64,000 bases of DNA from Saccharospirillum mangrovi. Its GTDB lineage: Bacteria > Pseudomonadota > Gammaproteobacteria > Pseudomonadales > Natronospirillaceae. Location of the stretch: the NCBI RefSeq assembly GCF_003367315.1, contig NZ_CP031415.1, positions 2,168,001-2,232,000 of the forward strand, in the 5' to 3' direction. Position 1 is the stretch's first letter, and the number at the start of each line of letters is the position of its first letter. Below are positions 1 through 64,000 of this stretch, in pieces. Below the pieces are notes generated by a model. It ran no database searches. It worked only from the letters and a program-made list of their open reading frames with translations, and was not told the origin of the DNA. A program made the position numbers and the translations under genes.

Positions 1-1008
1 CCCCACCTGCAAGGGCCAGGCTCGGTCCAGCAAGTCATGGGGCTGGTTCTGGTGGTGCTGATTCCCGGCTGGGTCGTGCTGATCGGTTCGTTTAGCTGGG
101 GTTATTTGATCAACCCGCTGCTGGCTGGCGCGACGGCGTTGGCCGCAGAAGCTGCATTACTGAAACTGCGCGGCCGCCCGGTGTTGTTTTTCCTCAAAGA
201 CCTCAGCGCCCTGGTGACGGCCGCCTTGTTGGCGCTGGCACTGCCGCCCTTGTCGCCCTGGTGGCTGACGATATTAGGCACCGCCATTGCGCTGGTGTTC
301 GCCAAGCATCTGTTTGGCGGGCTCGGCAACAACCCGTTCAACCCGGCGATGGTGGCGTATGCAATGCTGCTGGTGTCGTTGCCGCTCTATATGACCACGC
401 GTTGGGCGAATCCGGATCAGTGGCTGTCGTTCAGCGATACGCTGGCCGTGATTTTTGCCGGCGGCGTGCCAATCGATGCGGCGACTGCGGCGACGCCGTT
501 GGATGTCTACAAACTGAACATCGCCAGCCAAACGGCCAGCGAAGTGCTGCGCGCGCCTGTGTTTGGCAGTTTTGTCGCTCAAGGTTGGGATGTCGCCAAT
601 CTGGCGTTTTTGCTCGGCGGTTTGTTTTTGATCTGGCGGCGCATCATCAGTTGGCACATTCCGCTGGCGTTGCTCGGCACGCTGGCGTTGATGAGTCTGT
701 TGTTCGGCTCCGATGCCGATCTGCGCGTGCCGTTATCACTGCATTTGCTCGGTGGCGCCACCATGTTGGGGGCGTTTTTTATCGCCACCGATCCGGTCAG
801 CGCTGCAACCTCCAACAAAGGCAAACTGATTTATGGCGCCGGCATTGGTGTGCTGATCTACCTGATCCGCACCTGGGGCAACTACCCGGATGCGGTGGCG
901 TTCGCGGTGCTGTTGATGAATTTCGCCGCACCGCTGATCGATCATTACAGCCGGCCGCGCGTTTACGGGCACGACAAGGCCATCAAAGGATACAAGCGCG
1001 ATGACTGA
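1..1008 (+). CDS. rsxD: Rnf/Rsx electron-transport complex subunit D (5' end cut by window)
   Basis: Integral membrane subunit of the Rnf (Rsx) complex, which moves electrons between NADH and ferredoxin or, in enterics, keeps SoxR reduced. The reading frame is open to base 1, and the residues before the first internal ATG (37) look like the family's N-terminal region, so the true start lies outside the window. Many hydrophobic helices are seen, with the family motif [12 protein letters not shown] near residue 95 counted from base 37. The expected covalent FMN site is the Thr at 493-495 in DAATAAT, which resembles the ApbE motif DxxTGAT but has Ala for Gly. The next gene, rsxG, overlaps by 8 bp. 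Confidence 0.95.
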
Positions 1009-1678
1009 CTCGACCGACACCCTGACGCTCAGCGGTGCCATTCGTCGCGGCGCCATCGGCCTGGGTTTGTTTGCGGTGTTCACCGCCGGCCTGATTGCCG
1101 CCACTCAGCAATGGACCGCCGAACGCATCGCCAACAATCAGCGCGCCTTTGAAGCCCAGACGTTGTTAGCGCTGGTGCCGGAAGAGCAGCACGACAACCA
1201 ACTGCTCGACACCGCGTTCAGCACGCAATTACCGACGCTGACCGACACAGATTTACTGCGCCTGCCGGAACCGGCGGACTGGTATCAGGCAAAGCTGAAC
1301 AACGAGGTCGTTGCGGTGATCCTGCCGTTGGTCGCCCCCGAAGGCTACACCGAGGCCATCCGCCTGATCATGGCCGTAGACCGCAGCGGCACCTTGCTCG
1401 GCGTGCGCGTTACCGCCCATCGTGAAACACCGGGTTTGGGCGATCAGGTGGAGTTGAGCAAATCGGACTGGATTTTGAATTTCGACGGCCAATCGCTGAG
1501 CCAACCGCCACTCGAAAACTGGCAAGTCAAAAAAGACGGCGGTGCGTTTGACCAACTGACCGGCGCCACCATCACGCCACGCGCTGTTGTTCGGGCGGTG
1601 GCGCGCGGTCTGCAATTTTTCGAACGTAACCGGGCGGTGTTGTTATCGTTGAATCCGACGGAGGCTGAGGCGTCATGA
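1001..1678 (+). CDS. rsxG: Rnf/Rsx electron-transport complex subunit G
   Basis: Periplasmic flavoprotein subunit of the Rnf/Rsx complex. The 225-residue protein has one N-terminal membrane anchor (about residues 14-36) followed by an FMN-binding domain. The motif DQLTGATIT places the ApbE-type flavinylation target at Thr190, matching the DxxTGAT consensus. The start overlaps rsxD by 8 bp and the stop overlaps the ATG of rsxE (ATGA), so the three genes are probably translationally coupled. Length is normal for the family. Confidence 0.95.
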
Positions 1679-2382
1679 GTAGCGCAACCGAACTGACTCG
1701 CAACGGCCTGTGGAGTAACAACCCGGCGTTGGTGCAATTGCTCGGTCTGTGTCCGCTGCTGGCCGTTACCGGCTCGGTAGTGAATGCGTTGGGCTTGGGT
1801 TTGGCGACGCTGGTCGTGCTGGTTGGCTCCAACACCGCCGTGTCGCTGATTCGCCATTACGTGCCCGATGCGGTGCGGCTGCCTGCGTTCGTGATGATCA
1901 TCGCCTCTTTTGTCACCTGCGCTGAATTGTTGATGCAAGCCTTCACTTACGAGCTGTATCAGGTGCTGGGCATCTTCATTCCGCTGATCGTCACCAACTG
2001 CGCCATCCTCGGTCGCGCCGACGCTTTTGCGCGCAAGAATCCGGTGCTGCCGTCGATGCTGGATGGCTTGATGATGTCGCTGGGCTTTCTCGCGGTGTTA
2101 CTGGTGTTGGGCGCACTGCGCGAAATCATTGGTCAGGGCACCCTGTTTACCAACATGCAGTTGATCTTCGGACCGATGGCGGCCGATTGGGAAATTACCG
2201 TTTTTCCGAACTATCCGGACTTCCTGTTTGCCGTGTTGCCGCCCGGCGCTTTTGTTGGCCTGGGGTTATTGATCGCCCTGAAAAATCGCATCGACAGTGG
2301 CCTCGAAGCGCGTCGGGCCGCGCGTCAGGAAAAACCCATCGCCGGATCAAAACGCGTTCGGGTAACCGGACACATCAGCTGA
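1675..2382 (+). CDS. rsxE: Rnf/Rsx electron-transport complex subunit E
   Basis: Integral membrane subunit of the Rnf/Rsx complex, of the NqrD/RnfE family. The 235-residue protein is almost wholly hydrophobic, with about six helices. It starts [27 protein letters not shown], a stretch given here in two parts: [15 protein letters not shown] then the conserved [12 protein letters not shown]. Family members carry conserved membrane Cys residues that may bind an iron-sulfur cluster with RnfA; Cys is seen in GLCPL and in [13 protein letters not shown] overlap with rsxG. Followed by nth, the usual gammaproteobacterial order. Confidence 0.95.
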
Positions 2383-2416
2383 GTGGTGGAGACTTTCCAG
2401 TGCTGGAGACCCTGTT

Positions 2417-3049
2417 TTGAACAAAGCCAAACGCACCGAGATTTTCACCCGCCTGCGTGCGGCCAATCCATCGCCCAAAACCGAACTGGAATACAGCACG
2501 CCGTTTGAATTGCTGGTCGCCGTTGTGCTGTCGGCCCAGGCGACCGACAAGGGCGTGAACAAAGCCACTGCCAGGCTGTTCCCGGTCGCCAACACGCCAC
2601 AGGCGATTTATGACCTTGGCGTCGATGGACTGAAGGAGTACATCAAGACCATCGGTTTGTTTAATTCCAAAGCTGAGAACGTCCATAAGCTGTGCCGCCA
2701 GTTGCTGGATTTGCACAACGGCGAAGTGCCGCAAACGCGCGAAGCGCTGGAAGCCCTGCCCGGCGTCGGTCGCAAAACCGCCAATGTGGTGTTGAACACC
2801 GCCTTCGGCCAGCCGACGATGGCGGTCGATACGCACATTTTCCGCGTCGCCAACCGTACCCGCATCGCGCCGGGCAAGAATGTGGTTGAAGTGGAAAAAC
2901 GCCTGGTGCGGCTGATCCCGGAAGAGTTTTTGATGGACGCTCACCACTGGCTGATTTTGCATGGCCGCTACACCTGCACCGCACGCAAACCGCGCTGCGG
3001 TGCCTGCCTGATCGAAGATCTGTGCGAGTACAAAGACAAGGCTGAATAA
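2417..3049 (+). CDS. nth: Endonuclease III (DNA glycosylase/AP lyase)
   Basis: Base-excision repair enzyme removing oxidised pyrimidines and cutting at abasic sites. The 210-residue protein matches E. coli Nth closely from its first residues (MNKAKRTEIFTRLR). The helix-hairpin-helix is LPGVGRKTANV, which contains the catalytic Lys. The catalytic Asp is in VDTHIFR. The C-terminal 4Fe-4S loop is visible as CTARKPRCGACLIEDLC. The start is TTG at 2417, supported by a GGAG about 9 nt upstream and by the conserved N-terminus. It lies 34 bp after rsxE, the usual position in Gammaproteobacteria. Confidence 0.97.
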   Translation: MNKAKRTEIFTRLRAANPSPKTELEYSTPFELLVAVVLSAQATDKGVNKATARLFPVANTPQAIYDLGVDGLKEYIKTIGLFNSKAENVHKLCRQLLDLHNGEVPQTREALEALPGVGRKTANVVLNTAFGQPTMAVDTHIFRVANRTRIAPGKNVVEVEKRLVRLIPEEFLMDAHHWLILHGRYTCTARKPRCGACLIEDLCEYKDKAE

Positions 3050-3080
3050 CCCCGACTGCCCCGACTGAAGGTCACTTTCC

Positions 3081-3845
3081 ATGGATGGAAGACTGATCGT
3101 CGACGCCAGCTGTCATCTACCGGATGGCCTGCTGGCGCGACTGAACATAGAACGTTTGCACGACCCCGCTCTGTTTGAACAGCGCCTGCTAGATGCCTGG
3201 CTGTATCACGGCGACGATTGGCTGGTGCTGGCGTCGCCACAGCGCATAAACGACTGGCAGGTGGCAGTGCAGTGCCATCAATCTGCATTTGCCGAACTTC
3301 GCCTGGCGGCCCGCTTGCAGCGACCGTTCCGCATCCGTTTTATCGCCAGCGAAGCGCGCTCTGCTCACCTGGGATTGATTGCAGCGCAACTGGCGCAACG
3401 CCTAGCGGACGGTCAATCCATCGACTCATTTTGGGCGCAGCAGCGCGCGGTCGAACAGTCCATACACGCAGTCCTGGCAGTCAATTCAGAATCGAATTGG
3501 TTACGAGCGCTGCCCTGGCGACAACGGTGGCGTTCGATGCCAGCGCTATTGAGTGTGGAAAATGGCCGATCGCGCCGTCTCGGCTCTGGATCGACACCGC
3601 TTGATGCCTTTCTGCACTATGCCGATCAACACATTCCTGCCGGGGCACACATAAACCTGAGTTACGCCGGAAACCCATCGCAACTGCAACAAGCGCCGGG
3701 ATTTCAAGACGCCTGTCTTCAGCGAAGTCAGGCCGGAGGATTGTGCTGGTTAAGTGAGATGGATGCCGAGGGTGTTCGTCAGTGCGGTCCGGACGCGTTG
3801 AGCATTGCCTGGCTTAACGCACCCGCTCGTTGCGAAAGGCCTTGA
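3081..3845 (+). CDS. DegV-like protein, divergent
   Basis: The 254-residue protein shows a weak DegV-family pattern. It opens with LIVDASCHLP, like the DegV start (IVTDSTADLP). A middle stretch ARSAHLGLIAAQLAQRLADG resembles the 'S-x-G-L-G' segment. Near the end, PALLSVENGR and CGPDALSIAWL resemble the IKPIL..G and GPGALG segments. The fatty-acid-contact motif TSQPS is not seen, so lipid binding may be lost. DegV proteins carry fatty acids for phosphorylation in some bacteria; that role is not shown here. The last 32 bp overlap the end of the convergent XRE gene. Assignment is tentative. Confidence 0.6.
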   Translation: MDGRLIVDASCHLPDGLLARLNIERLHDPALFEQRLLDAWLYHGDDWLVLASPQRINDWQVAVQCHQSAFAELRLAARLQRPFRIRFIASEARSAHLGLIAAQLAQRLADGQSIDSFWAQQRAVEQSIHAVLAVNSESNWLRALPWRQRWRSMPALLSVENGRSRRLGSGSTPLDAFLHYADQHIPAGAHINLSYAGNPSQLQQAPGFQDACLQRSQAGGLCWLSEMDAEGVRQCGPDALSIAWLNAPARCERP

Positions 3846-4260
3846 GGTGTTCTTCATTGCGCAGAAAACGCGCAAACGCCCGGCCCAATTGCATGTCCGG
3901 CTCGCCATTGCGTAAACGATTGGCGCGCAAGTATTGATAAACGGCGACGGTTCGAATCAGGCCGTCGTCTTCCGGCGCCTCTTCCTCTTCCAATCCGGCT
4001 TCCTGGCGCATGATGCGGATGGCGGCTTTCATCGCCACCAGATCGATGGCGTCGGTTGGGTTATCGGGCGAACCGCGACCGCTGGCGAGCCATTCCAGCG
4101 AACAGCCGGTCAGTTCGGCAATTTGCTGGGCGCGGGACAGCGTCGGTTCGGAGCCTTTGAGATATTTACGAATCAGGCTTTCGCCCAGTTCCACCCGGCG
4201 CGCAAAAGCACTGACCGAATCGGCGCCAATCAAGACCCGCAGGCGGTCGGCAAAACTCAT
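3814..4260 (-). CDS. XRE-family transcriptional regulator
   Basis: The 148-residue protein begins with a helix-turn-helix domain (about residues 2-60; FARRVELGESLIRKYLKG is the recognition region). A C-terminal part of unknown fold follows, containing an acidic stretch EEEEAPEDDG. Its ATG at 4260 overlaps the stop of the NUDIX gene upstream (ATGA), so it is probably co-translated with that hydrolase. Its last codons overlap the end of the convergent DegV-like gene. An upstream in-frame extension to 4476 is open but lies wholly inside the NUDIX gene and is rejected. Target genes cannot be told from the sequence. Confidence 0.85.
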   Translation of the reverse strand: MSFADRLRVLIGADSVSAFARRVELGESLIRKYLKGSEPTLSRAQQIAELTGCSLEWLASGRGSPDNPTDAIDLVAMKAAIRIMRQEAGLEEEEAPEDDGLIRTVAVYQYLRANRLRNGEPDMQLGRAFARFLRNEEHLKAFRNERVR

Positions 4261-4871
4261 GAGGCGCGGTCGTCTTCGTCCATCGGGAATGCCGGCAGCG
4301 GCCAGGCGGTACCTTCCACCAGATTGATCAACTCCAGCAATATCATGGCAGTCAGCCCCCAGATGTGACGATTCTGATAATGATAGTGCGGAATCTGAAA
4401 CTCGATGCCGTGCCGCTGCACCGGCTTCAATTCGGGCGAGGTGTCGGCGAAAAACGACCAGGGCACAACAAACCAATCGGCGATTTCGTCCGGGCTTGGC
4501 CGGCAGTCCTGCAAGTGTTCAACCCAGCCAACGTAAGGAAACACCTGGACGCCAGACTTGGAAAGGCCGGTCGACAAGGACCCGATTAATTGAATGCGCG
4601 ACGGCGGCAAATTGAGCTCTTCGTGCGTCTCGCGCAGTGCCGTTTGCGCCAAATCGGCGTCTTCGGCTTCCCACATACCGCCCGGGAAAGCCACGTCACC
4701 CGGGTGGCTGTTCAGGTGTGCCGCCCGGACTGTCAGCAATACACCGGGTTCATCCTGGTACACCAACGGCACCAGCACGCCGGCTTTCGGCGACGGTAAG
4801 GTCAGATAGCGGGGGCTGTGGTTGCGCAAGGGGTCGATAAACCGACGTTGCTGGGCAGTGAAGGCATTCAT
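4257..4871 (-). CDS. NUDIX hydrolase, CoA-pyrophosphatase (NudL/YeaB) type
   Basis: Predicted to hydrolyse coenzyme A or its derivatives to 3',5'-ADP and phosphopantetheine. The CoA-type signature is visible as RAAHLNSHPGDVAFPGG. The NUDIX box follows as GGMWEAEDADLAQ and then TALRETHEELNL (GX5EX7REUXEEXGU). ATG at 4871 is preferred; a TTG two codons upstream (4877) is also open. Family length is about 190-210 residues, which fits. The gene is translationally coupled to the XRE regulator downstream. Confidence 0.9.
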   Translation of the reverse strand: MNAFTAQQRRFIDPLRNHSPRYLTLPSPKAGVLVPLVYQDEPGVLLTVRAAHLNSHPGDVAFPGGMWEAEDADLAQTALRETHEELNLPPSRIQLIGSLSTGLSKSGVQVFPYVGWVEHLQDCRPSPDEIADWFVVPWSFFADTSPELKPVQRHGIEFQIPHYHYQNRHIWGLTAMILLELINLVEGTAWPLPAFPMDEDDRAS

Positions 4872-5137
4872 GTTCAAAGCATCTCATATTTTTGTCGCGC
4901 TGGCTCGGCTGCCAACACCGCAGCGCGGTTTGCCGAGGTTACATCGACCACCGCTCCGATGCGCAATACGTCACTTTAACGATGATAGAGATGGCCGTAC
5001 GGGTACCCAAAATCGAGTTTCAATGCTAGCTTTACCAGCGGCCGGAAAAGGGAAAAAGGGATTCCAGCCGCATGACTTGATCGCAGTATGCAAATGCTGC
5101 CCGAACAACCCCAAGGAAGTGGGTGAGGAAGACGCTG

Positions 5138-5506
5138 ATGGCGGAACTCCGAAAAGAACTACCCAATTTTGACACCTTGATGGAACTGGCCAATCGGGAC
5201 CCCGATGGTCTGGAACATCTGCGCAGTTCGTTGATCCGGGACTTCATCGACCAGGCACCGGACAATCAGCGCCAACGCCTACAGGGCTTGCAGTTCACCA
5301 TCGATATGGAACGTCGCAAAGCCAAGAACCCGGTACAGAGCTGCATGCGCATGTCGCAGATGATGCACGAACGGGTAACCGATCTGTGCGACAGCCTCAA
5401 TGACTTCTCCACACTCACAGCCGTTCCTCCGGTCACCCCCAGCCGGCCGGCCAAAGTTATCCCGCTGCGACCGCGTTCTTGGGAAGACGAAACCGACGAC
5501 TCCTGA
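5138..5506 (+). CDS. DUF3135 family protein
   Basis: Small soluble protein (122 residues) of unknown function. Most of it is polar and helical. The conserved core runs LPNFDTLMELANRDPDGLE, then LQGLQFTIDMERRKAKNP, then SCMRMSQMMHE, matching the pattern I recall for DUF3135. The C-terminus is rich in Pro and Arg and probably disordered. The ATG at 5138 has AGGAAG with a 6-nt spacer; a GTG at 5123 is in frame but lies upstream of that ribosome-binding site. It stands 47 bp ahead of a zinc-ribbon NUDIX gene, so the two may share a transcript. Confidence 0.85.
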   Translation: MAELRKELPNFDTLMELANRDPDGLEHLRSSLIRDFIDQAPDNQRQRLQGLQFTIDMERRKAKNPVQSCMRMSQMMHERVTDLCDSLNDFSTLTAVPPVTPSRPAKVIPLRPRSWEDETDDS

Positions 5507-5553
5507 TAGGCTGGTCCATCCAGCCACTGCCCCTTCAAGGCCTCTTCAAGTCG

Positions 5554-6090
5554 ATGAATTTTTGCAGTCACTGCGGCCAACCGGTGCGCTTCGCCATTCC
5601 TGATATGGACAACCGTCCCCGCTATCTGTGCGATCACTGCGGCAGCATCCATTATCAAAACCCTCGTCTGATCACCGGCACCTTACCGGTTGCCCCCGAT
5701 GATCGGATTTTGCTGTGCCGCCGGGCCATTGAACCGCGACTGGGCTATTGGACATTGCCCGCCGGCTTTATGGAAAACGGTGAAACAGTGGTGGCGGGTG
5801 CATTGCGTGAAACGCTGGAAGAGGCCCAGGTGAAAGCTCATAACCCGGTGTTACTGTCGATGATCAGCCTGCCGGAATTTGATCAGGTGCATATTTTCTA
5901 TCGGGTCGACATGCCGGATTTTCACTACGACGTGACGCCGGAAAGCAGCGCCGTTGAACTGTTTGAAATCGATGCCCTGCCCTGGGATCAAATCGCCTTT
6001 CGTACCGTCACCGCCACGCTGGAACATTTTCTGGCCGTGCGTGACCAGGAAGTACCGGCCGTGCTCACCGGTGCCATCGAACCCCGCTGA
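5554..6090 (+). CDS. NUDIX hydrolase with N-terminal zinc ribbon
   Basis: The 178-residue protein opens with a zinc ribbon of two CxxC pairs (CSHC and CDHC, residues about 4-30), then SIHYQNPRLI, the linker seen in NudC-like and ADP-ribose-pyrophosphatase-like enzymes. The NUDIX box is GFMENGETVVAGALRETLEE. The probable substrate is a nucleoside diphosphate derivative such as NADH or ADP-ribose, but the SQPWPFPQS NADH-specificity motif of NudC is not seen, so the substrate is open. ATG 5554 places the zinc ribbon at the N-terminus; the longer frame from 5479 overlaps DUF3135 and is not favoured. Confidence 0.9.
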   Translation: MNFCSHCGQPVRFAIPDMDNRPRYLCDHCGSIHYQNPRLITGTLPVAPDDRILLCRRAIEPRLGYWTLPAGFMENGETVVAGALRETLEEAQVKAHNPVLLSMISLPEFDQVHIFYRVDMPDFHYDVTPESSAVELFEIDALPWDQIAFRTVTATLEHFLAVRDQEVPAVLTGAIEPR

Positions 6091-6117
6091 CACCCGCCAC
6101 TGATAAACGCTGGGCAT

Positions 6118-6148
6118 AAAAAAACCGGGCAAGCTTCCCTACCCGGTC
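6118..6148 (-). terminator. Rho-independent terminator of the small gene 6238-6477
   Basis: Stem ACCGGG (6124-6129) pairs with CCCGGT (6142-6147). Read on the minus strand, it is followed by a run of seven T, so it serves the minus-strand gene upstream. Read on the plus strand there is only a short A-rich tail, so it is a poor terminator for the NUDIX gene. Confidence 0.8.
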
Positions 6149-6237
6149 AAAAATGCTCCATGACAGAGCCCTAGCTGTACTCAAATTCTGGCTCGGAACT
6201 GCGCGGCAAGCTCTACCATCGCAATCCCTGAAATTCG

Positions 6238-6477
6238 TTAGACGTTGCGCGTTACCGGCGTACTGAACCAGGCGCGAACGCTGTGCGCCAGGCGGTGACG
6301 CCAGGATGCAAACAACTGCGTCAAATACTCGCTGCGCATATCAACGGCCTTGGCTTCGTAATAGGCCACGTCGATGTTGCCCCAGGCGTCCAAAACAATG
6401 CCGGCGTCTTGCAGCGACTGCTGGCTGTTCAACATCTTGGTTTCTGAAGGTATAGCTTCTGAAGGTTTAGTATCCAT
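6238..6477 (-). CDS. Small hypothetical protein (79 aa)
   Basis: I do not recognise this with certainty. The 79-residue protein has a Ser/Glu-rich N-terminal third (about residues 1-20) and a core IDVAYYEAKAVDMRSEYLTQ. The C-terminal end is basic and aromatic (SWRHRLAHSVRAWFST) and could be an amphipathic helix. The core faintly resembles very small alphaproteobacterial proteins with a YxxxAxxLRAE pattern, but that is weak. The gene is supported by a good ribosome-binding site (AGAGGGG about 8 nt before the ATG) and by its own Rho-independent terminator at 6118-6148. Confidence 0.65.
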   Translation of the reverse strand: MDTKPSEAIPSETKMLNSQQSLQDAGIVLDAWGNIDVAYYEAKAVDMRSEYLTQLFASWRHRLAHSVRAWFSTPVTRNV

Positions 6478-6578
6478 AGCGCTGTCCCCTCTGGGTTGGC
6501 CAATCGGACAGCGGCAAGATTAGGCCGTGAGTACCCGGCTCACAAACGATGCTTTTTCACGCTATGGGTGAATAAATT

Positions 6579-7934
6579 TCAACTGTGATAGTGCTGCACC
6601 TGACCCCGCATCAAGGCCGTCAACCCTTCAGGACCAAGCTCCAGCCCCCAACCGGACGCCCCTCGTCCGCCAAAACTGACGTCGATCCGGCTACGCATCG
6701 GTCGGTTAATCGCCACGTTGGCCGTGTTCAAGCGCAAGCCAATTTCCGAGGCGCGATTCAAATCGCTGTCCCAAACGGAACCGCCCAGCCCATAGGCGCT
6801 GTGATTGGCCCAGGCGACCGCTTGGTCGAGTGATTCGTACGCCGCCAATTGAATGACCGGACCAAACACCTCCTCCGGCCAGATTCGACTGGTTAACGGA
6901 TCATCAACCACCGCCCAGGCTGGCGATACGAACAAACCATCCACCTGAGGGTCGGTGCTGCGTTGTTGGGCTTCGCGGGTCAGTTGCTGCCATTGAAGCA
7001 GCAACTGATCGCGCAAATCGTGACGCGCCAGCGGTCCCAATTGCGCTTGCGGTTGCTCTGGAGACATCGGCAGATAGGACGCCAAACCCGCGCGCAGCCA
7101 TGCTAATACCTCGCCCAACATGGACCGCGGCACCAGCCAGCGTTTAGCACACAAACAACTCTGGCCGCTGTTATTCAGGCGTGACTGCAAAGCTGCGGAA
7201 ACGAAAGCGCTCACATCGCCCTGTTCGGTCAGCAGCCAGGCATCATTGCCGCCCAACTCCAACGTCGTGGGCTTCAGGCGCTCCCCGCAAGCGGCCGCGA
7301 TGCGCCGGCCGACGTCACGGCTGCCAGTGAAATGCACCTGCTGCAAATGCGGGTGATCGTACAACAGTGGCAATTGCTCGACCCCGACACGCACCAGTCG
7401 AAACGCCGATTGGGGAAAACCCGCTTCGACCAGCCACTGCGCCAGCAAAGCACTCGATTGCCAGACGTTAGGCGCCGGCTTCAACGTCACACTGTTGCCC
7501 ACTGCTAAGGCCGGTAACGCAAACCGCGCCGACTGCCACAACGGATAGTTCCACGGCATGATGCCCAACACGCCACCCAACGAGGTTTGGCGTCGCCGCA
7601 CGCCAGCAGAGACCTCAATCGGTTCAAAAGATTTGGGCACCTGCGCACAGAGGTATTCAATCAACACCCGCGTCTTATCAACTTCGGCGATGGCCTGCGC
7701 CAAAGGTTTACCCATTTCCCGCGTAATGCTCAGCGCCATCGTATGGCGCTCGGCGGTCAATCGATCGCACAACACCGCCAGCCATTGCAGGCGTTGCGAC
7801 ACTGGCATTGCCGCAAAGGTCGGCCAGTCTTGCGCTTGCTGATCAACCACGGCGAGCAGTTCACTGTCTTCCCAAACCGGCCATTGCCCCAGCAACTCAC
7901 CTGTGGCGGGATTCACCGATTGGAAGACTGTCAT
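6579..7934 (-). CDS. NAD(P)-dependent aldehyde dehydrogenase, succinate-semialdehyde type
   Basis: Oxidises an aldehyde to its acid with NAD(P)+. The 451-residue protein begins VFQSVNPATGELLGQWP. It has the cofactor motif FTGSRDVGRRIA, the general-base Glu in LELGGND and the catalytic Cys in NNSGQSCLCAKRW. The arrangement resembles the Sad/YneI branch (succinate semialdehyde dehydrogenase), with a shorter N-terminus than GabD. ATG 7934 is chosen because the family starts at this point; the longer frame from 7982 adds unrelated residues. Divergent from ppc. Substrate is inferred only. Confidence 0.88.
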   Translation of the reverse strand: MTVFQSVNPATGELLGQWPVWEDSELLAVVDQQAQDWPTFAAMPVSQRLQWLAVLCDRLTAERHTMALSITREMGKPLAQAIAEVDKTRVLIEYLCAQVPKSFEPIEVSAGVRRRQTSLGGVLGIMPWNYPLWQSARFALPALAVGNSVTLKPAPNVWQSSALLAQWLVEAGFPQSAFRLVRVGVEQLPLLYDHPHLQQVHFTGSRDVGRRIAAACGERLKPTTLELGGNDAWLLTEQGDVSAFVSAALQSRLNNSGQSCLCAKRWLVPRSMLGEVLAWLRAGLASYLPMSPEQPQAQLGPLARHDLRDQLLLQWQQLTREAQQRSTDPQVDGLFVSPAWAVVDDPLTSRIWPEEVFGPVIQLAAYESLDQAVAWANHSAYGLGGSVWDSDLNRASEIGLRLNTANVAINRPMRSRIDVSFGGRGASGWGLELGPEGLTALMRGQVQHYHS

Positions 7935-8178
7935 GTAGGAACCTTTCACTTTGAGGCGAAAAATACGCATAAATGAGCGCATTTCACAGATGGGTGGCAG
8001 AAATTTTGTAATTTAACCACAATATGGTCTTGGCCTTGCGCACACGCCGGGCACCGACAACCATTATAACGCGCCGCTTCTGCGCTGAGCAGACCAATGG
8101 CGCACGGCACATGGGCCGCAGTCCGGTTAAGCTGGTACGCGGTCGCCGCATACGCATCCAGAGGGAGTACGCACAACC

Positions 8179-10794
8179 ATGACAGTCATCCCCGAAACCC
8201 TTCGCGACAACGTTCGAATGTTGGGCGAACTGCTGGGCGATACCCTGCTTGAAAACCAAGGCCCGGAACTGTTTCGCAAGGTCGAAGACATCCGCCGCCT
8301 GGGCAAAGCCGTCAACGCGTCTGAAGACGGCGATCCGCAACCTTTGATCGACGAACTGGCGCATCTGGAAGACGACGATATCCTACCGATCGTGCGCGCC
8401 TTCAGTCAGTTTCTGAATCTCGCCAACATCGCCGACGAACAATATTTCTCCAGCGCCGAAGCCGAACATAAAAACAATCTGGAAGCGACGCTCGAACAGC
8501 TGGTCGATACCCTGGGCAAAGACGACGTCGCTACGGCGCTGCAACAACTCAACATCGAACTCGTACTGACCGCGCACCCAACCGAAGTCACCCGCCGCAC
8601 GCTGATCCGCAAATACGAACGCATCGCTCAGGCGCTGGCCGAACTCAAACGCACCGATTTACTGCCGCACGAACGCAACGAATTGCAGTCGGGCCTGAAA
8701 CGCACCGTCGATGAAATCTGGCACACCAACGAAATCCGCGACGAACGACCGACCGCCGTCGATGAAGCCAAATGGGGCTTCGCCGTCATCGAAAACTCCT
8801 TGTGGCAAGCAGTGCCGCAATTCATGCGCGAACTGGACCGCATTGCCCGTCATCGTTTGGGACAAGGCCTGCCAGTCGATGCCTCGCCTTTCCACTTCTA
8901 TTCCTGGATGGGCGGCGACCGCGATGGCAATCCGAACGTCACACACACCGTCACCCGTGAAGTGATTTTGCTGGGTCGCTGGATGGCCGCCGATCTGTAT
9001 CTGAAAGACATCCACGAGTTGGCCGGCGACCTCAGCATGAGCGATGCCTCGGCCGAATTACTCGCCCAAACCGACGAGAAACGCACGCCTTATCGCGCCG
9101 TGTTGCACAGCCTGCGCAATCGGCTCGAACGCACTCGCGAGTGGGCCGATGCCTGCGTCAACGGCGCCAACGCCAACCCGCCGGAAGACGTCATCACCAG
9201 CCGCAACGACCTGCTCGAACCATTGATGTTGTGTTACCGCTCCCTGGTCGACAGCGGCATGAAACGCATCGCCCGCGGCAGTCTGCTCGATTGCATCCGC
9301 CGCGTGCATTGCTTCGGCATCAACCTGGTGCCGCTCGACATCCGTCAGGACAGCGATCGTCATGTTCAGGCGCTCGATGAAATTACCCGTTACCTCGAAT
9401 TGGGCGAATACGGCGACTGGTACGAAGCGCAACGCCAGGCGTTTTTGCTGGAACAACTGGCCAGCAAACGGCCGTTGTTGCCGCGTAACTGGCAGCCCAG
9501 CGCCGACACCCAGGAAGTGCTCGACACCGCCCGCATTCTGGCGGAAGAGCCACCGGAAACGCTGTCGAGCTACATCATTTCCATGGCGCGCCAGCCGTCG
9601 GATGTCTTGGCTGTGGCCTTGATCCTGAAAGAAAGCGGCCTGAACTGGAACGTGCCCATCGTGCCGCTGTTCGAGACGCTGGACGATCTCGACCGCAGCT
9701 TCGATGTCATGGAACAGCTCTGGTCCATGCCGGCCTATCGCCAGTATTGCCAGGAACGCCAGACGGTGATGATTGGCTACTCCGATTCCGCCAAAGACGC
9801 CGGCAAGCTGACCGCCACCTGGGCGCAATACAAAGCGCAGGAAAAACTGGTCGCGTTGGCTAAATCAAACAACATTCATCTGATGCTGTTCCATGGTCGC
9901 GGTGGCACCGTCGGTCGCGGTGGCGGCCCGGTGGAAAAAGCCATGGCATCGCAACCGCCGGGTTCGGTTCAGGGCGCCATTCGCGTCACCGAACAGGGCG
10001 AAATGATTCGCTACAAATTCGGCTTGCCGCGCGTCGCCGTGCGCAGTCTGGGTATCTACGTGGCGGCAACCTTACGCGCCACTCTGGAACCCAACGCCGC
10101 GCCCAAAGAAGAATGGCGCGAATTGCTCGAGCAAATGTCGCAAGCGAGTCTGGGCGCGTACCGCAACACCGTGCGCCACGATGATCGCTTTGTGCCCTAT
10201 TTCCGCAGCCTGACGCCGGAACAGGAACTCGGCCTGCTGGCACTCGGCAGCCGCCCGGCCAAACGCAAGGCGACCGGCGGCGTAGAAAGCCTGCGCGCCA
10301 TTCCCTGGGTGTTTGCCTGGATGCAGGTGCGGTTGAATCTGCCGTCCTGGTTGGGTGCCCGCCAGGCGCTGGAATACGCGCTGGAACAATCGCCGGATAC
10401 CTTGCAGGACATGGTTGATCATTGGCCGTTCTTCAGTGCCTTCCTCGACCTGCTGGAAATGGTATTGGGCAAAGCCGACCGCTCCATCGCTGCCTACTAC
10501 GAGAAACAGTTGGTGCCGGAAGATCTGCACAGCCTGGGCGAACAACTGCGTGACGATTTGCGCGTCAGTGAAGAGTTGATGAACCGCATCAAACGCCAGA
10601 AAGAATTGCTGGCGGGCGATCCGTTGCTGGCGCAATCGATTCAGGTACGCAACCCCTACACCGACCCGTTGAACTACCTGCAGGCGGAATTGCTCAAGCG
10701 CGAACGCAAAGCCGGTAACTTCGATGCACAACTGGAACGCGCCCTGAAAGTAACCATGGCCGGCATCGCCGCCGGTATGCGCAATACCGGCTAA
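8179..10794 (+). CDS. ppc: Phosphoenolpyruvate carboxylase
   Basis: Anaplerotic enzyme that adds bicarbonate to phosphoenolpyruvate to make oxaloacetate. The 871 residues match the bacterial family length (E. coli 883). Active-site signatures are LTAHPTEVTRRT (catalytic His region, near residue 135) and FHGRGGTVGRGGGP (catalytic loop, near residue 575). The C-terminus ends in GMRNTG, the conserved tail. ATG 8179 has AGGGAG upstream. It is a single gene with a strong hairpin 14 bp after its stop. Confidence 0.98.
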   Translation: MTVIPETLRDNVRMLGELLGDTLLENQGPELFRKVEDIRRLGKAVNASEDGDPQPLIDELAHLEDDDILPIVRAFSQFLNLANIADEQYFSSAEAEHKNNLEATLEQLVDTLGKDDVATALQQLNIELVLTAHPTEVTRRTLIRKYERIAQALAELKRTDLLPHERNELQSGLKRTVDEIWHTNEIRDERPTAVDEAKWGFAVIENSLWQAVPQFMRELDRIARHRLGQGLPVDASPFHFYSWMGGDRDGNPNVTHTVTREVILLGRWMAADLYLKDIHELAGDLSMSDASAELLAQTDEKRTPYRAVLHSLRNRLERTREWADACVNGANANPPEDVITSRNDLLEPLMLCYRSLVDSGMKRIARGSLLDCIRRVHCFGINLVPLDIRQDSDRHVQALDEITRYLELGEYGDWYEAQRQAFLLEQLASKRPLLPRNWQPSADTQEVLDTARILAEEPPETLSSYIISMARQPSDVLAVALILKESGLNWNVPIVPLFETLDDLDRSFDVMEQLWSMPAYRQYCQERQTVMIGYSDSAKDAGKLTATWAQYKAQEKLVALAKSNNIHLMLFHGRGGTVGRGGGPVEKAMASQPPGSVQGAIRVTEQGEMIRYKFGLPRVAVRSLGIYVAATLRATLEPNAAPKEEWRELLEQMSQASLGAYRNTVRHDDRFVPYFRSLTPEQELGLLALGSRPAKRKATGGVESLRAIPWVFAWMQVRLNLPSWLGARQALEYALEQSPDTLQDMVDHWPFFSAFLDLLEMVLGKADRSIAAYYEKQLVPEDLHSLGEQLRDDLRVSEELMNRIKRQKELLAGDPLLAQSIQVRNPYTDPLNYLQAELLKRERKAGNFDAQLERALKVTMAGIAAGMRNTG

Positions 10795-10807
10795 TTTGGC
10801 GGCGCTT

Positions 10808-10841
10808 TCGACACCATTCGACGGAAGTCGGATGGTGTCGA
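10808..10841 (+). terminator. Strong hairpin after ppc, no U-run
   Basis: A 15-bp stem (10808-10822 with 10827-10841, one T-G pair) closes on a GGAA tetraloop. No T-run follows on either strand, so it is not a classical Rho-independent terminator. It may protect the ppc mRNA 3' end or support Rho-dependent ending. Confidence 0.5.
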
Positions 10842-10962
10842 TGCCCGGTTCGGGTTGAGCTTAGTCCGACGGGCAGGTATCTTAGCGGCTGGCAAAAACA
10901 GGCTCCTTGAGTGGCCTGGCGGCTAAAAGGACAACAGCAAACGCCGCACGCCTAAGATTCCC

Positions 10963-10987
10963 GGCCGGCCCATACCACGGGTCGGCC
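10963..10987 (+). promoter_or_regulatory. GC-rich hairpin in the adk leader region
   Basis: GGCCGGCCC (10963-10971) can pair with GGGTCGGCC (10979-10987) with one wobble across a 7-nt loop, about 100 bp before adk. A further GGCCGGCCC-like block follows at about 11023-11032. Whether this is transcribed with adk is unknown. No gene was seen in 10842-11083. Confidence 0.3.
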
Positions 10988-11047
10988 AACCCCACATCAT
11001 CAGGCCCGAGCCCACGATTGTTCTGGCCGGCCCGCCAAGATTTTTAA

Positions 11048-11740
<693 letters not shown>

Positions 11741-11753
11741 CTTTTATAAACCC

Positions 11754-11781
11754 AAAAAAGGAGGCAACCGCCTCCTTTTTT
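11754..11781. terminator. Bidirectional terminator between adk and the AraC gene
   Basis: Stem GGAGGC (11760-11765), loop AACC, GCCTCC (11770-11775). An A-run precedes it and a T-run follows, so it can end both adk and the convergent AraC-type gene. Confidence 0.92.
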
Positions 11782-11798
11782 ATGTCCGCCATTCCTGA

Positions 11799-12734
11799 TC
11801 AGGAAGGCAGCATGTCCACATCAGTGTGCGCCCTGGCGCGATACTGTGCCGGCGACACCCCCATTGCCTGCTTGAATGCCGTGCTAAAAGCACTTTCAGA
11901 CGCATAGCCCAGCGAGGCTGAGAGCGACGCCAACGACCGTGCACCGCTCTGCAACGCATTCTCCGCCAAACGCATGCGCCAGAAACGCAGATAGGACAAC
12001 GGCGACATCCCCGATACCGCCTTGAATCGTTCAGCAAAGTTGCTGCGCGACATACCCACCGCTTCGGCCAGTTCGGCCAAATGCCAATTCCTGGCTGGTT
12101 GCGCATGCATCAAACCAATAGCCGGCGCAATGCGCCGATCACCCAAGGCTTTCAACCACCCTCTTGCGATGGTTCCGGACTCGATGTGATCGCGCAGAAC
12201 ATGCACGAACAACAGGTGCGCCAACGGTTGTGAAATGGCGGCGGAACCCGGCCGTGCCGATGCCATTTCCGTAACCAATCGCTCCAGCAACCCAAGCAGG
12301 TTGGCAGCCTGGTCGGATTCTGCAGCCACACGGATCAAAGGTGGTAACACATCGGTGAGCAGCGCTGTGCCAACCGGATCGAGCGCCAAATGCCCACCCA
12401 GCAGATGGAACTGGTCGCCCTGGCCAAGGGTTGCGGTGGTGCCTGTCTCATTGGCAAAGGCATCCGTCGCTTCAACCGGGTCGATGGTCACATCGGTATA
12501 GAGCCGGATTGCGAAGCGACCGTTGACGACAAAAACATCACCGCTGCTCAGCGGCACCGGCTCCGCCTGGCCTTCGAGTTGCAGCCAACAGTTGCCATAC
12601 AACACCGCACCAAACTTGATGGTATCGGGCGGTGGAAACCGAATTGACCAGTCACCGCCAGCGCGGATGCCGCCGGATACGGATGCCCGGGTATCGAATG
12701 CGGCGAGGATGTCGGAAAGCGGATCTGTCTGCAC
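11799..12734 (-). CDS. AraC-family regulator with cupin-like sensor domain
   Basis: Transcription factor. The N-terminal half (about residues 1-190) resembles the cupin-type sensor of AraC regulators that begin DPLSDIL..SGG..AGGDWSI. The C-terminal half carries the double HTH: WHLAELAEAVGMSRSNFAERF and SLSASLGYASESAFSTAFK, then the ending MGVSPAQYR. The start is placed at GTG 12734, because the family usually begins just before DPLSD and this leaves about 100 bp for divergent promoters. A GTG at 12788 is also in frame. It is divergent from the SDR gene, which is its most likely target. Confidence 0.88.
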   Translation of the reverse strand: MQTDPLSDILAAFDTRASVSGGIRAGGDWSIRFPPPDTIKFGAVLYGNCWLQLEGQAEPVPLSSGDVFVVNGRFAIRLYTDVTIDPVEATDAFANETGTTATLGQGDQFHLLGGHLALDPVGTALLTDVLPPLIRVAAESDQAANLLGLLERLVTEMASARPGSAAISQPLAHLLFVHVLRDHIESGTIARGWLKALGDRRIAPAIGLMHAQPARNWHLAELAEAVGMSRSNFAERFKAVSGMSPLSYLRFWRMRLAENALQSGARSLASLSASLGYASESAFSTAFKQAMGVSPAQYRARAHTDVDMLPS

Positions 12735-12833
12735 TTTCGGACTATAAATAATGCAATTCGGACTTTCAATTATTCTGCGTCCATACACTGCGAATTATGC
12801 TGACGCCACCATTCATCCTGATGAGGAAGCGTC

Positions 12834-13802
12834 ATGAACAATCTGCAAGCGCCCCTGGACTCACCGTTCGGCCCGGCAAGCACCGCGCAAGAGGTAATCA
12901 AAGGCATCGATCTGTCCGGAAAAGTCGCCATTGTCACTGGCGGCTATTCGGGCATCGGACTCGAAACCAGTAAAGCCCTTGCCGAAGCCGGCGCGACAGT
13001 GATTGTACCGGCCCGCAATGTCGACAAAGCCCAACAGGCGTTGCACGGCTTGCCCCGGGTCCAGGTTACGCCGCTGGATCTGATCGACCCGACGTCCATT
13101 CAGGCGTTTGTCGAACGTGTTCTCGCCGAACACCCGGCCATTCATTTACTGATCAACAACGCGGGCTACATCGGCCTTACCCTGCAACACGACGCACGTG
13201 GCTATGAAGCTCAGTTTGCCACCAACCACCTCGGTCATTTCCAACTGACGGCACAACTCTGGCCGGCCCTGGTACGCGGTCAGGCCCGTGTGGTAACCGT
13301 TTCATCCTGTGGTCACGCCGCCAGCGCCATCGATTTCGACGACCTGCATTTTGACCACAAAGACTACGATCCTATGGCCGCCTACGGCCAATCGAAAACC
13401 GCCAATGCCTTGTTCTCCGTCTGGCTCGACCGCTTGGGCAAGCCAGTCGGCATACGCAGCTTTGCACTGCACCCCGGTGGCATCGTAGAGTCCGGCTTCA
13501 CGCGCGACATGCCGGTCGAAGCCAGCATTGCATCCGGTTATCGCGACGCCGACGGAAAGCCGATAATCGATCCGGAAAACAACAAGAAGACGCTAGAGCA
13601 AGGTGCCGCCACCACAGTCTGGTGCGCAACCAGTCCGTTGTTGAATGGTCTGGGTGGTGTCTACTGCGAAGACTGCAACATCGCCCGTGCCGTACCGGAA
13701 GACGCCACGGAATTGCTGGGAGTTCGTCCCTGGGCAAGCCGAGAGGATCTGGCCGAACGCCTCTGGCAGATCAGCGAAAAACTGACCGGTGTATCCATTT
13801 AA
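12834..13802 (+). CDS. Short-chain dehydrogenase/reductase (retinol-dehydrogenase-like)
   Basis: NAD(P)-dependent oxidoreductase of unknown substrate. The 322-residue protein has the cofactor motif TGGYSGIG (about residue 35), NNAG, a catalytic Ser in VSSCGH and the catalytic YGQSK. After the catalytic Tyr it has the PGG segment (LHPGGIVESG). The 24 residues before the Rossmann strand are longer than usual and include PFGPASTAQEV. A good ribosome-binding site (GAGGAAG) precedes the ATG. Divergent from an AraC-type regulator. Confidence 0.9.
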   Translation: MNNLQAPLDSPFGPASTAQEVIKGIDLSGKVAIVTGGYSGIGLETSKALAEAGATVIVPARNVDKAQQALHGLPRVQVTPLDLIDPTSIQAFVERVLAEHPAIHLLINNAGYIGLTLQHDARGYEAQFATNHLGHFQLTAQLWPALVRGQARVVTVSSCGHAASAIDFDDLHFDHKDYDPMAAYGQSKTANALFSVWLDRLGKPVGIRSFALHPGGIVESGFTRDMPVEASIASGYRDADGKPIIDPENNKKTLEQGAATTVWCATSPLLNGLGGVYCEDCNIARAVPEDATELLGVRPWASREDLAERLWQISEKLTGVSI

Positions 13803-13860
13803 CAAAGCGTCAGCGACGCCATACCAGGAAGCCTGAAACGGGGGGCCGCGGCCTCCTCTT

Positions 13861-14193
13861 TCACTTAGTTGGAATAAAATCCCGGCGACTGAGAATGGGC
13901 AACAGATGGTGCGCTGGTTCTTCATAAGGATGCGCCTCGATCAACGCATCCAAAACCGCAGGAATCACAGCGTCGTCACACACCATCTCAACTTTGTATT
14001 CGTCGACGTGCTCCAACTCACCCACCACGCCGAGGTGCGGCCGGGCACCCGCCAAAGGCCGGAACTGCCCCTGCCCCAAGGTCGACCAGGCACAGGCCTC
14101 GTAATCACCAATGCGCCCGGCCCCAGCCTGGGCCAAGGCATCGATCAAACTATCTTTGTGCGACGCCGGCACATAAACCGCAAGTAGGTACAT
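13861..14193 (-). CDS. YqfO/NIF3-like family protein (stand-alone CutA-like domain)
   Basis: The 110-residue protein resembles the ferredoxin-like insert domain of YqfO/NIF3 proteins occurring alone. Visible family blocks are YVPASHKDSLIDALAQAGAG, then GQGQFRPL and AHPYEEPAHHLLP. The His-Pro-Tyr-Glu-Glu block is typical and may bind a ligand or metal. Function is unknown. The start is the ATG at 14193, giving MYLLAVYVP as in the family; the frame is open further upstream to 14223. It is convergent with the SDR gene, 58 bp apart. Confidence 0.85.
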   Translation of the reverse strand: MYLLAVYVPASHKDSLIDALAQAGAGRIGDYEACAWSTLGQGQFRPLAGARPHLGVVGELEHVDEYKVEMVCDDAVIPAVLDALIEAHPYEEPAHHLLPILSRRDFIPTK

Positions 14194-14247
14194 AGCGCCT
14201 CCAATCGACTTTTCCCGTTGCATTTCAGCAGCTTAGCAAGATTCCGG

Positions 14248-14275
14248 TTGACACCCAAAGCCAGTCCGGTAAACT
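14248..14275 (+). promoter_or_regulatory. Sigma70 promoter of tRNA-Ser
   Basis: -35 TTGACA (14248-14253), 16-bp spacer, -10 TAAACT (14270-14275), then a GC-rich discriminator GCGCCGCG just before the tRNA. That discriminator is typical of stringently controlled stable-RNA promoters. Confidence 0.8.
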
Positions 14276-14287
14276 GCGCCGCGTTAT

Positions 14288-14379
14288 GGAGAGTTGGCAG
14301 AGCTCGGTTGAATGCAGCTGACTTGAAATCAGCCGTAGGTTTGCGCCTACCGGGGGTTCGAATCCCTCACTCTCCGCCA
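14288..14379 (+). tRNA. tRNA-Ser (anticodon UGA)
   Basis: Decodes UCA. The acceptor stem GGAGAGT pairs with ACTCTCC, followed by G and an encoded CCA (14377-14379). The anticodon stem GCTGA/TCAGC holds the loop CTTGAAA with anticodon TGA at 14324-14326. The long variable arm (GTAGGTTTGCGCCTAC) is typical of class II serine tRNAs. The T-arm is GGGGGTTCGAATCCCTC. A consensus promoter lies upstream and a perfect terminator starts 3 nt downstream. Confidence 0.97.
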
Positions 14380-14381
14380 AA

Positions 14382-14423
14382 TTGAATAAAAAACGGGACC
14401 CTCGGGTCCCGTTTTTTATTCAA
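14382..14423. terminator. Terminator of tRNA-Ser (19-bp perfect stem)
   Basis: A perfect 19-bp inverted repeat (14382-14400 with 14405-14423) around a CTCG loop. The GC core is ACGGGACC/GGTCCCGT, flanked by A6 and T6 runs and then by paired TTGAAT/ATTCAA. It is symmetric, so it works in both directions. Confidence 0.95.
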
Positions 14424-14452
14424 CCTCGCAAACGTTCAGGGCCGCGAATGCG

Positions 14453-14486
14453 CCTGGCAACGCCAGGTTGCGTGCAAAGCACGCAA
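14453..14486. repeat. Two back-to-back perfect hairpins
   Basis: CCTGGC-AAC-GCCAGG (14453-14467) is followed with no gap by TTGCGTGC-AAA-GCACGCAA (14468-14486). There is no T-run. The rest of 14424-14633 is AT-richer spacer with no gene seen. Confidence 0.5.
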
Positions 14487-14633
14487 GCCCATCCCAAACC
14501 GAACTTTCACTCTTACTCAGATCATCCATTTTCAATTTTTCACTAACCTTCGGTGCCCAATACCCGTCGCTCTCCCTTAAGCAACAACCACCCTTTCAGC
14601 CAGCCCTAAAAAACTCGCACGAATAAAATACAC

Positions 14634-15098
14634 TTATTCATCAGCAACAATCTCAACCAACCGATCAAGCCCGTGCTCAGTTCCATGAACCCGATGTTGT
14701 CGTGCGTCTGGATCGTCAGAATCAAGAAGCACAACCTGCTCTGTGTAGATCATTCGAGTTTCATTTTCCTTAGGCGTCAGGGTGATTGTGACCAGCGATG
14801 CCGACAGGCGTTTACCAGCAAAACTCATCTCATAGGCATAAATAATCCGCTGCTCAGGAACGATATCTAAATAGTGCGCGGTGAAAGTTTGTTCCTGACC
14901 ATCAATGGTTTGCCAACGTTTGCGCTCTTCGCCACCAACTTTAAAATCGTGGCTGTCTTCAATAACCGTCCAGTCGGGATGGCATTCATTCCAACGGGCT
15001 TTCAGATTAGCGTCGGACCAAAAACGGAAGGCATGGCGCGGCGATGTCGCTAGCCACCGCTCCAGAGTAAATACAGTATGTTCGACGGCTTGACTCAT
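14634..15098 (-). CDS. SRPBCC (AHSA1-type) domain protein
   Basis: The 154-residue protein has the START/AHSA1 ligand-binding fold pattern: FRFWSDANLKARWNECHPDW near the N-terminus, then VGGEERKRWQTIDGQE, and a C-terminal helix. Such proteins bind hydrophobic ligands; the ligand is unknown. Its ATG overlaps the stop of the ArsR gene (ATGA). ArsR-SRPBCC pairs are common, and the ArsR protein usually represses the pair. It is the last gene of a three-gene minus-strand operon (GST, ArsR, SRPBCC) that is AT-richer than its neighbours. Confidence 0.88.
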   Translation of the reverse strand: MSQAVEHTVFTLERWLATSPRHAFRFWSDANLKARWNECHPDWTVIEDSHDFKVGGEERKRWQTIDGQEQTFTAHYLDIVPEQRIIYAYEMSFAGKRLSASLVTITLTPKENETRMIYTEQVVLLDSDDPDARQHRVHGTEHGLDRLVEIVADE

Positions 15099-15442
15099 TC
15101 GTTCAAATCCTCCGGAAAATCAGCGATGGCTTTATCGAGTCTGTCAAAGGCTGCGCTTAATTCGGTTTCACGTTGCTCAATCCAACGGCGTATTCGATTA
15201 AACGCTATTGGCTTCAAACTGTAGGTCCTGACCCGGCCTACTTTCTGCGACACAACAAGCCCTCCGGATTCGAGTAACGCAAGATGTTTGACCGCGGAAG
15301 GCAGGCCCATGCCAAGTGGCTCGGCCAACTCTTTAACGGACATCGAGTCACGGGCAAGACGAGCAATCATGTCTCGACGTCGGGCGTCTGATAACGCATG
15401 GAACACGGCATCAAGTTGGGCGTGGTCGGTTCTATCAGGCAT
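15095..15442 (-). CDS. ArsR-family winged-helix repressor
   Basis: The 115-residue protein has the ArsR fold: FHALSDARRRDMIARLA opens the wing-helix domain, SVKELAEPLGMGLPSAVKHL is the HTH, then GLVVSQKVGRVRTYSL is the wing. The metal-binding CxC or CxxD motif of arsenic sensors is missing, so it is of the non-metal type found with SRPBCC proteins. It lies 6 bp after the GST gene and overlaps the SRPBCC gene (ATGA). It is the likely repressor of the operon; candidate operators are at 16149-16168 and 16200-16215. Confidence 0.9.
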   Translation of the reverse strand: MPDRTDHAQLDAVFHALSDARRRDMIARLARDSMSVKELAEPLGMGLPSAVKHLALLESGGLVVSQKVGRVRTYSLKPIAFNRIRRWIEQRETELSAAFDRLDKAIADFPEDLNE

Positions 15443-15448
15443 GGGTTA

Positions 15449-16132
15449 TCACAAAGTCATCGTTAAAAACGGTTGTGGAATTTTGTCGTGGAATGGAAAG
15501 TTTTCGAAGTACGGTTGTGCTTCAACCAGAACACGACGAAAAGACGATCGCTCAACCAGCCGTTCAAAATAGTCACGCAATGCCAATTGATCGAACTTGA
15601 ATGGCACAAGAATGCTGGCAAAAAAGAGTGCTGGTGCGGCCGAACAATCCGCAATGCTGAAATGCTCTCCTACCATCCACGCCTTGCCAGAGAGTTGTTT
15701 TTCCACCATCTCATAGGCTGCTTCAAGGCGCTGCTGCGCAGCCAAGACACCGACATGGTCTTTGTCGTCATCGGCACGAAAGCTGTCGAAGACAATTTTC
15801 TGCATGGGTTCATGAACATACAGATCGAAAAAGCGATCCCACAACCGGGCTTGCAAGCAAGTTGCTGGATCGATAGGTAACAACTGAGCGCCGAGATAAT
15901 GTTGCTGCAAATACTCAATAATAATTGAAGACTCCGGAATCGTTTCGTTCCGATCTTCATCACGTAATACCGGCATTTTTCCCACCGGCCACACATCCAG
16001 ATAACGACTGTGTTCACCGGGATCGGAAAGATCCACCAGCAACGGCTCAAACTCCGTTCCGGCCTCATACAAGGCAATCAATACCTTGTGACAATAAGAC
16101 GCTAAGGGGTGTGAATAGAGTTTCAGGGACAT
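15449..16132 (-). CDS. Glutathione S-transferase family protein
   Basis: The 227-residue protein has an N-terminal thioredoxin-like domain (LKLYSHPLASYCHKVLIALYE, given as LKLYSHPL then ASYCHKVLIALYE; cis-Pro in GKMPVL; ESSIIIEYL binding the glutathione gamma-glutamyl group). The C-terminal domain is all-helical and has the FSIADCSAAPAL box. Likely role is conjugation or reduction of a toxic or reactive compound; substrate unknown. ATG 16132 gives the usual MSLKLYS start; ATG 16144 is an alternative. It is first in the GST-ArsR-SRPBCC operon. Confidence 0.9.
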   Translation of the reverse strand: MSLKLYSHPLASYCHKVLIALYEAGTEFEPLLVDLSDPGEHSRYLDVWPVGKMPVLRDEDRNETIPESSIIIEYLQQHYLGAQLLPIDPATCLQARLWDRFFDLYVHEPMQKIVFDSFRADDDKDHVGVLAAQQRLEAAYEMVEKQLSGKAWMVGEHFSIADCSAAPALFFASILVPFKFDQLALRDYFERLVERSSFRRVLVEAQPYFENFPFHDKIPQPFLTMTL

Positions 16133-16148
16133 ACGCCAATCCATACAT

Positions 16149-16168
16149 AGTTTCCAAATCAAGAAACT
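16149..16168 (-). promoter_or_regulatory. Candidate operator over the GST promoter -10
   Basis: Inverted repeat AGTTTC-N8-GAAACT. It covers the predicted -10 (TAGTTT, 16164-16169) and the region of the start site. A second related palindrome lies at 16200-16215. Confidence 0.5.
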
Positions 16169-16192
16169 ATTCGACGCCAAGTCGGCCGTCAA
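16164..16192 (-). promoter_or_regulatory. Predicted sigma70 promoter of the GST-ArsR-SRPBCC operon
   Basis: Read on the minus strand: -35 TTGACG (16192-16187), 17-nt spacer, -10 TAGTTT (16169-16164), with the first ATG about 25 nt after the expected start site. It sits between two palindromes. Confidence 0.5.
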
Positions 16193-16199
16193 CAATTAC

Positions 16200-16215
16200 T
16201 TTCCGAAATTGGAAA
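16200..16215. promoter_or_regulatory. Second candidate operator upstream of the GST promoter
   Basis: Palindrome TTTCC-GAAATT-GGAAA, just upstream of the predicted -35. It shares the TTTC/GAAA arms with 16149-16168. Nothing else was recognised in 16216-16277. Confidence 0.45.
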
Positions 16216-16277
16216 CTTTTATATAGGCGTCACTCATCAAACCGATGCCAGTGTGCAGAAAGGCGGGGGCACTAGAC

Positions 16278-16308
16278 AAAAAAAAAGCCCGAACCAAACG
16301 GCTCGGGC
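16278..16308 (-). terminator. Rho-independent terminator of gspNCD
   Basis: On the minus strand GCCCGA (16308-16303) pairs with TCGGGC (16292-16287), followed by nine T. It lies about 130 bp after the gspD stop. The stretch 16309-16437 holds no gene. Confidence 0.88.
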
Positions 16309-16437
16309 AGCAATGCAACTAAATGCAAGAGAGTCAAAACGGTGCGTATCTTACGATTTCCGCGCTGACTGTAAAGCCTTCGATCCTTATGACCGGGTTT
16401 TGACAATCCGCATACTTCGTAAACTTTTAAATACGAC

Positions 16438-18378
16438 CTACTCCTCAGCGCGTCCGCCGTCCAGGCGGCCTTCGAATAAATCGTCCACCGTTGGGGCCAG
16501 GATCGAGTCGTCGAAGCTGTCCAGCGTCTGGATGCGGATGTCCCAGATGCCGCTCAAGCGACGATCGCGCAGGTCGTCACCGTTGCCTTCCACCACCGTT
16601 GGGCGCAGCACGACCAACAGGTTGGTCTTCTGCCGTTCGGTTGAGGTGGAGCGGAACAGCACGCCGAGAATCGGGATTCGGCCGAGTAAGGGTACACGGC
16701 TTTCGCGTTCGATCAGGGTGTCGTCAATCAGGCCGCCCAACACGATGGTGCTGCCGTTATTGACCAGCACTTCGGTCTGCACCTGGCGTTTGTTGGTGAC
16801 GATATCGACGGCGCCAAAGTCGTTGTTGGCCGAAATGGATTCCACCACCTGGTCGACTTCCATCCGCACCAGCCCGTCTTGTTGCACGTGCGGAATTACT
16901 GTCAGCGTGGTGCCGACGTCCTGACGCTCGATCACAAAGGGATTGTCGTCAGTACCGTTACCGCCGGTTTTAAACGGCACTGAACTACCGACGGTGATAA
17001 AGGCTTCGCTGTTGTCCAGCGTCATCACGCTCGGTGTGGACAGAACGTTGGTGTTCGACTGCGATTCAATAGCCTGGATGATGGCGCCGAAGTTTGGAGA
17101 GCTGCCAGGATCAACCAGTCCGAGAAAGGCACCATTGGGCAACGCACTGACGTTGCTGGTTGCCGCCGCTGAAACGATGTCTGACAGCGGCGCACCGGAC
17201 TCGTTGAAATTGGAGGCCGCAAACGGCACGCCGTCACCAACCTTATCGGGGTTGGTTGCCCACTGCACACCCAAGGCGTCGCTGACATCGCCACTGACTT
17301 CAACAATAGCCGCTTCGATCAACACCTGTTTCCGCCGCACGTCCAACTGCCGGATGATGCTTTCGATTTCGTTCATCACCGAGGGTTCAGCGCGTACGAC
17401 CAGCGCGTTCAACTGCTCGTCCGGCAGAATGCTGATTGAACTCGACGGTGGCGCCTGACCACCCTGGTTTTGATCTTGCTGTACTGAACCGGCCAAACCG
17501 GTCAGTAATTCCGCCATACGGGCGGCGTCGGCGTTGTTCAGGAAGATGACTTTGGACGAGGAATTCTCCGGCGCTGGAATATCCAGCTCACGGATCAAAT
17601 TGATGATTTGTGCCCGGGCGTCGTCTTCGCCGCGAATGATGATGCGATTGGAGCGTTCATCGCCAACCAGATGCACGCCCCGGCTGCCGGCGCGCGTGCC
17701 GTTCTGATCGCCCGCGGTAACCGGCGTTGGTGAAATGCGTTCCAGCAGTTGAATAACGTTGCCAACCCAGGCGTATTGCAACGCCACCACTTCAATTTCT
17801 TCGCTGCCGGCTTTATCGAGCAATTCAACGATTTCGGCAACACGTTCGATGTTGGTGGCACGGTCACTGATGATCAACGCATTGGCGGTGTTCACACCGG
17901 CCAGATGGCCGTAGCTGGCGACCAACGGGCGCAGAATCGGCACCAGTTCCATCGCAGAGGTGTTTTGAATCGGGAAGACGCGGGTGATGATGCGCTCGCC
18001 CTCAATTTCACCGTTACTGTCGACCGGTAAGCCCGAGGCTTTGACGTCGGCCTGGGCAATAATCTTGATGGCGTTGTCGGTTTCCACCGCTGAAAAACCG
18101 TAGACCTCGATCGTTGCCAGGAAAATTTCGTAAATCGCTTCGGCGGTTAATTCACGATCGGAAATAACCGTCACCTGGCCGCGCACACGCGGATCAACGA
18201 TGAAACTTTCACCAGTTACCCGCGCCACCATATCGATGACATCGCGAATGTCCGCATCCTGCATGTTCAATTGGAAGGTGGGTTCTTCGGCGAATGTCGG
18301 CCGACACAATAGCGCCAGCAGCAAGACAATGCCGAGCCAGCGTAACCCTGAATAATGATTGAAAAGTCCCTGTGTCAT
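16438..18378 (-). CDS. gspD: Type II secretion system secretin GspD
   Basis: Forms the outer-membrane channel of the type II secretion system. The 646-residue protein has a signal peptide (about residues 1-30, ending RPTFA). The N0 domain (FQLNMQDADIRDVIDMVARV) and N1-N3 repeats follow; FPIQNTSAMELVPILRPLV and FLNNADAARMAELLTGL are repeat starts. A Gln/Gly/Ser-rich linker is near residue 300. The secretin core runs from about residue 350, with VLIEAAIVEVSGD, VLSTPSVMTLDN, VGSSVPF and the ending VPLLGRIPILGVLFRS. It lies 14 bp after gspC. Confidence 0.97.
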   Translation of the reverse strand: MTQGLFNHYSGLRWLGIVLLLALLCRPTFAEEPTFQLNMQDADIRDVIDMVARVTGESFIVDPRVRGQVTVISDRELTAEAIYEIFLATIEVYGFSAVETDNAIKIIAQADVKASGLPVDSNGEIEGERIITRVFPIQNTSAMELVPILRPLVASYGHLAGVNTANALIISDRATNIERVAEIVELLDKAGSEEIEVVALQYAWVGNVIQLLERISPTPVTAGDQNGTRAGSRGVHLVGDERSNRIIIRGEDDARAQIINLIRELDIPAPENSSSKVIFLNNADAARMAELLTGLAGSVQQDQNQGGQAPPSSSISILPDEQLNALVVRAEPSVMNEIESIIRQLDVRRKQVLIEAAIVEVSGDVSDALGVQWATNPDKVGDGVPFAASNFNESGAPLSDIVSAAATSNVSALPNGAFLGLVDPGSSPNFGAIIQAIESQSNTNVLSTPSVMTLDNSEAFITVGSSVPFKTGGNGTDDNPFVIERQDVGTTLTVIPHVQQDGLVRMEVDQVVESISANNDFGAVDIVTNKRQVQTEVLVNNGSTIVLGGLIDDTLIERESRVPLLGRIPILGVLFRSTSTERQKTNLLVVLRPTVVEGNGDDLRDRRLSGIWDIRIQTLDSFDDSILAPTVDDLFEGRLDGGRAEE

Positions 18379-18392
18379 CGTGCCAACTCTGC

Positions 18393-19295
18393 TCAGAAAG
18401 TGGGGATGGATTGATAAATGGTGAAGGTGCGCGAACCGCGCTGGATGGCAATTTTTAATTCACCACCGCTTTGCAAAATCTGATTTAACAAGGCCTGATC
18501 CTGCGCCAGATTACCCACCGGATTGTCGTTAACGGCGGTAACAACATCGCCTGGGCGCAGACCCGCCATTTGCAGCTGCCGCGCCCGGCGCGTTACCCGG
18601 TAACCATTTTCCGACGCTTCCAGACCGACTTCATTCAATAGCCCTTGCGGGTCGGACGCGGCGCGCTCGCGCACGTAACTGACCATCTGCTCGACCTGCT
18701 GTTGCACCGCGGCGCTCTGGCTGGCGACCTGATTGACGTTGGCGCTTTGCAATTGTGCCGTGCCACTTTCATTACGGTCCAGCGGTTGCAGCGTGCTGTT
18801 GGATTCGCTGCGCTCATAGCGCAGCGTTTCCATCCGGCCGTTGCGGTTGAGCAACACCCGGTCACCATAGACGGCGGCCAGTTCGGCCTGACCAAACACA
18901 TTGTCACCAATGCTGAAAGCGTCCGATTGACCGTTACGCTGGGCAATCACCGCGAACCCCTGCCCTTCGTTACCCCGGGCGACCACCGCTTGCAACACCA
19001 GGCGCAGCTGTGTATCGGGTGCATCAACCGGCGCAGCAACCACCGCTTCCTGCTCGGCGACATAGGTTCCAAACAGCGGTTTTTCAGCCAATTCCCGGCC
19101 CAGGGCTTCGAGGTCGGATGACGCATTGCCCGCTGCCGTCGTTGCCGGCTCAATGCGAGGAACCACCACGGGAACGGGGCCATCCAAAAGGAGCCAGGTT
19201 AACCGGGCGCACAGAACCGCACTGACGGCGACCAGGATCAACACCAGCCACTGTTGTGCTTTTAATGCCTGGCTTTGCCAGCGTGCCCAGTTCAT
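18393..19295 (-). CDS. gspC: Type II secretion system protein GspC
   Basis: Inner-membrane protein linking the inner platform to the secretin. The 300-residue protein has one membrane helix (about residues 14-36). It then has a homology region around residues 70-165 (KPLFGTYVAEQE is its start; VFGQAELAAVYGDRVLLNRNG is the conserved core, broken here at 20 residues or less by quoting VFGQAELAAVYG). A C-terminal PDZ-like domain follows: GYRVTRRARQLQMAGLRPGD and VVTAVNDNPV. ATGA overlap with gspN upstream; gspD follows. Confidence 0.93.
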   Translation of the reverse strand: MNWARWQSQALKAQQWLVLILVAVSAVLCARLTWLLLDGPVPVVVPRIEPATTAAGNASSDLEALGRELAEKPLFGTYVAEQEAVVAAPVDAPDTQLRLVLQAVVARGNEGQGFAVIAQRNGQSDAFSIGDNVFGQAELAAVYGDRVLLNRNGRMETLRYERSESNSTLQPLDRNESGTAQLQSANVNQVASQSAAVQQQVEQMVSYVRERAASDPQGLLNEVGLEASENGYRVTRRARQLQMAGLRPGDVVTAVNDNPVGNLAQDQALLNQILQSGGELKIAIQRGSRTFTIYQSIPTF

Positions 19296-20047
19296 TCAAA
19301 CACCCGCTGACTGATATCAAACAAGGTATCGCGGCCGGCCGGAATCGCCAGATTCAGCCGTTCAGCCAGCGCGCGTTTGACGCTCAAACTGCCCACGCCG
19401 TCACGGCTCAGTTGGGCGTCAATCAAAGGGGTTTCATCCATCGCCAATACCAACGCCTGCCAACGGGCATCGTCACTATTCAACTGACCCTGCATTTGTG
19501 GAATCTGGAAGGTTTGAACCTGACTGCCAAACGGCACGCTGACCGGACCACCGGACCAGCTCAGGCTTCCGCCCAATTCACCCAAGGCACCGCGCCAACC
19601 AGCCGACAGTGCAACGTCGTCCAAACGCAGCCGCCCTTGAACATCGGCGCCGTAGGCGCTGGCAATGGGCGCAAAGGCAGTGTCATCAACGTAACCGCTC
19701 AGGGATTTCACACTGGCGCCGGTGAGTTTGATGTCCAGGCGACCGGTGACATCAAGTGACGCATTGGATACCTGAATATCGAAAGGCAGGCGCAGCATGA
19801 ATAAAGACAGTGGTCGAGCGTGCCAGCCCAGTTGAAGCGCAGGCACTTGCGGCGCTTGCAGCCGGGCAGAACCGGACCACAGACTGCCGTCCACTTGTTC
19901 CAGACGAATACCGGCACTTTGCAGCGCGGGCTCAAAAAACTGGCGCAGCCAGCTGAGCGGTGTCATCGCTAACAACGCTACTAAATAGACCGCGAAAAAA
20001 AACGCCACCAGGCGCGGACGGATTAACTTGAACAACCGAGTGCACAT
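19292..20047 (-). CDS. gspN: Type II secretion system protein GspN
   Basis: Accessory type II secretion protein of the inner membrane and periplasm. The 251-residue protein has one N-terminal helix (LVAFFFAVYLVALLAMTPLSW), then a beta-rich periplasmic part with GIRLEQVDGSLWSGSARL, the GspN hallmark. It overlaps gspC by ATGA. The ATG at 20047 has AGGGA directly against it, which is poor spacing, so the TTG at 20035 or an upstream start are alternatives. The order N-C-D with no other gsp genes nearby means the rest of the system is encoded elsewhere or outside the window. Confidence 0.85.
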   Translation of the reverse strand: MCTRLFKLIRPRLVAFFFAVYLVALLAMTPLSWLRQFFEPALQSAGIRLEQVDGSLWSGSARLQAPQVPALQLGWHARPLSLFMLRLPFDIQVSNASLDVTGRLDIKLTGASVKSLSGYVDDTAFAPIASAYGADVQGRLRLDDVALSAGWRGALGELGGSLSWSGGPVSVPFGSQVQTFQIPQMQGQLNSDDARWQALVLAMDETPLIDAQLSRDGVGSLSVKRALAERLNLAIPAGRDTLFDISQRVFE

Positions 20048-20156
20048 TCCCTGCCATTCGTCGGCCGCCCAGTGTATAGGAATGCTGTTGGCGCTCACAA
20101 TTGCTTTACACCTTGCTGATCCAACGCAAACGTTTGAATTTAATAAAAAATCCATA

Positions 20157-20186
20157 AAAAAACCCCGGCATTGCCGGGGTTTTTTC
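20157..20186. terminator. Terminator downstream of groEL
   Basis: Stem CCCCGGC (20163-20169), loop ATT, GCCGGGG (20173-20179), with A6 before and T7 after. On the minus strand it ends groESL transcription ahead of gspN. Confidence 0.93.
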
Positions 20187-20203
20187 AGTCCAGTCGGGCT
20201 GAC

Positions 20204-21856
<1,653 letters not shown>

Positions 21857-21892
21857 TTACCTTCCTATCAATTCGTTTAACGACGTACGGAC

Positions 21893-22180
21893 TTATTCGA
21901 TAACGCCGAAGATGTCGCTTTCGGTCATGATCATCAGCTCTTCACCATCAATTTTGACGGTGCTGCCGGCGTATTGACCAAAGACAACGGTGTCGCCCAC
22001 CTTCACATCCAGCGGCTTCACTTCGCCGTTGTCGAGGATACGACCGTTACCAACTGCCAGAACTTCGCCTTGAGACGGCTTTTCCTTGGCAGAACCCGGC
22101 AGCACGATACCGCCGGCAGTCTTTTCCTCTTGCTCCTTGCGGCGTACTACGACGCGATCATGCAAAGGACGAATTTTCAT
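21893..22180 (-). CDS. groES: Co-chaperonin GroES (10 kDa)
   Basis: Heptameric lid of the GroEL chamber. The 95-residue protein opens [20 protein letters not shown]. The mobile loop is [16 protein letters not shown], and [11 protein letters not shown] and [13 protein letters not shown] follow. A ribosome-binding site (AGGAG) lies upstream of ATG 22180. It is the first gene of the groESL operon. Confidence 0.99.
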
Positions 22181-22272
22181 GGATCCAATCTCCTAAAAAT
22201 CACATGTTGGGAGGTTTTGTTTTAAGACGGGACGCTCCATCCGGAACACCCCTAAATGTCAATGCTCCGGGT

Positions 22273-22300
22273 AAATGGGGACAGCGACTTTCATTTCAAC
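22273..22300 (-). promoter_or_regulatory. Sigma32-type (heat-shock) promoter of groESL
   Basis: Read on the minus strand: -35 GTTGAAA (22300-22294), 13-nt spacer, -10 CCCCATTT (22280-22273). This fits the RpoH consensus CTTGAAA-N11-15-CCCCATnT in all but one base. The expected leader to groES is about 85 nt. No CIRCE element is present. Confidence 0.85.
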
Positions 22301-22324
22301 ACCCAGGGCGACAGGAAATTTACC

Positions 22325-23065
22325 TCACAGCCAGAGTCGGCCGATGGGCAGGTCGGGATCGTAGCGGTGAGCAATTTGCGCCTGCAGCAACTCAGCGGAC
22401 GCCAGCGCGTCCATCAACGCATGGTGCGGTGGGTAATACGGCAGATGGTAGCGCTCCCGGCTGTCGGCCAGGCGAATCGACACCGGCCGGCGGCCCAGCA
22501 ACCGCCGCCACAGGCTCATCGAGCTCTGCCGATGCCGTTGCGCTTCGATCTCCATGGTATCGACCACCGGAAACTCGATGCTTTTCCCCAACCGCAACTG
22601 CAAGGCCGCTTCAAAGAAGCCGCGCTCGATTGTCCGGTGATGCACCACCACGACCCGGCCGGCGAGCGCCTGCAACAAGTCGCTGAGGATGTCGCTTAAA
22701 TCGGGCGCCTGGGTCAAATCGGAGTCGGTGATGTGGTGAAAAGTGACCGACTGTTTGAGCAACGGCCGCTGCGGTTGCACCAACCAATGTCGGCTTTGCG
22801 GTAACTGAATGCGTTGCAGCGTGAATGGCACCACACCAATGCTGACAATGGCGTGTCGCTGCGGGTTGAGCCCGGTGGTCTCAAAATCCATGGCCGCGAA
22901 CGGCACGTCACTCAATGGCGTCTGCGGGCTCACCATGCCGGCGCCGTAGTAGGCGCGCAGCCGTGGGTCGCGCGCCTGGGCGTGCAACTGCGCAAAGCGT
23001 GCCTGCCAGTCCAGGCCGGTATCGATGGGCAGCGTTTGCTCCGGCGGTGGTAACGGCGGTGCCAT
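22325..23065 (-). CDS. DEDDh-type 3'-5' exonuclease (DnaQ-like)
   Basis: The 246-residue protein has the exonuclease motifs in order: MDFETTG (about residue 59; Asp and Glu), TFHHITDSD, HHRTIERGFFE (His-x-x-x-Asp region, with Glu in place of the usual Asp) and HHALMDALASAEL (catalytic His and Asp). Such proteins resemble the epsilon subunit or RNase T, but the substrate is not known. It begins within the stop of the upstream CBS/nucleotidyltransferase gene (TGATG), so the two are co-translated. The groESL heat-shock promoter lies just past its stop. Confidence 0.9.
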   Translation of the reverse strand: MAPPLPPPEQTLPIDTGLDWQARFAQLHAQARDPRLRAYYGAGMVSPQTPLSDVPFAAMDFETTGLNPQRHAIVSIGVVPFTLQRIQLPQSRHWLVQPQRPLLKQSVTFHHITDSDLTQAPDLSDILSDLLQALAGRVVVVHHRTIERGFFEAALQLRLGKSIEFPVVDTMEIEAQRHRQSSMSLWRRLLGRRPVSIRLADSRERYHLPYYPPHHALMDALASAELLQAQIAHRYDPDLPIGRLWL

Positions 23066-24930
23066 CAGCCGATCCGGTTCACTTGATAGCGCATGCGCAA
23101 AAACTTCTGGGCGTTGCTGATCACTTCAAAAGCGTCTTTCAGATTGCGCCGTTCGAACTGTGTCAGATGTTCCGGCTCGACGTTGTTGTCCGGCTCGCGC
23201 CCGGCTTCGATGTCCAGCGCCTGATGGCGCGCTCGCACCACGGCGATGAACTCCAGCGCATCGCGCAGATCATCGCCATTGCTGTGGCCGAGAATGCGTG
23301 AGTCGGCGATGTCTTTCAGCCGGTTGAACGAATTTTGCGCGATCGACCCGCAGGCCAGCGCGTGCACCCGGATCACATCCGACAGCGGCGCCGTACCACG
23401 CCGTTTCAGATTGATGGAGTTGTTGTGCTTGCCGTCTTTTTCCATCACGAAGGTGCGGAAAAACCCGAGTGGCGGTGTGCGATTCAGGGCATTGCGCGCC
23501 AATGCTGCCAGGAACAACGGCCGTTGCCGGGCGCGATCAGCAACCAGTCGCTTCAGGCTGTCGGCAAAAGCGACTTCACCATAGACGCCATCGAGGTCGA
23601 AAAAGATCGACGAATTCAGCAAGGCGCGCGGATCGGGCTTGTCGATCCAGTCGGTGAAGTATTGCTTCCAGACCGACAACGGCTGCCGCCAATGCGGGTT
23701 GGTCGCCATGATGCCGCCTTTGCAGTAGCTGTAACCGCAGGCCGCCAGGCCATCGCTGACGCGCGCTGCCAGTTGATGGAAATAGGCGTCGTGCTGTTTC
23801 GGATCAAAGCGGTCGTCGAGCACCAGGGCGTTGTCCTGATCGGTGATGATGAACTGCTCGTCACGCGCCATCGACCCGGCCGCGAGAAAACAATACGGAA
23901 CCGGCGGCGGCCCCAGTTCCGCTTCGGCCAATTCCAGCAAGCGACGGGTAAAGCTGCGACCAATGCCGGCCATGGCGCTGCCGATCATGTGCGAATTGGC
24001 GTCTTCGTTGACCATGCGCACAAAGGCGGCTTTGGCTTCAGGCACGAGTTCGGCCAATTCTTCCGCCGACTGACGATGATGAATGTGGCTGACGATGTAG
24101 AGGCTCGACTGCGACTCGTAACGAATGATGTCCGACAGCCCGACCACGCCAATGGTTTCGTCGCGTTGTTTGACCGGCAGGTGATGCACGTTGTGGCGCA
24201 GCATCAACAGCATGGCCTCGAACACAAAGGCATCGCTGGGAATACTGATAACGTCACTCGACATGATGGCGCTGACCGGCGTGTCGTAACCCAGTCCTTT
24301 GGCCAGCACGCGGGTGCGCAAATCGCGGTCGGTGATAATGCCGACAATGGCGTTGCTGCCATCTTCCGCGCTGATCAACAGCGACGACACCCCTTCGTCG
24401 GTCATCAACTGGGCAGCCTGTTGCAACGTTGCCGACTGCGCGACCCGGACCAGATCGCGCGACAATAATTTGTCGAGGCGCGAGGTCATCAGTTCATTAT
24501 TCTGCTCGCGCTCCACCACCGCCGAACGCAACCGGGACGGATCGTCAATTTCAACAAAGTCGGCGAACACTTCCTGCGCTTCCCACAACTTATGGAACAG
24601 CTCAGCCTTGATGTAATAAATGAGGGTGTCTTCAATCGCTTTGACCGGAAAGCGAACCGCCCGCCCCATCAGCAACGCCCACTGCCCGAAAATTTCACCT
24701 TCGGCCTGACGGTTATAAAAGTTGCCGTTGCGTCGATAGACTTCGACCGCGCCGCTGCGAATGTAATGCAGATCGGAAATTTCCTGACCGAATTTGAGAA
24801 TGGTCGAACCGGCTTTGAAATAGGCAATTTCCACCTGACAGGCCACCCGGTCGAGCCATTCGTCAGTCAGACTGTCGAAGGGCGCAAAACGGCGCAGGTG
24901 TTCGCGGATTTCGATCTGTTCAACTTCCAT
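23065..24930 (-). CDS. CNB-CBS-DUF294 nucleotidyltransferase-like protein
   Basis: The 621-residue multidomain protein has an N-terminal cyclic-nucleotide-binding fold (about residues 10-130; GSTILKFGQEISDLHYI and GEIFGQWALLM). A pair of CBS domains follows (about 155-270; MTDEGVSSLLI and GIITDRDLRTRVL). A DUF294 nucleotidyltransferase-like domain comes next (GSMARDEQFIITDQDNALV, with Asp residues placed as in nucleotidyltransferases). The end is a DUF294 C-terminal helical domain. It probably senses an adenine nucleotide. ATG 24930 is preferred over TTG 24972. Coupled to the exonuclease downstream. Confidence 0.9.
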   Translation of the reverse strand: MEVEQIEIREHLRRFAPFDSLTDEWLDRVACQVEIAYFKAGSTILKFGQEISDLHYIRSGAVEVYRRNGNFYNRQAEGEIFGQWALLMGRAVRFPVKAIEDTLIYYIKAELFHKLWEAQEVFADFVEIDDPSRLRSAVVEREQNNELMTSRLDKLLSRDLVRVAQSATLQQAAQLMTDEGVSSLLISAEDGSNAIVGIITDRDLRTRVLAKGLGYDTPVSAIMSSDVISIPSDAFVFEAMLLMLRHNVHHLPVKQRDETIGVVGLSDIIRYESQSSLYIVSHIHHRQSAEELAELVPEAKAAFVRMVNEDANSHMIGSAMAGIGRSFTRRLLELAEAELGPPPVPYCFLAAGSMARDEQFIITDQDNALVLDDRFDPKQHDAYFHQLAARVSDGLAACGYSYCKGGIMATNPHWRQPLSVWKQYFTDWIDKPDPRALLNSSIFFDLDGVYGEVAFADSLKRLVADRARQRPLFLAALARNALNRTPPLGFFRTFVMEKDGKHNNSINLKRRGTAPLSDVIRVHALACGSIAQNSFNRLKDIADSRILGHSNGDDLRDALEFIAVVRARHQALDIEAGREPDNNVEPEHLTQFERRNLKDAFEVISNAQKFLRMRYQVNRIG

Positions 24931-25040
24931 GGGCCAGATTGAGTGCGATGATTGGAGCGCTGAGACTGGCAATGATCCGCCGGAAAATCAATCGCCGTGC
25001 CGCGTAGCGGGTCTTGGATGTCGCGCGTTATCATGCCGCC

Positions 25041-25937
25041 ATGAAAAACCTTTTGTTTATTGGGCCCGGTGCCATTGGCAGTGTGTTGTGCTGGCACTGG
25101 CAGCCGCACGTGAAGCCCTGGGTGTTCCCGCATCGGCCCGATATGCACTTGGCCACTGCACTGCTCGACGCCGACCAATCCCAACCCTTGCATTGGCAAC
25201 GTTGGCCCGACGACCGGCCCTGGCAGGACATCGATCTGGTCGTCGTCACGACCAAGGCCCATCAAGTCATGGCCGCCGTCACACCGCTGCTCGATCACTT
25301 GCCGCAAGCATCCTGGTTGCTGTGTTGCAACGGTCTGGGCGCGCAACAATGGCTGGCGCAACAAGCGCCGAATCGCGTGCTCTGGGCCAGCACCACCGAA
25401 GGCGTCCGGCCGATGGGTGACGGACGCATGCAACGCAGCGGATCGGGTTTGACGCTGCTCGGTCCAGCCAGCGGCTCGGCGTTGAATGCGGCAACGCAAC
25501 AAAGGGCGCAGTTGCTGCTCGAACCCAAGTCACCGCTGACGCTCGAATGGCGCGATGATTTATTGCCCACGCTCTGGCTGAAGCTCGCCGTCAATGCCGT
25601 CATCAATCCACTGACCGCCTGGCATGGCCTGCGCAATGGCGAACTGCTCGACGCCCAATGGCGCACTGAGATCGAAACGCTGTGCGCTGAAATTCAGACG
25701 GTTGCGCGCGCCTGCCAACAAATCTTGCCGAACGATCTGGTCGAGCGCGTTCTGGCGGTCGCCACGGCGACAGCCCACAACCATTCGTCGATGCGCTTGG
25801 ACGTCGAAGCCGGGCGTCACAACGAGATCGACTTCATCAACGGTTATCTGGTGCGCCAAGGCTACGAAGCCGGCGTCAAAACCCCTAGACTGGCGCTTTG
25901 GCAGCAACGGCTGTCGAGCCGGCAGCCGCCTAGCTGA
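25041..25937 (+). CDS. 2-dehydropantoate 2-reductase (ketopantoate reductase) family
   Basis: NADPH-dependent oxidoreductase probably acting on ketopantoate in pantothenate synthesis. The 298-residue protein has an N-terminal Rossmann motif GPGAIGSVLCWHW, then VVTTKAHQVMAAV (KxxQ-like Lys). A C-terminal helical domain follows, with KLAVNAVINPLTAWHGLRNG (conserved Lys, Asn and Asn) and FINGYLVRQG. The family match is good, but PanE paralogs exist, so the exact substrate is open. ATG 25041 is chosen as the first codon of the Rossmann strand. It is divergent from the CBS gene. Confidence 0.88.
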   Translation: MKNLLFIGPGAIGSVLCWHWQPHVKPWVFPHRPDMHLATALLDADQSQPLHWQRWPDDRPWQDIDLVVVTTKAHQVMAAVTPLLDHLPQASWLLCCNGLGAQQWLAQQAPNRVLWASTTEGVRPMGDGRMQRSGSGLTLLGPASGSALNAATQQRAQLLLEPKSPLTLEWRDDLLPTLWLKLAVNAVINPLTAWHGLRNGELLDAQWRTEIETLCAEIQTVARACQQILPNDLVERVLAVATATAHNHSSMRLDVEAGRHNEIDFINGYLVRQGYEAGVKTPRLALWQQRLSSRQPPS

Positions 25938-25962
25938 GCCGCGTCACGCATAAGGATTATTC

Positions 25963-27648
25963 ATGGCCCACTCCAACCCGTCTTTGCTCGGTCGACTGCT
26001 GGCCTGGTTACTGGGCACGACGGCGGCCAGTAGCGCGGCCATCGGCGTGGTGGTGGTGTCTGGGCGGCATCTCGACCCTGTCCTGGTTATTGGCTTGATC
26101 ACCCTGATCAGCGTCGGCGCGTCAGCCGTGTTGCTGCAAATTGTGCGACGTTATTTTCTCAGTCCGCTGCTCGATTTAATGCACGTTTCCAATCGCGTAA
26201 CACAGACCGACGACATCAAACTGCGCGCGCCCAAATACAAATCCGATGAACTCGGACGCGTGGTCGATGCGTTCAACGCCATGCTCGATCGCATCGAAAA
26301 ACGCGAAGCGGAATTGACCGCCGAACGCGACCGCGTCACTCAGGCGTTGCAACAGTCCGAAGCCATGACCGCAGAAGCGCAACGCACCACGCACAAGCTG
26401 GAATTCGAAGTGCAGGTGCGGCAACGCATCGAACGCAAACTGACTGACTTCCAGAATTATCTGAACGCCATTATTAATTCGATGCCGTCGGCTTTAATCG
26501 CCATCGACGAACATTTGCTGGTCACGCAATGGAATCAGGAAGCCAGCCGACTCAGTGGCACCCGTGCCGATCAGGCCTTGGGTTTGTCGCTCGCCGATGC
26601 GTTCCCGCTGCTGGGCGAACATCACGATTTGGTGCAACAGGCGTTGTCGGAACACAGCCTGAAAAGTCGCCACAATTTGATTTTGACGCTGCCCGATGAA
26701 CAACGGGTGCGCTTGAATTTAGTGGTCTATCCGTTGCAACAAACCGAAGCGCACGGCGCCGTGATTCGGCTGGACGACATCACCGAACAATTCCGCCTCG
26801 AAGAAGTGATGGTGCAGACGGAAAAAATGATGTCGGTCGGTGGCCTTGCCGCTGGCATGGCGCACGAAATCAACAACCCGCTCGGCGCCATTGTGCAGAA
26901 CGCGCAAAACGTGCAACGCCGGCTCGATCCGAAACTAAAGCGCAACCGCGAAACCGCCGCCGAATTACAGCTCGATCTGCAACGTTTTCAATCGTATCTG
27001 GAAGCGCGCAAGGTGCCGCATTTTTTGGACAACATTACTGAATCGGGTCTGCGTGCGTCGCGCATTGTCACCAACATGCTGCAATTCAGTCGCGCCAGTG
27101 GACATCGTTTGCAGCCCTACCCGATCGGCGCGTTGATGGAGCAAGCCATCAACATCGCGCTGAACGATTACAACCTAAAAGCCGGTTACGCCGACCACAA
27201 TTTATTTGTCGATCAGGATTTCCGCGCACCGGCCATCGAAGTGCCGTGCGTGATGGCCGAGCTGGAGCAGGTTCTGCTGAATTTATTGAAGAATGCCGCC
27301 CAAGCCATTCGGGAACGCTTCGAAACGTTGAACGACATCGACGAAGGCATCATCCAGATTTATCAATACATCGATGATCAGGATTGCGTGATCGAAGTCA
27401 GCGACAACGGCGCCGGCATGACCGAAGCCACACGCAAGCGCTTGTTCGAGCCTTTCTTCACCACCAAGGAAGTCGGCGTTGGCACCGGCCTGGGTTTGTC
27501 GGTCAGCTTCTTTATCATCACCGCTCACCATTACGGCAACCTGAGTGTTGACTCCGAACCGGGCCAGGGCAGCCGATTTACCCTGCGCCTGCCACTGCAT
27601 TTGCCGGCAACCGATGCGGACTCAGACACCAACGTTTCAGCCGACTGA
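25963..27648 (+). CDS. Sensor histidine kinase with HAMP and PAS domains (no adjacent regulator)
   Basis: The 561-residue protein has two membrane helices close together (about residues 14-33 and 39-60), so almost no periplasmic domain. It then has a HAMP (YFLSPLLDLMHVSNRV), a coiled coil (about 105-155), a PAS domain (ALIAIDEHLLVTQWN, ADAFPLL) and a HisKA H-box with AAGMAHEINNPL. The HATPase_c domain has LNLLKNAAQAI, VSDNGAGM and GTGLGLSVSFF. No response regulator lies next to it. It probably senses a cytoplasmic or membrane signal. Confidence 0.92.
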   Translation: MAHSNPSLLGRLLAWLLGTTAASSAAIGVVVVSGRHLDPVLVIGLITLISVGASAVLLQIVRRYFLSPLLDLMHVSNRVTQTDDIKLRAPKYKSDELGRVVDAFNAMLDRIEKREAELTAERDRVTQALQQSEAMTAEAQRTTHKLEFEVQVRQRIERKLTDFQNYLNAIINSMPSALIAIDEHLLVTQWNQEASRLSGTRADQALGLSLADAFPLLGEHHDLVQQALSEHSLKSRHNLILTLPDEQRVRLNLVVYPLQQTEAHGAVIRLDDITEQFRLEEVMVQTEKMMSVGGLAAGMAHEINNPLGAIVQNAQNVQRRLDPKLKRNRETAAELQLDLQRFQSYLEARKVPHFLDNITESGLRASRIVTNMLQFSRASGHRLQPYPIGALMEQAINIALNDYNLKAGYADHNLFVDQDFRAPAIEVPCVMAELEQVLLNLLKNAAQAIRERFETLNDIDEGIIQIYQYIDDQDCVIEVSDNGAGMTEATRKRLFEPFFTTKEVGVGTGLGLSVSFFIITAHHYGNLSVDSEPGQGSRFTLRLPLHLPATDADSDTNVSAD

Positions 27649-27675
27649 ATACAGCAACGACTTAAGGAAACACGC

Positions 27676-28233
27676 ATGGGAAACCGCCTGTCCAAGATTT
27701 ACACCCGCACCGGTGACGATGGCGACACCGGCCTGGGCCTGGCGCAACGCATCGGCAAAGACAGCCTGCGCATTGCCGCCATCGGCGATATCGATGAACT
27801 CAACGCCAACATCGGCTTTTTGGTGCAGGCACTGCCCGCCGCTCACAACGACCAACCGCGCCTGAGCCAGATTCAACACGATCTGTTCGATCTCGGCGGC
27901 GAACTCGCCATGCCTGGGCACGAATTGCTCGACGCCATTCTGGTCGAACAATTGGAAACCGACATCGACCGCATCAACGCCAATCTGCCGCCGTTGAAAG
28001 ATTTCATCCTGCCCGGCGGCAGCGAAGCGGCGGCTCGTTGTCATCTGGCGCGTACGGTCTGTCGCCGCGCTGAGCGCAGTCTGGTGGCGTTCAACCGATC
28101 CGAACAACCAGGGCATGTATTGGCGCAGCAGTATCTGAATCGCCTGTCGGACTGGCTGTTCGTGTTTTCACGGCAATTGGCGCGCGCTGACGGTGGCGCC
28201 GAAGTGCTGTGGCAGAGCCGACATCGGCGCTGA
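27676..28233 (+). CDS. Cob(I)alamin adenosyltransferase, PduO type
   Basis: Attaches the adenosyl group of ATP to cob(I)alamin to make coenzyme B12. The 185-residue protein carries the PduO motif IYTRTGDDGDTGLG at its N-terminus, ATP-binding residues in IGDIDELNANIG, and FILPGGSEAAARCHLARTVC followed by RRAERSLV at the core. The C-terminus has LNRLSDWLFVFSR. The spacing to the histidine kinase (27 bp) suggests co-transcription, but a functional link is unclear. Confidence 0.95.
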   Translation: MGNRLSKIYTRTGDDGDTGLGLAQRIGKDSLRIAAIGDIDELNANIGFLVQALPAAHNDQPRLSQIQHDLFDLGGELAMPGHELLDAILVEQLETDIDRINANLPPLKDFILPGGSEAAARCHLARTVCRRAERSLVAFNRSEQPGHVLAQQYLNRLSDWLFVFSRQLARADGGAEVLWQSRHRR

Positions 28234-28358
28234 AACGGAACGGAGTCACAAAGCGGCGGTGTCGGAAAAAAAGTGCCTGATTTTCGGCAAAGTCGCGCTA
28301 AACCTTGGCGTTTGCCGGTCGATACGGTTTGCAGTATCCCTGATAACGAGAGTCACTG

Positions 28359-28580
28359 ATGGCGGCCATCATCCTGGGCAAAAACCTTCTCAGCGAAGAC
28401 GAGCTGATTGAGTACGCCTTTAGCACCGACAACAGCCGGGATTTAAACCTCGGCCAGTTGCGCAACCAGGCTGGCGAGGCCGCCATGCTGTCGTCGCTGA
28501 TGCTGATTCGCATCATGAAAGCGGATCGCATCTACATCCCAACCCGCCCGTCTACCACCGGTCAGCCACCCAGCCGCTGA
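28359..28580 (+). CDS. Small hypothetical protein (73 aa)
   Basis: I do not recognise it. The 73-residue protein has the sequence pattern [20 protein letters not shown], then [20 protein letters not shown], with a Pro/Thr/Ser-rich C-terminal tail ([13 protein letters not shown]). The first 55 residues are helical and the middle is moderately hydrophobic, so a small soluble or membrane-associated protein is possible. The start has a weak GAGAG upstream. It stands alone between the PduO-type gene and gcvH. Confidence 0.55.
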
Positions 28581-28707
28581 AGTCTCCGAGCCTGGCCGGA
28601 GCGGTAGCCGCTGCGCGGCGCATCATGCTAAATTAGCCGCCCAACGAGGCGGCGTCTGGCTGCCCGACTCCACAGACTTTCGGTTTGACTCCACAAAGGG
28701 CCTCCAC

Positions 28708-29097
28708 ATGAGCAACACCCCTGCCGACCTGAAATACCATTCGTCCCACGAATGGGTGCGCGATGAAGGCAACGATTTGGTCACCATTGGCATTACCGAT
28801 TTCGCCCAGAACCAATTGGGTGACGTCGTGTTCGTCGAACTGCCGGACATCGGCACGGCGGTCGTCGCCGGTGAATCCGCAGCAGTGGTCGAATCGGTTA
28901 AAGCGGCGTCCGACGTAAACTCGCCGGTTTCTGGCACCGTGGTCGCAGTCAACGAAAGCCTGGAATCCGCGCCGGAACAGGTCAACGAAGACCCTTACGA
29001 AGATGGCTGGTTTTTCCAGGTCAAACTCAACGACTCTGGCGAGCTGAAAGACCTGATGGACGCCGAGTCGTATCAGGACCAGTGCGCCGAGGATTGA
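28708..29097 (+). CDS. gcvH: Glycine cleavage system H protein
   Basis: Lipoyl carrier that shuttles the aminomethyl group in the glycine cleavage system. The 129-residue protein has the opening block [17 protein letters not shown] and the lipoylation Lys in [17 protein letters not shown] (about residue 65), followed by [15 protein letters not shown]. All family landmarks are present and the length is normal. It is first of gcvH-gcvP-gcvR; gcvT is not in this window. Confidence 0.98.
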
Positions 29098-29179
29098 TCC
29101 TCGGCCCGTCTTGGGCCGGACGCTGCTGTCCCGGCCCGTCGCCCTTCATCGTCACAGTGAACATGGACCGCGCCGCGCT

Positions 29180-32074
29180 ATGACCGATCCCCTCTCGCTA
29201 GAGCACCTCGAAGCCCAGGACGAATTCATTCAACGCCATCTGGGGCCGACCCCGGCCGATCAGGCCGACATGCTGGCCAGCCTCGGCGTTGGCAGTCTGG
29301 ACGAACTGACCGACCAGATTTTGCCGCCCGGCCTGCGTCTGGATGGCGAACTGAGCATTGAACGCGCCACCGCCGAAAGCGATGCGCTGAATTATCTGCA
29401 CGCCATCGCGCGCCAGAACAAGGTGTTTAAGTCGTACATCGGGCTGGGCTATCACGACACCCGCGTGCCTGCGGTCATTCAGCGCAATGTGTTGGAAAAT
29501 CCGGGTTGGTACACCGCCTATACGCCGTATCAACCGGAAATCGCCCAAGGTCGCCTGGAAGCGCTGCTGAATTTCCAGCAGGCCGTCACCGACCTGACCG
29601 CCATGGAACTGGCCAACGCCTCTTTACTCGACGAAGCCACCGCTGCGGCCGAAGCCATGGCGATGGCCAAGCGCTGCGTGAAGAACAATGCGTCGAACGT
29701 CTTTTTCGTTGATGACAACGTCTTGCCTCAAACCCTCGACGTAGTACGCACCCGCGCCGCTTACATGGGGTTTGAAGTCGTCACCGGGCCGATGGAAAAC
29801 GCTGCCGACCAACCGGTGTTTGCCGCCCTGCTGCAATACCCCGGCGCCAACGGTGAAATTCGCGACCCGAAACCGATCATCGAGCAACTGCATCAATGCA
29901 ATGCACTCGCCGTCGTCGCAACTGACTTGATGGCGCTGCTGATGCTGACACCGCCGGGCGAAATGGGTGCCGATGTTGTGCTCGGCAACAGTCAGCGTTT
30001 TGGCGTGCCGCTTGGTTTTGGCGGTCCGCACGCGGCGTTTTTTGCCACCCGGGAAGAATTTAAACGCTCCATTCCCGGCCGACTGATCGGTGTTTCCAAA
30101 GACGCCCGTGGCCGCACCGCCTTGCGCATGGCATTGCAAACCCGCGAGCAACACATCCGCCGCGAAAAGGCCAACTCCAATATCTGCACCGCCCAGGTTT
30201 TGCTGGCGAACATGGCGGGTTTTTACGCCGTCTACCATGGCCCGGCTGGCCTCGGTCGCATCGCCCAACGCATTCACCGTTTGACTGGCATTCTCGCCGA
30301 AGGCCTGGAAGCCAAAGGCATTCATCTGGTCAACAGCCACTTCTTCGACACCCTGACCATCGACCCGCAGGGCAATCGCGAACTGATTCTGGAACGCGCC
30401 GCCGAACGTCAGATCAATCTTCGCATCGATACCGACGGCAATCTGGGCATCAGCCTGAACGAATGCACCAGCCGCGAAGACGTCGAAGAACTGTTCGATG
30501 TACTGATGGGCGATCACGATTTTTCGGTCGCCGAAATCGACCGCCAGATTACCGAGCAAGGCACCACTTTTATGCCGGAAAATCTGGAACGCAGCTCTGG
30601 CTATTTAAGCCACGCCATCTTCAACAGCCACCACAGCGAAACGGCCATGCTGCGCTACCTGAAGCGGTTGGAAAACCGCGATCTATCGTTGGCGCATGCA
30701 ATGATTCCGCTCGGTTCCTGCACCATGAAACTGAACGCCAGTGCTGAAATGCAGCCGGTGTCATGGCCGGAATTCAGTCGCATGCATCCGTTTGCGCCGC
30801 GCAGTCAAACCAAGGGTTACCGCACGCTGTTGGAAGAACTCGACACCATGCTGCGCGCCATTACCGGTTTCGACGCCATCAGCATGCAGCCCAATTCCGG
30901 CGCCCAGGGTGAATACGCCGGCCTGTTGGCGATTCGTCGTTTCCAGGCTGCGCAGGGCGACGCGCAACGCGATGTCTGCCTGATTCCGCAATCGGCACAC
31001 GGCACCAATCCGGCCTCGGCGCAGATGATGGGTTTGAAAGTTGTCGTTGTGAAAACCGACGCCGACGGCAATGTCGACCTGGACGATTTACAGGCACGCA
31101 TCGACGCCGCCGGTGAACGTCTAAGTTGTTTGATGATCACCTACCCCTCCACACACGGTGTTTACGAAGAAGGTATTCGCGACATCTGTGCGCGCATTCA
31201 TACCGCTGGCGGCCAGGTTTATATGGACGGCGCTAATTTGAATGCCCAGGTTGGCGTCACCCGCCCAGCCGACATTGGCGCCGATGTAGCGCATTTGAAT
31301 TTGCACAAAACCTTTGCCATTCCGCACGGCGGTGGCGGCCCGGGCATGGGGCCGATTGGTGTACGCGCTCATCTGGCGGATTATTTGCCCGGCCATCCGA
31401 TGGCAACCGAGTCCGGCCTTAACGGCGACCATGCAGTTTCCGCCGCGCCCTTTGGCAGCGCCTCCATTCTGCCGATTTCCTGGATGTACATCCGGATGCT
31501 CGGCGCTCAGGGTCTGCGCGCAGCAACACAAGTTGCACTGCTGAACGCCAACTACCTGGCAGAACGCTTGAAGCCGCACTACCCGATTCTGTACAGCGGC
31601 CGTCATGGCCGGGTGGCGCACGAGTGCATTCTCGACTTGCGTCCGCTGAAAGCCGAAACCGGCGTTACGGAAGTCGATATCGCCAAGCGTTTGATGGACT
31701 ACGGCTTCCACGCGCCGACGATGAGTTTCCCGGTACCAGGCACCTTTATGGTGGAACCGACCGAGAGCGAAAACCGCGCTGAACTCGACCGTTTTGTCGA
31801 CGCTATGATCGCCATTCGCGGTGAAATCCGTCGCGTCGGCGCTGGTGAATGGCCGGCCGACAACAACCCGCTGGTGCGCGCACCGCACACCCAGGCGGAT
31901 TTGATTGAAGACTGGCAACGGCCGTACCCGCGCGAGCTGGCATTTTATCCGCTGCCGTGGATCGCCGATGCCAAATTCTGGCCGGCAGTGAATCGGGTTG
32001 ACGATGTGTGGGGCGATCGCAATTTGTTTTGCAGTTGTCCCAGCCCCGATGCCTATCAGGACGATACGAACTAG
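29180..32074 (+). CDS. gcvP: Glycine dehydrogenase (decarboxylating), P protein
   Basis: PLP enzyme that decarboxylates glycine and passes the aminomethyl group to GcvH-lipoate. The 964-residue fused form (P1 and P2 together) is usual for Gammaproteobacteria. The PLP Lys is in [18 protein letters not shown]. Other landmarks are [29 protein letters not shown] and [16 protein letters not shown] 29180 has no good ribosome-binding site, yet the protein begins [16 protein letters not shown], as expected for the family; the open frame reaches back to TTG 29111. It lies 82 bp after gcvH. Confidence 0.97.
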
Positions 32075-32085
32075 GAGAGCAACAC

Positions 32086-32589
32086 ATGGAACTGATCTTG
32101 AGCGTGATGGCCGCCGACCGGCCGGGCATCGCCGAACGTATCGCCGACGTTGTTGCCGAGCACGGCGGCAATTGGCAGGAAAGCCGGCTGGCAAGCATGG
32201 CCGGTCGTTTCGCTGGTATTGTCCGGGTCAGCCTGGAACAGGAACGCTACGGCGAGTTGCAGGCGGCATTACAGGCGCTGCGTGACGAAGGCCTGAGCGT
32301 GCAGATTGAAGTCGGCGACGCCGATGCGGAAGCCGTTGAATCGCACTGGATTGAAGTCATCGGCAACGACCGCGCCGGTATCGTTCGGGAAGTGACTCGG
32401 GCTTTGGCGGCCGAACAGGTTAACGTCATCGATTTGTCGACCGAAGTGGAACCTGCGTCAATGAGTGGCGGCCTGTTGTTCCGCGCAACCTTGGAGTTGG
32501 GCCTCACGCCCGGTCAATCAATGGACGCTGTCATTCAAGCATTAGAAGCGCTGTCACCGGACTTAATGGTCGATCGGCTCGACGATTAA
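32086..32589 (+). CDS. gcvR: Glycine cleavage system transcriptional repressor-like protein (two ACT domains)
   Basis: In E. coli GcvR binds glycine and the activator GcvA to repress gcv genes. This 167-residue protein has two ACT domains: ILSVMAADRPGIAERIADVV (about residues 4-23) and WIEVIGNDRAGIVREVTRAL (about residues 87-106). AGGAG lies 8 nt before ATG 32086 and the gene is 11 bp after gcvP, so it is probably co-transcribed and feeds back on the same operon. No gcvA is near. The exact partner is inferred. Confidence 0.88.
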   Translation: MELILSVMAADRPGIAERIADVVAEHGGNWQESRLASMAGRFAGIVRVSLEQERYGELQAALQALRDEGLSVQIEVGDADAEAVESHWIEVIGNDRAGIVREVTRALAAEQVNVIDLSTEVEPASMSGGLLFRATLELGLTPGQSMDAVIQALEALSPDLMVDRLDD

Positions 32590-32606
32590 ATCAGCAAATT
32601 TTGCGC

Positions 32607-32640
32607 AAAAAAAAGGCGGAAATTTCCCGCCTTTTTTTGT
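32607..32640. terminator. Bidirectional terminator between gcvR and the Pot-type operon
   Basis: Stem GGCGG (32615-32619) with CCGCC (32627-32631), flanked by an A-run of eight and a T-run of seven. It serves both convergent operons. Confidence 0.9.
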
Positions 32641-32651
32641 GCCGTTACGAA

Positions 32652-33503
32652 TCAACCCGGCGACAAACCTCGCATCCGTTCGGAACGACGGCGCAGCAAT
32701 TCGAGCGTCGTCAACAACAGAATCGACAACAGCACCATCATGGTCGCCACCGCCAAAATCGTTGGGCTAATTTCTTCACGAATGCCCGACCACATTTGAA
32801 TCGGAATCGTACGTTGTTCCGGTCCACTCACAAACAACACCACCACCACTTCATCAAAGGATGTAATGAAGGCGAACAGTGCGCCAGACACAACGCCCGG
32901 CGTCACCAACGGCAGTATCACTTTAAAAAAAGTGCGCGTCGGATTGGCACCCAAACTCGCTGCCGCACGCGTCAGGCTGTGATCAAAACTGCTCAGCGTT
33001 GCAGTCACGGTAATCACAACAAACGGAATGCCCAGCGCGGTGTGCGCCAGAATCACACCCAAATAGGTTTGGCTTAAACCGATACGCGAGAAGAAGAAAA
33101 ACATCGCCGCACCGGAAATAATTAACGGCACAACTAAGGGCGAAATCATCAACGCCATGATGGTGTTGCGGAACGGCATGTAACGGCTCGACAAGCCCAA
33201 CGCGGCGATGGTGCCCAACACCGTCGCCAATAAGGTCGAAGCAATCGCAATTAAAATGGAATTGCGGATTGCCCCCAGCCAGGCACTGGAAGTGAAGAAG
33301 TCTTCGTACCAGCGCAACGAATAGCCGTCCGGCTGAAACGTCAGCATCGCTTCAGTGAACGTGAAGTACGGCTCGGCGTTAAAACTGAGCGGGATGATGA
33401 CCAGCAGCGGCCCAACCAAAAATAAAAAGATCAGCGCGCAAATCACCCGGAAGACGTAATACCAGACCCGTTCCGGGCCGGTTGCGTAAGAAGGCACGGC
33501 CAT
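32652..33503 (-). CDS. Pot-type ABC importer permease (PotC-like)
   Basis: Inner-membrane subunit of a polyamine-type ABC importer (family of PotC/YdcV). The 283-residue protein has about six helices and the EAA-like loop ASLGANPTRTFFKVILPLVTPG that docks to the ATPase, quoted here as ASLGANPTRTFF and KVILPLVTPG. It is the last gene of a four-gene minus-strand operon, ending at a shared terminator. Substrate could be spermidine, putrescine or a related amine; it cannot be fixed from this sequence. Confidence 0.92.
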   Translation of the reverse strand: MAVPSYATGPERVWYYVFRVICALIFLFLVGPLLVIIPLSFNAEPYFTFTEAMLTFQPDGYSLRWYEDFFTSSAWLGAIRNSILIAIASTLLATVLGTIAALGLSSRYMPFRNTIMALMISPLVVPLIISGAAMFFFFSRIGLSQTYLGVILAHTALGIPFVVITVTATLSSFDHSLTRAAASLGANPTRTFFKVILPLVTPGVVSGALFAFITSFDEVVVVLFVSGPEQRTIPIQMWSGIREEISPTILAVATMMVLLSILLLTTLELLRRRSERMRGLSPG

Positions 33504-33507
33504 CGGT

Positions 33508-34776
33508 TTACCCCAGCTTCACGTTGTCGACGCCAATCAGGCGGTTATAGATCAGATAAAAAGCAATCACCACAAACAGCAGTATCGAGGCGATGGCGGC
33601 CGCCAGGCCCCAGTTCAACGATGTCTGCATGTGATAGGCAATAAAGTTGGTGATGAAAATACCGTCCTGCCCGCCGACCAACGCTGGCGTGATGTAGTAC
33701 CCAATGGCGAGGATAAACACCAGAATGGAACCTGCGCCGATGCCCGGTATCGTCAGCGGGAAATAGACGCGTCGGAACGCCAGGAATGGCCGCGCGCCTA
33801 AGGATCGCGCCGCGCGCATGTAATACGGCGGAATCGTCTTCATTACTGAATACAGCGGCAGAATCATGAACGGCAACAGGATGTGCGTCATGGCAACCAG
33901 CGTGCCGGTTTTGTTGTAGATCATCGACAAGCGGCTGTCTTCATCGAGCAAGCCGAGGCCGACAAAGATGTCGTTCAGAATGCCCTGCTGTTGCAGGATG
34001 GCAATCCAGGTGGTGGTACGCACCAGCAAGGATGTCCAGAACGGCAGCAACACCAGAATCATCAATAAATTCGAGTAACGCAGTGGCGTATTGGCTAGCA
34101 AAAATGCAATCGGATAACCGAGCAGCAAACACAGGCCGGTAATGGCCATACTCATCCAGAAAGTACGCACAAATAATTGCTGATAAATCTGTAGATATTC
34201 CGGCTGTTCGACAATGTCGCCGTTGCTGTCGAATTTTAAATCCACAGCCGCGAGATAATAAGACAGGGTGTACGGATTGGACTCGCGTTTAATCAGGCGC
34301 CAGATGTCTATATCGGCCCAATCTTCATCGATGTCCAGGACGGCCTCTTTGTATGGGCCGCTTTCGATGCGTCCGGTACGACGGGCGGTCTTGGTGATCA
34401 ACGACCGCATACCGGAAATTTCATAATTCAATCGGCTGGCGACCAGACCCAGATTGCGAGCCGCCGCGCCTTCTTTCAAATCTTGCACCAGTGCTTCGAA
34501 AACCGCTTCATCCGGTACCGAGTCACCGTCCCAATCTTGTAATTGAGCAACAGTGCGCGACAGCTGTGTATGGACTTCGGGGTTATCGACACTGCGTTTG
34601 AGCATATCCAGGATCGGCATCACAAAGGCGATGACCAGAAACAGCAGCAAGGGTGCCACCAGTAAAAACGCGCGTATTTGATTGCGTCGGTTGGTCCGCA
34701 TCAGGCTGACTTTCAAAGGTACGCCATTGGCCGTCGTCAGGCCTTTTCCAGTTCGGCTCACGCTGTTTTCAGTCAC
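33508..34776 (-). CDS. Pot-type ABC importer permease with enlarged periplasmic loop (PotB-like)
   Basis: Partner permease of the Pot-type importer. At 422 residues it is about 130 longer than PotB, because a polar segment (about residues 55-190) sits between the first helix and the rest. This segment is acidic and includes LQDWDGDSVPDEAVFEALVQ. The C-terminal half has the normal permease core and the EAA-type loop ARSLGARPFLAFRRVYFPLT. GTG 34776 is preferred over TTG 34782, because AGGA lies 7 nt before it. Confidence 0.9.
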   Translation of the reverse strand: MTENSVSRTGKGLTTANGVPLKVSLMRTNRRNQIRAFLLVAPLLLFLVIAFVMPILDMLKRSVDNPEVHTQLSRTVAQLQDWDGDSVPDEAVFEALVQDLKEGAAARNLGLVASRLNYEISGMRSLITKTARRTGRIESGPYKEAVLDIDEDWADIDIWRLIKRESNPYTLSYYLAAVDLKFDSNGDIVEQPEYLQIYQQLFVRTFWMSMAITGLCLLLGYPIAFLLANTPLRYSNLLMILVLLPFWTSLLVRTTTWIAILQQQGILNDIFVGLGLLDEDSRLSMIYNKTGTLVAMTHILLPFMILPLYSVMKTIPPYYMRAARSLGARPFLAFRRVYFPLTIPGIGAGSILVFILAIGYYITPALVGGQDGIFITNFIAYHMQTSLNWGLAAAIASILLFVVIAFYLIYNRLIGVDNVKLG

Positions 34777-34809
34777 ATTCAAATCCTGTACGGAAGGTAT
34801 TAAAGAAAT

Positions 34810-34838
34810 GGAACCGGGACGATCTCAGTCCCGGTTCC
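34810..34838 (-). promoter_or_regulatory. Intercistronic hairpin between binding-protein and permease genes
   Basis: Perfect 11-bp stem GGAACCGGGAC (34810-34820) with GTCCCGGTTCC (34828-34838), loop of 7 nt, in the 86-bp gap. There is no T-run beyond TTTCTTT on the minus strand. It is consistent with a processing or mRNA-stability element that keeps the binding-protein message more abundant than the permease message. Confidence 0.6.
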
Positions 34839-34862
34839 AGCCCTGAACGGACGCTCGTTCGA

Positions 34863-35960
34863 TCAGCGAGCCAACCAGGCGTTGAAACGCTGGTTCAGTT
34901 CGTCACCGTAGTCCGCCCAGAACTCATCGTTCTTCTGAATGGCGGTGGCGAAGTTCGGGCCATAGGTCGGCATGTGCGGCTTCATGTCGATGCCGGTGTC
35001 AGCGTGTGTGCTCACTTGTGAAGCAGAAGAGGCACGGGCCGGGCCGTAGGAGATGTACTTGGCCTGGTCTGCCAGACGCTGAGTGTCGGTAGAGAACGCC
35101 AGGTAATCAGCGACCTTGTCCAATTTGCCTTTCGGTACTACCCAACCATCCAGCTCGAACACTTGCTTGTCCCAGATGATTTCGAACGGCTGACCTTCGT
35201 TGACCGCGGCATTGAACAGGCGACCGTTATAGGCGGAGGCAAAAACCACTTCACCGTCTGCCAGCAACTGCGGCGGCTGTGCACCTTCTTCCCACCAGAT
35301 GACGTGATCTTTGATGGTGTCCAGTTTGGCAAAGGCACGCTGAATACCTTCTTCGGTTTCCAGAACGTCATACACGTCTTCGGTGGCCACACCGTCCGCC
35401 ATCAACGCCCATTCCAGGTTGTTGATCGGCGCTTTTTGCAAGGCGCGCATGCCCGGGAAGTCTTCCAGGTTGAACACGTCTTCCATCAGGAACGGCTGGT
35501 TGTCGGCCGGGAAGGCTTCGGTGTTGTAGCCGATGACGTTGGAATAAACGATCGTCGGTACAAAGCACTCGGTCAGTGAACCTTCGATGAAGTCAGCCGT
35601 CGGCAAGGTGCCATCCGGTGCGGCGGACAACAGAGCATCGTGATCAAGTGGTTCAACCAGGCCTTCGTCGCAGGCGATGATGGCATCGGCCGGCAGAATA
35701 TCGACCAGATCCCAGGTGATGTTACCGGCCTGGGCCTGAGCACGCAGACCCGCCAGTGCGTTGGCAGAACGGTCGATGTTTACGATCTCGTCGCCCGTCA
35801 TTTCCATCCAGGGTTCGTGATAAGCCCGTTGCTGGCTCATGGTGTAGGCGCCACCCCAGGATACGATGTTCAGGGTGTCGGCTTGGGCAACGCTGATGCC
35901 CAGCGACAATGCCGCCAGACCGACGAGCGCCTTGGGCACAATTTCCGTCTTCGCTTTCAT
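34863..35960 (-). CDS. Pot-type periplasmic substrate-binding protein
   Basis: Binds the transported solute and delivers it to the permeases. The 365-residue protein has a signal peptide (about residues 1-27, ending SVAQA), then the family start DTLNIVSWGGAYTMSQQ. Other features are DLVDILPADAIIACDEGLVE and VIWWEEGAQPPQLLADGEV, typical of COG0687 proteins. Trp and acidic residues that could form an amine-binding site are present (IIWDKQVFELDGW), but the specificity is inferred. AGGAG lies 8 nt upstream. Second gene of the operon. Confidence 0.92.
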   Translation of the reverse strand: MKAKTEIVPKALVGLAALSLGISVAQADTLNIVSWGGAYTMSQQRAYHEPWMEMTGDEIVNIDRSANALAGLRAQAQAGNITWDLVDILPADAIIACDEGLVEPLDHDALLSAAPDGTLPTADFIEGSLTECFVPTIVYSNVIGYNTEAFPADNQPFLMEDVFNLEDFPGMRALQKAPINNLEWALMADGVATEDVYDVLETEEGIQRAFAKLDTIKDHVIWWEEGAQPPQLLADGEVVFASAYNGRLFNAAVNEGQPFEIIWDKQVFELDGWVVPKGKLDKVADYLAFSTDTQRLADQAKYISYGPARASSASQVSTHADTGIDMKPHMPTYGPNFATAIQKNDEFWADYGDELNQRFNAWLAR

Positions 35961-36035
35961 GGTTGAGTCTCCTGCATAGTTGACCGGTGAATTCCGGTTT
36001 TATGATGGTGCTTATAATTGGGATGCGTTCAGAGG

Positions 36036-37115
36036 TTACGCATCAAGGGCTCGACAATCGGCGTGGGACCAGCCCACCCGAATTTTCTGACCACGCTTGA
36101 GCGATTGCTGTTCGACCGAGTTTGGCGTCTTCACCACAAACTCGTCGTTGCCGCAAACCGACACCCGCGTGCGCAGATGATCACCGAGGTAAATCACATC
36201 TTTCACCTCAGCATCGAAGATGTTGGGCAGTGCGCCGTTATCCGGATTAATCACCACCCGTTCGGGACGAATCGACAGCGTTGAATTCTGGCCGGTGCTA
36301 TCGACCGCCACTGGCGTAGCCGCAATCAGACTGCCGTCCGGCAGACGCACCCGACATTGGCCGTCGGCCAGTTCAGCCACTTCACCGCCGAAGCGATTGT
36401 TCTCACCGACGAAGGACGCAACAAAGGCATTTTCCGGGCGTTCATAAAGTTCGTCCGGTGTTGCCAACTGCTGCACGACTCCGTCGTTAAAGACAGCAAT
36501 GCGATCCGACATGGTCAGCGCTTCGCCTTGATCGTGCGTTACGTAAATCATCGCCACGTTCAATTCTTCGTGAATGCGCTTGATCTCCAGCTGCATTTCT
36601 TCACGCAGATTTTTATCCAGCGCGCCCAGCGGCTCGTCCATCAACACCAACTCGGGTTCGAACACCAACGCCCGGGCCAAGGCCACGCGTTGTTGCTGAC
36701 CGCCGGACAACTGCGCCGGGCGGCGATTCTCAAACCCCTGCAAGCGCACCATGCCCAACGCCTTGTCGACTTTTTCCTGAATGACGCTCTTGCTGAAACC
36801 ACGAACTTCCAACGGGAAGGCCAGGTTTTCAGCGACACTCATGTGCGGGAACAAAGCGTAATTCTGGAACACCATGCCAATGCCGCGTTTGTGCGGAGGC
36901 AGGCGGGTGATGGGTTCGTTCTTAAGCAGAATCTGACCATGAGTCGGCGTTTCAAAACCCGCCATCATCATCAGACAAGTGGTTTTGCCGGAGCCGGAAG
37001 GCCCCAATAAGGTCACAAATTCACCTGGATCAATGTCCAGATTGAAATCCTTCACGACCAGGGAAATACCGTCATAACTTTTCTGAACGTTCTTGAATTT
37101 GGCGAATGGCTCCAC
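36036..37115 (-). CDS. Pot-type ABC importer ATPase (PotA-like)
   Basis: Energises the importer. The 359-residue protein has Walker A GPSGSGKTT (about residue 40), the Q-loop MVFQNYALFPH, the signature LSGGQQQRVALARAL, Walker B ELVLMDEPLGALD and the switch His in YVTHDQGEALTM. A C-terminal TOBE domain follows (about 280-359; LSIRPERVVINPD). It is first in the operon, with AGGA 8 nt before the ATG. The order ATPase, binding protein, two permeases is common for this class. Confidence 0.94.
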   Translation of the reverse strand: MEPFAKFKNVQKSYDGISLVVKDFNLDIDPGEFVTLLGPSGSGKTTCLMMMAGFETPTHGQILLKNEPITRLPPHKRGIGMVFQNYALFPHMSVAENLAFPLEVRGFSKSVIQEKVDKALGMVRLQGFENRRPAQLSGGQQQRVALARALVFEPELVLMDEPLGALDKNLREEMQLEIKRIHEELNVAMIYVTHDQGEALTMSDRIAVFNDGVVQQLATPDELYERPENAFVASFVGENNRFGGEVAELADGQCRVRLPDGSLIAATPVAVDSTGQNSTLSIRPERVVINPDNGALPNIFDAEVKDVIYLGDHLRTRVSVCGNDEFVVKTPNSVEQQSLKRGQKIRVGWSHADCRALDA

Positions 37116-37407
37116 GGGTTGATCCTGTCCAGCAAATTAACCTTATAGCTATAATTAACAGCCTAGTGAAACGGCGTCCAGTCTTAGACAAAAATTCTTA
37201 ATTCGCACTGATTTCTAAGGATTTTTTTGATTTATTTCGGTTCACCCAGCAACGAACCCGCCCCAGTAAGGTGCGAAAAATAACGCTTTCTAAGCCATCG
37301 TTCCGACAATGGTTTGAACAAAAAATGTTTGCAAATTCCTTGCCGGACGAAGTTTTCGTCAACAAAGATTTATTCGAACAATAATTGATCAATTACCGTC
37401 GGATAGA
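37116..37407. other. Intergenic region upstream of the Pot-type operon
   Basis: AT-rich, with no credible gene. It should carry the promoter of the importer operon. The perfect 12-bp palindrome TTATAGCTATAA (37143-37154), flanked by TTAA on each side, lies about 30 bp before the ATG. A possible -10 (TATAAG, minus strand) overlaps it. A short open frame at 37198-37392 has no ribosome-binding site and is not favoured. Confidence 0.4.
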
Positions 37408-37447
37408 TGCCAAAAAAAGCGGGCACTCAGACCCGCTTTTTTTGGCA
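37408..37447. terminator. Terminator of the BCCT gene (16-bp perfect stem)
   Basis: GC core GCGGG/CCCGC with A7 and T7 arms and TGCC/GGCA outside, around the loop CACTCAGA (37424-37431). It lies 5 bp past the BCCT stop on the minus strand. Confidence 0.93.
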
Positions 37448-37452
37448 GTTAC

Positions 37453-39084
37453 TCAGGCCCGCGGCTCGGTCCGCAACCCTTGGAAAAGGGTGAAACAGCC
37501 GAACAGCAGCACCAGCGTAAATGGCAAGCCGGTGGATACGGCCATCGCCTGCAACGCTGCCAGACCACCGCCGAGAATCAGCGCAATTGCCAGCAAGCCT
37601 TCGAACGACGCCCAGAACACCCGTTGCGGTGTTGGCGCTTCCATCTTGCCGCCAGCGGTGATGGTGTCGATCACCAGCGAGCCGGAATCCGACGAGGTCA
37701 CGAAGAAGACGATGACCAGGATGATGGCAATAAACGAAGTGATCTCCGACAACGGCATCGCCGCCAGCATTTCAAACAAACGCAAATCCAGACCGGCGTC
37801 CGCCACGGCGGTGTAGCCGTCATTGATGAACTGGTGAATGGCGGTGCCACCGAAAGCGCTCATCCAGAACGCGCAGACCAGAGACGGAATCAACAACACA
37901 CAGATGATGAATTCACGTACCGTCCGACCACGCGAAACCCGCGCGATGAACATGCCGACGAAAGGCGACCAGGAAATCCACCAGGCCCAATAGAAGGAAG
38001 TCCAGCCCTGACTGAAATTGCTGTCTTCACGAGCAAACGGCACCGACAGTGCGGTGAAGTTTTTGGCGTACGACCAGAGGTCGCCGAAGAAACCGGAGAG
38101 GATAGCCAGCGTCGGGCCGACCAGCACCACAAACAGCAGCAGCAGAATGGCCAGACCCATATTGATTTCGGATAAGCGTTTAACGCCTTTTTCCAAACCG
38201 GCCACGACTGAGAACAGTGCAATCGAGGTGATGCCGAGCACCAGGATGACCTGAGTGGTCGTGCCCAGCGGAATACCGAACAACGCATTCAGACCGGCCG
38301 CAGCCTGCGCCGAACCCAGACCCAACGACGTCGCCAAACCAAAGATGGTGGAGAACACCGCCAGAATATCGATCACATGGCCCGGCCAACCCCAGACACG
38401 CTCACCCAAAACCGGGTAGAAGATGGAGCGCACGGTCAGCGGCAAACCCTTGTTGTAGGAAAACAGTGCCAGCCCCAACGCCAGGATGGCGTAGATAGCC
38501 CAGGGGTGCAGACTCCAGTGATAGATGGCGGCAGACATGCCGAGATTAGCGGCAGCCTGAGCATCGCCCGCCGCTGCACCCAATGGCGCCCAATCAGAGC
38601 GCATGCCGCCATCGCCCAAAGCAGTGCCACCGAGTGACGATTGGAAATGACTCATCGGTTCAGACACGCCATAGAACATCAGACCGATGCCCATACCGGC
38701 GGCGAACAACATGGCAAACCAGCCCGCGTAGGTATAGTCCGGCTTGGCTTCGGTGCCGCCCAGCCGCACTTTGCCCAGCGGCGACAGCACCAGCACAATG
38801 CACATCAGCACAAAGATGTTGCCGCTGAGCAGGAAGAACCAATCGAAGTTGGTGTACAGCCAGGACAGCAAGCCCTGGAACAAAGGCCCTACGCTGTCCT
38901 GAAACACCAGCGTCAGAAAGACGAAGGCTACGATCACCAGGCCGGAAATCAGGAAAACCCGGTTGTGAATGTCCAGGCCGAACGGGCCAATACTCATCTG
39001 AATATTGTCCTGCCCCACCTGATAATCGGTATCGATCGGATTCGCCGCTCCTTCCGGAGGGATCATATCCGTGTTATCGGTCAT
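37453..39084 (-). CDS. BCCT-family transporter (betaine/choline/carnitine type)
   Basis: Secondary transporter for quaternary ammonium osmolytes such as glycine betaine. The 543-residue protein has about 12 helices and the family motifs AAGMGIGLMFYGVSEPMSHF (Gly-rich TM helix) and FYWAWWISWSPFVGMFIARV (Trp box). MGIGL has the Gly-rich Na+-type pattern (Na+-symport likely, not proven). The C-terminal tail after the last helix is very short, so an osmosensing tail like that of BetP is absent. AGAGGA lies 7 nt before the ATG. Confidence 0.93.
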   Translation of the reverse strand: MTDNTDMIPPEGAANPIDTDYQVGQDNIQMSIGPFGLDIHNRVFLISGLVIVAFVFLTLVFQDSVGPLFQGLLSWLYTNFDWFFLLSGNIFVLMCIVLVLSPLGKVRLGGTEAKPDYTYAGWFAMLFAAGMGIGLMFYGVSEPMSHFQSSLGGTALGDGGMRSDWAPLGAAAGDAQAAANLGMSAAIYHWSLHPWAIYAILALGLALFSYNKGLPLTVRSIFYPVLGERVWGWPGHVIDILAVFSTIFGLATSLGLGSAQAAAGLNALFGIPLGTTTQVILVLGITSIALFSVVAGLEKGVKRLSEINMGLAILLLLFVVLVGPTLAILSGFFGDLWSYAKNFTALSVPFAREDSNFSQGWTSFYWAWWISWSPFVGMFIARVSRGRTVREFIICVLLIPSLVCAFWMSAFGGTAIHQFINDGYTAVADAGLDLRLFEMLAAMPLSEITSFIAIILVIVFFVTSSDSGSLVIDTITAGGKMEAPTPQRVFWASFEGLLAIALILGGGLAALQAMAVSTGLPFTLVLLFGCFTLFQGLRTEPRA

Positions 39085-39316
39085 GAATTATCCTCTACTC
39101 TAATCATCTTGACGGAGGTTCTACGGCCAGCTCCGCCGGCCGTCGTCTCACCAGGCCTCGCGTACAGCGGGTTTTCCGTGTTCAGCGATGCCAAACAGTG
39201 ATGACTTTTTATTTCGAGGTCTAAACACTACGGGATTGACAATTATCTTACAACCCGGGTGCCCGCATTCCGTGCCTGTAAACGACACGAAACGCAGGGT
39301 TTTCACCGGGATCAGA

Positions 39317-41119
39317 TCAGCGAGAGGTCTCGGAAAGTGCGGTAGCCAACTGAGCGTCGGCAAATTGAAGATCGGCCAGGCGCCGATAAAGCGGAGAGTT
39401 TTGCAGCAGTTCGCTGTGTCGGCCGATGGCCTGAATACGGCCCTGGTCCAACACCAGAATGCGGTCGGCTTCGAGCACCGTCGATAACCGATGCGCGATG
39501 ATCAGCGTGGTCCGGTCACGCATCAAGGTCTGCAATGCCTGTTGCACCTGATGCTCACTTTCCGAATCCAGCGCGCTGGTCGCTTCGTCCAGCAACAGAA
39601 TCGCCGGGTTTTTCAAAATGGCGCGGGCGATAACCAGCCGTTGCTTTTGCCCACCGCTCAGACGCACGCCGTTTTCACCCAGATGGCTGTCGAACCCCTG
39701 CGGCAAGGCCATGATGAAATCGTACGCATGAGCGGCTTTGGCCGCAGCGATTACCTCTTCATCGCTGGCATCGGGTCGGCCGTAACGGATGTTGTGCCAG
39801 ACGTTCTGGCTGAACAGCACCGGCTGCTGCGGAACCAGACCGAACTGATCACGTAATTCGGCCAACGCTAACGAACGAACGTCCTGCCCTTGCACCTGTA
39901 CGACACCGGCTTGTGGGTCGTAAAAACGCAGCAACAGTTCAAACAAAGTCGATTTACCCGCTCCACTGGGACCGACCAGCGCCAGCGTTTCCCCACGCCG
40001 CACGCCGAGCGATACACCATCAAGCGCGTTGTGATCCGGTCGGCTGGGATAACTGAAACGCACCTCGTCCAACCGCAATGCCTCGGCCTGATTCAGGTCG
40101 GCCGCAACAGGCTGCGCCGGGTCGGTGATCAACGACGGCTCGGCCAGCAATTCCATCAAGCGTTCGGTCGCACCGGCGGCACGTTGCACTTCACCGTAGA
40201 CTTCCGAAACGCCCGCCACACCAAAAGCGACCATCACCGCGTAAAACACAAAAGCCGCCAATTCACCGCCGCTCATCTGGCCGGTCATAACGTCGTAGCC
40301 GCCCACCCAGATCATGGCGGCAATGGCGGTGAAGGCGAGCAGAATAACGACCGCCATCAGGAAAGAACGTTGGCGAATGCGTTGCCGCGCCACCGCCAGA
40401 GCTTCATCGACTTCGACTTGGAAGGCGGCCTTTTCGTAACCTTCCCGACCGTAACTCTGCACGGTTTTGATCTGACGGATAATTTCGCCAGCGTACGTGC
40501 CAACATCCGCCACGCTGTCCTGGCTGCGCCGACTCAGCACGCGCAGTTGCCGGCCCATCAACATCACCGGCACCAATACCGCCGGCACACCGAGCAACAC
40601 CACGGCCGCCAGTTTCAGGTTGGTCACCACCAGCATGATCAGACCGCCGGTGACCGTCAGCACATTGCGCAACGCGAACGACAAGCTGGAGCCGATGATC
40701 GATTGCAGCAAGGTGGTGTCGGTGGTCAGCCGCGACATGATGTCGCCGCTCTGGTTTTCCTCGAAATAACTCGGATGCAAATGCACCAGTTGGGCGAACA
40801 CATCGGCGCGCAAATCCGCCGACACTTTTTCACCCAGCCAGGTGACCAGATAAAACCGAGTGAAGGTGCCGACCGCCATCGCCACCACCAACACCATCAT
40901 CAAACCGAGGGTGCGGTTCAACGCACTCAACGACGACGCCAACAGCCCCTGATCGATAACCAGACGCACGCCCTGCCCCATCAACAACGTCAGGCCGGCG
41001 GTTAAAATCAGCGCCAATAAGGCACCGGTGAGAATGCCGCGATAGCGGCTCAAATAGGGCCAGAGCTGTGCAAGAAATCCAAACGGTAACGAAGAGCGGG
41101 TGGCGGGTTGGCTGGACAT
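39317..41119 (-). CDS. ABC transporter, fused membrane and ATPase domains (MsbA/multidrug type)
   Basis: Homodimeric exporter half, probably of lipids or drugs. The 600-residue protein has six helices in the first 330 residues (including GEKVSADLRADVFAQLVHLH as the coupling region). The ATPase domain has Walker A GPSGAGKST, signature LSGGQKQRLVIARAI, Walker B ILLLDEATSALD and the H-loop IIAHRLSTV. A ribosome-binding site (AAGGGG) precedes ATG 41119. It stands alone; no adjacent gene hints at a substrate. Confidence 0.92.
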   Translation of the reverse strand: MSSQPATRSSLPFGFLAQLWPYLSRYRGILTGALLALILTAGLTLLMGQGVRLVIDQGLLASSLSALNRTLGLMMVLVVAMAVGTFTRFYLVTWLGEKVSADLRADVFAQLVHLHPSYFEENQSGDIMSRLTTDTTLLQSIIGSSLSFALRNVLTVTGGLIMLVVTNLKLAAVVLLGVPAVLVPVMLMGRQLRVLSRRSQDSVADVGTYAGEIIRQIKTVQSYGREGYEKAAFQVEVDEALAVARQRIRQRSFLMAVVILLAFTAIAAMIWVGGYDVMTGQMSGGELAAFVFYAVMVAFGVAGVSEVYGEVQRAAGATERLMELLAEPSLITDPAQPVAADLNQAEALRLDEVRFSYPSRPDHNALDGVSLGVRRGETLALVGPSGAGKSTLFELLLRFYDPQAGVVQVQGQDVRSLALAELRDQFGLVPQQPVLFSQNVWHNIRYGRPDASDEEVIAAAKAAHAYDFIMALPQGFDSHLGENGVRLSGGQKQRLVIARAILKNPAILLLDEATSALDSESEHQVQQALQTLMRDRTTLIIAHRLSTVLEADRILVLDQGRIQAIGRHSELLQNSPLYRRLADLQFADAQLATALSETSR

Positions 41120-41225
41120 GGAGTTCCCCTTTCATAGATGCTGCCCACCATCTGGGCCAGGCCGGGGAAAACAAGCGAGGCCGGGCCGAAAGTGACTTAT
41201 GGACTGCCACAGACGGGAGCCTGCA

Positions 41226-41483
41226 ATGGCCAACAACCCCATTGCGCTGTTAAGCAAAGAACAGCGCGAACAACTTAATCTGCATTGCCGCCACTGGTTT
41301 GAAGAAGAGCTGAGCCTCGACTTGGGTCAGTTCGAGGCCGAATCGGTCATCGACTATTTCATCGAACAACTGACGCCCGCCATTCACAACCGCGCCATCG
41401 CCGAGTCTCTGGCAGTGGTGCGCGAATACCACGCCCGCATTGAAGACGACCTGTACGCCCTGGAACAGGCCGAGCGCGGCTGA
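41226..41483 (+). CDS. DUF2164 family protein
   Basis: Small soluble protein of 85 residues, unknown function. The core FEEELSLDLGQFEAESVIDY then FIEQLTPAIHNRAI matches the DUF2164 pattern (Glu-Leu-rich N-half, then a YN/HNxAI block; Tyr replaced here by His). A GGGAG ribosome-binding site lies before ATG 41226. It is divergent from the ABC exporter and convergent with murI. Confidence 0.8.
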   Translation: MANNPIALLSKEQREQLNLHCRHWFEEELSLDLGQFEAESVIDYFIEQLTPAIHNRAIAESLAVVREYHARIEDDLYALEQAERG

Positions 41484-41493
41484 GCGGTTCGGG

Positions 41494-42291
41494 TTACATC
41501 GGGCCGTCCAATAACGCCGCTGGCGCCTGCGCGCAGTCGGCTTCGCTGAAAGCGGCATTCAGACTCGGGTAGGCTTGGATCAGTTTGCGCAATCGCTGCG
41601 CATCGCCAGTGGTCAGCAAACGCGTGCTGGCGGTTTCTCCGGGTATCGATTGATAGCGCCGCCCGACTTCAGCGGCAATGGCCTCGCCGGTATCGATCAA
41701 CCGGATGCCGGAACCAATCAACGCCTGAATGCGTTCGCGCACCAAGGGGTAATGCGTGCAACCGAGCACCAGACGATCAACCCCCGCTTCAACCAGACCC
41801 GGCACGTACTCGTGCAGCAGTCGGTCAATATCGGGATTATCCGGACCACGTTCGATGGCATCGGCCAGATGCGGGCAGGGTTGATTGAGAATGCGGGTAT
41901 TAGGGTTAAAGCGCGCCGCCAGATCCTGATAACGGCTCGAAGCCAAAGTGTTTTCTGTCGCCAGAATACCGATGGTACCGGTGCGACTGCCGAGCGCCGC
42001 CGGCTTAATACCGGGTTCGACACCGACGACAACCACCGTCAAACGCTTGCGCAACGCTTCGACGCAATGCGCGGTAGCGGTGTTACAGGCGACGACCAAC
42101 AGCGTCGCGCCCTGATGAATCAACCAATCGGCAATGGCATCGCAGCGTTGCTGCAACAACCAACTGGGTTTGGCGCCATAAGGCGACCAGCGCTGATCGG
42201 CCACATACAACAGCGGCGCCTGTGGCAAACGCTGACGCACCCAGCGCAGCACCGTTAAACCGCCGATGCCCGAATCAAAAACCCCGATCAC
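41494..42291 (-). CDS. murI: Glutamate racemase
   Basis: Makes D-glutamate for peptidoglycan. The 265-residue protein has the start IGVFDSGIGGLTVLRWV, the catalytic Cys in VACNTATAHC (about residue 69) and the second catalytic Cys in LGCTHYPL (about 180). The start is GTG 42291, with AGGAG 8 nt upstream. It stands alone, and the stop is 10 bp from the DUF2164 stop. Length is normal. Confidence 0.95.
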   Translation of the reverse strand: MIGVFDSGIGGLTVLRWVRQRLPQAPLLYVADQRWSPYGAKPSWLLQQRCDAIADWLIHQGATLLVVACNTATAHCVEALRKRLTVVVVGVEPGIKPAALGSRTGTIGILATENTLASSRYQDLAARFNPNTRILNQPCPHLADAIERGPDNPDIDRLLHEYVPGLVEAGVDRLVLGCTHYPLVRERIQALIGSGIRLIDTGEAIAAEVGRRYQSIPGETASTRLLTTGDAQRLRKLIQAYPSLNAAFSEADCAQAPAALLDGPM

Positions 42292-42361
42292 ACTTGCGAC
42301 TCCTGCTCAATCGAGGCAGCAAGCCTAAGGTGAGACCGGGGTTAAGTCTAGGACCGTTCGA

Positions 42362-43483
42362 TCAGATCAAATCGAGCGCCGAACGGGCGTCGAGATAGTC
42401 CAGACCCAGGTCTTCGGCCACGCTCTTGTAGGTCAGCTTGCCACGGCAGACATTCAGACCCGCCAACAGATGTGCATCGTCCGCCAGCGCCTGTTTGGCG
42501 CCTTTATTCGCCAGTGCCAGCGTGAACGGCAAGGTGGCGTTGTTCAGTGCCATGGTCGAGGTGCGCGCAACCGCGCCGGGCATGTTGGCGACGCAATAAT
42601 GCACCACGTCATCGACCACGTAGGTCGGCTCGGCGTGTGTAGTCGCCTTGGAGGTTTCAAAACAGCCGCCCTGATCGATAGCGACATCCACCACCACCGC
42701 GCCCGGTTTCATGCGTTTGATCATGTCGGCGCTGACCAGTTTCGGCGCTGCGGCACCGGGAATGAGCACGGCACCGATCACCAGATCGGCGTCCAACACC
42801 TGCTGTTCCAGCGCTTCGCGCGTGGAGTACAGCGTGCACAGACGATTGCCGTATTGGCGATCCAGGGCGCGCAGCGCATCGATGTTTTTGTCCAGCACAG
42901 TCACGTCAGCGCCCATGCCCACAGCCATTGCAATGGCGTTTTGACCAACCACGCCACCGCCAATGACAACCACTTTGGCCGGCGCCACGCCCGGCACGCC
43001 GCCGAGCAACAGGCCACGGCCACCCTGAGCTTTTTCCAGACAGTGCGCGCCCGCCTGAATCGACATCCGGCCAGCCACTTCCGACATCGGTGCCAATAAC
43101 GGCAAACGACCGGCGGCGTCGGTGACGGTTTCGTAGGCGATGCAGACCGCGCCAGACGCCAGCAAATCGTGGGTCTGGTCAGGGTCGGGAGCGAGGTGCA
43201 AATAGGTGAACAGGGTGTGGTGTGGTTTGAGTTTTTTGCGTTCAACGGCCTGCGGTTCTTTAACCTTGACGATCATCTGCGCCCAGTCGAACACCGCATC
43301 GGCGTCAGCCAGAATCTGCGCACCGGCGGCCTGGTATTCTTCGTCGCTGAAACCAATCGCTGCACCGGCAGCGGTTTCAACACCGACCTCGTGGCCGTGA
43401 TGGATCAACTCGCGCGCCGCCGACGGCGTCAGCCCGACGCGGTATTCATGGTTTTTGATTTCCTTGGGGACGCCAATCTTCAT
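42362..43483 (-). CDS. ald: Alanine dehydrogenase
   Basis: NAD-dependent oxidative deamination of L-alanine to pyruvate and ammonia. The 373-residue protein starts MKIGVPKEIKNHEYRVGLTP, with the catalytic Lys in MIVKVKEP and the catalytic His in FTYLHLAPD. The NAD-binding motif is GGGVVGQNAIAMAVGMGA. The ending is CRGKLTYKSVAEDLGL. A strong hairpin lies in its leader (43506-43539). Complete and of usual length. Confidence 0.96.
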   Translation of the reverse strand: MKIGVPKEIKNHEYRVGLTPSAARELIHHGHEVGVETAAGAAIGFSDEEYQAAGAQILADADAVFDWAQMIVKVKEPQAVERKKLKPHHTLFTYLHLAPDPDQTHDLLASGAVCIAYETVTDAAGRLPLLAPMSEVAGRMSIQAGAHCLEKAQGGRGLLLGGVPGVAPAKVVVIGGGVVGQNAIAMAVGMGADVTVLDKNIDALRALDRQYGNRLCTLYSTREALEQQVLDADLVIGAVLIPGAAAPKLVSADMIKRMKPGAVVVDVAIDQGGCFETSKATTHAEPTYVVDDVVHYCVANMPGAVARTSTMALNNATLPFTLALANKGAKQALADDAHLLAGLNVCRGKLTYKSVAEDLGLDYLDARSALDLI

Positions 43484-43505
43484 CGCAGCCCTTCTCCTCT
43501 GTCAT

Positions 43506-43539
43506 GGGTTCTGCTGCGCGGATCGACGCGCAGCAACCC
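43506..43539 (-). promoter_or_regulatory. Hairpin in the ald leader
   Basis: TGCTGCGCG (43512-43520) pairs with CGCGCAGCA (43527-43535) around a 6-nt loop. A further GGGTT/ACCC pairing extends it across a one-base bulge. A TATACT -10-like element lies just upstream on the minus strand at about 43543-43548, so the hairpin would be near the 5' end of the ald mRNA. Confidence 0.45.
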
Positions 43540-43663
43540 CGTCAGTATAGAAAGGTCGCGGTTAAAAGAGGTTCTGTATTAAGGCGGTGAAACAAGAAGA
43601 TTATTAAGACAAATGCTGATTGGCCGGAAATAAAACGCCATACCGAGCCAATAGCAGTGGATT

Positions 43664-44698
43664 TCACTGTGACGACGTTGCCGACTGGGTCAAGGCATCG
43701 CGCTGGCGCACCGAATGTCGCTCGATCAACCGGGGCGTAAAACGACGCGGTTGCTCCACCGCCGGAAAACGCTCGTCCAGATCGTGCAACACCAGTTGCG
43801 CCGCCAACGCGCCCATTTCGCCAATCGGATAGCGCACCGTGGTCAATCGTGGCGACAACAACCGCGCCAGAATAACGTCGTCAAAACCAACCACCGAAAT
43901 CTCTTCCGGTACGGAATAGCCGCTGTCTTTGAGCATGTTGATGGCACCGGCAGCCATGGCATCGTTGTAGGCAAACACAGCGGTCAGGTCCGGGCTGCGC
44001 CGCAACACTTCGGCCATGGCATCGTGGCCGCCGGCTTCGTCTGGAAAGGCACGCACCTGATCGCGACGATCGGCGTCCAAACCAAATTCTTTCAGCGCGC
44101 GCTGATAACCGCGTTCGCGGTCGGCGCCATCCTCAATGCCCCGGTTCGAACCGATGTAACCGATGCGGCGATGGCCGCGCGCCAACAGATGACGCGTCGC
44201 CAGATAGGCGCCTTCTTCGTTATCGAGATAGACACAACGCTCTTCGAATCGCGGCAGTAAATGGTTGATCAGCACTACCGGCGTGGAACCGCCGACCAGC
44301 GCTTCCAACTCGGCTTCAGGCAAGGCTTTGGCGTGTACGATCAAGGCGTCGCAACGGCGCTCGAGCAAAAACCGAATCGACTCACGCTCTTGTTCAGCCT
44401 GGTGATAGCCGGCAGTTACGATAACGTGCTTGCCGGCATCGAGCAGCACCCGATGCACGCCAGCCATCAGTTGGGCAAAGAACGGCGAATCGATTTCACC
44501 CACCACCAGACCGACGCAGTCAGAGCGCTGACTGACCAAGGCCCGCGCCAGCGAATTGGGTCGGTAATCCAACGCCTGCATCGCCGCCAACACCGCTTGC
44601 CGTTTGCTCGGCACCACCGAATCGGGGTGGTTGATCACGCGCGAGACAGTGGAAACCGATACGCCAGCCTGAGCCGCAACGTCTTTGATGGTGGACAA
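43664..44698 (-). CDS. LacI/GalR-family repressor (probable gal regulator)
   Basis: The 344-residue protein has the LacI HTH (STIKDVAAQAGVSVSTVSRV then INHP) and the periplasmic-binding-like sensor with VGLVVGEIDSPFFAQLMAGV and the ending VGFDDVILARLLSPRLTTVR. The start is TTG 44698, giving the usual LSTIKDVA beginning, with AGGG 7 nt upstream; upstream frame to 44887 overlaps the galT region and is rejected. It is divergent from galT with a perfect palindrome between them, so it probably represses galTKM and perhaps itself. Confidence 0.93.
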   Translation of the reverse strand: MSTIKDVAAQAGVSVSTVSRVINHPDSVVPSKRQAVLAAMQALDYRPNSLARALVSQRSDCVGLVVGEIDSPFFAQLMAGVHRVLLDAGKHVIVTAGYHQAEQERESIRFLLERRCDALIVHAKALPEAELEALVGGSTPVVLINHLLPRFEERCVYLDNEEGAYLATRHLLARGHRRIGYIGSNRGIEDGADRERGYQRALKEFGLDADRRDQVRAFPDEAGGHDAMAEVLRRSPDLTAVFAYNDAMAAGAINMLKDSGYSVPEEISVVGFDDVILARLLSPRLTTVRYPIGEMGALAAQLVLHDLDERFPAVEQPRRFTPRLIERHSVRQRDALTQSATSSQ

Positions 44699-44778
44699 GC
44701 CAACGCCCTCACTGATTGAAATCGAGCCACAGTCTGACCGCTTTCCCGCAGCGATACAACGACCGACTTTCGTGCAAC

Positions 44779-44794
44779 TTGAAAACGTTTTCAA
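44779..44794. promoter_or_regulatory. LacI-family operator
   Basis: Perfect 16-bp palindrome TTGAAAACGTTTTCAA with the central CG typical of LacI/GalR operators. It lies 81 bp before the regulator start and 38 bp before galT, and includes the predicted galT -35. Confidence 0.85.
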
Positions 44795-44806
44795 ATGACT
44801 TAGACT
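44779..44806 (+). promoter_or_regulatory. Predicted galT promoter
   Basis: -35 TTGAAA (44779-44784), 16-bp spacer, -10 TAGACT (44801-44806). Repressor bound at the palindrome would cover the -35. Confidence 0.5.
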
Positions 44807-44832
44807 GAGCCGAGCAATCACAGGGAGCCGCC

Positions 44833-45888
44833 ATGAAGCCGCCCGTTTTCGACGCGCAGGATCACCCGCATCGTCGCTACAACCCACTCAATGATGACTG
44901 GATATTGGTCTCGCCGCACCGCGCCAAGCGGCCTTGGCAGGGTCAGACCGAAGCGGCCAGCAACGCCGTCTTACCCAGTTACGATCCGCAGTGTTATCTG
45001 TGCCCGGGCAACACCCGGGTCAGCGGCGAAACCAATCCGGCGTACAGCGGCACCTACGTATTCGAAAACGATTTCGGCGCTTTGATGCCCGACACACCAA
45101 AAGCGTCACATCCGCAAACCGACCCCCTATTTCGCGCCGAACCGGAAACCGGCGTGGCCCGGGTGTTGTGCTACAGCCCGGACCACAGCCTGACGCTGCC
45201 GGAACTGCCATTACCGGCCATTCGCGCCTTGGTCGATACCTGGGTCGATCAACTGACCGAACTCGGCCAGCACTATCGCTGGGTGCAGCTGTTTGAAAAC
45301 AAAGGCACCGTTATGGGTTGCTCACAGCCGCACCCGCACGGCCAGGTTTGGGCTAATCAGCATTTGCCGTCGCTGCCGGCGCACGAAGACGCCAGCCAGC
45401 GGCGCTATACGGCCGAACACCGCAGCCCGATGCTGCTCGATTACGCCCGACGCGAAGCCGCCGACGGCCGTCGTACGTTGGTGCAGAACGAACATTGGAT
45501 CGCCGTCGTGCCTTATTGGGCCAGCTGGCCGTTTGAAAGCCTGGTGATGCCGCTGACGCACCGCCGCCATCTGGACGATCTGACCGACGCGGAAAAAGAC
45601 AGCCTGGCCGATCTGCTCAAACGTCTGACCAGCCGCTACGACAACCTGTTTCAAACCAGCTTTCCGTATTCAATGGGCTGGCACGGCGCGCCCTGTGGCG
45701 ACACCGAACGCGACCATTGGCAAGTGCACGCTCACTTTTACCCACCGCTGTTGCGCAGCGCGACCGTGCGCAAATTCATGGTTGGCTACGAAATGCTGGC
45801 CGAAGCCCAGCGCGATCTGACCCCCGAACAAGCCGCTGAGCGCCTGCGCGCCGTCAGCGACCGTCACTACCGAGAGCAGACTGCATGA
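44833..45888 (+). CDS. galT: Galactose-1-phosphate uridylyltransferase
   Basis: Second step of the Leloir pathway: galactose-1-P plus UDP-glucose to UDP-galactose plus glucose-1-P. The 351-residue protein has the Zn-binding CYLCPGN (about residue 55), the active-site SQPHPHGQVWA (His-Pro-His) and the C-terminal motif YSMGWHGAPCG. Complete length. GGGAG lies before the ATG. It is first of galT-galK-galM and its stop overlaps galK (ATGA). Confidence 0.97.
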   Translation: MKPPVFDAQDHPHRRYNPLNDDWILVSPHRAKRPWQGQTEAASNAVLPSYDPQCYLCPGNTRVSGETNPAYSGTYVFENDFGALMPDTPKASHPQTDPLFRAEPETGVARVLCYSPDHSLTLPELPLPAIRALVDTWVDQLTELGQHYRWVQLFENKGTVMGCSQPHPHGQVWANQHLPSLPAHEDASQRRYTAEHRSPMLLDYARREAADGRRTLVQNEHWIAVVPYWASWPFESLVMPLTHRRHLDDLTDAEKDSLADLLKRLTSRYDNLFQTSFPYSMGWHGAPCGDTERDHWQVHAHFYPPLLRSATVRKFMVGYEMLAEAQRDLTPEQAAERLRAVSDRHYREQTA

Positions 45889-47039
45889 ACCCTTTGGCCA
45901 TTGAGACCCGCGCCGCCTTTGAACGATTGTTTCAGACGCCCGCCGAGGCGCATTTTCTGGCGCCTGGCCGCGTCAACCTGATCGGCGAGCACACCGACTA
46001 CAACGACGGCTTTGCCCTGCCCGCCGCCATCGACTTTCACACCTGCCTCGCCGGCAAACCACGCGCCGATCGCATCGTCCGTTTGTGTGCGCTCGACCAG
46101 GGCGAAAGCTGGTCGCAGTTCAGCCTCGACGAACCCATTGAACGCGATCCCAAAGCGCCCTGGTCCGACTACCTGCGCGGCGTCTGCCACGTCATGCTCA
46201 GCAGCGGTTTCCAACTCAGCGGCGCCGACTTGCTGGTGCACGGCAACATTCCGCAAGGCACGGGTTTGAGTTCGTCGGCGTCATTGGAAGTTGCCACCGC
46301 CCGCGCCTTAACCGGCTTCAGCGGCGAAGCCTTGGACGGACCAGCAGCGGCACGTTTTGGACAACGCGCCGAAAACGAATTCGTCGGCATTCAATGCGGC
46401 ATCATGGATCAGCTGGTGTCCGCCTGCGGTCTGGCCGGCCACGCCACCTTGATCGACTGCCGTTCGCTCGACATCAAACCGGTGCACCTGCCCGAAGACG
46501 CGGCCATCGTAGTGATCAATTCGCGCATTCAACGCGGCCTGGTCGACAGCGAATACAACAGCCGGCGCCAGCAGTGTGAACAGGCCGCGCGTATTCTCGG
46601 TGTGCCCAGTCTCAGAGACGCAACGACCGACGATTTAATCGCTCACCAACGCGAATTGCCCGCCGTCACCGCCCGCCGCGCGCGCCATATCCTGACCGAC
46701 AACGATCGCACTCTGGCGATGGTCAAAGCCCTGGAAAGCAGCGACTGGACCGCCATCGGCAAACTGATGGCCGCCAGCCACGCTTCCATGCGTTACGACT
46801 TTGAAATCACCCTGCCGGCCATCGACGAACTGGTCGATGCCGTCGCCGCCGAACTGAACGGCATTGGCGGCGTGCGTATGACCGGCGGCGGTTTCGGCGG
46901 TTGCATGGTGGCCGTGGTGCCGCAGTCGCAAGTCGAAACGGTGTTGAAGGTGGTCGAACGCGGCTACCCGGATGGCCGCACGCCAGCGCCCGTGGCCTAC
47001 GTCTGCCAACCGGTGAATGGTGCCTATCCGCAGGGTTGA
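45885..47039 (+). CDS. galK: Galactokinase
   Basis: First step of the Leloir pathway: phosphorylates galactose. The 384-residue GHMP kinase has the signature GRVNLIGEHTDYN (about residue 27), the phosphate-binding loop PQGTGLSSSASLEVA, and the C-terminal MTGGGFGGCMVAVV. Its ATG overlaps the galT stop. Normal length. The galK-galM gap of about 107 bp holds a three-fold imperfect repeat (47035-47095). Confidence 0.97.
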   Translation: MNPLAIETRAAFERLFQTPAEAHFLAPGRVNLIGEHTDYNDGFALPAAIDFHTCLAGKPRADRIVRLCALDQGESWSQFSLDEPIERDPKAPWSDYLRGVCHVMLSSGFQLSGADLLVHGNIPQGTGLSSSASLEVATARALTGFSGEALDGPAAARFGQRAENEFVGIQCGIMDQLVSACGLAGHATLIDCRSLDIKPVHLPEDAAIVVINSRIQRGLVDSEYNSRRQQCEQAARILGVPSLRDATTDDLIAHQRELPAVTARRARHILTDNDRTLAMVKALESSDWTAIGKLMAASHASMRYDFEITLPAIDELVDAVAAELNGIGGVRMTGGGFGGCMVAVVPQSQVETVLKVVERGYPDGRTPAPVAYVCQPVNGAYPQG

Positions 47040-47095
47040 TTACTTGTCACAGAGTTGATTCGACTGGCCACAGGGCCGATTGGACTTGCCACCGG
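47035..47095 (+). repeat. Three imperfect 19-21-bp repeats between galK and galM
   Basis: Copies start with GTTGAT (47035), GTTGATT (47054) and GCCGATT (47075). Each is followed by ACT-x-G-x-CAC-type sequence (ACTTGTCAC, ACTGGCCAC, ACTTGCCAC). The first overlaps the galK stop. Nothing coding is evident here. Confidence 0.55.
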
Positions 47096-47146
47096 CCAGC
47101 TTTCACAATGCGCCCCTCAATCATTGCCATCGAACAGGAGTCGCTC

Positions 47147-48241
47147 GTGTCTGCCAAAACGCTGATCGCTGAAGAAGTCTGGGGCCAACTGGACGATGGT
47201 CAGGACGTCCTGCAATTCCGGCTGCGCAACGAAGCCGGCGCCGAAGCCCGACTGACCAATTTCGGTGCCGCCCTGATCGGCTTTTCTTTGCCCTGGCAGG
47301 ACGACCGCCTCGATCTGGTGTTGGGTTGCGACGATCTCGCCAGCTTTGTCGAACAAAGCGCCAGCCTCGGTGCCACCGTCGGTCGGGTTGCCAATCGCAT
47401 CGGCTTCGGCAAAACCGAGATTGACGGGCAAGCATTCACCTTCGAAACCAACGGCACGCCGCACCATTTGCACGGCGGCAGCCACGGCTTTGGGCGTCGG
47501 CTGTGGGATTCCCGGTTGTCGCTGGAAGACGGCGTACCGACCTTGGTGCTGCGCCTGCATTCACCGGACGGCGACGCCGGCTATCCCGGCGCGGTCGATA
47601 TCATGCAAACCATTCAACTGTGGCCGGACAACCGGCTGAGCTTCGACATTCAAGCCACCACCGATCAACCAACGCTGGTGAATCTGACCAACCACGCCTA
47701 CTTCAACCTGGCCGGCAACATCGCAGGTGAATTGAAGAACCACGAATTCCGCATCCACGCCGACCGCGTCACCGAAGCCGACGAAACCGCTCTGCCCACC
47801 GGCCAGGTTCTCGACGTTGAAAACACCGTGCTGGATCTACGCGACTGGACCGACGTCAGCCCGCGCTTAGCCACCCTCGACGATGCTGCTTTGCGCCGCA
47901 CCGAAGGTTACGACCACAACTTCATCATCGCCGACGCACCGCTGAACGACGCCGTACTGCAAGCCGAAGCGCGCAACAACGTCACCGGCTTCTGGTTGAA
48001 ATGTTTCTCCAACCAGCCGGGCGTGCAGTTTTATACCGGGAATTTTTTGGGCGGCACACCGAAGAACGCCAACGAGCGCTATCTGCGCCACGGCGCTTTT
48101 TGTTTCGAACCGGGCTTGTGGCCGGACAGCAACAACCACGCGCATTTCCCCAACGCCGTCCTGCGGCCGGGCGAAAACTACCACAACGTCATCGTTTATC
48201 AGTTCGGTCAGGACGACCCGGCCAACTGGTATCACTCATAA
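47147..48241 (+). CDS. galM: Aldose 1-epimerase (galactose mutarotase)
   Basis: Interconverts alpha- and beta-galactose so that GalK can act. The 364-residue protein has the HHLHGGSHGFGRRLW block, the catalytic His in NLTNHAYFNLAG (near residue 185), the GYDHNFI block and the catalytic Glu in FEPGLWPDSNNH. GTG 47147 has AGGAG 7 nt upstream and is chosen over ATG 47108, which lacks one. It is the last gene of galTKM. Confidence 0.94.
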   Translation: MSAKTLIAEEVWGQLDDGQDVLQFRLRNEAGAEARLTNFGAALIGFSLPWQDDRLDLVLGCDDLASFVEQSASLGATVGRVANRIGFGKTEIDGQAFTFETNGTPHHLHGGSHGFGRRLWDSRLSLEDGVPTLVLRLHSPDGDAGYPGAVDIMQTIQLWPDNRLSFDIQATTDQPTLVNLTNHAYFNLAGNIAGELKNHEFRIHADRVTEADETALPTGQVLDVENTVLDLRDWTDVSPRLATLDDAALRRTEGYDHNFIIADAPLNDAVLQAEARNNVTGFWLKCFSNQPGVQFYTGNFLGGTPKNANERYLRHGAFCFEPGLWPDSNNHAHFPNAVLRPGENYHNVIVYQFGQDDPANWYHS

Positions 48242-48268
48242 AAAACATCGCGCATAAAAAACATCACG
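48237..48268 (+). repeat. 16-bp tandem duplication at the galM stop
   Basis: CATAAAAAACATCGCG (48237-48252) is followed at once by CATAAAAAACATCACG (48253-48268), differing in one base. The galM stop codon is in the first copy. A third partial copy (CACAAAAAA) begins the terminator. Confidence 0.8.
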
Positions 48269-48271
48269 CAC

Positions 48272-48306
48272 AAAAAAGGCGGCTGAATGACTCAGCCGCC
48301 TTTTTT
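48272..48306. terminator. Terminator between galM and trhO
   Basis: Stem GGCGGCTGA (48278-48286), loop ATGAC, TCAGCCGCC (48292-48300), with A6 and T6 arms. It can serve both convergent genes. Confidence 0.93.
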
Positions 48307-48318
48307 ACATCGTATTAA

Positions 48319-49302
48319 TCAGACGTTTTCGCGCTGTGCCGCCCGGGCCGCTTCCTTCTGCGCTTTACGCTCGGCAATGGTGTGGCGGGCGTCTTGACCG
48401 ATGTGTTGCTCACCACGTTCAAGCGCCAGTTGCACCTGACGTTCGCGTTCAATAAACCGCTGGCGGCGCTCTTCGGTCACTTCGTCGTAACAGTAGGGGC
48501 AGCTGACGCCCGCTTCGAAATGAGCGTGCGATTTATCCGCCTCAGAAATCGGACGGCGACAGGCGTGGCACTGGTCGTAATGGCCCGGCTTCAAACCGTG
48601 GCCGACGGTAACGCGGTTGTCGAACACAAAACATTCGCCGCGCCACATGGATTCTGCTTCCGGCACTTCTTCGAGGTATTTCAGAATGCCGCCTTCGAGG
48701 TGATACACCTCATCGAAACCTTTTTCTTTCAAAAACGCCGTCGATTTTTCGCAGCGGATACCGCCGGTGCAGAACATCGCCACCTTGCGGTGTTTTTCCG
48801 GGTCGAGTTCACGCGCCACGTAATCCGGAAATTCGCGGAAGGTTTGAGTGTTCGGGTTAACCGCGCCTTCGAACGTACCGATGCCGACTTCGTAATCGTT
48901 ACGGGTGTCGATCAACAACACCTCCGGATCGCTGATCAGCGCATTCCAGTCTTGCGGCTTCACGTAAGTACCGACAATGTGACGCGGATCGATGCCTTCA
49001 ACGCCCATGGTCACGATCTCTTTTTTGAGTTTGACCTTGGTGCGGTAAAACGGCATCTCGTCGCAGTGCGACTCTTTATGGCTAAACCCGGCAAACACCG
49101 GTTGAGACGTCAGCCAACGGTGCAACTCGGCAATGGCATCGGCGCTGCCGGCCACGGTGCCATTGATGCCTTCACTGGCGAGCAGCAGGGTGCCACGAAT
49201 GCCGAGGCGTTCCATCAGATCCAGCAACGGCTGGCGGTATTGGGTGTGGTCGTCCAGGCGCACAAAATGGTACAGCGCCGTCACAACAATAGGTGCGGTC
49301 AT
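48319..49302 (-). CDS. trhO: tRNA uridine(34) hydroxylase TrhO (rhodanese-type)
   Basis: Oxygen-dependent hydroxylation of tRNA U34 on the way to cmo5U/mo5U. The 327-residue protein has an N-terminal acylphosphatase-like half ([20 protein letters not shown]), then a rhodanese domain with the active Cys in [16 protein letters not shown] Cys-rich C-terminal part follows ([18 protein letters not shown] and SCPYCYDEV), with a charged tail [18 protein letters not shown] is upstream of ATG 49302. Formerly YceA. Confidence 0.94.
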
Positions 49303-49545
49303 CGATAGGTCTCCAGCGGGCTGAATCGCAAATTCAGAGCCAAAGTGAATGTAGGTTTTGCAAGGGTGCGCATTTTAGGCAAGGCGTAAAGGTCTCGCAA
49401 GCAAGGCGGACCTTGTTCTCATCCCGAGCGGTGCGGGGTTCAACCCGGATTCAAAGGCGTCTAGACTGAGCGCGGCCTTTCAATTGGTAATTCAAACGTT
49501 TTTAAAACGTTTTTTCATAATGAATTTTTCATAAGGAGTGGCAGC

Positions 49546-49983
49546 ATGAAGAAACTGGCAATGGCCGCTGTGTTGACAGCCCTCACCCTCGCCGGCACCG
49601 CCCAGGCAGGCGGCGGCGGAACCGAATTGGGCATCGCCGGTTACGACGGCGGCATTGGTGTCAATGGCGCGCTGGGTTTCCCGATCAACATTCCGGCGCT
49701 GTCCGGCAACGGATTGAACACCTACGGCGAACTGGAACTGGGCGCGGGCTTTACCGAAACCCCGTCGGTCGGTGCCGATTTGTCCATGGGTTTGCTGCTG
49801 AACATTGAATACGGTCTGGACATCTACGGCAGCATCGGCCCCGGTATCGGTTTCCAGAACGACGGCGAATTCGGCCTGGCGGCTGAAGTCGGTCTGAACA
49901 TTCTGATCAACCGCACGACCCTGTTTGTCGAAGGTGGCGCTCATCCGGGCGCGCCGTATTTCACGGTCGGCATGCAGTTTTAA
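49546..49983 (+). CDS. Small secreted protein, probable outer-membrane beta barrel
   Basis: Function unknown. The 145-residue protein has a signal peptide (MKKLAMAAVLTALTLAGTAQA) and then Gly-rich alternating segments (NTYGELELGAGFTETPSVGA, LEYGLDIYGSIGPGIGF-like runs), with a C-terminal Phe (VGMQF). This is the pattern of a short outer-membrane barrel, about 124 residues after cleavage and perhaps six to eight strands. AGGAG lies before the ATG and a strong terminator follows, so it is a single-gene unit. Similar to YfaZ-like small barrels only in general form. Confidence 0.75.
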   Translation: MKKLAMAAVLTALTLAGTAQAGGGGTELGIAGYDGGIGVNGALGFPINIPALSGNGLNTYGELELGAGFTETPSVGADLSMGLLLNIEYGLDIYGSIGPGIGFQNDGEFGLAAEVGLNILINRTTLFVEGGAHPGAPYFTVGMQF

Positions 49984-50000
49984 GTCGCCTGACGGCGCTA

Positions 50001-50031
50001 AAAAAAACGGCCCTTTCCGGGCCGTTTTTTT
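50001..50031. terminator. Bidirectional terminator after the small barrel gene
   Basis: Stem ACGGCCC (50007-50013), loop TTTCC, GGGCCGT (50019-50025), with A-run and T-run arms. It lies between convergent genes. Confidence 0.93.
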
Positions 50032-51016
50032 ATGTCTTTGATTGCGTTCCAATTCCCTGCCGTTGCAAAAATGCCAGAACTTCCTGCAAGGTTTTGGCGG
50101 TATTTTCCGGCGCCAGCAAATCGCCTGCGATCACATGGTTCGAATGGCCGATCAAAGCGTCCACCTTGATCCGTTCCCGCTCGGCGCCCCAGCGCTCGTA
50201 CACCTTGTCGGTGTAACGGCTGTCGACCACCTCATCGTAATCGCTGTAGATAAACAGCGTCGGTGTGCGCACCTGCTCAATTGGGCTTTTCTGAATCGCC
50301 TGCACCAGCGACTGCAATTCGTGCAGTATTCGCGTCGGATACCGCGTCGTCCAATAACGGGCGACAAACTCGTTCGGCGCCTCGGTTTCGCGGTATTCCC
50401 CGGCGAGGTATTTCAGCCAATAGCGCGACCACGGCCAGGTGAACATCGTTGCTGCCCACATGCGGATTTTGAAATTCGGCGATACCAGAACCAAGGCCGC
50501 CAACTGATCCTGGGTGCTGGGTTGTTCGGCCAGCCAGGTCGCCAGCGTGCCGCCGGTCGAGCAACTGAGCAGGATAACCTTGTGCCCCAGTTGGGTGGCA
50601 ATTTGCCAGGCCTCGGCGGTGTCTTTTAACCAGTCGCCAGCGGTGGCGTTACCCAGACCATCGCTGCCCACGCCATGCCCGGCCAGGCGCGCGCTGTAGA
50701 GATTGGCACCCAGCGCCTGCGCCAGCTGTTCCGGAATCGGTGCCAATTCCTGGCGGGTTGCGGAAAAGCCGTGGATGTAGAGCACCACAAAGTCGGTCTG
50801 CGCCGGCTGTTCCGGGTTGGCGAAATCGATGTGTTTCTCACCGCCGGGCACAACATTGAACGCCGACTCCTGCTCGGTCAGCCAGGCCGGCAACTGATTC
50901 CATTCAATCGGCAATTCTTCCAACAACCACTCGAGCACCACCTTAGGCCGAGGCCCCAGGAACCACAGCAATAGCAGCAGTGCTACAAGGATCAAGACAA
51001 CCCAGGTCATCGTCAT
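50030..51016 (-). CDS. Alpha/beta hydrolase, membrane anchored
   Basis: The 328-residue protein has one N-terminal membrane helix (about residues 4-21, VVLILVALLLLLWFLG). The alpha/beta fold follows: YIHGFSATRQELAPIPEQLA (oxyanion HG), the nucleophile region LLSCSTGGTLATWLAE (Ser in CSTGG, a variant of GxSxG), acidic YSDYDEVVD and catalytic His in GHSNHV. Probably an esterase or lipase facing the cytoplasm or periplasm; substrate not known. Its stop lies at the end of the shared terminator. Confidence 0.85.
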   Translation of the reverse strand: MTMTWVVLILVALLLLLWFLGPRPKVVLEWLLEELPIEWNQLPAWLTEQESAFNVVPGGEKHIDFANPEQPAQTDFVVLYIHGFSATRQELAPIPEQLAQALGANLYSARLAGHGVGSDGLGNATAGDWLKDTAEAWQIATQLGHKVILLSCSTGGTLATWLAEQPSTQDQLAALVLVSPNFKIRMWAATMFTWPWSRYWLKYLAGEYRETEAPNEFVARYWTTRYPTRILHELQSLVQAIQKSPIEQVRTPTLFIYSDYDEVVDSRYTDKVYERWGAERERIKVDALIGHSNHVIAGDLLAPENTAKTLQEVLAFLQRQGIGTQSKT

Positions 51017-51090
51017 GATTCAGGCTCTCTCTGGTGTGTGGCTAAAGTCTAGCAAAGCGTTTTATATATGTACTTTATTTTTGTTAAAAC

Positions 51091-52491
51091 TTATCTAGGT
51101 ATATCCATTTGATACCCAATAACGAGAATCAACGATCGGAACCGGCTCATTTCGGTTTCGGTCAGTGTTCGTTTCATCAAGCGCCGCACCCAATACAGCC
51201 ACTGCACCTGCTGTTGCCGCTCAAGGCCACTCAGCCAGGTATTGAAATCGGCCTGATCGAGCGACAGCGCGTCGCGCCGGGCATGGTTGCGTTGGCGCAA
51301 TTGGTACCAGATGCGCAAGGCGCGGCCGATCATCGCCAGCGCAAAATTCAGATTGGCAATCGGCCCCAATTGCCAATGTTCGTAACCGGGCACCCGCGAC
51401 ATCCAACGAAAGGTCACGCCATCGCGCCCGGCGAAACCACCGGCCAGGCCGCCCAACACACCGCCGCTGACCGCGCCCAGCAACAGCGACGAGCCACCCA
51501 CAGCGGCATCGACCGCCAAACCGGATAACGCACCAGCCGCACCACTGAGCGACGCCAACCGCGCCCGCGACAAACCCCAAACGCGCCATTCGCGCGCATC
51601 GGTCAAATCTTCCTGCGCCAACGCCTGCCATTCGCTGCGCCAATCCAGATCGTGATGGCCGTAAATCGCCGCCAATTGGTCGCGCACGCCGGACTCCAGA
51701 CGCTGCAATGCCTGATTAAACTGCGCCAGCCCAGCCGCCTTGATGCGCTCGCGTGGCCCGGTCATCGGCAATTGCAATTGCAGCCGCAGCACCTTTTCAA
51801 CATAGAGCAGCAACGCATCGGCGGCTTGTTCATGGCGTTGCTGGCGTTGTTGATCCAGCGCAGCGACACCCGCGAGTAACGACTCGCGCCAGGGCGGATG
51901 CACTTCGGCCAGGCCACGCAACAGCGACAGGTGTTGCTCGAACGGCGCCAGCAACGGATCGAACGGACGCACCAGTGAAAAATACTGACTCAGCGCCCGT
52001 TGCCATTGCTCGGCGTGGGCGTCGTTGCCGATGGGGTTGAGCAGCGCCAGCCGCGGCTGAGCGGTCCAGGACAACAGCGTCAATTCAGCGTCGAACACCG
52101 AGCCGAACGGCTGGCTGACATCGACGACATAGATGATGCCAGCGCCATCCAACACCGGCGCCAGCAAGGCGCAGTCGTCGGCAAAGCGCGGTTCATTACG
52201 GTGCTGCCCGACAAACTCAGCCAGCACCTTGGGCCGGTCGGCGGCGTGTTGCGCGCGCTCGTTGCACCAGTCGAGAATCTGGCGGGCGCGCTGAAAACCG
52301 GGGGTGTCGATCAGTTCGTACAGCGTGCGCTCGCCCAGCACCAGACGAAACCGTTGCGCATTGCGCGTGGTGCCACTGACCGGGCTGACTTCAATGTGAT
52401 CGTCCTGAACCAGGGTCGACACCAGGCTCGACTTGCCCTGATTCGGATGTCCGACCACAGCAAAACGCGGCGTGTCTGGCGCATCAGTCAT
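51091..52491 (-). CDS. GTPase with DUF3482 domain
   Basis: The 466-residue protein has an N-terminal GTPase: P-loop GHPNQGKSSL, switch region VSPVSGTTRNAQRF and G3 DTPGF. A long helical domain (about 190-420) follows, with a Gly/Ala-rich hydrophobic segment GGSSLLLGAVSGGVLGG that looks like a membrane insertion. This is the DUF3482 pattern. It overlaps the DUF2868 gene by 8 bp. Function unknown; the pair may act at the membrane. Confidence 0.88.
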   Translation of the reverse strand: MTDAPDTPRFAVVGHPNQGKSSLVSTLVQDDHIEVSPVSGTTRNAQRFRLVLGERTLYELIDTPGFQRARQILDWCNERAQHAADRPKVLAEFVGQHRNEPRFADDCALLAPVLDGAGIIYVVDVSQPFGSVFDAELTLLSWTAQPRLALLNPIGNDAHAEQWQRALSQYFSLVRPFDPLLAPFEQHLSLLRGLAEVHPPWRESLLAGVAALDQQRQQRHEQAADALLLYVEKVLRLQLQLPMTGPRERIKAAGLAQFNQALQRLESGVRDQLAAIYGHHDLDWRSEWQALAQEDLTDAREWRVWGLSRARLASLSGAAGALSGLAVDAAVGGSSLLLGAVSGGVLGGLAGGFAGRDGVTFRWMSRVPGYEHWQLGPIANLNFALAMIGRALRIWYQLRQRNHARRDALSLDQADFNTWLSGLERQQQVQWLYWVRRLMKRTLTETEMSRFRSLILVIGYQMDIPR

Positions 52492-53686
52492 GGCCGTTCT
52501 CCAGCCAGCACAGCGTTATCGGCAGATCGCCCAGACCTTGTTGCCGCGCAAAATGACGCCAGTTGAGCGCCAGCGTTTGGGTATCCAGACCGTCGGACAT
52601 CGCGGCCAGCAAATACAACTGCGGCGCACCACCGGCCGCGCGATGCGCCAACAACAAATCGGCCAGGTCGCCGGTCGGCACCAGCCGCGCCGGGCAATAC
52701 CAGGCGGAGAGTTCTGCGGCGTGCGCTTGCACCATTGCTTCGTCCTGACGCTGGCCGCTGTCGCCCAGAGGTTGGCAACCCGGAGCCAGCGCCACTGAGC
52801 GCTCTAAATGCCAGACAAAGCCCGCCATCTGCGGTATGCCCTGGCGTTCGTCAAGCGGGTGAACGTCCAACGTCGCGTCACTTTGAGCGACATCGAGCGC
52901 CCGATACGTCAAAACGCTCGATTGCGCCGCCTGAAACCGCAGGCGCAGATGATGATTGTGATCGGTCCAGCGGCGCAGTGCCGAACGCCAGCGCCATTGC
53001 TGCACCAGCAGCAAAACACTCAACGGCAACAACACCCAAAGCGCCAATACCTGACTCAACCAGGCGGCCCAATAATAGGAATAACTCAGCAGATTCTGTT
53101 GCCAGCCAGAGACAGCACCAGCTTGAGAGGCGCTGATGATCAGCGGATCCGGCGCGTCGATCAGACCAAGACTGAGCAGCGCCAGACCGCTGTCCATCCA
53201 GCCGGACACCGCAGGAATGGACGTGCTCCAGTAAAACACCACTTCCCGCCCAAGCAGCATGACCCAGAGCGTGACCAGACCGGCAGCGACAAACACCCAC
53301 TGCGCCTGCAACGCCTGACGTGCGCACCAACGGTTGATCACCGCATCGTGATGGCGTGTCAGCAAAGGCCGCCACCAAGGCGCCCGCTGTGTGACCAAGG
53401 CCGAACATTGCCAAACCCACAGCAGCAACGGCACGGCCCAAAATATCGCTAACAGCCCGAGCAGATGTACGCCGCCGCCGGGCCAGACGTTTAAACCCGT
53501 CATCGCTAACACACCGTTGAATGCGGCCAGCCACGGCCACAATCGGGCCAATCGCAAACGGGGTTGCGACGGCAGTGAATCGGCCTGAAGCAAAAAAGCG
53601 AACCAGTCGGACGCGGGTTCGGGATGAACATCGGGGTCGGCATCAAGCCAACGCAAACCGAGGTCGAATTGATCGGCAGCCTTGAT
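52484..53686 (-). CDS. DUF2868 membrane protein (non-AUG start)
   Basis: Function unknown. The protein of about 400 residues has several membrane helices (LLGLLAIFWAVPLLLWVW, then VFVAAGLVTLWVMLLG and VLALWVLLPLSVLLLV) and a cytoplasmic C-terminal part. It matches the DUF2868 pattern and is overlapped by the DUF3482 GTPase gene. No ATG, GTG or TTG is well placed. The best ribosome-binding site (AGGAG, 53698-53694) is followed after 7 nt by ATC at 53686. TTG 53656 and TTG 53761 are alternatives; the latter would read through the ada terminator hairpin. Confidence 0.7.
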   Translation of the reverse strand: MKAADQFDLGLRWLDADPDVHPEPASDWFAFLLQADSLPSQPRLRLARLWPWLAAFNGVLAMTGLNVWPGGGVHLLGLLAIFWAVPLLLWVWQCSALVTQRAPWWRPLLTRHHDAVINRWCARQALQAQWVFVAAGLVTLWVMLLGREVVFYWSTSIPAVSGWMDSGLALLSLGLIDAPDPLIISASQAGAVSGWQQNLLSYSYYWAAWLSQVLALWVLLPLSVLLLVQQWRWRSALRRWTDHNHHLRLRFQAAQSSVLTYRALDVAQSDATLDVHPLDERQGIPQMAGFVWHLERSVALAPGCQPLGDSGQRQDEAMVQAHAAELSAWYCPARLVPTGDLADLLLAHRAAGGAPQLYLLAAMSDGLDTQTLALNWRHFARQQGLGDLPITLCWLENGHD

Positions 53687-53718
53687 GGCGTTGCTCCTGG
53701 CAATGACAAACAGTGACG

Positions 53719-53745
53719 TAAAAACGGCCCTAAGTGTCGGGCCGT
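53719..53745 (-). terminator. Terminator of ada, lying before the DUF2868 gene
   Basis: On the minus strand ACGGCCC-N8-GGGCCGT is followed by five T. It is 13 bp past the ada stop. It falls inside the longest open frame of the DUF2868 gene. Confidence 0.8.
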
Positions 53746-53757
53746 CGTCACCGCGAT

Positions 53758-54828
53758 TCAACCCTGATCGACGAGCTCGGCTTCCTGATCAAGCAAGCGG
53801 CGCTTGCGCTGCACACCCCAGCGATACCCGCTGATGTCGCCATCGGCCCGGGTGATGCGATGGCACGGCACCACCACCGCCAGCTTGTTGGCCGCACAGG
53901 CACCGGCCACGGCACGGCTGGCTTCCGGCCGCCCCAACCGCGTCGCCAGTTCGCTGTAACTCAGCGTCTGGCCGACGGGAACGGTGCGCAACGCCTGCCA
54001 GACCTGGCATTGAAACGCCGTGCCTTGAATGTCCAACGGCAACGACCACTCCGTTTGCGGCGCCGCCAAAAACGCCACCACTTGCGCCAGCAACTCATCG
54101 AAGGCGTCGCCAGCGGCGATCAATTCCGCCTTGGCGAAGGTTGAACGTAAACGCGCCAACACCGCCTCAGCATCGTCGGCCAGTTCCAGCCCACAGATAC
54201 CGCGTTCGCTGGCAACCAGCCCGACCCAACCGAGATGACAAGGCGCCAAACCATAATGCAGCCGTTGCCCCGGCGCACCGCGACGAAACTCCGACGGCGA
54301 CATCGCCAGGCGCGACTGAGCCGCCTCGAACAATCGGCTGCTGGAACCGTAGCCGGCTTCATAACTGGCCGCGGTCACACTGGCGGCAGATTTCAACGCG
54401 TTCTTTAATCGGCCGGCACGAAATTCCGTGGCGTATTGATGCGGCGTCACGCCCAGCACTTTGCGGAACTGACGCTGGAAGTGCCATTGGCTCAGGTTCA
54501 AATCGGCCGCCAGATCAGCCAGCGTCGGTGTCGGGTCTTCGGTTTCCAGACGACGGCAGACGGCAATCATCGCCTGGCGTTGTTGCTCAAGCGGCGAATG
54601 GGCGTCCGGACGGCAGCGTTTGCACGGTCGGTAACCGGCGGCTTCGGCGTCGGCCAGCGCATCGAAAAAACGCACGTTCTCGCGCAGCGGCCGACGCGAC
54701 GAACAGTCCGGGCGGCACACCACGCCGGTGGTCACCACCGCGTAGTAAAAAGGTTCCAAGGTGTCGAAACGGCGCTCGACCAGAGCGGCCCAGCGCGCTT
54801 CATCCAGACTCAATGTCATGGCGGTCAT
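53758..54828 (-). CDS. ada: Bifunctional DNA repair protein/regulator Ada
   Basis: Removes methyl groups from O6-methylguanine and phosphotriesters and activates the adaptive response. The 356-residue protein has an N-terminal Zn domain with the acceptor Cys (VCRPDCSSRRPLRENVRFF and PCKRCRPDA), an AraC-type HTH (about 85-185; LADLAADLNLSQWHFQRQF) and a C-terminal methyltransferase with the active Cys in VVPCHRITRADG. ATG 54828 has AGGAG 8 nt upstream; a GTG one codon upstream is also possible. Confidence 0.96.
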   Translation of the reverse strand: MTAMTLSLDEARWAALVERRFDTLEPFYYAVVTTGVVCRPDCSSRRPLRENVRFFDALADAEAAGYRPCKRCRPDAHSPLEQQRQAMIAVCRRLETEDPTPTLADLAADLNLSQWHFQRQFRKVLGVTPHQYATEFRAGRLKNALKSAASVTAASYEAGYGSSSRLFEAAQSRLAMSPSEFRRGAPGQRLHYGLAPCHLGWVGLVASERGICGLELADDAEAVLARLRSTFAKAELIAAGDAFDELLAQVVAFLAAPQTEWSLPLDIQGTAFQCQVWQALRTVPVGQTLSYSELATRLGRPEASRAVAGACAANKLAVVVPCHRITRADGDISGYRWGVQRKRRLLDQEAELVDQG

Positions 54829-54979
54829 CACGATTTCTCCTGCGGCTTCGAATGGTGACCCAGACTAGAACCCCCGGCAAGCCGACTCATTCCGAGCCTT
54901 GCGGCCTAATTTTTCAACCTGTCACCGCCGTGCCCGATTTGCTCTAATACCGGCACTGAAATCCCGACGGGTTATTGAT

Positions 54980-55663
54980 ATGAAGTACCACTGGATCGTT
55001 TTCGACGCCGACGACACCCTGTTTGATTTCGGCGCCGCCGAACACCACGCCATCGGCCGTTTGCTGACTGGCATCGGTCTGGCCGACACCCAGGAACACC
55101 GCGACCTCTACACCGGCATCAACCGTCACCTGTGGCAGGAAATGGAACGCGGCGCCATTCGCCCCGAAGCCATCAAACTGATGCGCATCCGCCGTTTGTT
55201 CGATGAAGTCGGTATCGATGAAGCCGCCGAACCCTGGGCTGAACGCTTCCTGGATTTTCTCGCCGAAGGATCGACGCTGTTGCCCGGCACGCTGACCACA
55301 CTGCAACGTCTGGCACAGCGCGCCCAACTGGCGGTGCTGACCAATGGCCTAACGCGCGTGCAGCGGCCGCGCCTGGAACACTCTGGCCTCGCGCCGTTGA
55401 TTTCGGCGCTGGTGGTGTCCGAAGACGTCGGCGTCGGCAAACCCGACCCACGCATTTTCGAAGCGATGAATCTGGCGATGGGTTCGCCCGCGCGTGACCG
55501 CGTGTTGATGGTCGGCGACCGCTACGAAACCGACATTCAAGGCGGCCGCAATTTCGGTTGGGACACCGCCTGGCTGACGCCATCGGTGCCGGCCGATGTC
55601 GAACCACCGACGCGTCATCTGCACCGCATCGAAAGTCTTACCGACTGGCTGCTCGATGCCTGA
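54980..55663 (+). CDS. yjjG: HAD-family nucleotidase, YjjG type
   Basis: In E. coli YjjG hydrolyses non-canonical pyrimidine nucleotides. The 227-residue protein has HAD motif I FDADDTLFDF, motif II VLTNGLT, motif III Lys in GVGKPDPRIFE and motif IV GDRYETDIQGG. The N-terminal MKYHWIVFDADDTLFDF resembles YjjG, and the substrate is inferred from that. Its stop overlaps the start of the next gene, so the two are coupled. Confidence 0.88.
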   Translation: MKYHWIVFDADDTLFDFGAAEHHAIGRLLTGIGLADTQEHRDLYTGINRHLWQEMERGAIRPEAIKLMRIRRLFDEVGIDEAAEPWAERFLDFLAEGSTLLPGTLTTLQRLAQRAQLAVLTNGLTRVQRPRLEHSGLAPLISALVVSEDVGVGKPDPRIFEAMNLAMGSPARDRVLMVGDRYETDIQGGRNFGWDTAWLTPSVPADVEPPTRHLHRIESLTDWLLDA

Positions 55664-56690
55664 ACCGCTGCGCATCGCGACCTTCAACGTCGCGCTAAAC
55701 CGGCGCACGCCGGACGCGCTCAGCCGCGAATTGAACGGCTTCGGCAGCGCGCAACTGCGTGCCATTGTCCGGCTGTTGCAACACACCCAGGCCGACATCC
55801 TGGTTCTGAATGAACTTGACCGCGATGCCGCGGCCAACAACTTGAACGCCCTCGCTGAGCGCTGGCTCAAACCGGCGGGCCTCGACTACCCGCATCGGTT
55901 TTTCGGGCCGGTCAACACCGGGGTGGATTCGGGTCGCGATCTGGTGAAAGACGGATCGAAAAAAACCTCGCCGTTCGGCTTTGGTGATTTTCCCGGCCAG
56001 TACGGCATGGCGGTGTTGTCACGCTGGCCGATTGATGAAAACGCCAGCCGCACCTTTCAACACTTTCTCTGGCGCGACCTGCCCGATGGCAATTTACCGC
56101 GTTCTCCAGACGGTTCGTTTTTCTATAACAATGACGATTTAGACGTGCTGCGGCTGTCGAGCAAATCGCATTGGGATTTGGTGATCAATGCACCGCAACA
56201 ACGCTTTCATTTGTTGGTCAGTCACCCGACACCGCCGGCTTTTGACGGCGACGAACAGCGCAACGTGCATCGCAACGACGATGAAATTCGCTTCTGGCTG
56301 CATTACTTAAAGGCGACAAAATTTACTGACGACCAAGGTCGAACCTTTGGACTGGGAAAAGACGCGCCCATCGTCATCGCTGGCGATTTAAACGCCGACC
56401 CGAACGGCGGCGACAGCCTCGGCGCCATCGGCGAACTGATCCAACATCCCGCCCTGCAAGATCCGCAACCGCACAGCACTGGCGCACAACAACGCTGGGC
56501 AAACAGCGATGGTCGACAAACAGCGAGTTGGGGATTGCGGGCGGATTATTTACTGCCGTCGCAACATTGGCAGGTGACGGAATCACAGGTGTTGTGGCCG
56601 GCGGAAGGCGCGCTGGCCGAGGCATGCGAACTCGCCTCGGACCATCGCCTGGTGTGGGCCGAGCTGAATGCCCGGCCCGAGTTGGCTTAG
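55656..56690 (+). CDS. Endonuclease/exonuclease/phosphatase-family protein
   Basis: Mg-dependent phosphohydrolase of unknown substrate. The 344-residue protein has the EEP motifs in order: [39 protein letters not shown] and [11 protein letters not shown] (catalytic His). Between them is a long polar loop ([19 protein letters not shown]). The start overlaps yjjG by 8 bp. No signal peptide is seen. It ends 4 bp inside ppsA's end; the two are convergent. Confidence 0.88.
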
Positions 56691-59053
56691 TGCGTACGAT
56701 CCGCCAGATACAACCAGGTGCCAAGTACCGAATCCGGATTCAGCGATACCGACTCAATACCTTCCTGCATCAGCCATTCGGCGAAGTCCGGATAATCCGA
56801 CGGACCCTGACCGCAAATGCCGATGTACTTGCCCTGCTTGCGACAGGCCTGAATTGCCAGACTCATCAAGCGTTTCACCGCTGCATCGCGTTCGTCGAAA
56901 CTGCCAGCCACCAGACCCGAATCGCGATCCAGCCCCAGCGTTAACTGCGTCAGATCGTTCGAGCCGATGGAGAAGCCGTCGAAATATTGCAGGTAATCGT
57001 CGGCGAGCAAGGCGTTGGTCGGCAGTTCACACATCATGATCAGCTTCAAACCGGCCTCGCCGGATTTCAGTCCGCTGGCGGCCAGCAATTCCACCACCTG
57101 ACGCGCTTCATCGACGGTGCGCACGAACGGCACCATCAACTGAACGTTGTCCAGCCCCAACTCTTCACGCACTTTTTTCATCGCCCGGCATTCGAGTTCG
57201 AAACAGTCGCGGAAGCTGTCGGCGACATAACGCGACGCGCCACGAAAACCGATCATCGGATTTTCCTCGACCGGCTCGTACAACGAACCGCCAACCAAAT
57301 GCGCGTACTCGTTCGATTTGAAATCGGACAAGCGCACGATCACCGGTTTCGGATAAAACGCCGCTGCGATGGACGCCACGCCTTCAACAATTTTCTCGAC
57401 GTAAAACTCCACCGGACCGGCGTAACCGGCCATGCGATGGTCGATGCTTTCGCGCACATCCACCGGCACGTCGTCGTAATTCAACAGTGCTTTGGGGTGC
57501 ACGCCGATCATGCGGTTAATGATGAATTCCAGGCGCGCCAAACCGACACCGGCGTTTGGCAGCGTACGGAAATCAAAAGCGCGATCCGGGTTGCCGACGT
57601 TCATCATAATTTTGAACGGCAATTCCGGCATGGACGACAAATCGCTTTCATCGACGTTGAATTTCAGCAGGCCTTCGTAGACGCGGCCGGTGTCGCCTTC
57701 GGCGCAAGAGACGGTGGCGTCAATGCCGTTACTCAAGCGCTCAGTGGCGTTACCGCAACCGACCACCGCCGGAATGCCCAGCTCGCGCGCGATAATCGCC
57801 GCGTGGCAAGTGCGGCCGCCACGGTTGGTGACAATGGCCGAGGCGCGTTTCATGATCGGCTCCCAATCCGGGTCGGTCATGTCGGTGACCAGTACATCGC
57901 CGGCCTGAATCTTGTGCATTTCGCTCAGGTCGTGAATCACTTTCACCGGGCCGTGGCCGATGCGCTGACCAATAGCGCGGCCTTCAATCAATACCTTGCC
58001 GTGTTCTTTCAACGCATAGCGTTCGATGACTTGCGACGATCCCTGGCTCTTCACCGTTTCCGGTCGCGCCTGGACGATGTACAGCTGGCCGTCGCTGCCA
58101 TCGCGCACCCATTCGATGTCCATCGGGCGGCCGTAATGTTGCTCGATAATCACCGCCTGACGCGCCAGTGCCTGCACTTCGTCATCACTGATGGCAAAAC
58201 GCAGACGATCAGTTTCATCAACATCGACCGTTTCCACCGAGCGGCCGGTTTCAGCGGCCGCGCCGTAAATCATCTTGATCAGTTTCGAGCCCAGATTACG
58301 GCGCAGAATCGCCGGGCGATTCGCCGCCAGCGCCGGTTTGTAGACGTAAAATTCGTCCGGATTCACCGCGCCCTGCACCACGGTTTCGCCCAGTCCATAA
58401 GCGGCGGTAATAAACACCACCTGATCAAAACCGGACTCGGTATCGATGGTGAACATCACACCGGAAGCGCCGATGTCGGAACGCACCATGCGTTGAATGC
58501 CAGCGGACAGCGCGACCAAACTGTGGTCGAAACCTTTGTGCACGCGGTAGGCAATGGCGCGGTCGTTGAACAGCGAAGCAAACACTTCTTTGATCGCCTG
58601 CAACACCGCATCGATGCCGCGAATGTTGAGGAAGGTTTCCTGTTGACCGGCAAAAGAAGCATCGGGCAAATCTTCCGCGGTGGCGGAGGAACGCACAGCT
58701 ACCGACATCTGCGCATCGCCCGCAGTCATCTGGGCGTAGGCGTCACGCACGGCGGCTTCGAGCGGTTCCGGAAACGGGGCGGCCATCACTTCTTCGCGAA
58801 TCTGTTTGCCGGCTTTCGCCAGCGCCTGAACATCGTCAACATCCAGCGCCGCCAGCGTGGCGTCGATACGGCCTTTTAAACCTTCGTATTCCAGAAATTG
58901 GCGATAGGCGTCGGCCGTGGTCGCAAAGCCACCGGGAACGGAGACACCCGCTTGCGACAGGTTACTGATCATCTCGCCCAACGAGGCATTCTTGCCGCCC
59001 ACCTGGCCGACATCACCGATGCCGAGATGTTTGAAGTCAATAACGAAATCCAT
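56687..59053 (-). CDS. ppsA: Phosphoenolpyruvate synthase
   Basis: Converts pyruvate and ATP to phosphoenolpyruvate, AMP and phosphate for gluconeogenesis. The 788-residue protein has the N-terminal ATP-grasp part ([19 protein letters not shown]), the swivelling phospho-His domain ([20 protein letters not shown], catalytic His in TCHAA), and the PEP-binding barrel ([20 protein letters not shown] and GICGQGPSD). ATG 59053 has GGAGGG 7 nt upstream. It is divergent from ppsR, the usual regulator. Confidence 0.97.
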
Positions 59054-59269
59054 CTGTCTACCCTCCCGCCCGGATGGCCGTTTTGTTGTTTTAAGTAAAG
59101 CTCTACTGTAGCGGTCTGCCGGTGTCATCCAGGCATTTTTTCGTTGAATGTTCGTCATTCCCGGTCCGAATACTGATCGGACTGAATCAGCAATGGCGAC
59201 TTCCTATGGATGACAATAGCGCGTCGGTAGCGCTACTGTCTGATCTGCGTCAGTCTGTGGAGAAATAGC

Positions 59270-60094
59270 ATGGCCGCCCGTTCGATTTATTTTATTTCCG
59301 ACAGTACCGGCATTACCGCCGAAACCGTTGGCCACAGCCTGTTGTCGCATTTCGATGGTCTGGAATTCCACGAAACCGTGCTGTCGTTTGTCGATACCGA
59401 AACCAAGGCGCGCACCGCCATCGACCGCATCGATCGCGACGCCAAACGCACCGGCCTGCAAGCCATCATTGTGGAAACCATCATCGACCCGAAAATTCGA
59501 GCGGTGATACACAGCGGCGATGCCTATGTGGTCGATGTGATTTCGACCTTTCTGTCGCCCCTGGAAAGTCTGCTCGGCCAACCGGCCAACATTCGCATCG
59601 GCCGGCCGCAGGTATCGGCGCATCACGGACGCTATCAGCAACGTATCGACGCCATGCAATTCGCCCTGGAAAACGACGACGGCCGCCGCACTCAACATTA
59701 CGACCAGGCCGACATTATTCTGGTGGGCGTATCGCGGTCGGGTAAAACACCGACCAGTATTTTTCTGGCGTTGCAGGCGAATATTTACGCCGCCAATTAT
59801 CCGCTGACGATGGATGATTTCGATCACCCCAAACTGCCGCCAGTGCTGCAACCCTATCGCAATAAACTCTACGGTCTGACCATTGCGCCGAAACGTTTGC
59901 ACCAAATTCGCCACGGCCGCAAAGCCGACAGCGATTACGCTTCATTGCGTCAATGCGAAGATGAAGTGCGCATGGCCGAAGCGCTGTTTCATCGCTTCGG
60001 TATTCCTTTCATCGACACCACTCAATTGTCGATCGAGGAAATTTCCACGCGCATTCTGGTAGAAAAAAGACTGCGCGAAAACGTGCGCAATTAA
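59270..60094 (+). CDS. ppsR: PpsA regulatory kinase/pyrophosphorylase (PSRP)
   Basis: Controls PpsA by ADP-dependent phosphorylation and phosphate-dependent dephosphorylation of the catalytic domain. The 274-residue protein starts RSIYFISDSTGITAETVG and has the P-loop GVSRSGKTPTSIFLAL (about residue 155). Complete family length. It is divergent from ppsA, and its stop overlaps the convergent cfa by 4 bp. Confidence 0.95.
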   Translation: MAARSIYFISDSTGITAETVGHSLLSHFDGLEFHETVLSFVDTETKARTAIDRIDRDAKRTGLQAIIVETIIDPKIRAVIHSGDAYVVDVISTFLSPLESLLGQPANIRIGRPQVSAHHGRYQQRIDAMQFALENDDGRRTQHYDQADIILVGVSRSGKTPTSIFLALQANIYAANYPLTMDDFDHPKLPPVLQPYRNKLYGLTIAPKRLHQIRHGRKADSDYASLRQCEDEVRMAEALFHRFGIPFIDTTQLSIEEISTRILVEKRLRENVRN

Positions 60095-61296
60095 CGCACG
60101 CTGCGGTACTCGTTCAGATTCATCGGTTTGGTAAACACCAACTGCCACAACTGCCCCTGGCGTGAACGGAAAAAGCCAGCGCAGGAATGCAGGTAATAAC
60201 GCCACATGCGCCGAAAGGCTTCGTCGTACTCCGGCAAATCGCCCCAGGCGTCCTGAATATTATCGGCCCAGGCCATCAGGGTGCGGTCGTAATCCGGCCC
60301 GAAATTATGCCAGTCTTCCAGGCGTAAAATATCGACGCTGGTGTCGGTAATTTCCTTGCGCGACGGAATTTTCCCGTTGGGAAAAATGTATTTGTGAATG
60401 AACGGTTCCGGCGCCTTGGTGGTCACTTCATCGCCGATGGTGTGCAACAAAAAGATTCCGTCATCGCTCAGCAATTCGGCAACTTTATTGAAGTAAGTCT
60501 GGTAATTTTTGATGCCGACGTGTTCGAACATACCCACCGACACAATGCGGTCAAACTGCCCGGTCAACGAACGATAATCTTCCAGCCGAATGTCCACCGG
60601 CAGACCTTGCACCGTTTCCTGCGCCAGTTTCTGCTGCTCTTTGGAAATGGTGACGCCTGTCACTTCCACGCCATAATGCTCGGCCGCGTACGCCGCCATG
60701 CCGCCCCAGCCACAACCGATGTCGAGCAACGTCATGCCCGGTTTCAGCTGGAGTTTGCGGCAGATCAAATCCAGCTTGTGCGTCTGGGCATCCGCCAGAT
60801 TGTCGGCCTCGGCCCAGTAGGCGCAGCTGTAAATCATGCGCGGGTCGAGCATGCGGCGATACAGATCGTTGCCGATATCGTAGTGCGCTTCACCCACATG
60901 AAAAGCGCGCTTGATGCTTTGGAAATTCACCACCTGATAGGCCAGCGCACTCATCGCCAATTTCAGTTTGGCCGGCCCGGTAACGCGCTCGTTTAACCGC
61001 GCGCTGAGCAAACGGGTGAACATTTCATCGAGTTGATCGCAATCCCACCAGCCGTCCATATAGGATTCGCCCAGGCCGATGGAGCCATCGCGCAGCAGGC
61101 GCTTATACAGATCGGTGTTGTAGACCTGGATGTCCCAGGGCCGGTCGCCGTTGATGCGGATATCGGCAAGTGCCAGCAATTCGATGTAATGTTGCGGTGC
61201 TTCGTGTGGGGTACCGCGCGGAATCGCGCCGGTGGTGGGGGCGGCTACAGCGGTAGCCGGTCGAACGTCTTTGCTGAATTCGGTGTCACTGCTCAT
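60091..61296 (-). CDS. cfa: Cyclopropane-fatty-acyl-phospholipid synthase
   Basis: Adds a methylene from S-adenosylmethionine to unsaturated acyl chains of membrane lipids. The 401-residue protein has the SAM-binding DIGCGWGGMAAYAAEHYGVE, the catalytic region SVGMFEHVGIKNY, and AHYDIGNDLYRRMLD before the core. The N-terminal 40 residues look disordered. ATG 61296 has AGGAG 7 nt upstream. The promoter is predicted at 61404-61432, and the end overlaps ppsR. Confidence 0.95.
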   Translation of the reverse strand: MSSDTEFSKDVRPATAVAAPTTGAIPRGTPHEAPQHYIELLALADIRINGDRPWDIQVYNTDLYKRLLRDGSIGLGESYMDGWWDCDQLDEMFTRLLSARLNERVTGPAKLKLAMSALAYQVVNFQSIKRAFHVGEAHYDIGNDLYRRMLDPRMIYSCAYWAEADNLADAQTHKLDLICRKLQLKPGMTLLDIGCGWGGMAAYAAEHYGVEVTGVTISKEQQKLAQETVQGLPVDIRLEDYRSLTGQFDRIVSVGMFEHVGIKNYQTYFNKVAELLSDDGIFLLHTIGDEVTTKAPEPFIHKYIFPNGKIPSRKEITDTSVDILRLEDWHNFGPDYDRTLMAWADNIQDAWGDLPEYDEAFRRMWRYYLHSCAGFFRSRQGQLWQLVFTKPMNLNEYRSVR

Positions 61297-61403
61297 CCCG
61301 TACTCCTGTTTACGATACAGAAGCCTCGGCACTGCTGGACATATCCGTCCGTGGGTCAATCCAACCGGGGCATTTCTCCCAAGGTATGTCGACAGATTCG
61401 CCT

Positions 61404-61432
61404 ATTCGAATTAATTCAACCAATGCTGTCAA
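61404..61432 (-). promoter_or_regulatory. Predicted sigma70 promoter of cfa
   Basis: On the minus strand: -35 TTGACA (61432-61427), 17-nt spacer, -10 TCGAAT (61409-61404). The expected leader to the cfa ATG is about 100 nt. Confidence 0.5.
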
Positions 61433-61469
61433 TAGTTGAGTTGTGCACTGGGTTATTCCCGGCGACTGG

Positions 61470-62093
61470 TTAACGCTCTGGCGCGTCCAAACGATGAATC
61501 AGGGCGTCAATTTCGGCGTCTTCGATGGCGTTGTCGCGCAAATGCCGCGCGATATTCACCAGGTATTCCCGGCTGGAACCACGGCCGCCACGGGCATGTC
61601 GGATCATGCGCAATTTCTCATCCAGACTCGGTTGCACAAATTGCGCGTGCGCTTCATTCACGACCATGGTCAATGCTGCAACGCTGCGTCCATCTGCCAG
61701 ATCGATCGGTAACCAGAGCGGTAAATAACAGTCGGTCACCAGCTCCCGCTCAATCAAGCGATGCAGCGACGGCATTAATTGTGTGGCGTCCAGCCGAAAC
61801 GCATGGCCCTGGCAAACCTCGCCCAGTGCCTGGCGAATGCCCAGCACCAGTCCGGGCTGTTCGGGCGTACCGCGATGGACCACGGCCTCAATGCACATCT
61901 CACGGCGATAACCGGGCAGCGCGGCGGCCAAGTCTTCAGCCACGGCCATTTCCGGATTCCAGATCAACGAGCCGTAGGCAAACACCCACACCGGGCCGTC
62001 GTCTGGTTTGTGCTGCAAAATAAAGCGCGCCACGGCGGCGAGATCGGTTAAGTCCGTTTCCGCCAGAAATGTCTTTATCCGCTGCGCGTCCAT
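61470..62093 (-). CDS. Gamma-glutamylcyclotransferase, ChaC type
   Basis: Cleaves the gamma-glutamyl group of glutathione to 5-oxoproline and Cys-Gly, if it follows ChaC. The 207-residue protein has the hallmark VFAYGSLIWNP (about residue 37), then YRREMCIEAVVHRGTPEQPG and LGIRQALGEVCQGHAFRL. The C-terminal half has SREYLVNIARHLRD. It directly follows the AEC transporter (stop then start with no gap). Confidence 0.9.
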   Translation of the reverse strand: MDAQRIKTFLAETDLTDLAAVARFILQHKPDDGPVWVFAYGSLIWNPEMAVAEDLAAALPGYRREMCIEAVVHRGTPEQPGLVLGIRQALGEVCQGHAFRLDATQLMPSLHRLIERELVTDCYLPLWLPIDLADGRSVAALTMVVNEAHAQFVQPSLDEKLRMIRHARGGRGSSREYLVNIARHLRDNAIEDAEIDALIHRLDAPER

Positions 62094-62975
62094 CTATACC
62101 CCACCCAAAACCCAGGCCAACACCAGCGGCATCACCAAAATGCTGGTGGCGTTGGCAAACAACACCATGGCGGCAACTTGATCCGGCTGCTGCTGATAAC
62201 GCTCGGCTACCAGATAATTCAACACCGCCGGTGGCAAGGCACCGAACAGCAGCAACATGCCGGCCTGGACTGGCGGCAAATCGAACATCAACACCAGCGG
62301 CCAGGCGACGACCAACCCCAGCAGCGGCGCCGCAATGGCGCTGATCACGCCAATGCGCCAACCACTCAGATCGAGTTTGACCAAGCGCACACCGAGCGCA
62401 AACAACATCAAGGGCACCGCAATATCGCCGAGCAATTGCAGCGACCGCACCAGCCAATCGGGCAAACGCACGTCGAAACCGGCGATCAACAAACCACCGA
62501 CTGCCGCCAGAATCATCGGGTTTTTCAACACCGCCAACAGATGCGTACGCGGGTTCAGCAACCACATACCAACGGTGAAATGCAGGGTGTTTTCGACAAT
62601 GAACAGAATCACCGCCGCTGGCATGAATTCGTCGCCAAAGGTGAACAGGAACAACGGCAAGCCCATGTTGCCGCTGTTGCGAAACATCATCGGCGGTACG
62701 AAGGTTTTCCACTGCGCGCCGATCAGTTTGCCCAGCGGCCAGGCGAGCAGACCGGGCAGCAAGGTCACCAGTACGGCGGCCAGTGCCAAGGGGCCAAAAT
62801 TTCCCAGATCCAATGGCCGGGAAGCAAACACACTGAGGATCAGGATGGGCGTGAACACATCCATGTTGATGCGGTTGGCCGCTTCCATATCGGGCGCGTG
62901 GCGGCGGCCGTATAAATAGCCAACCAGGACGACCAGAAAAATCGGCACGATAATGCCGGCAATGCGTTCAATCAT
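62094..62975 (-). CDS. AEC-family (auxin efflux carrier-like) transporter
   Basis: Membrane carrier for an unknown metabolite. The 293-residue protein has about ten helices, and the AEC family pattern PPMMFRNSGNMGLPLFLFTF lies mid-protein. In bacteria the family includes malonate, malate and amino-acid carriers. It is between DUF998 (3 bp gap) and ChaC. The order suggests an operon, and the ChaC neighbour hints at a small thiol or amino-acid substrate, but that is inference. Confidence 0.9.
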   Translation of the reverse strand: MIERIAGIIVPIFLVVLVGYLYGRRHAPDMEAANRINMDVFTPILILSVFASRPLDLGNFGPLALAAVLVTLLPGLLAWPLGKLIGAQWKTFVPPMMFRNSGNMGLPLFLFTFGDEFMPAAVILFIVENTLHFTVGMWLLNPRTHLLAVLKNPMILAAVGGLLIAGFDVRLPDWLVRSLQLLGDIAVPLMLFALGVRLVKLDLSGWRIGVISAIAAPLLGLVVAWPLVLMFDLPPVQAGMLLLFGALPPAVLNYLVAERYQQQPDQVAAMVLFANATSILVMPLVLAWVLGGV

Positions 62976-62978
62976 CGA

Positions 62979-63569
62979 TCAAGCCTTAGTGCGTTCTGCG
63001 CGTAATAGGGCCTGCACCCAAGACACCCACAGCGCAGCGAACGCCAGTTCGTAACCGCGCTGCCACAGCCCCGGCCACCAGTCACGCTGCCAGAAACTCA
63101 GTTGCAACAGCACAAAACAGACCAGCAAGGCGATTTTCAGCAACCACGCCAAACGACCGGCCAGCGCCAAGCGCCAGCCCGCCACCATGGCACCGGCATA
63201 GAGCACCCACAACAGGCTGTTGTGCACCAGTTGGGTAACCGAGCCAGACGGCGGGCAGTTCAAATCACACGGGAACACCATGCGGCCAATCAGGCTGGCG
63301 GCAAAAGCAATCACACCAAAACGCACCCAGGCGTCCATCGGGCGTGGCTCCAGTTGCTTGCGCACCGCCTCGACCGAGCCCATCCAGAAGGCACCACATA
63401 ACAAAAAGGTGCCGTTGGCGAGCGAGCGCCCGGGTTGGTCGAGCGCGCCCAGTTCGTTGATCAACTGAGCGAGACGGTAATCCGGCTGCACCGCGCCCAA
63501 TAGCCAGGGCAGGCCGACCAGCAACAGCGCGGCCAACCAGGCCAGAAATCCGGTTTTAAACACAGCCAC
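62979..63569 (-). CDS. DUF998 membrane protein
   Basis: Function unknown. The 196-residue protein has about six helices. The DUF998 block INELGALDQPGRSLANGTF is followed by a helix, and FPCDLNCPPSGSVTQLVHN is a conserved loop. GTG 63569 is the longest start; a second in-frame GTG at 63563 has GGGGG at better spacing. First of the three-gene minus-strand operon. Confidence 0.85.
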   Translation of the reverse strand: MAVFKTGFLAWLAALLLVGLPWLLGAVQPDYRLAQLINELGALDQPGRSLANGTFLLCGAFWMGSVEAVRKQLEPRPMDAWVRFGVIAFAASLIGRMVFPCDLNCPPSGSVTQLVHNSLLWVLYAGAMVAGWRLALAGRLAWLLKIALLVCFVLLQLSFWQRDWWPGLWQRGYELAFAALWVSWVQALLRAERTKA

Positions 63570-63897
63570 CCCCGAAGCGAAAAGCCGCTAGCTTAACGGC
63601 CCGACCGGACCACGAAAAGCCAGACCGGGAAAAGCACAGCAAGGCCGCCGCCGGCTTGGCGGCCAGTGGTGCCCGATCAGCGGATGATTTCGCCGCGCCC
63701 CTTGCGTATAATCCGCGCGCCAAATTCTTTCCATCGGTATTGGTACAGCTCCGCGGCCTCGGTCGACGGCTTTCGCAGACTGAGTGTTCGACCACCCAGC
63801 CCCTTGAAGCATCTCCTGCTTTCTTCTGCGCCTGGCGCCACCGACCAACGCAGCCCGCCGTACCCGCCTCATTGATTCACGCAGGTAACCTGAACTC
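63570..63897. other. Intergenic region between DUF998 and nhaD
   Basis: No gene was seen. A clear -10 TATAAT (63707-63712) on the plus strand would give an nhaD leader of about 180 nt. In this leader GGTCGA (63761-63766) can pair with TCGACC (63788-63793). No known riboswitch was recognised. The promoter of the minus-strand operon should also lie here. Confidence 0.4.
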
Positions 63898-64000
63898 ATG
63901 CCCGAATTTCTAACACCCTTGTTAATTGCCCTCGCGATTTTTGCGTTGCTGGGCGTCATCCTGGAAGAAGTCACTCACGTCAACAAAGCCAAGGTCACGC
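63898..64000 (+). CDS. nhaD: NhaD-type sodium/proton antiporter, N-terminus (cut by window)
   Basis: Only the first 34 codons are present. They read MPEFLTPLLIALAIFALLGV, then ILEEVTHVNKAKVT. A first membrane helix followed by EEVTHVNKAK matches the start of NhaD-type antiporters (helix, then xEExTHLxK). Such carriers export Na+ in exchange for protons in alkaliphilic and marine bacteria. The ribosome-binding site is weak. The gene runs out of the window. Confidence 0.75.
   Translation, partial: MPEFLTPLLIALAIFALLGVILEEVTHVNKAKVT

Follow-up and report, generated by a model that had tools for sequence, protein, structure and literature searches.

What might an exonuclease and a multidomain protein with a nucleotidyltransferase-like domain do together, when the stop codon of one gene runs into the start codon of the other? 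The question is raised by a gene pair of Saccharospirillum mangrovi, in a stretch of 64,000 nucleotides analysed here as a whole (the window). DUF294 domains such as that of the first protein are common in Pseudomonadota, though what they do biochemically is not settled in the literature found. The pair is laid out as follows.

23065-24930, minus strand: the DUF294 gene, encoding 621 amino acids with the domain order CNB-CBS-CBS-DUF294-DUF294_C (ORF list and Pfam)
22325-23065, minus strand: the exonuclease gene, encoding 246 amino acids from an ATG start, with an RNase_T domain; NCBIfam NF006602 (PRK09146)
23063-23067, minus strand: the TGATG stop/start overlap between the two genes, read from the sequence

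The overlap on which the original prediction was built is indeed present on the minus strand, where the TGA stop of the DUF294 gene and the ATG start of the exonuclease gene have one base in common. The start of the DUF294 protein was placed at a conserved ATG, the MEVEQIEI start being common to its relatives, while the mechanical ORF is longer and reaches a TTG at 24972. The domains that had been read by eye (an exonuclease; CNB, CBS and nucleotidyltransferase-like domains) were all recovered by Pfam above the curated cut-offs, with 48.3 bits for cNMP_binding, 80.2 bits for CBS (two stretches), 165.8 bits for DUF294 (PF03445; cut-off 21) and 154.4 bits for DUF294_C (PF10335; cut-off 22.5) in the first protein, and 60.2 bits for RNase_T (cut-off 24) in the second, which also matches NF006602 with 356 bits (cut-off 266). 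A divergent ApbA/PanE-like gene (Pfam) lies upstream of the pair, while downstream the ORFs alone suggest genes like groES, groEL and gspD. Of the relatives that have a name, Saccharospirillum sp. MSK14-1 comes nearest, at 90% identity.

Is the pairing a constant one? We assembled 112 DUF294 proteins. Two are those of the window genome; 27 came from a search with the window protein, a subset biased to its near kin; and the remaining 83 belong to 80 regions drawn from a sample of 200 genomes of the phylum, in which about two dozen lower-scoring places were left out. The Pfam DUF294 cut-off was exceeded in 157 of these 200 Pseudomonadota genomes, GlnD-type matches included. An exonuclease lies less than 1 kb from 97 of the 112 DUF294 proteins (71/83 in the phylum sample alone), downstream and on the same strand in 94 of these cases, and only six of 103 exonuclease matches, in 1,687,856 bases, were found away from a DUF294 gene, so that the pairing exceeds what chance would give. 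Among 85 aligned pairs the two ORFs overlap or abut in 28 (gap of zero or less) and are 1-50 bases apart in another 44. The order-level sample of 244 genomes gave the same picture: a DUF294 protein of the window type (E of 1e-175 or better) was found in 48 genomes, and every one of these has a strong NF006602 match (45 over the cut-off, three at 255-259 bits). Among the other 196 genomes the cut-off was exceeded in seven, all of one genus (g13), and in the two of these that were examined (G142, G158) a DUF294 gene stands beside the exonuclease. The two genes adjoin at 46 of 47 order-sample loci, the 47th lying at a contig edge with the exonuclease at its very end; one further locus (L186, in G396) was left out of the count, as the fetched stretch cut its DUF294 gene. 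The original prediction had named co-occurrence as its own check and habitual separation of the two genes as grounds for abandoning it, and the genes are habitually linked. Fifteen of the 112 DUF294 proteins are without an exonuclease nearby, and for 12 of these the sequence extends 1 kb or more to either side, so that in such genomes the eraser, the part in which we cast the exonuclease below, would have to be dispensable or replaced.

Individual loci showed further arrangements. Six DUF294 proteins (L079, L085 and L086, which are of one family, with L070, L090 and L094) form a clade in which the exonuclease was not detected, the room at L090 and L094 being too little to exclude one; in three members of this clade the ORF directly downstream translates to an HSP70/DnaK-like protein. 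At L123, L124 and L131 two DUF294 genes diverge from an intergenic stretch of 118-328 bp, exonuclease and SSF-type genes being close by. In L113 (4859-11054) the DUF294 gene, whose over-extended ORF is overlapped by an SSF-type gene, is followed by a 900-residue ORF reading as an SSF-type sensor histidine kinase and then by the exonuclease. The DUF294 gene of L154 (G462) contains one in-frame TAG stop.

Both proteins retain their active sites. The window DUF294 protein carries the signature GS-x-A-R-x-E ... D-Q-D-N (G352, S353, R356, E358, D364 and D366) and a third acid, D445, and so has the G[GS] ... D-x-D active site with third acid of GlnE/GlnD/DrrA-like enzymes. Loss of the catalytic Asp residues had been given as the other ground for dropping the original prediction; D364 and D366 are present in 112/112 aligned proteins, as are G352, R356 and Q365, with S353 in 111, E358 in 105, and position 445 occupied by Asp in 108 and Glu in four. 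Seven further residues to which we assign no role (C403, G405, M408, G451, K509, R521, R537) are likewise invariant in all 112. In the exonuclease, the active-site residues are D60, E62, E147, H214 and D219, of which D60, E62, H214 and D219 are found in 85/85 aligned sequences, and an acid stands at position 147 in all 85 (Glu in 52, the window included, and Asp in 33). With the RNase_T profile and the Exo I-III residues the protein belongs to the DEDDh superfamily, as predicted, although its Exo II residue is not the canonical Asp, and the enzyme is spelled DEEDh, a spelling shared with coronavirus nsp14. A degenerate, non-catalytic pair was considered and ruled out on the invariance of the active-site residues in both aligned sets.

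On what might such a nucleotidyltransferase act? In an AlphaFold model of the DUF294 protein (mean pLDDT 83.5, pTM 0.57) the domains are good, while their mutual placement is uncertain. Foldseek returned GlnE 1v4a (E 7.1e-8) and DrrA 6yx5 (E 1.1e-7) among CBS and CNB matches, and the first three ranks in VIA-align were the GlnE AR domain 1v4a (Z 25.8, 335 residues aligned, rmsd 4.0), the GlnE AT domain 3k7d (Z 24.6, 305 aligned, rmsd 3.3) and DrrA 6yx5 (Z 23.4, 300 aligned, rmsd 4.1), all three of which we take to be enzymes that adenylylate or deadenylylate proteins. By structural alignment the nucleotidyltransferase domain is followed by a helical domain, arranged as in GlnE/GlnD/DrrA-like enzymes, and PF03445 also matches the genome's own GlnD, which has the R-x-E ... 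D-x-D signature in common with the window protein. No RNA-type or small-molecule nucleotidyltransferase was among the 50 VIA-align matches listed, an absence that proves nothing since CNB and CBS matches fill that list. Compared by sequence with the PDB on its own, the nucleotidyltransferase half gave nothing useful (one match, E 0.24). As modelled, the nucleotidyltransferase half is closest to GlnE and DrrA among the solved structures compared, and a survey of the HEPN superfamily, in its available portion, had already grouped DUF294_C with GlnD/GlnE and DrrA (PMC3710099). We consider protein nucleotidylation the probable activity of the first enzyme.

The sensor domains should be judged separately, as the notion of nucleotide sensing is better founded for the CBS part than for the CNB part. 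A Glu in the phosphate-binding cassette of CNB domains normally holds cAMP. The window protein has Gln83 in its place, the Glu occurs in 1/36 members of the window clade and is outside the five commonest residues in 105 rows, and cAMP sensing was rejected on this cassette, which makes control by cAMP doubtful. Adenine-nucleotide-binding CBS pairs carry a G-x-h-[ST]-x-x-D motif, and this adenosine motif is kept in CBS1 (GIITDRD, that is G-x-h-T-x-x-D; G197 in 108, T200 in 106 and D203 in 97 of 111), while CBS2 of the window protein is without the motif T/S. For control of the nuclease itself by these domains, which the original prediction entertained, the analysis gave no support.

An action on RNA would be an alternative, in which the exonuclease degrades or trims mRNAs or small RNAs of transporter or central-metabolism genes and the nucleotidyltransferase adds 3' nucleotides to these RNAs, giving control by tailing and trimming. 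The PDB chains nearest to the exonuclease are of the PolC/DnaQ type, RNase T and oligoribonuclease matching less well, and Henriquez et al., in the available part of their report, speculate that the Pseudomonas putida homologue PP_0353 degrades mRNA (PMC9927547). The nucleotidyltransferase half, however, can be aligned over at least 300 residues with GlnE and DrrA, whose substrates are proteins, and Pfam found no RNA-binding domain, so we regard this explanation as unlikely.

The strongest functional clue, which had no place in the original prediction, is a linkage to sodium-coupled transporters. Of the 112 DUF294 genes, 44 have an SSF symporter and 17 a BCCT transporter within 3 kb. In a tree of the DUF294 proteins, built by a quick search in which long branches were flagged, the window clade (36 rows, SH-aLRT 100) takes in every one of the 16 rows labelled BCCT, as well as L096, which has both families, and the exonuclease is present in 36/36 of the clade; other branches adjoin sodium:solute symporters (SSF). 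Within the window branch the BCCT transporter is the only consistently recurrent neighbour besides the exonuclease: clustering of the neighbours at 46 loci gave the exonuclease at 42 and BCCT at 32, and the only other clusters reaching six loci were sensor-like (9) and chemoreceptor-like (6) proteins in scattered positions. Of the 47 window-branch loci of the order sample, 29 have a BCCT gene no more than 1 kb away, and the number rises to 30 at 3 kb and to 34 at 13 kb; there was no match in the fetched stretch at 13, and the Marinobacter loci have no BCCT nearby. A set of 19 genomes (about 75.8 Mb) contains 71 BCCT matches, or about 0.94 per Mb, and at this density chance would put a BCCT gene within 3 kb of fewer than one of the 47 loci, a comparison that is over-simple as the genomes are related. 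The BCCT gene is upstream on the same strand at 10 loci (5-123 bp) and downstream and convergent within 1 kb at 19, and since two unlike arrangements recur, we suggest that the linkage has been selected for.

In the window itself the transporter stands further off.

37453-39084, minus strand: BCCT-family transporter gene, the sole BCCT gene of the window genome

This gene is 12,481 bp upstream of the pair on the same strand. Where relatives have a BCCT gene immediately upstream of the pair, its product shares 71-74% identity with that of the window gene; in Saccharospirillum sp. MSK14-1, too, the single BCCT gene of the genome lies about 12.5 kb from the DUF294 gene. The window BCCT gene is the probable former operon partner of the pair, and the simplest history is that of a BCCT-DUF294-exonuclease operon split by an insertion that contains an ABC transporter as well as gcvH- and gcvP-like genes. 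The best NCBIfam match of the BCCT protein is a glycine betaine model, below whose cut-off it falls, so its substrate is putative. Among the genes that part the BCCT gene from the pair are PotABCD-like ABC transporter genes at 32652-37115 on the minus strand, whose ATPase passes the cut-off of the polyamine potA subfamily.

Besides the window gene, a PF03445 search of the window genome picked out two places, GlnD and a second protein at 168394. The second protein, of CNB/CBS/DUF294 make-up and 35% identical to that of the window, is encoded in a cluster with a DUF4212 small protein, an SSF symporter and an RNase_T protein, and the genome therefore holds two pairs of one design. For this symporter an identity as ActP was dropped, as NCBIfam assigns it to the VC_2705 family. 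The pair belongs to a known, little-studied family and is not categorically new, so that the description as an uncharacterised module was correct as far as biochemical function is concerned, which is unsettled in the literature found, and not as to genetics, since PP_0354/PP_0353 and PFLU5625 have been studied. In the portions available of the respective reports, the Pseudomonas members share an acetate regulon (CrbS/R, MxtR/ErdR) with acs and actP (PMC5715377, PMC8402216). PFLU5625 of P. fluorescens is in the CrbS/R regulon, no growth phenotype is described for it there, and nucleotidylation by proteins of its architecture had already been predicted, citing Aravind and Koonin 1999 (PMC5715377). 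The PP_0354 promoter is bound by ErdR (PMC8402216). PP_0354 and PP_0353 of P. putida KT2440 form one operon for which the accessible text gives no acetate phenotype; on pyruvate, growth is delayed by deletion of pp_0353 (the exonuclease), poorer after deletion of actP-I and unaffected by deletion of pp_0354, and the homologues in P. aeruginosa adjoin actP (PMC9927547, in part). According to the part available of a further study, PA3232-PA3235 are up in propionate-grown cells (PMC9765439).

These Pseudomonas pairs (PP_0354/PP_0353, PFLU5625, PA3233/PA3232) resemble that of the window, as far as those texts go, in the domains of the first protein, described for PFLU5625, and in the downstream exonuclease of the operon, and differ in their control by CrbR/ErdR with an ACTU motif, which the window pair does not have. 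Loci of the Pseudomonas type (L092, L107, L100) encode proteins 28-29% identical to the window protein and belong to another clade. Upstream regions were scanned with a matrix from 11 published ACTU sites and scored against shuffles. A strong motif (reached by 0/100 shuffles) was found upstream of eight loci of other branches, of which L092 and L107 carry the PFLU5625 site exactly as published. L093, a member of the window clade, had a moderate score, reached by 1/100. Membership of the window pair in the acetate regulon was rejected, its best score of 3.1 being reached by 64/100 shuffles, and ACTU at the promoter of the second pair is not convincing (22/300 as high).

Should the linkage then reflect shared regulation only, the pair being co-expressed with uptake genes on certain carbon or osmolyte sources and acting elsewhere, for example on acetyl-CoA synthetase? 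The regulon that the Pseudomonas members share with acs and actP, in the text available, would agree with this, as would the fact that the window pair no longer adjoins a transporter, but BCCT genes are repeatedly found next to such pairs in two unlike arrangements, the transporters of the various branches come from two unrelated families, and the window branch has no recurrent enzyme gene; the chance that this explanation is correct appears small. A second-messenger system, in which the nucleotidyltransferase makes a short oligonucleotide signal that the exonuclease destroys in the manner of oligoribonuclease, would account for a Pol beta-type active site paired with a DEDDh-superfamily enzyme distantly similar to oligoribonuclease and for sensor domains within the nucleotidyltransferase protein, but is very unlikely given that the helical C-terminal half aligns with GlnE/DrrA over at least 300 residues and that only the exonuclease and BCCT recur consistently nearby.

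The transporter linkage, the GlnE/DrrA-like predicted fold and the published single-deletion phenotypes, next to the conserved pairing and the intact catalytic residues, yield a concrete model, a signal-controlled nucleotidylation switch for sodium-coupled uptake, which we put forward tentatively and, taken whole, as having somewhat less than an even chance of being right. The CBS pair of the first protein would sense adenine nucleotides, its CNB-like domain being putatively degenerate; the GlnE/DrrA-like half would attach a nucleotide to a target protein, most likely a transporter or a close partner, and restrain it; and the co-translated exonuclease-fold protein would be a phosphodiesterase that removes the nucleotide, an eraser to the writer, as the HD domain is in GlnD and the AR domain in GlnE. 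In the window branch the target would be a BCCT-type transporter or a partner of it, and in other branches the system may serve SSF-type symporters. The single deletions in P. putida fit such a writer and eraser, as loss of the eraser would leave the target modified and mimic transporter loss, while loss of the writer would be invisible; this reading is ours and not that of the authors of that study, and as the P. putida pair is of another branch, its genetics may not carry over. Gene linkage, moreover, does not identify a target, and the window BCCT gene 12.5 kb off, as well as the 13 loci and Marinobacter without a nearby BCCT, count against the model. The eraser role should be viewed with particular caution, as the closest solved relatives of the exonuclease act on nucleic acids and, to our knowledge, removal of an NMP from a protein by an exonuclease fold is unprecedented. 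In the literature found, no enzymatic activity is reported for any family member.

What is new is the BCCT-associated branch, as no report linking BCCT to this architecture was found in a literature search of partial coverage, together with a testable writer/eraser reading. If this reading is correct, reversible protein nucleotidylation would reach beyond nitrogen control to the sodium-coupled uptake of nutrients and osmolytes, and a DEEDh exonuclease-fold protein would gain a role other than on nucleic acid. That it amounts to a new class of transporter control, with a GlnE/DrrA-like writer and a DEEDh eraser reversibly nucleotidylating BCCT or SSF transporters or a dedicated partner, tuned to energy through CBS and with one branch for BCCT osmolyte transporters, is rather doubtful at present.

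Among known systems, NF006602/PRK09146, the family to which the window exonuclease belongs, is named by fold only. GlnD-GlnK-AmtB would be alike in concept, as a case of transporter control through nucleotidylation. GlnD has ACT sensors and an HD eraser domain. No PII gene is among the recurrent neighbours of the window branch, in which that branch differs; for uridylylated GlnK and AmtB, a nucleotidyltransferase of the same superfamily is described, in the available text, as controlling a transporter via a nucleotidylated protein (PMC10710835). GlnE and DrrA are alike in the predicted fold of the nucleotidyltransferase half. GlnE has two nucleotidyltransferase halves and is without CNB or CBS domains, and DrrA is a Legionella protein acting on host Rab; unlike either, the window system has a separate exonuclease gene as its constant partner.
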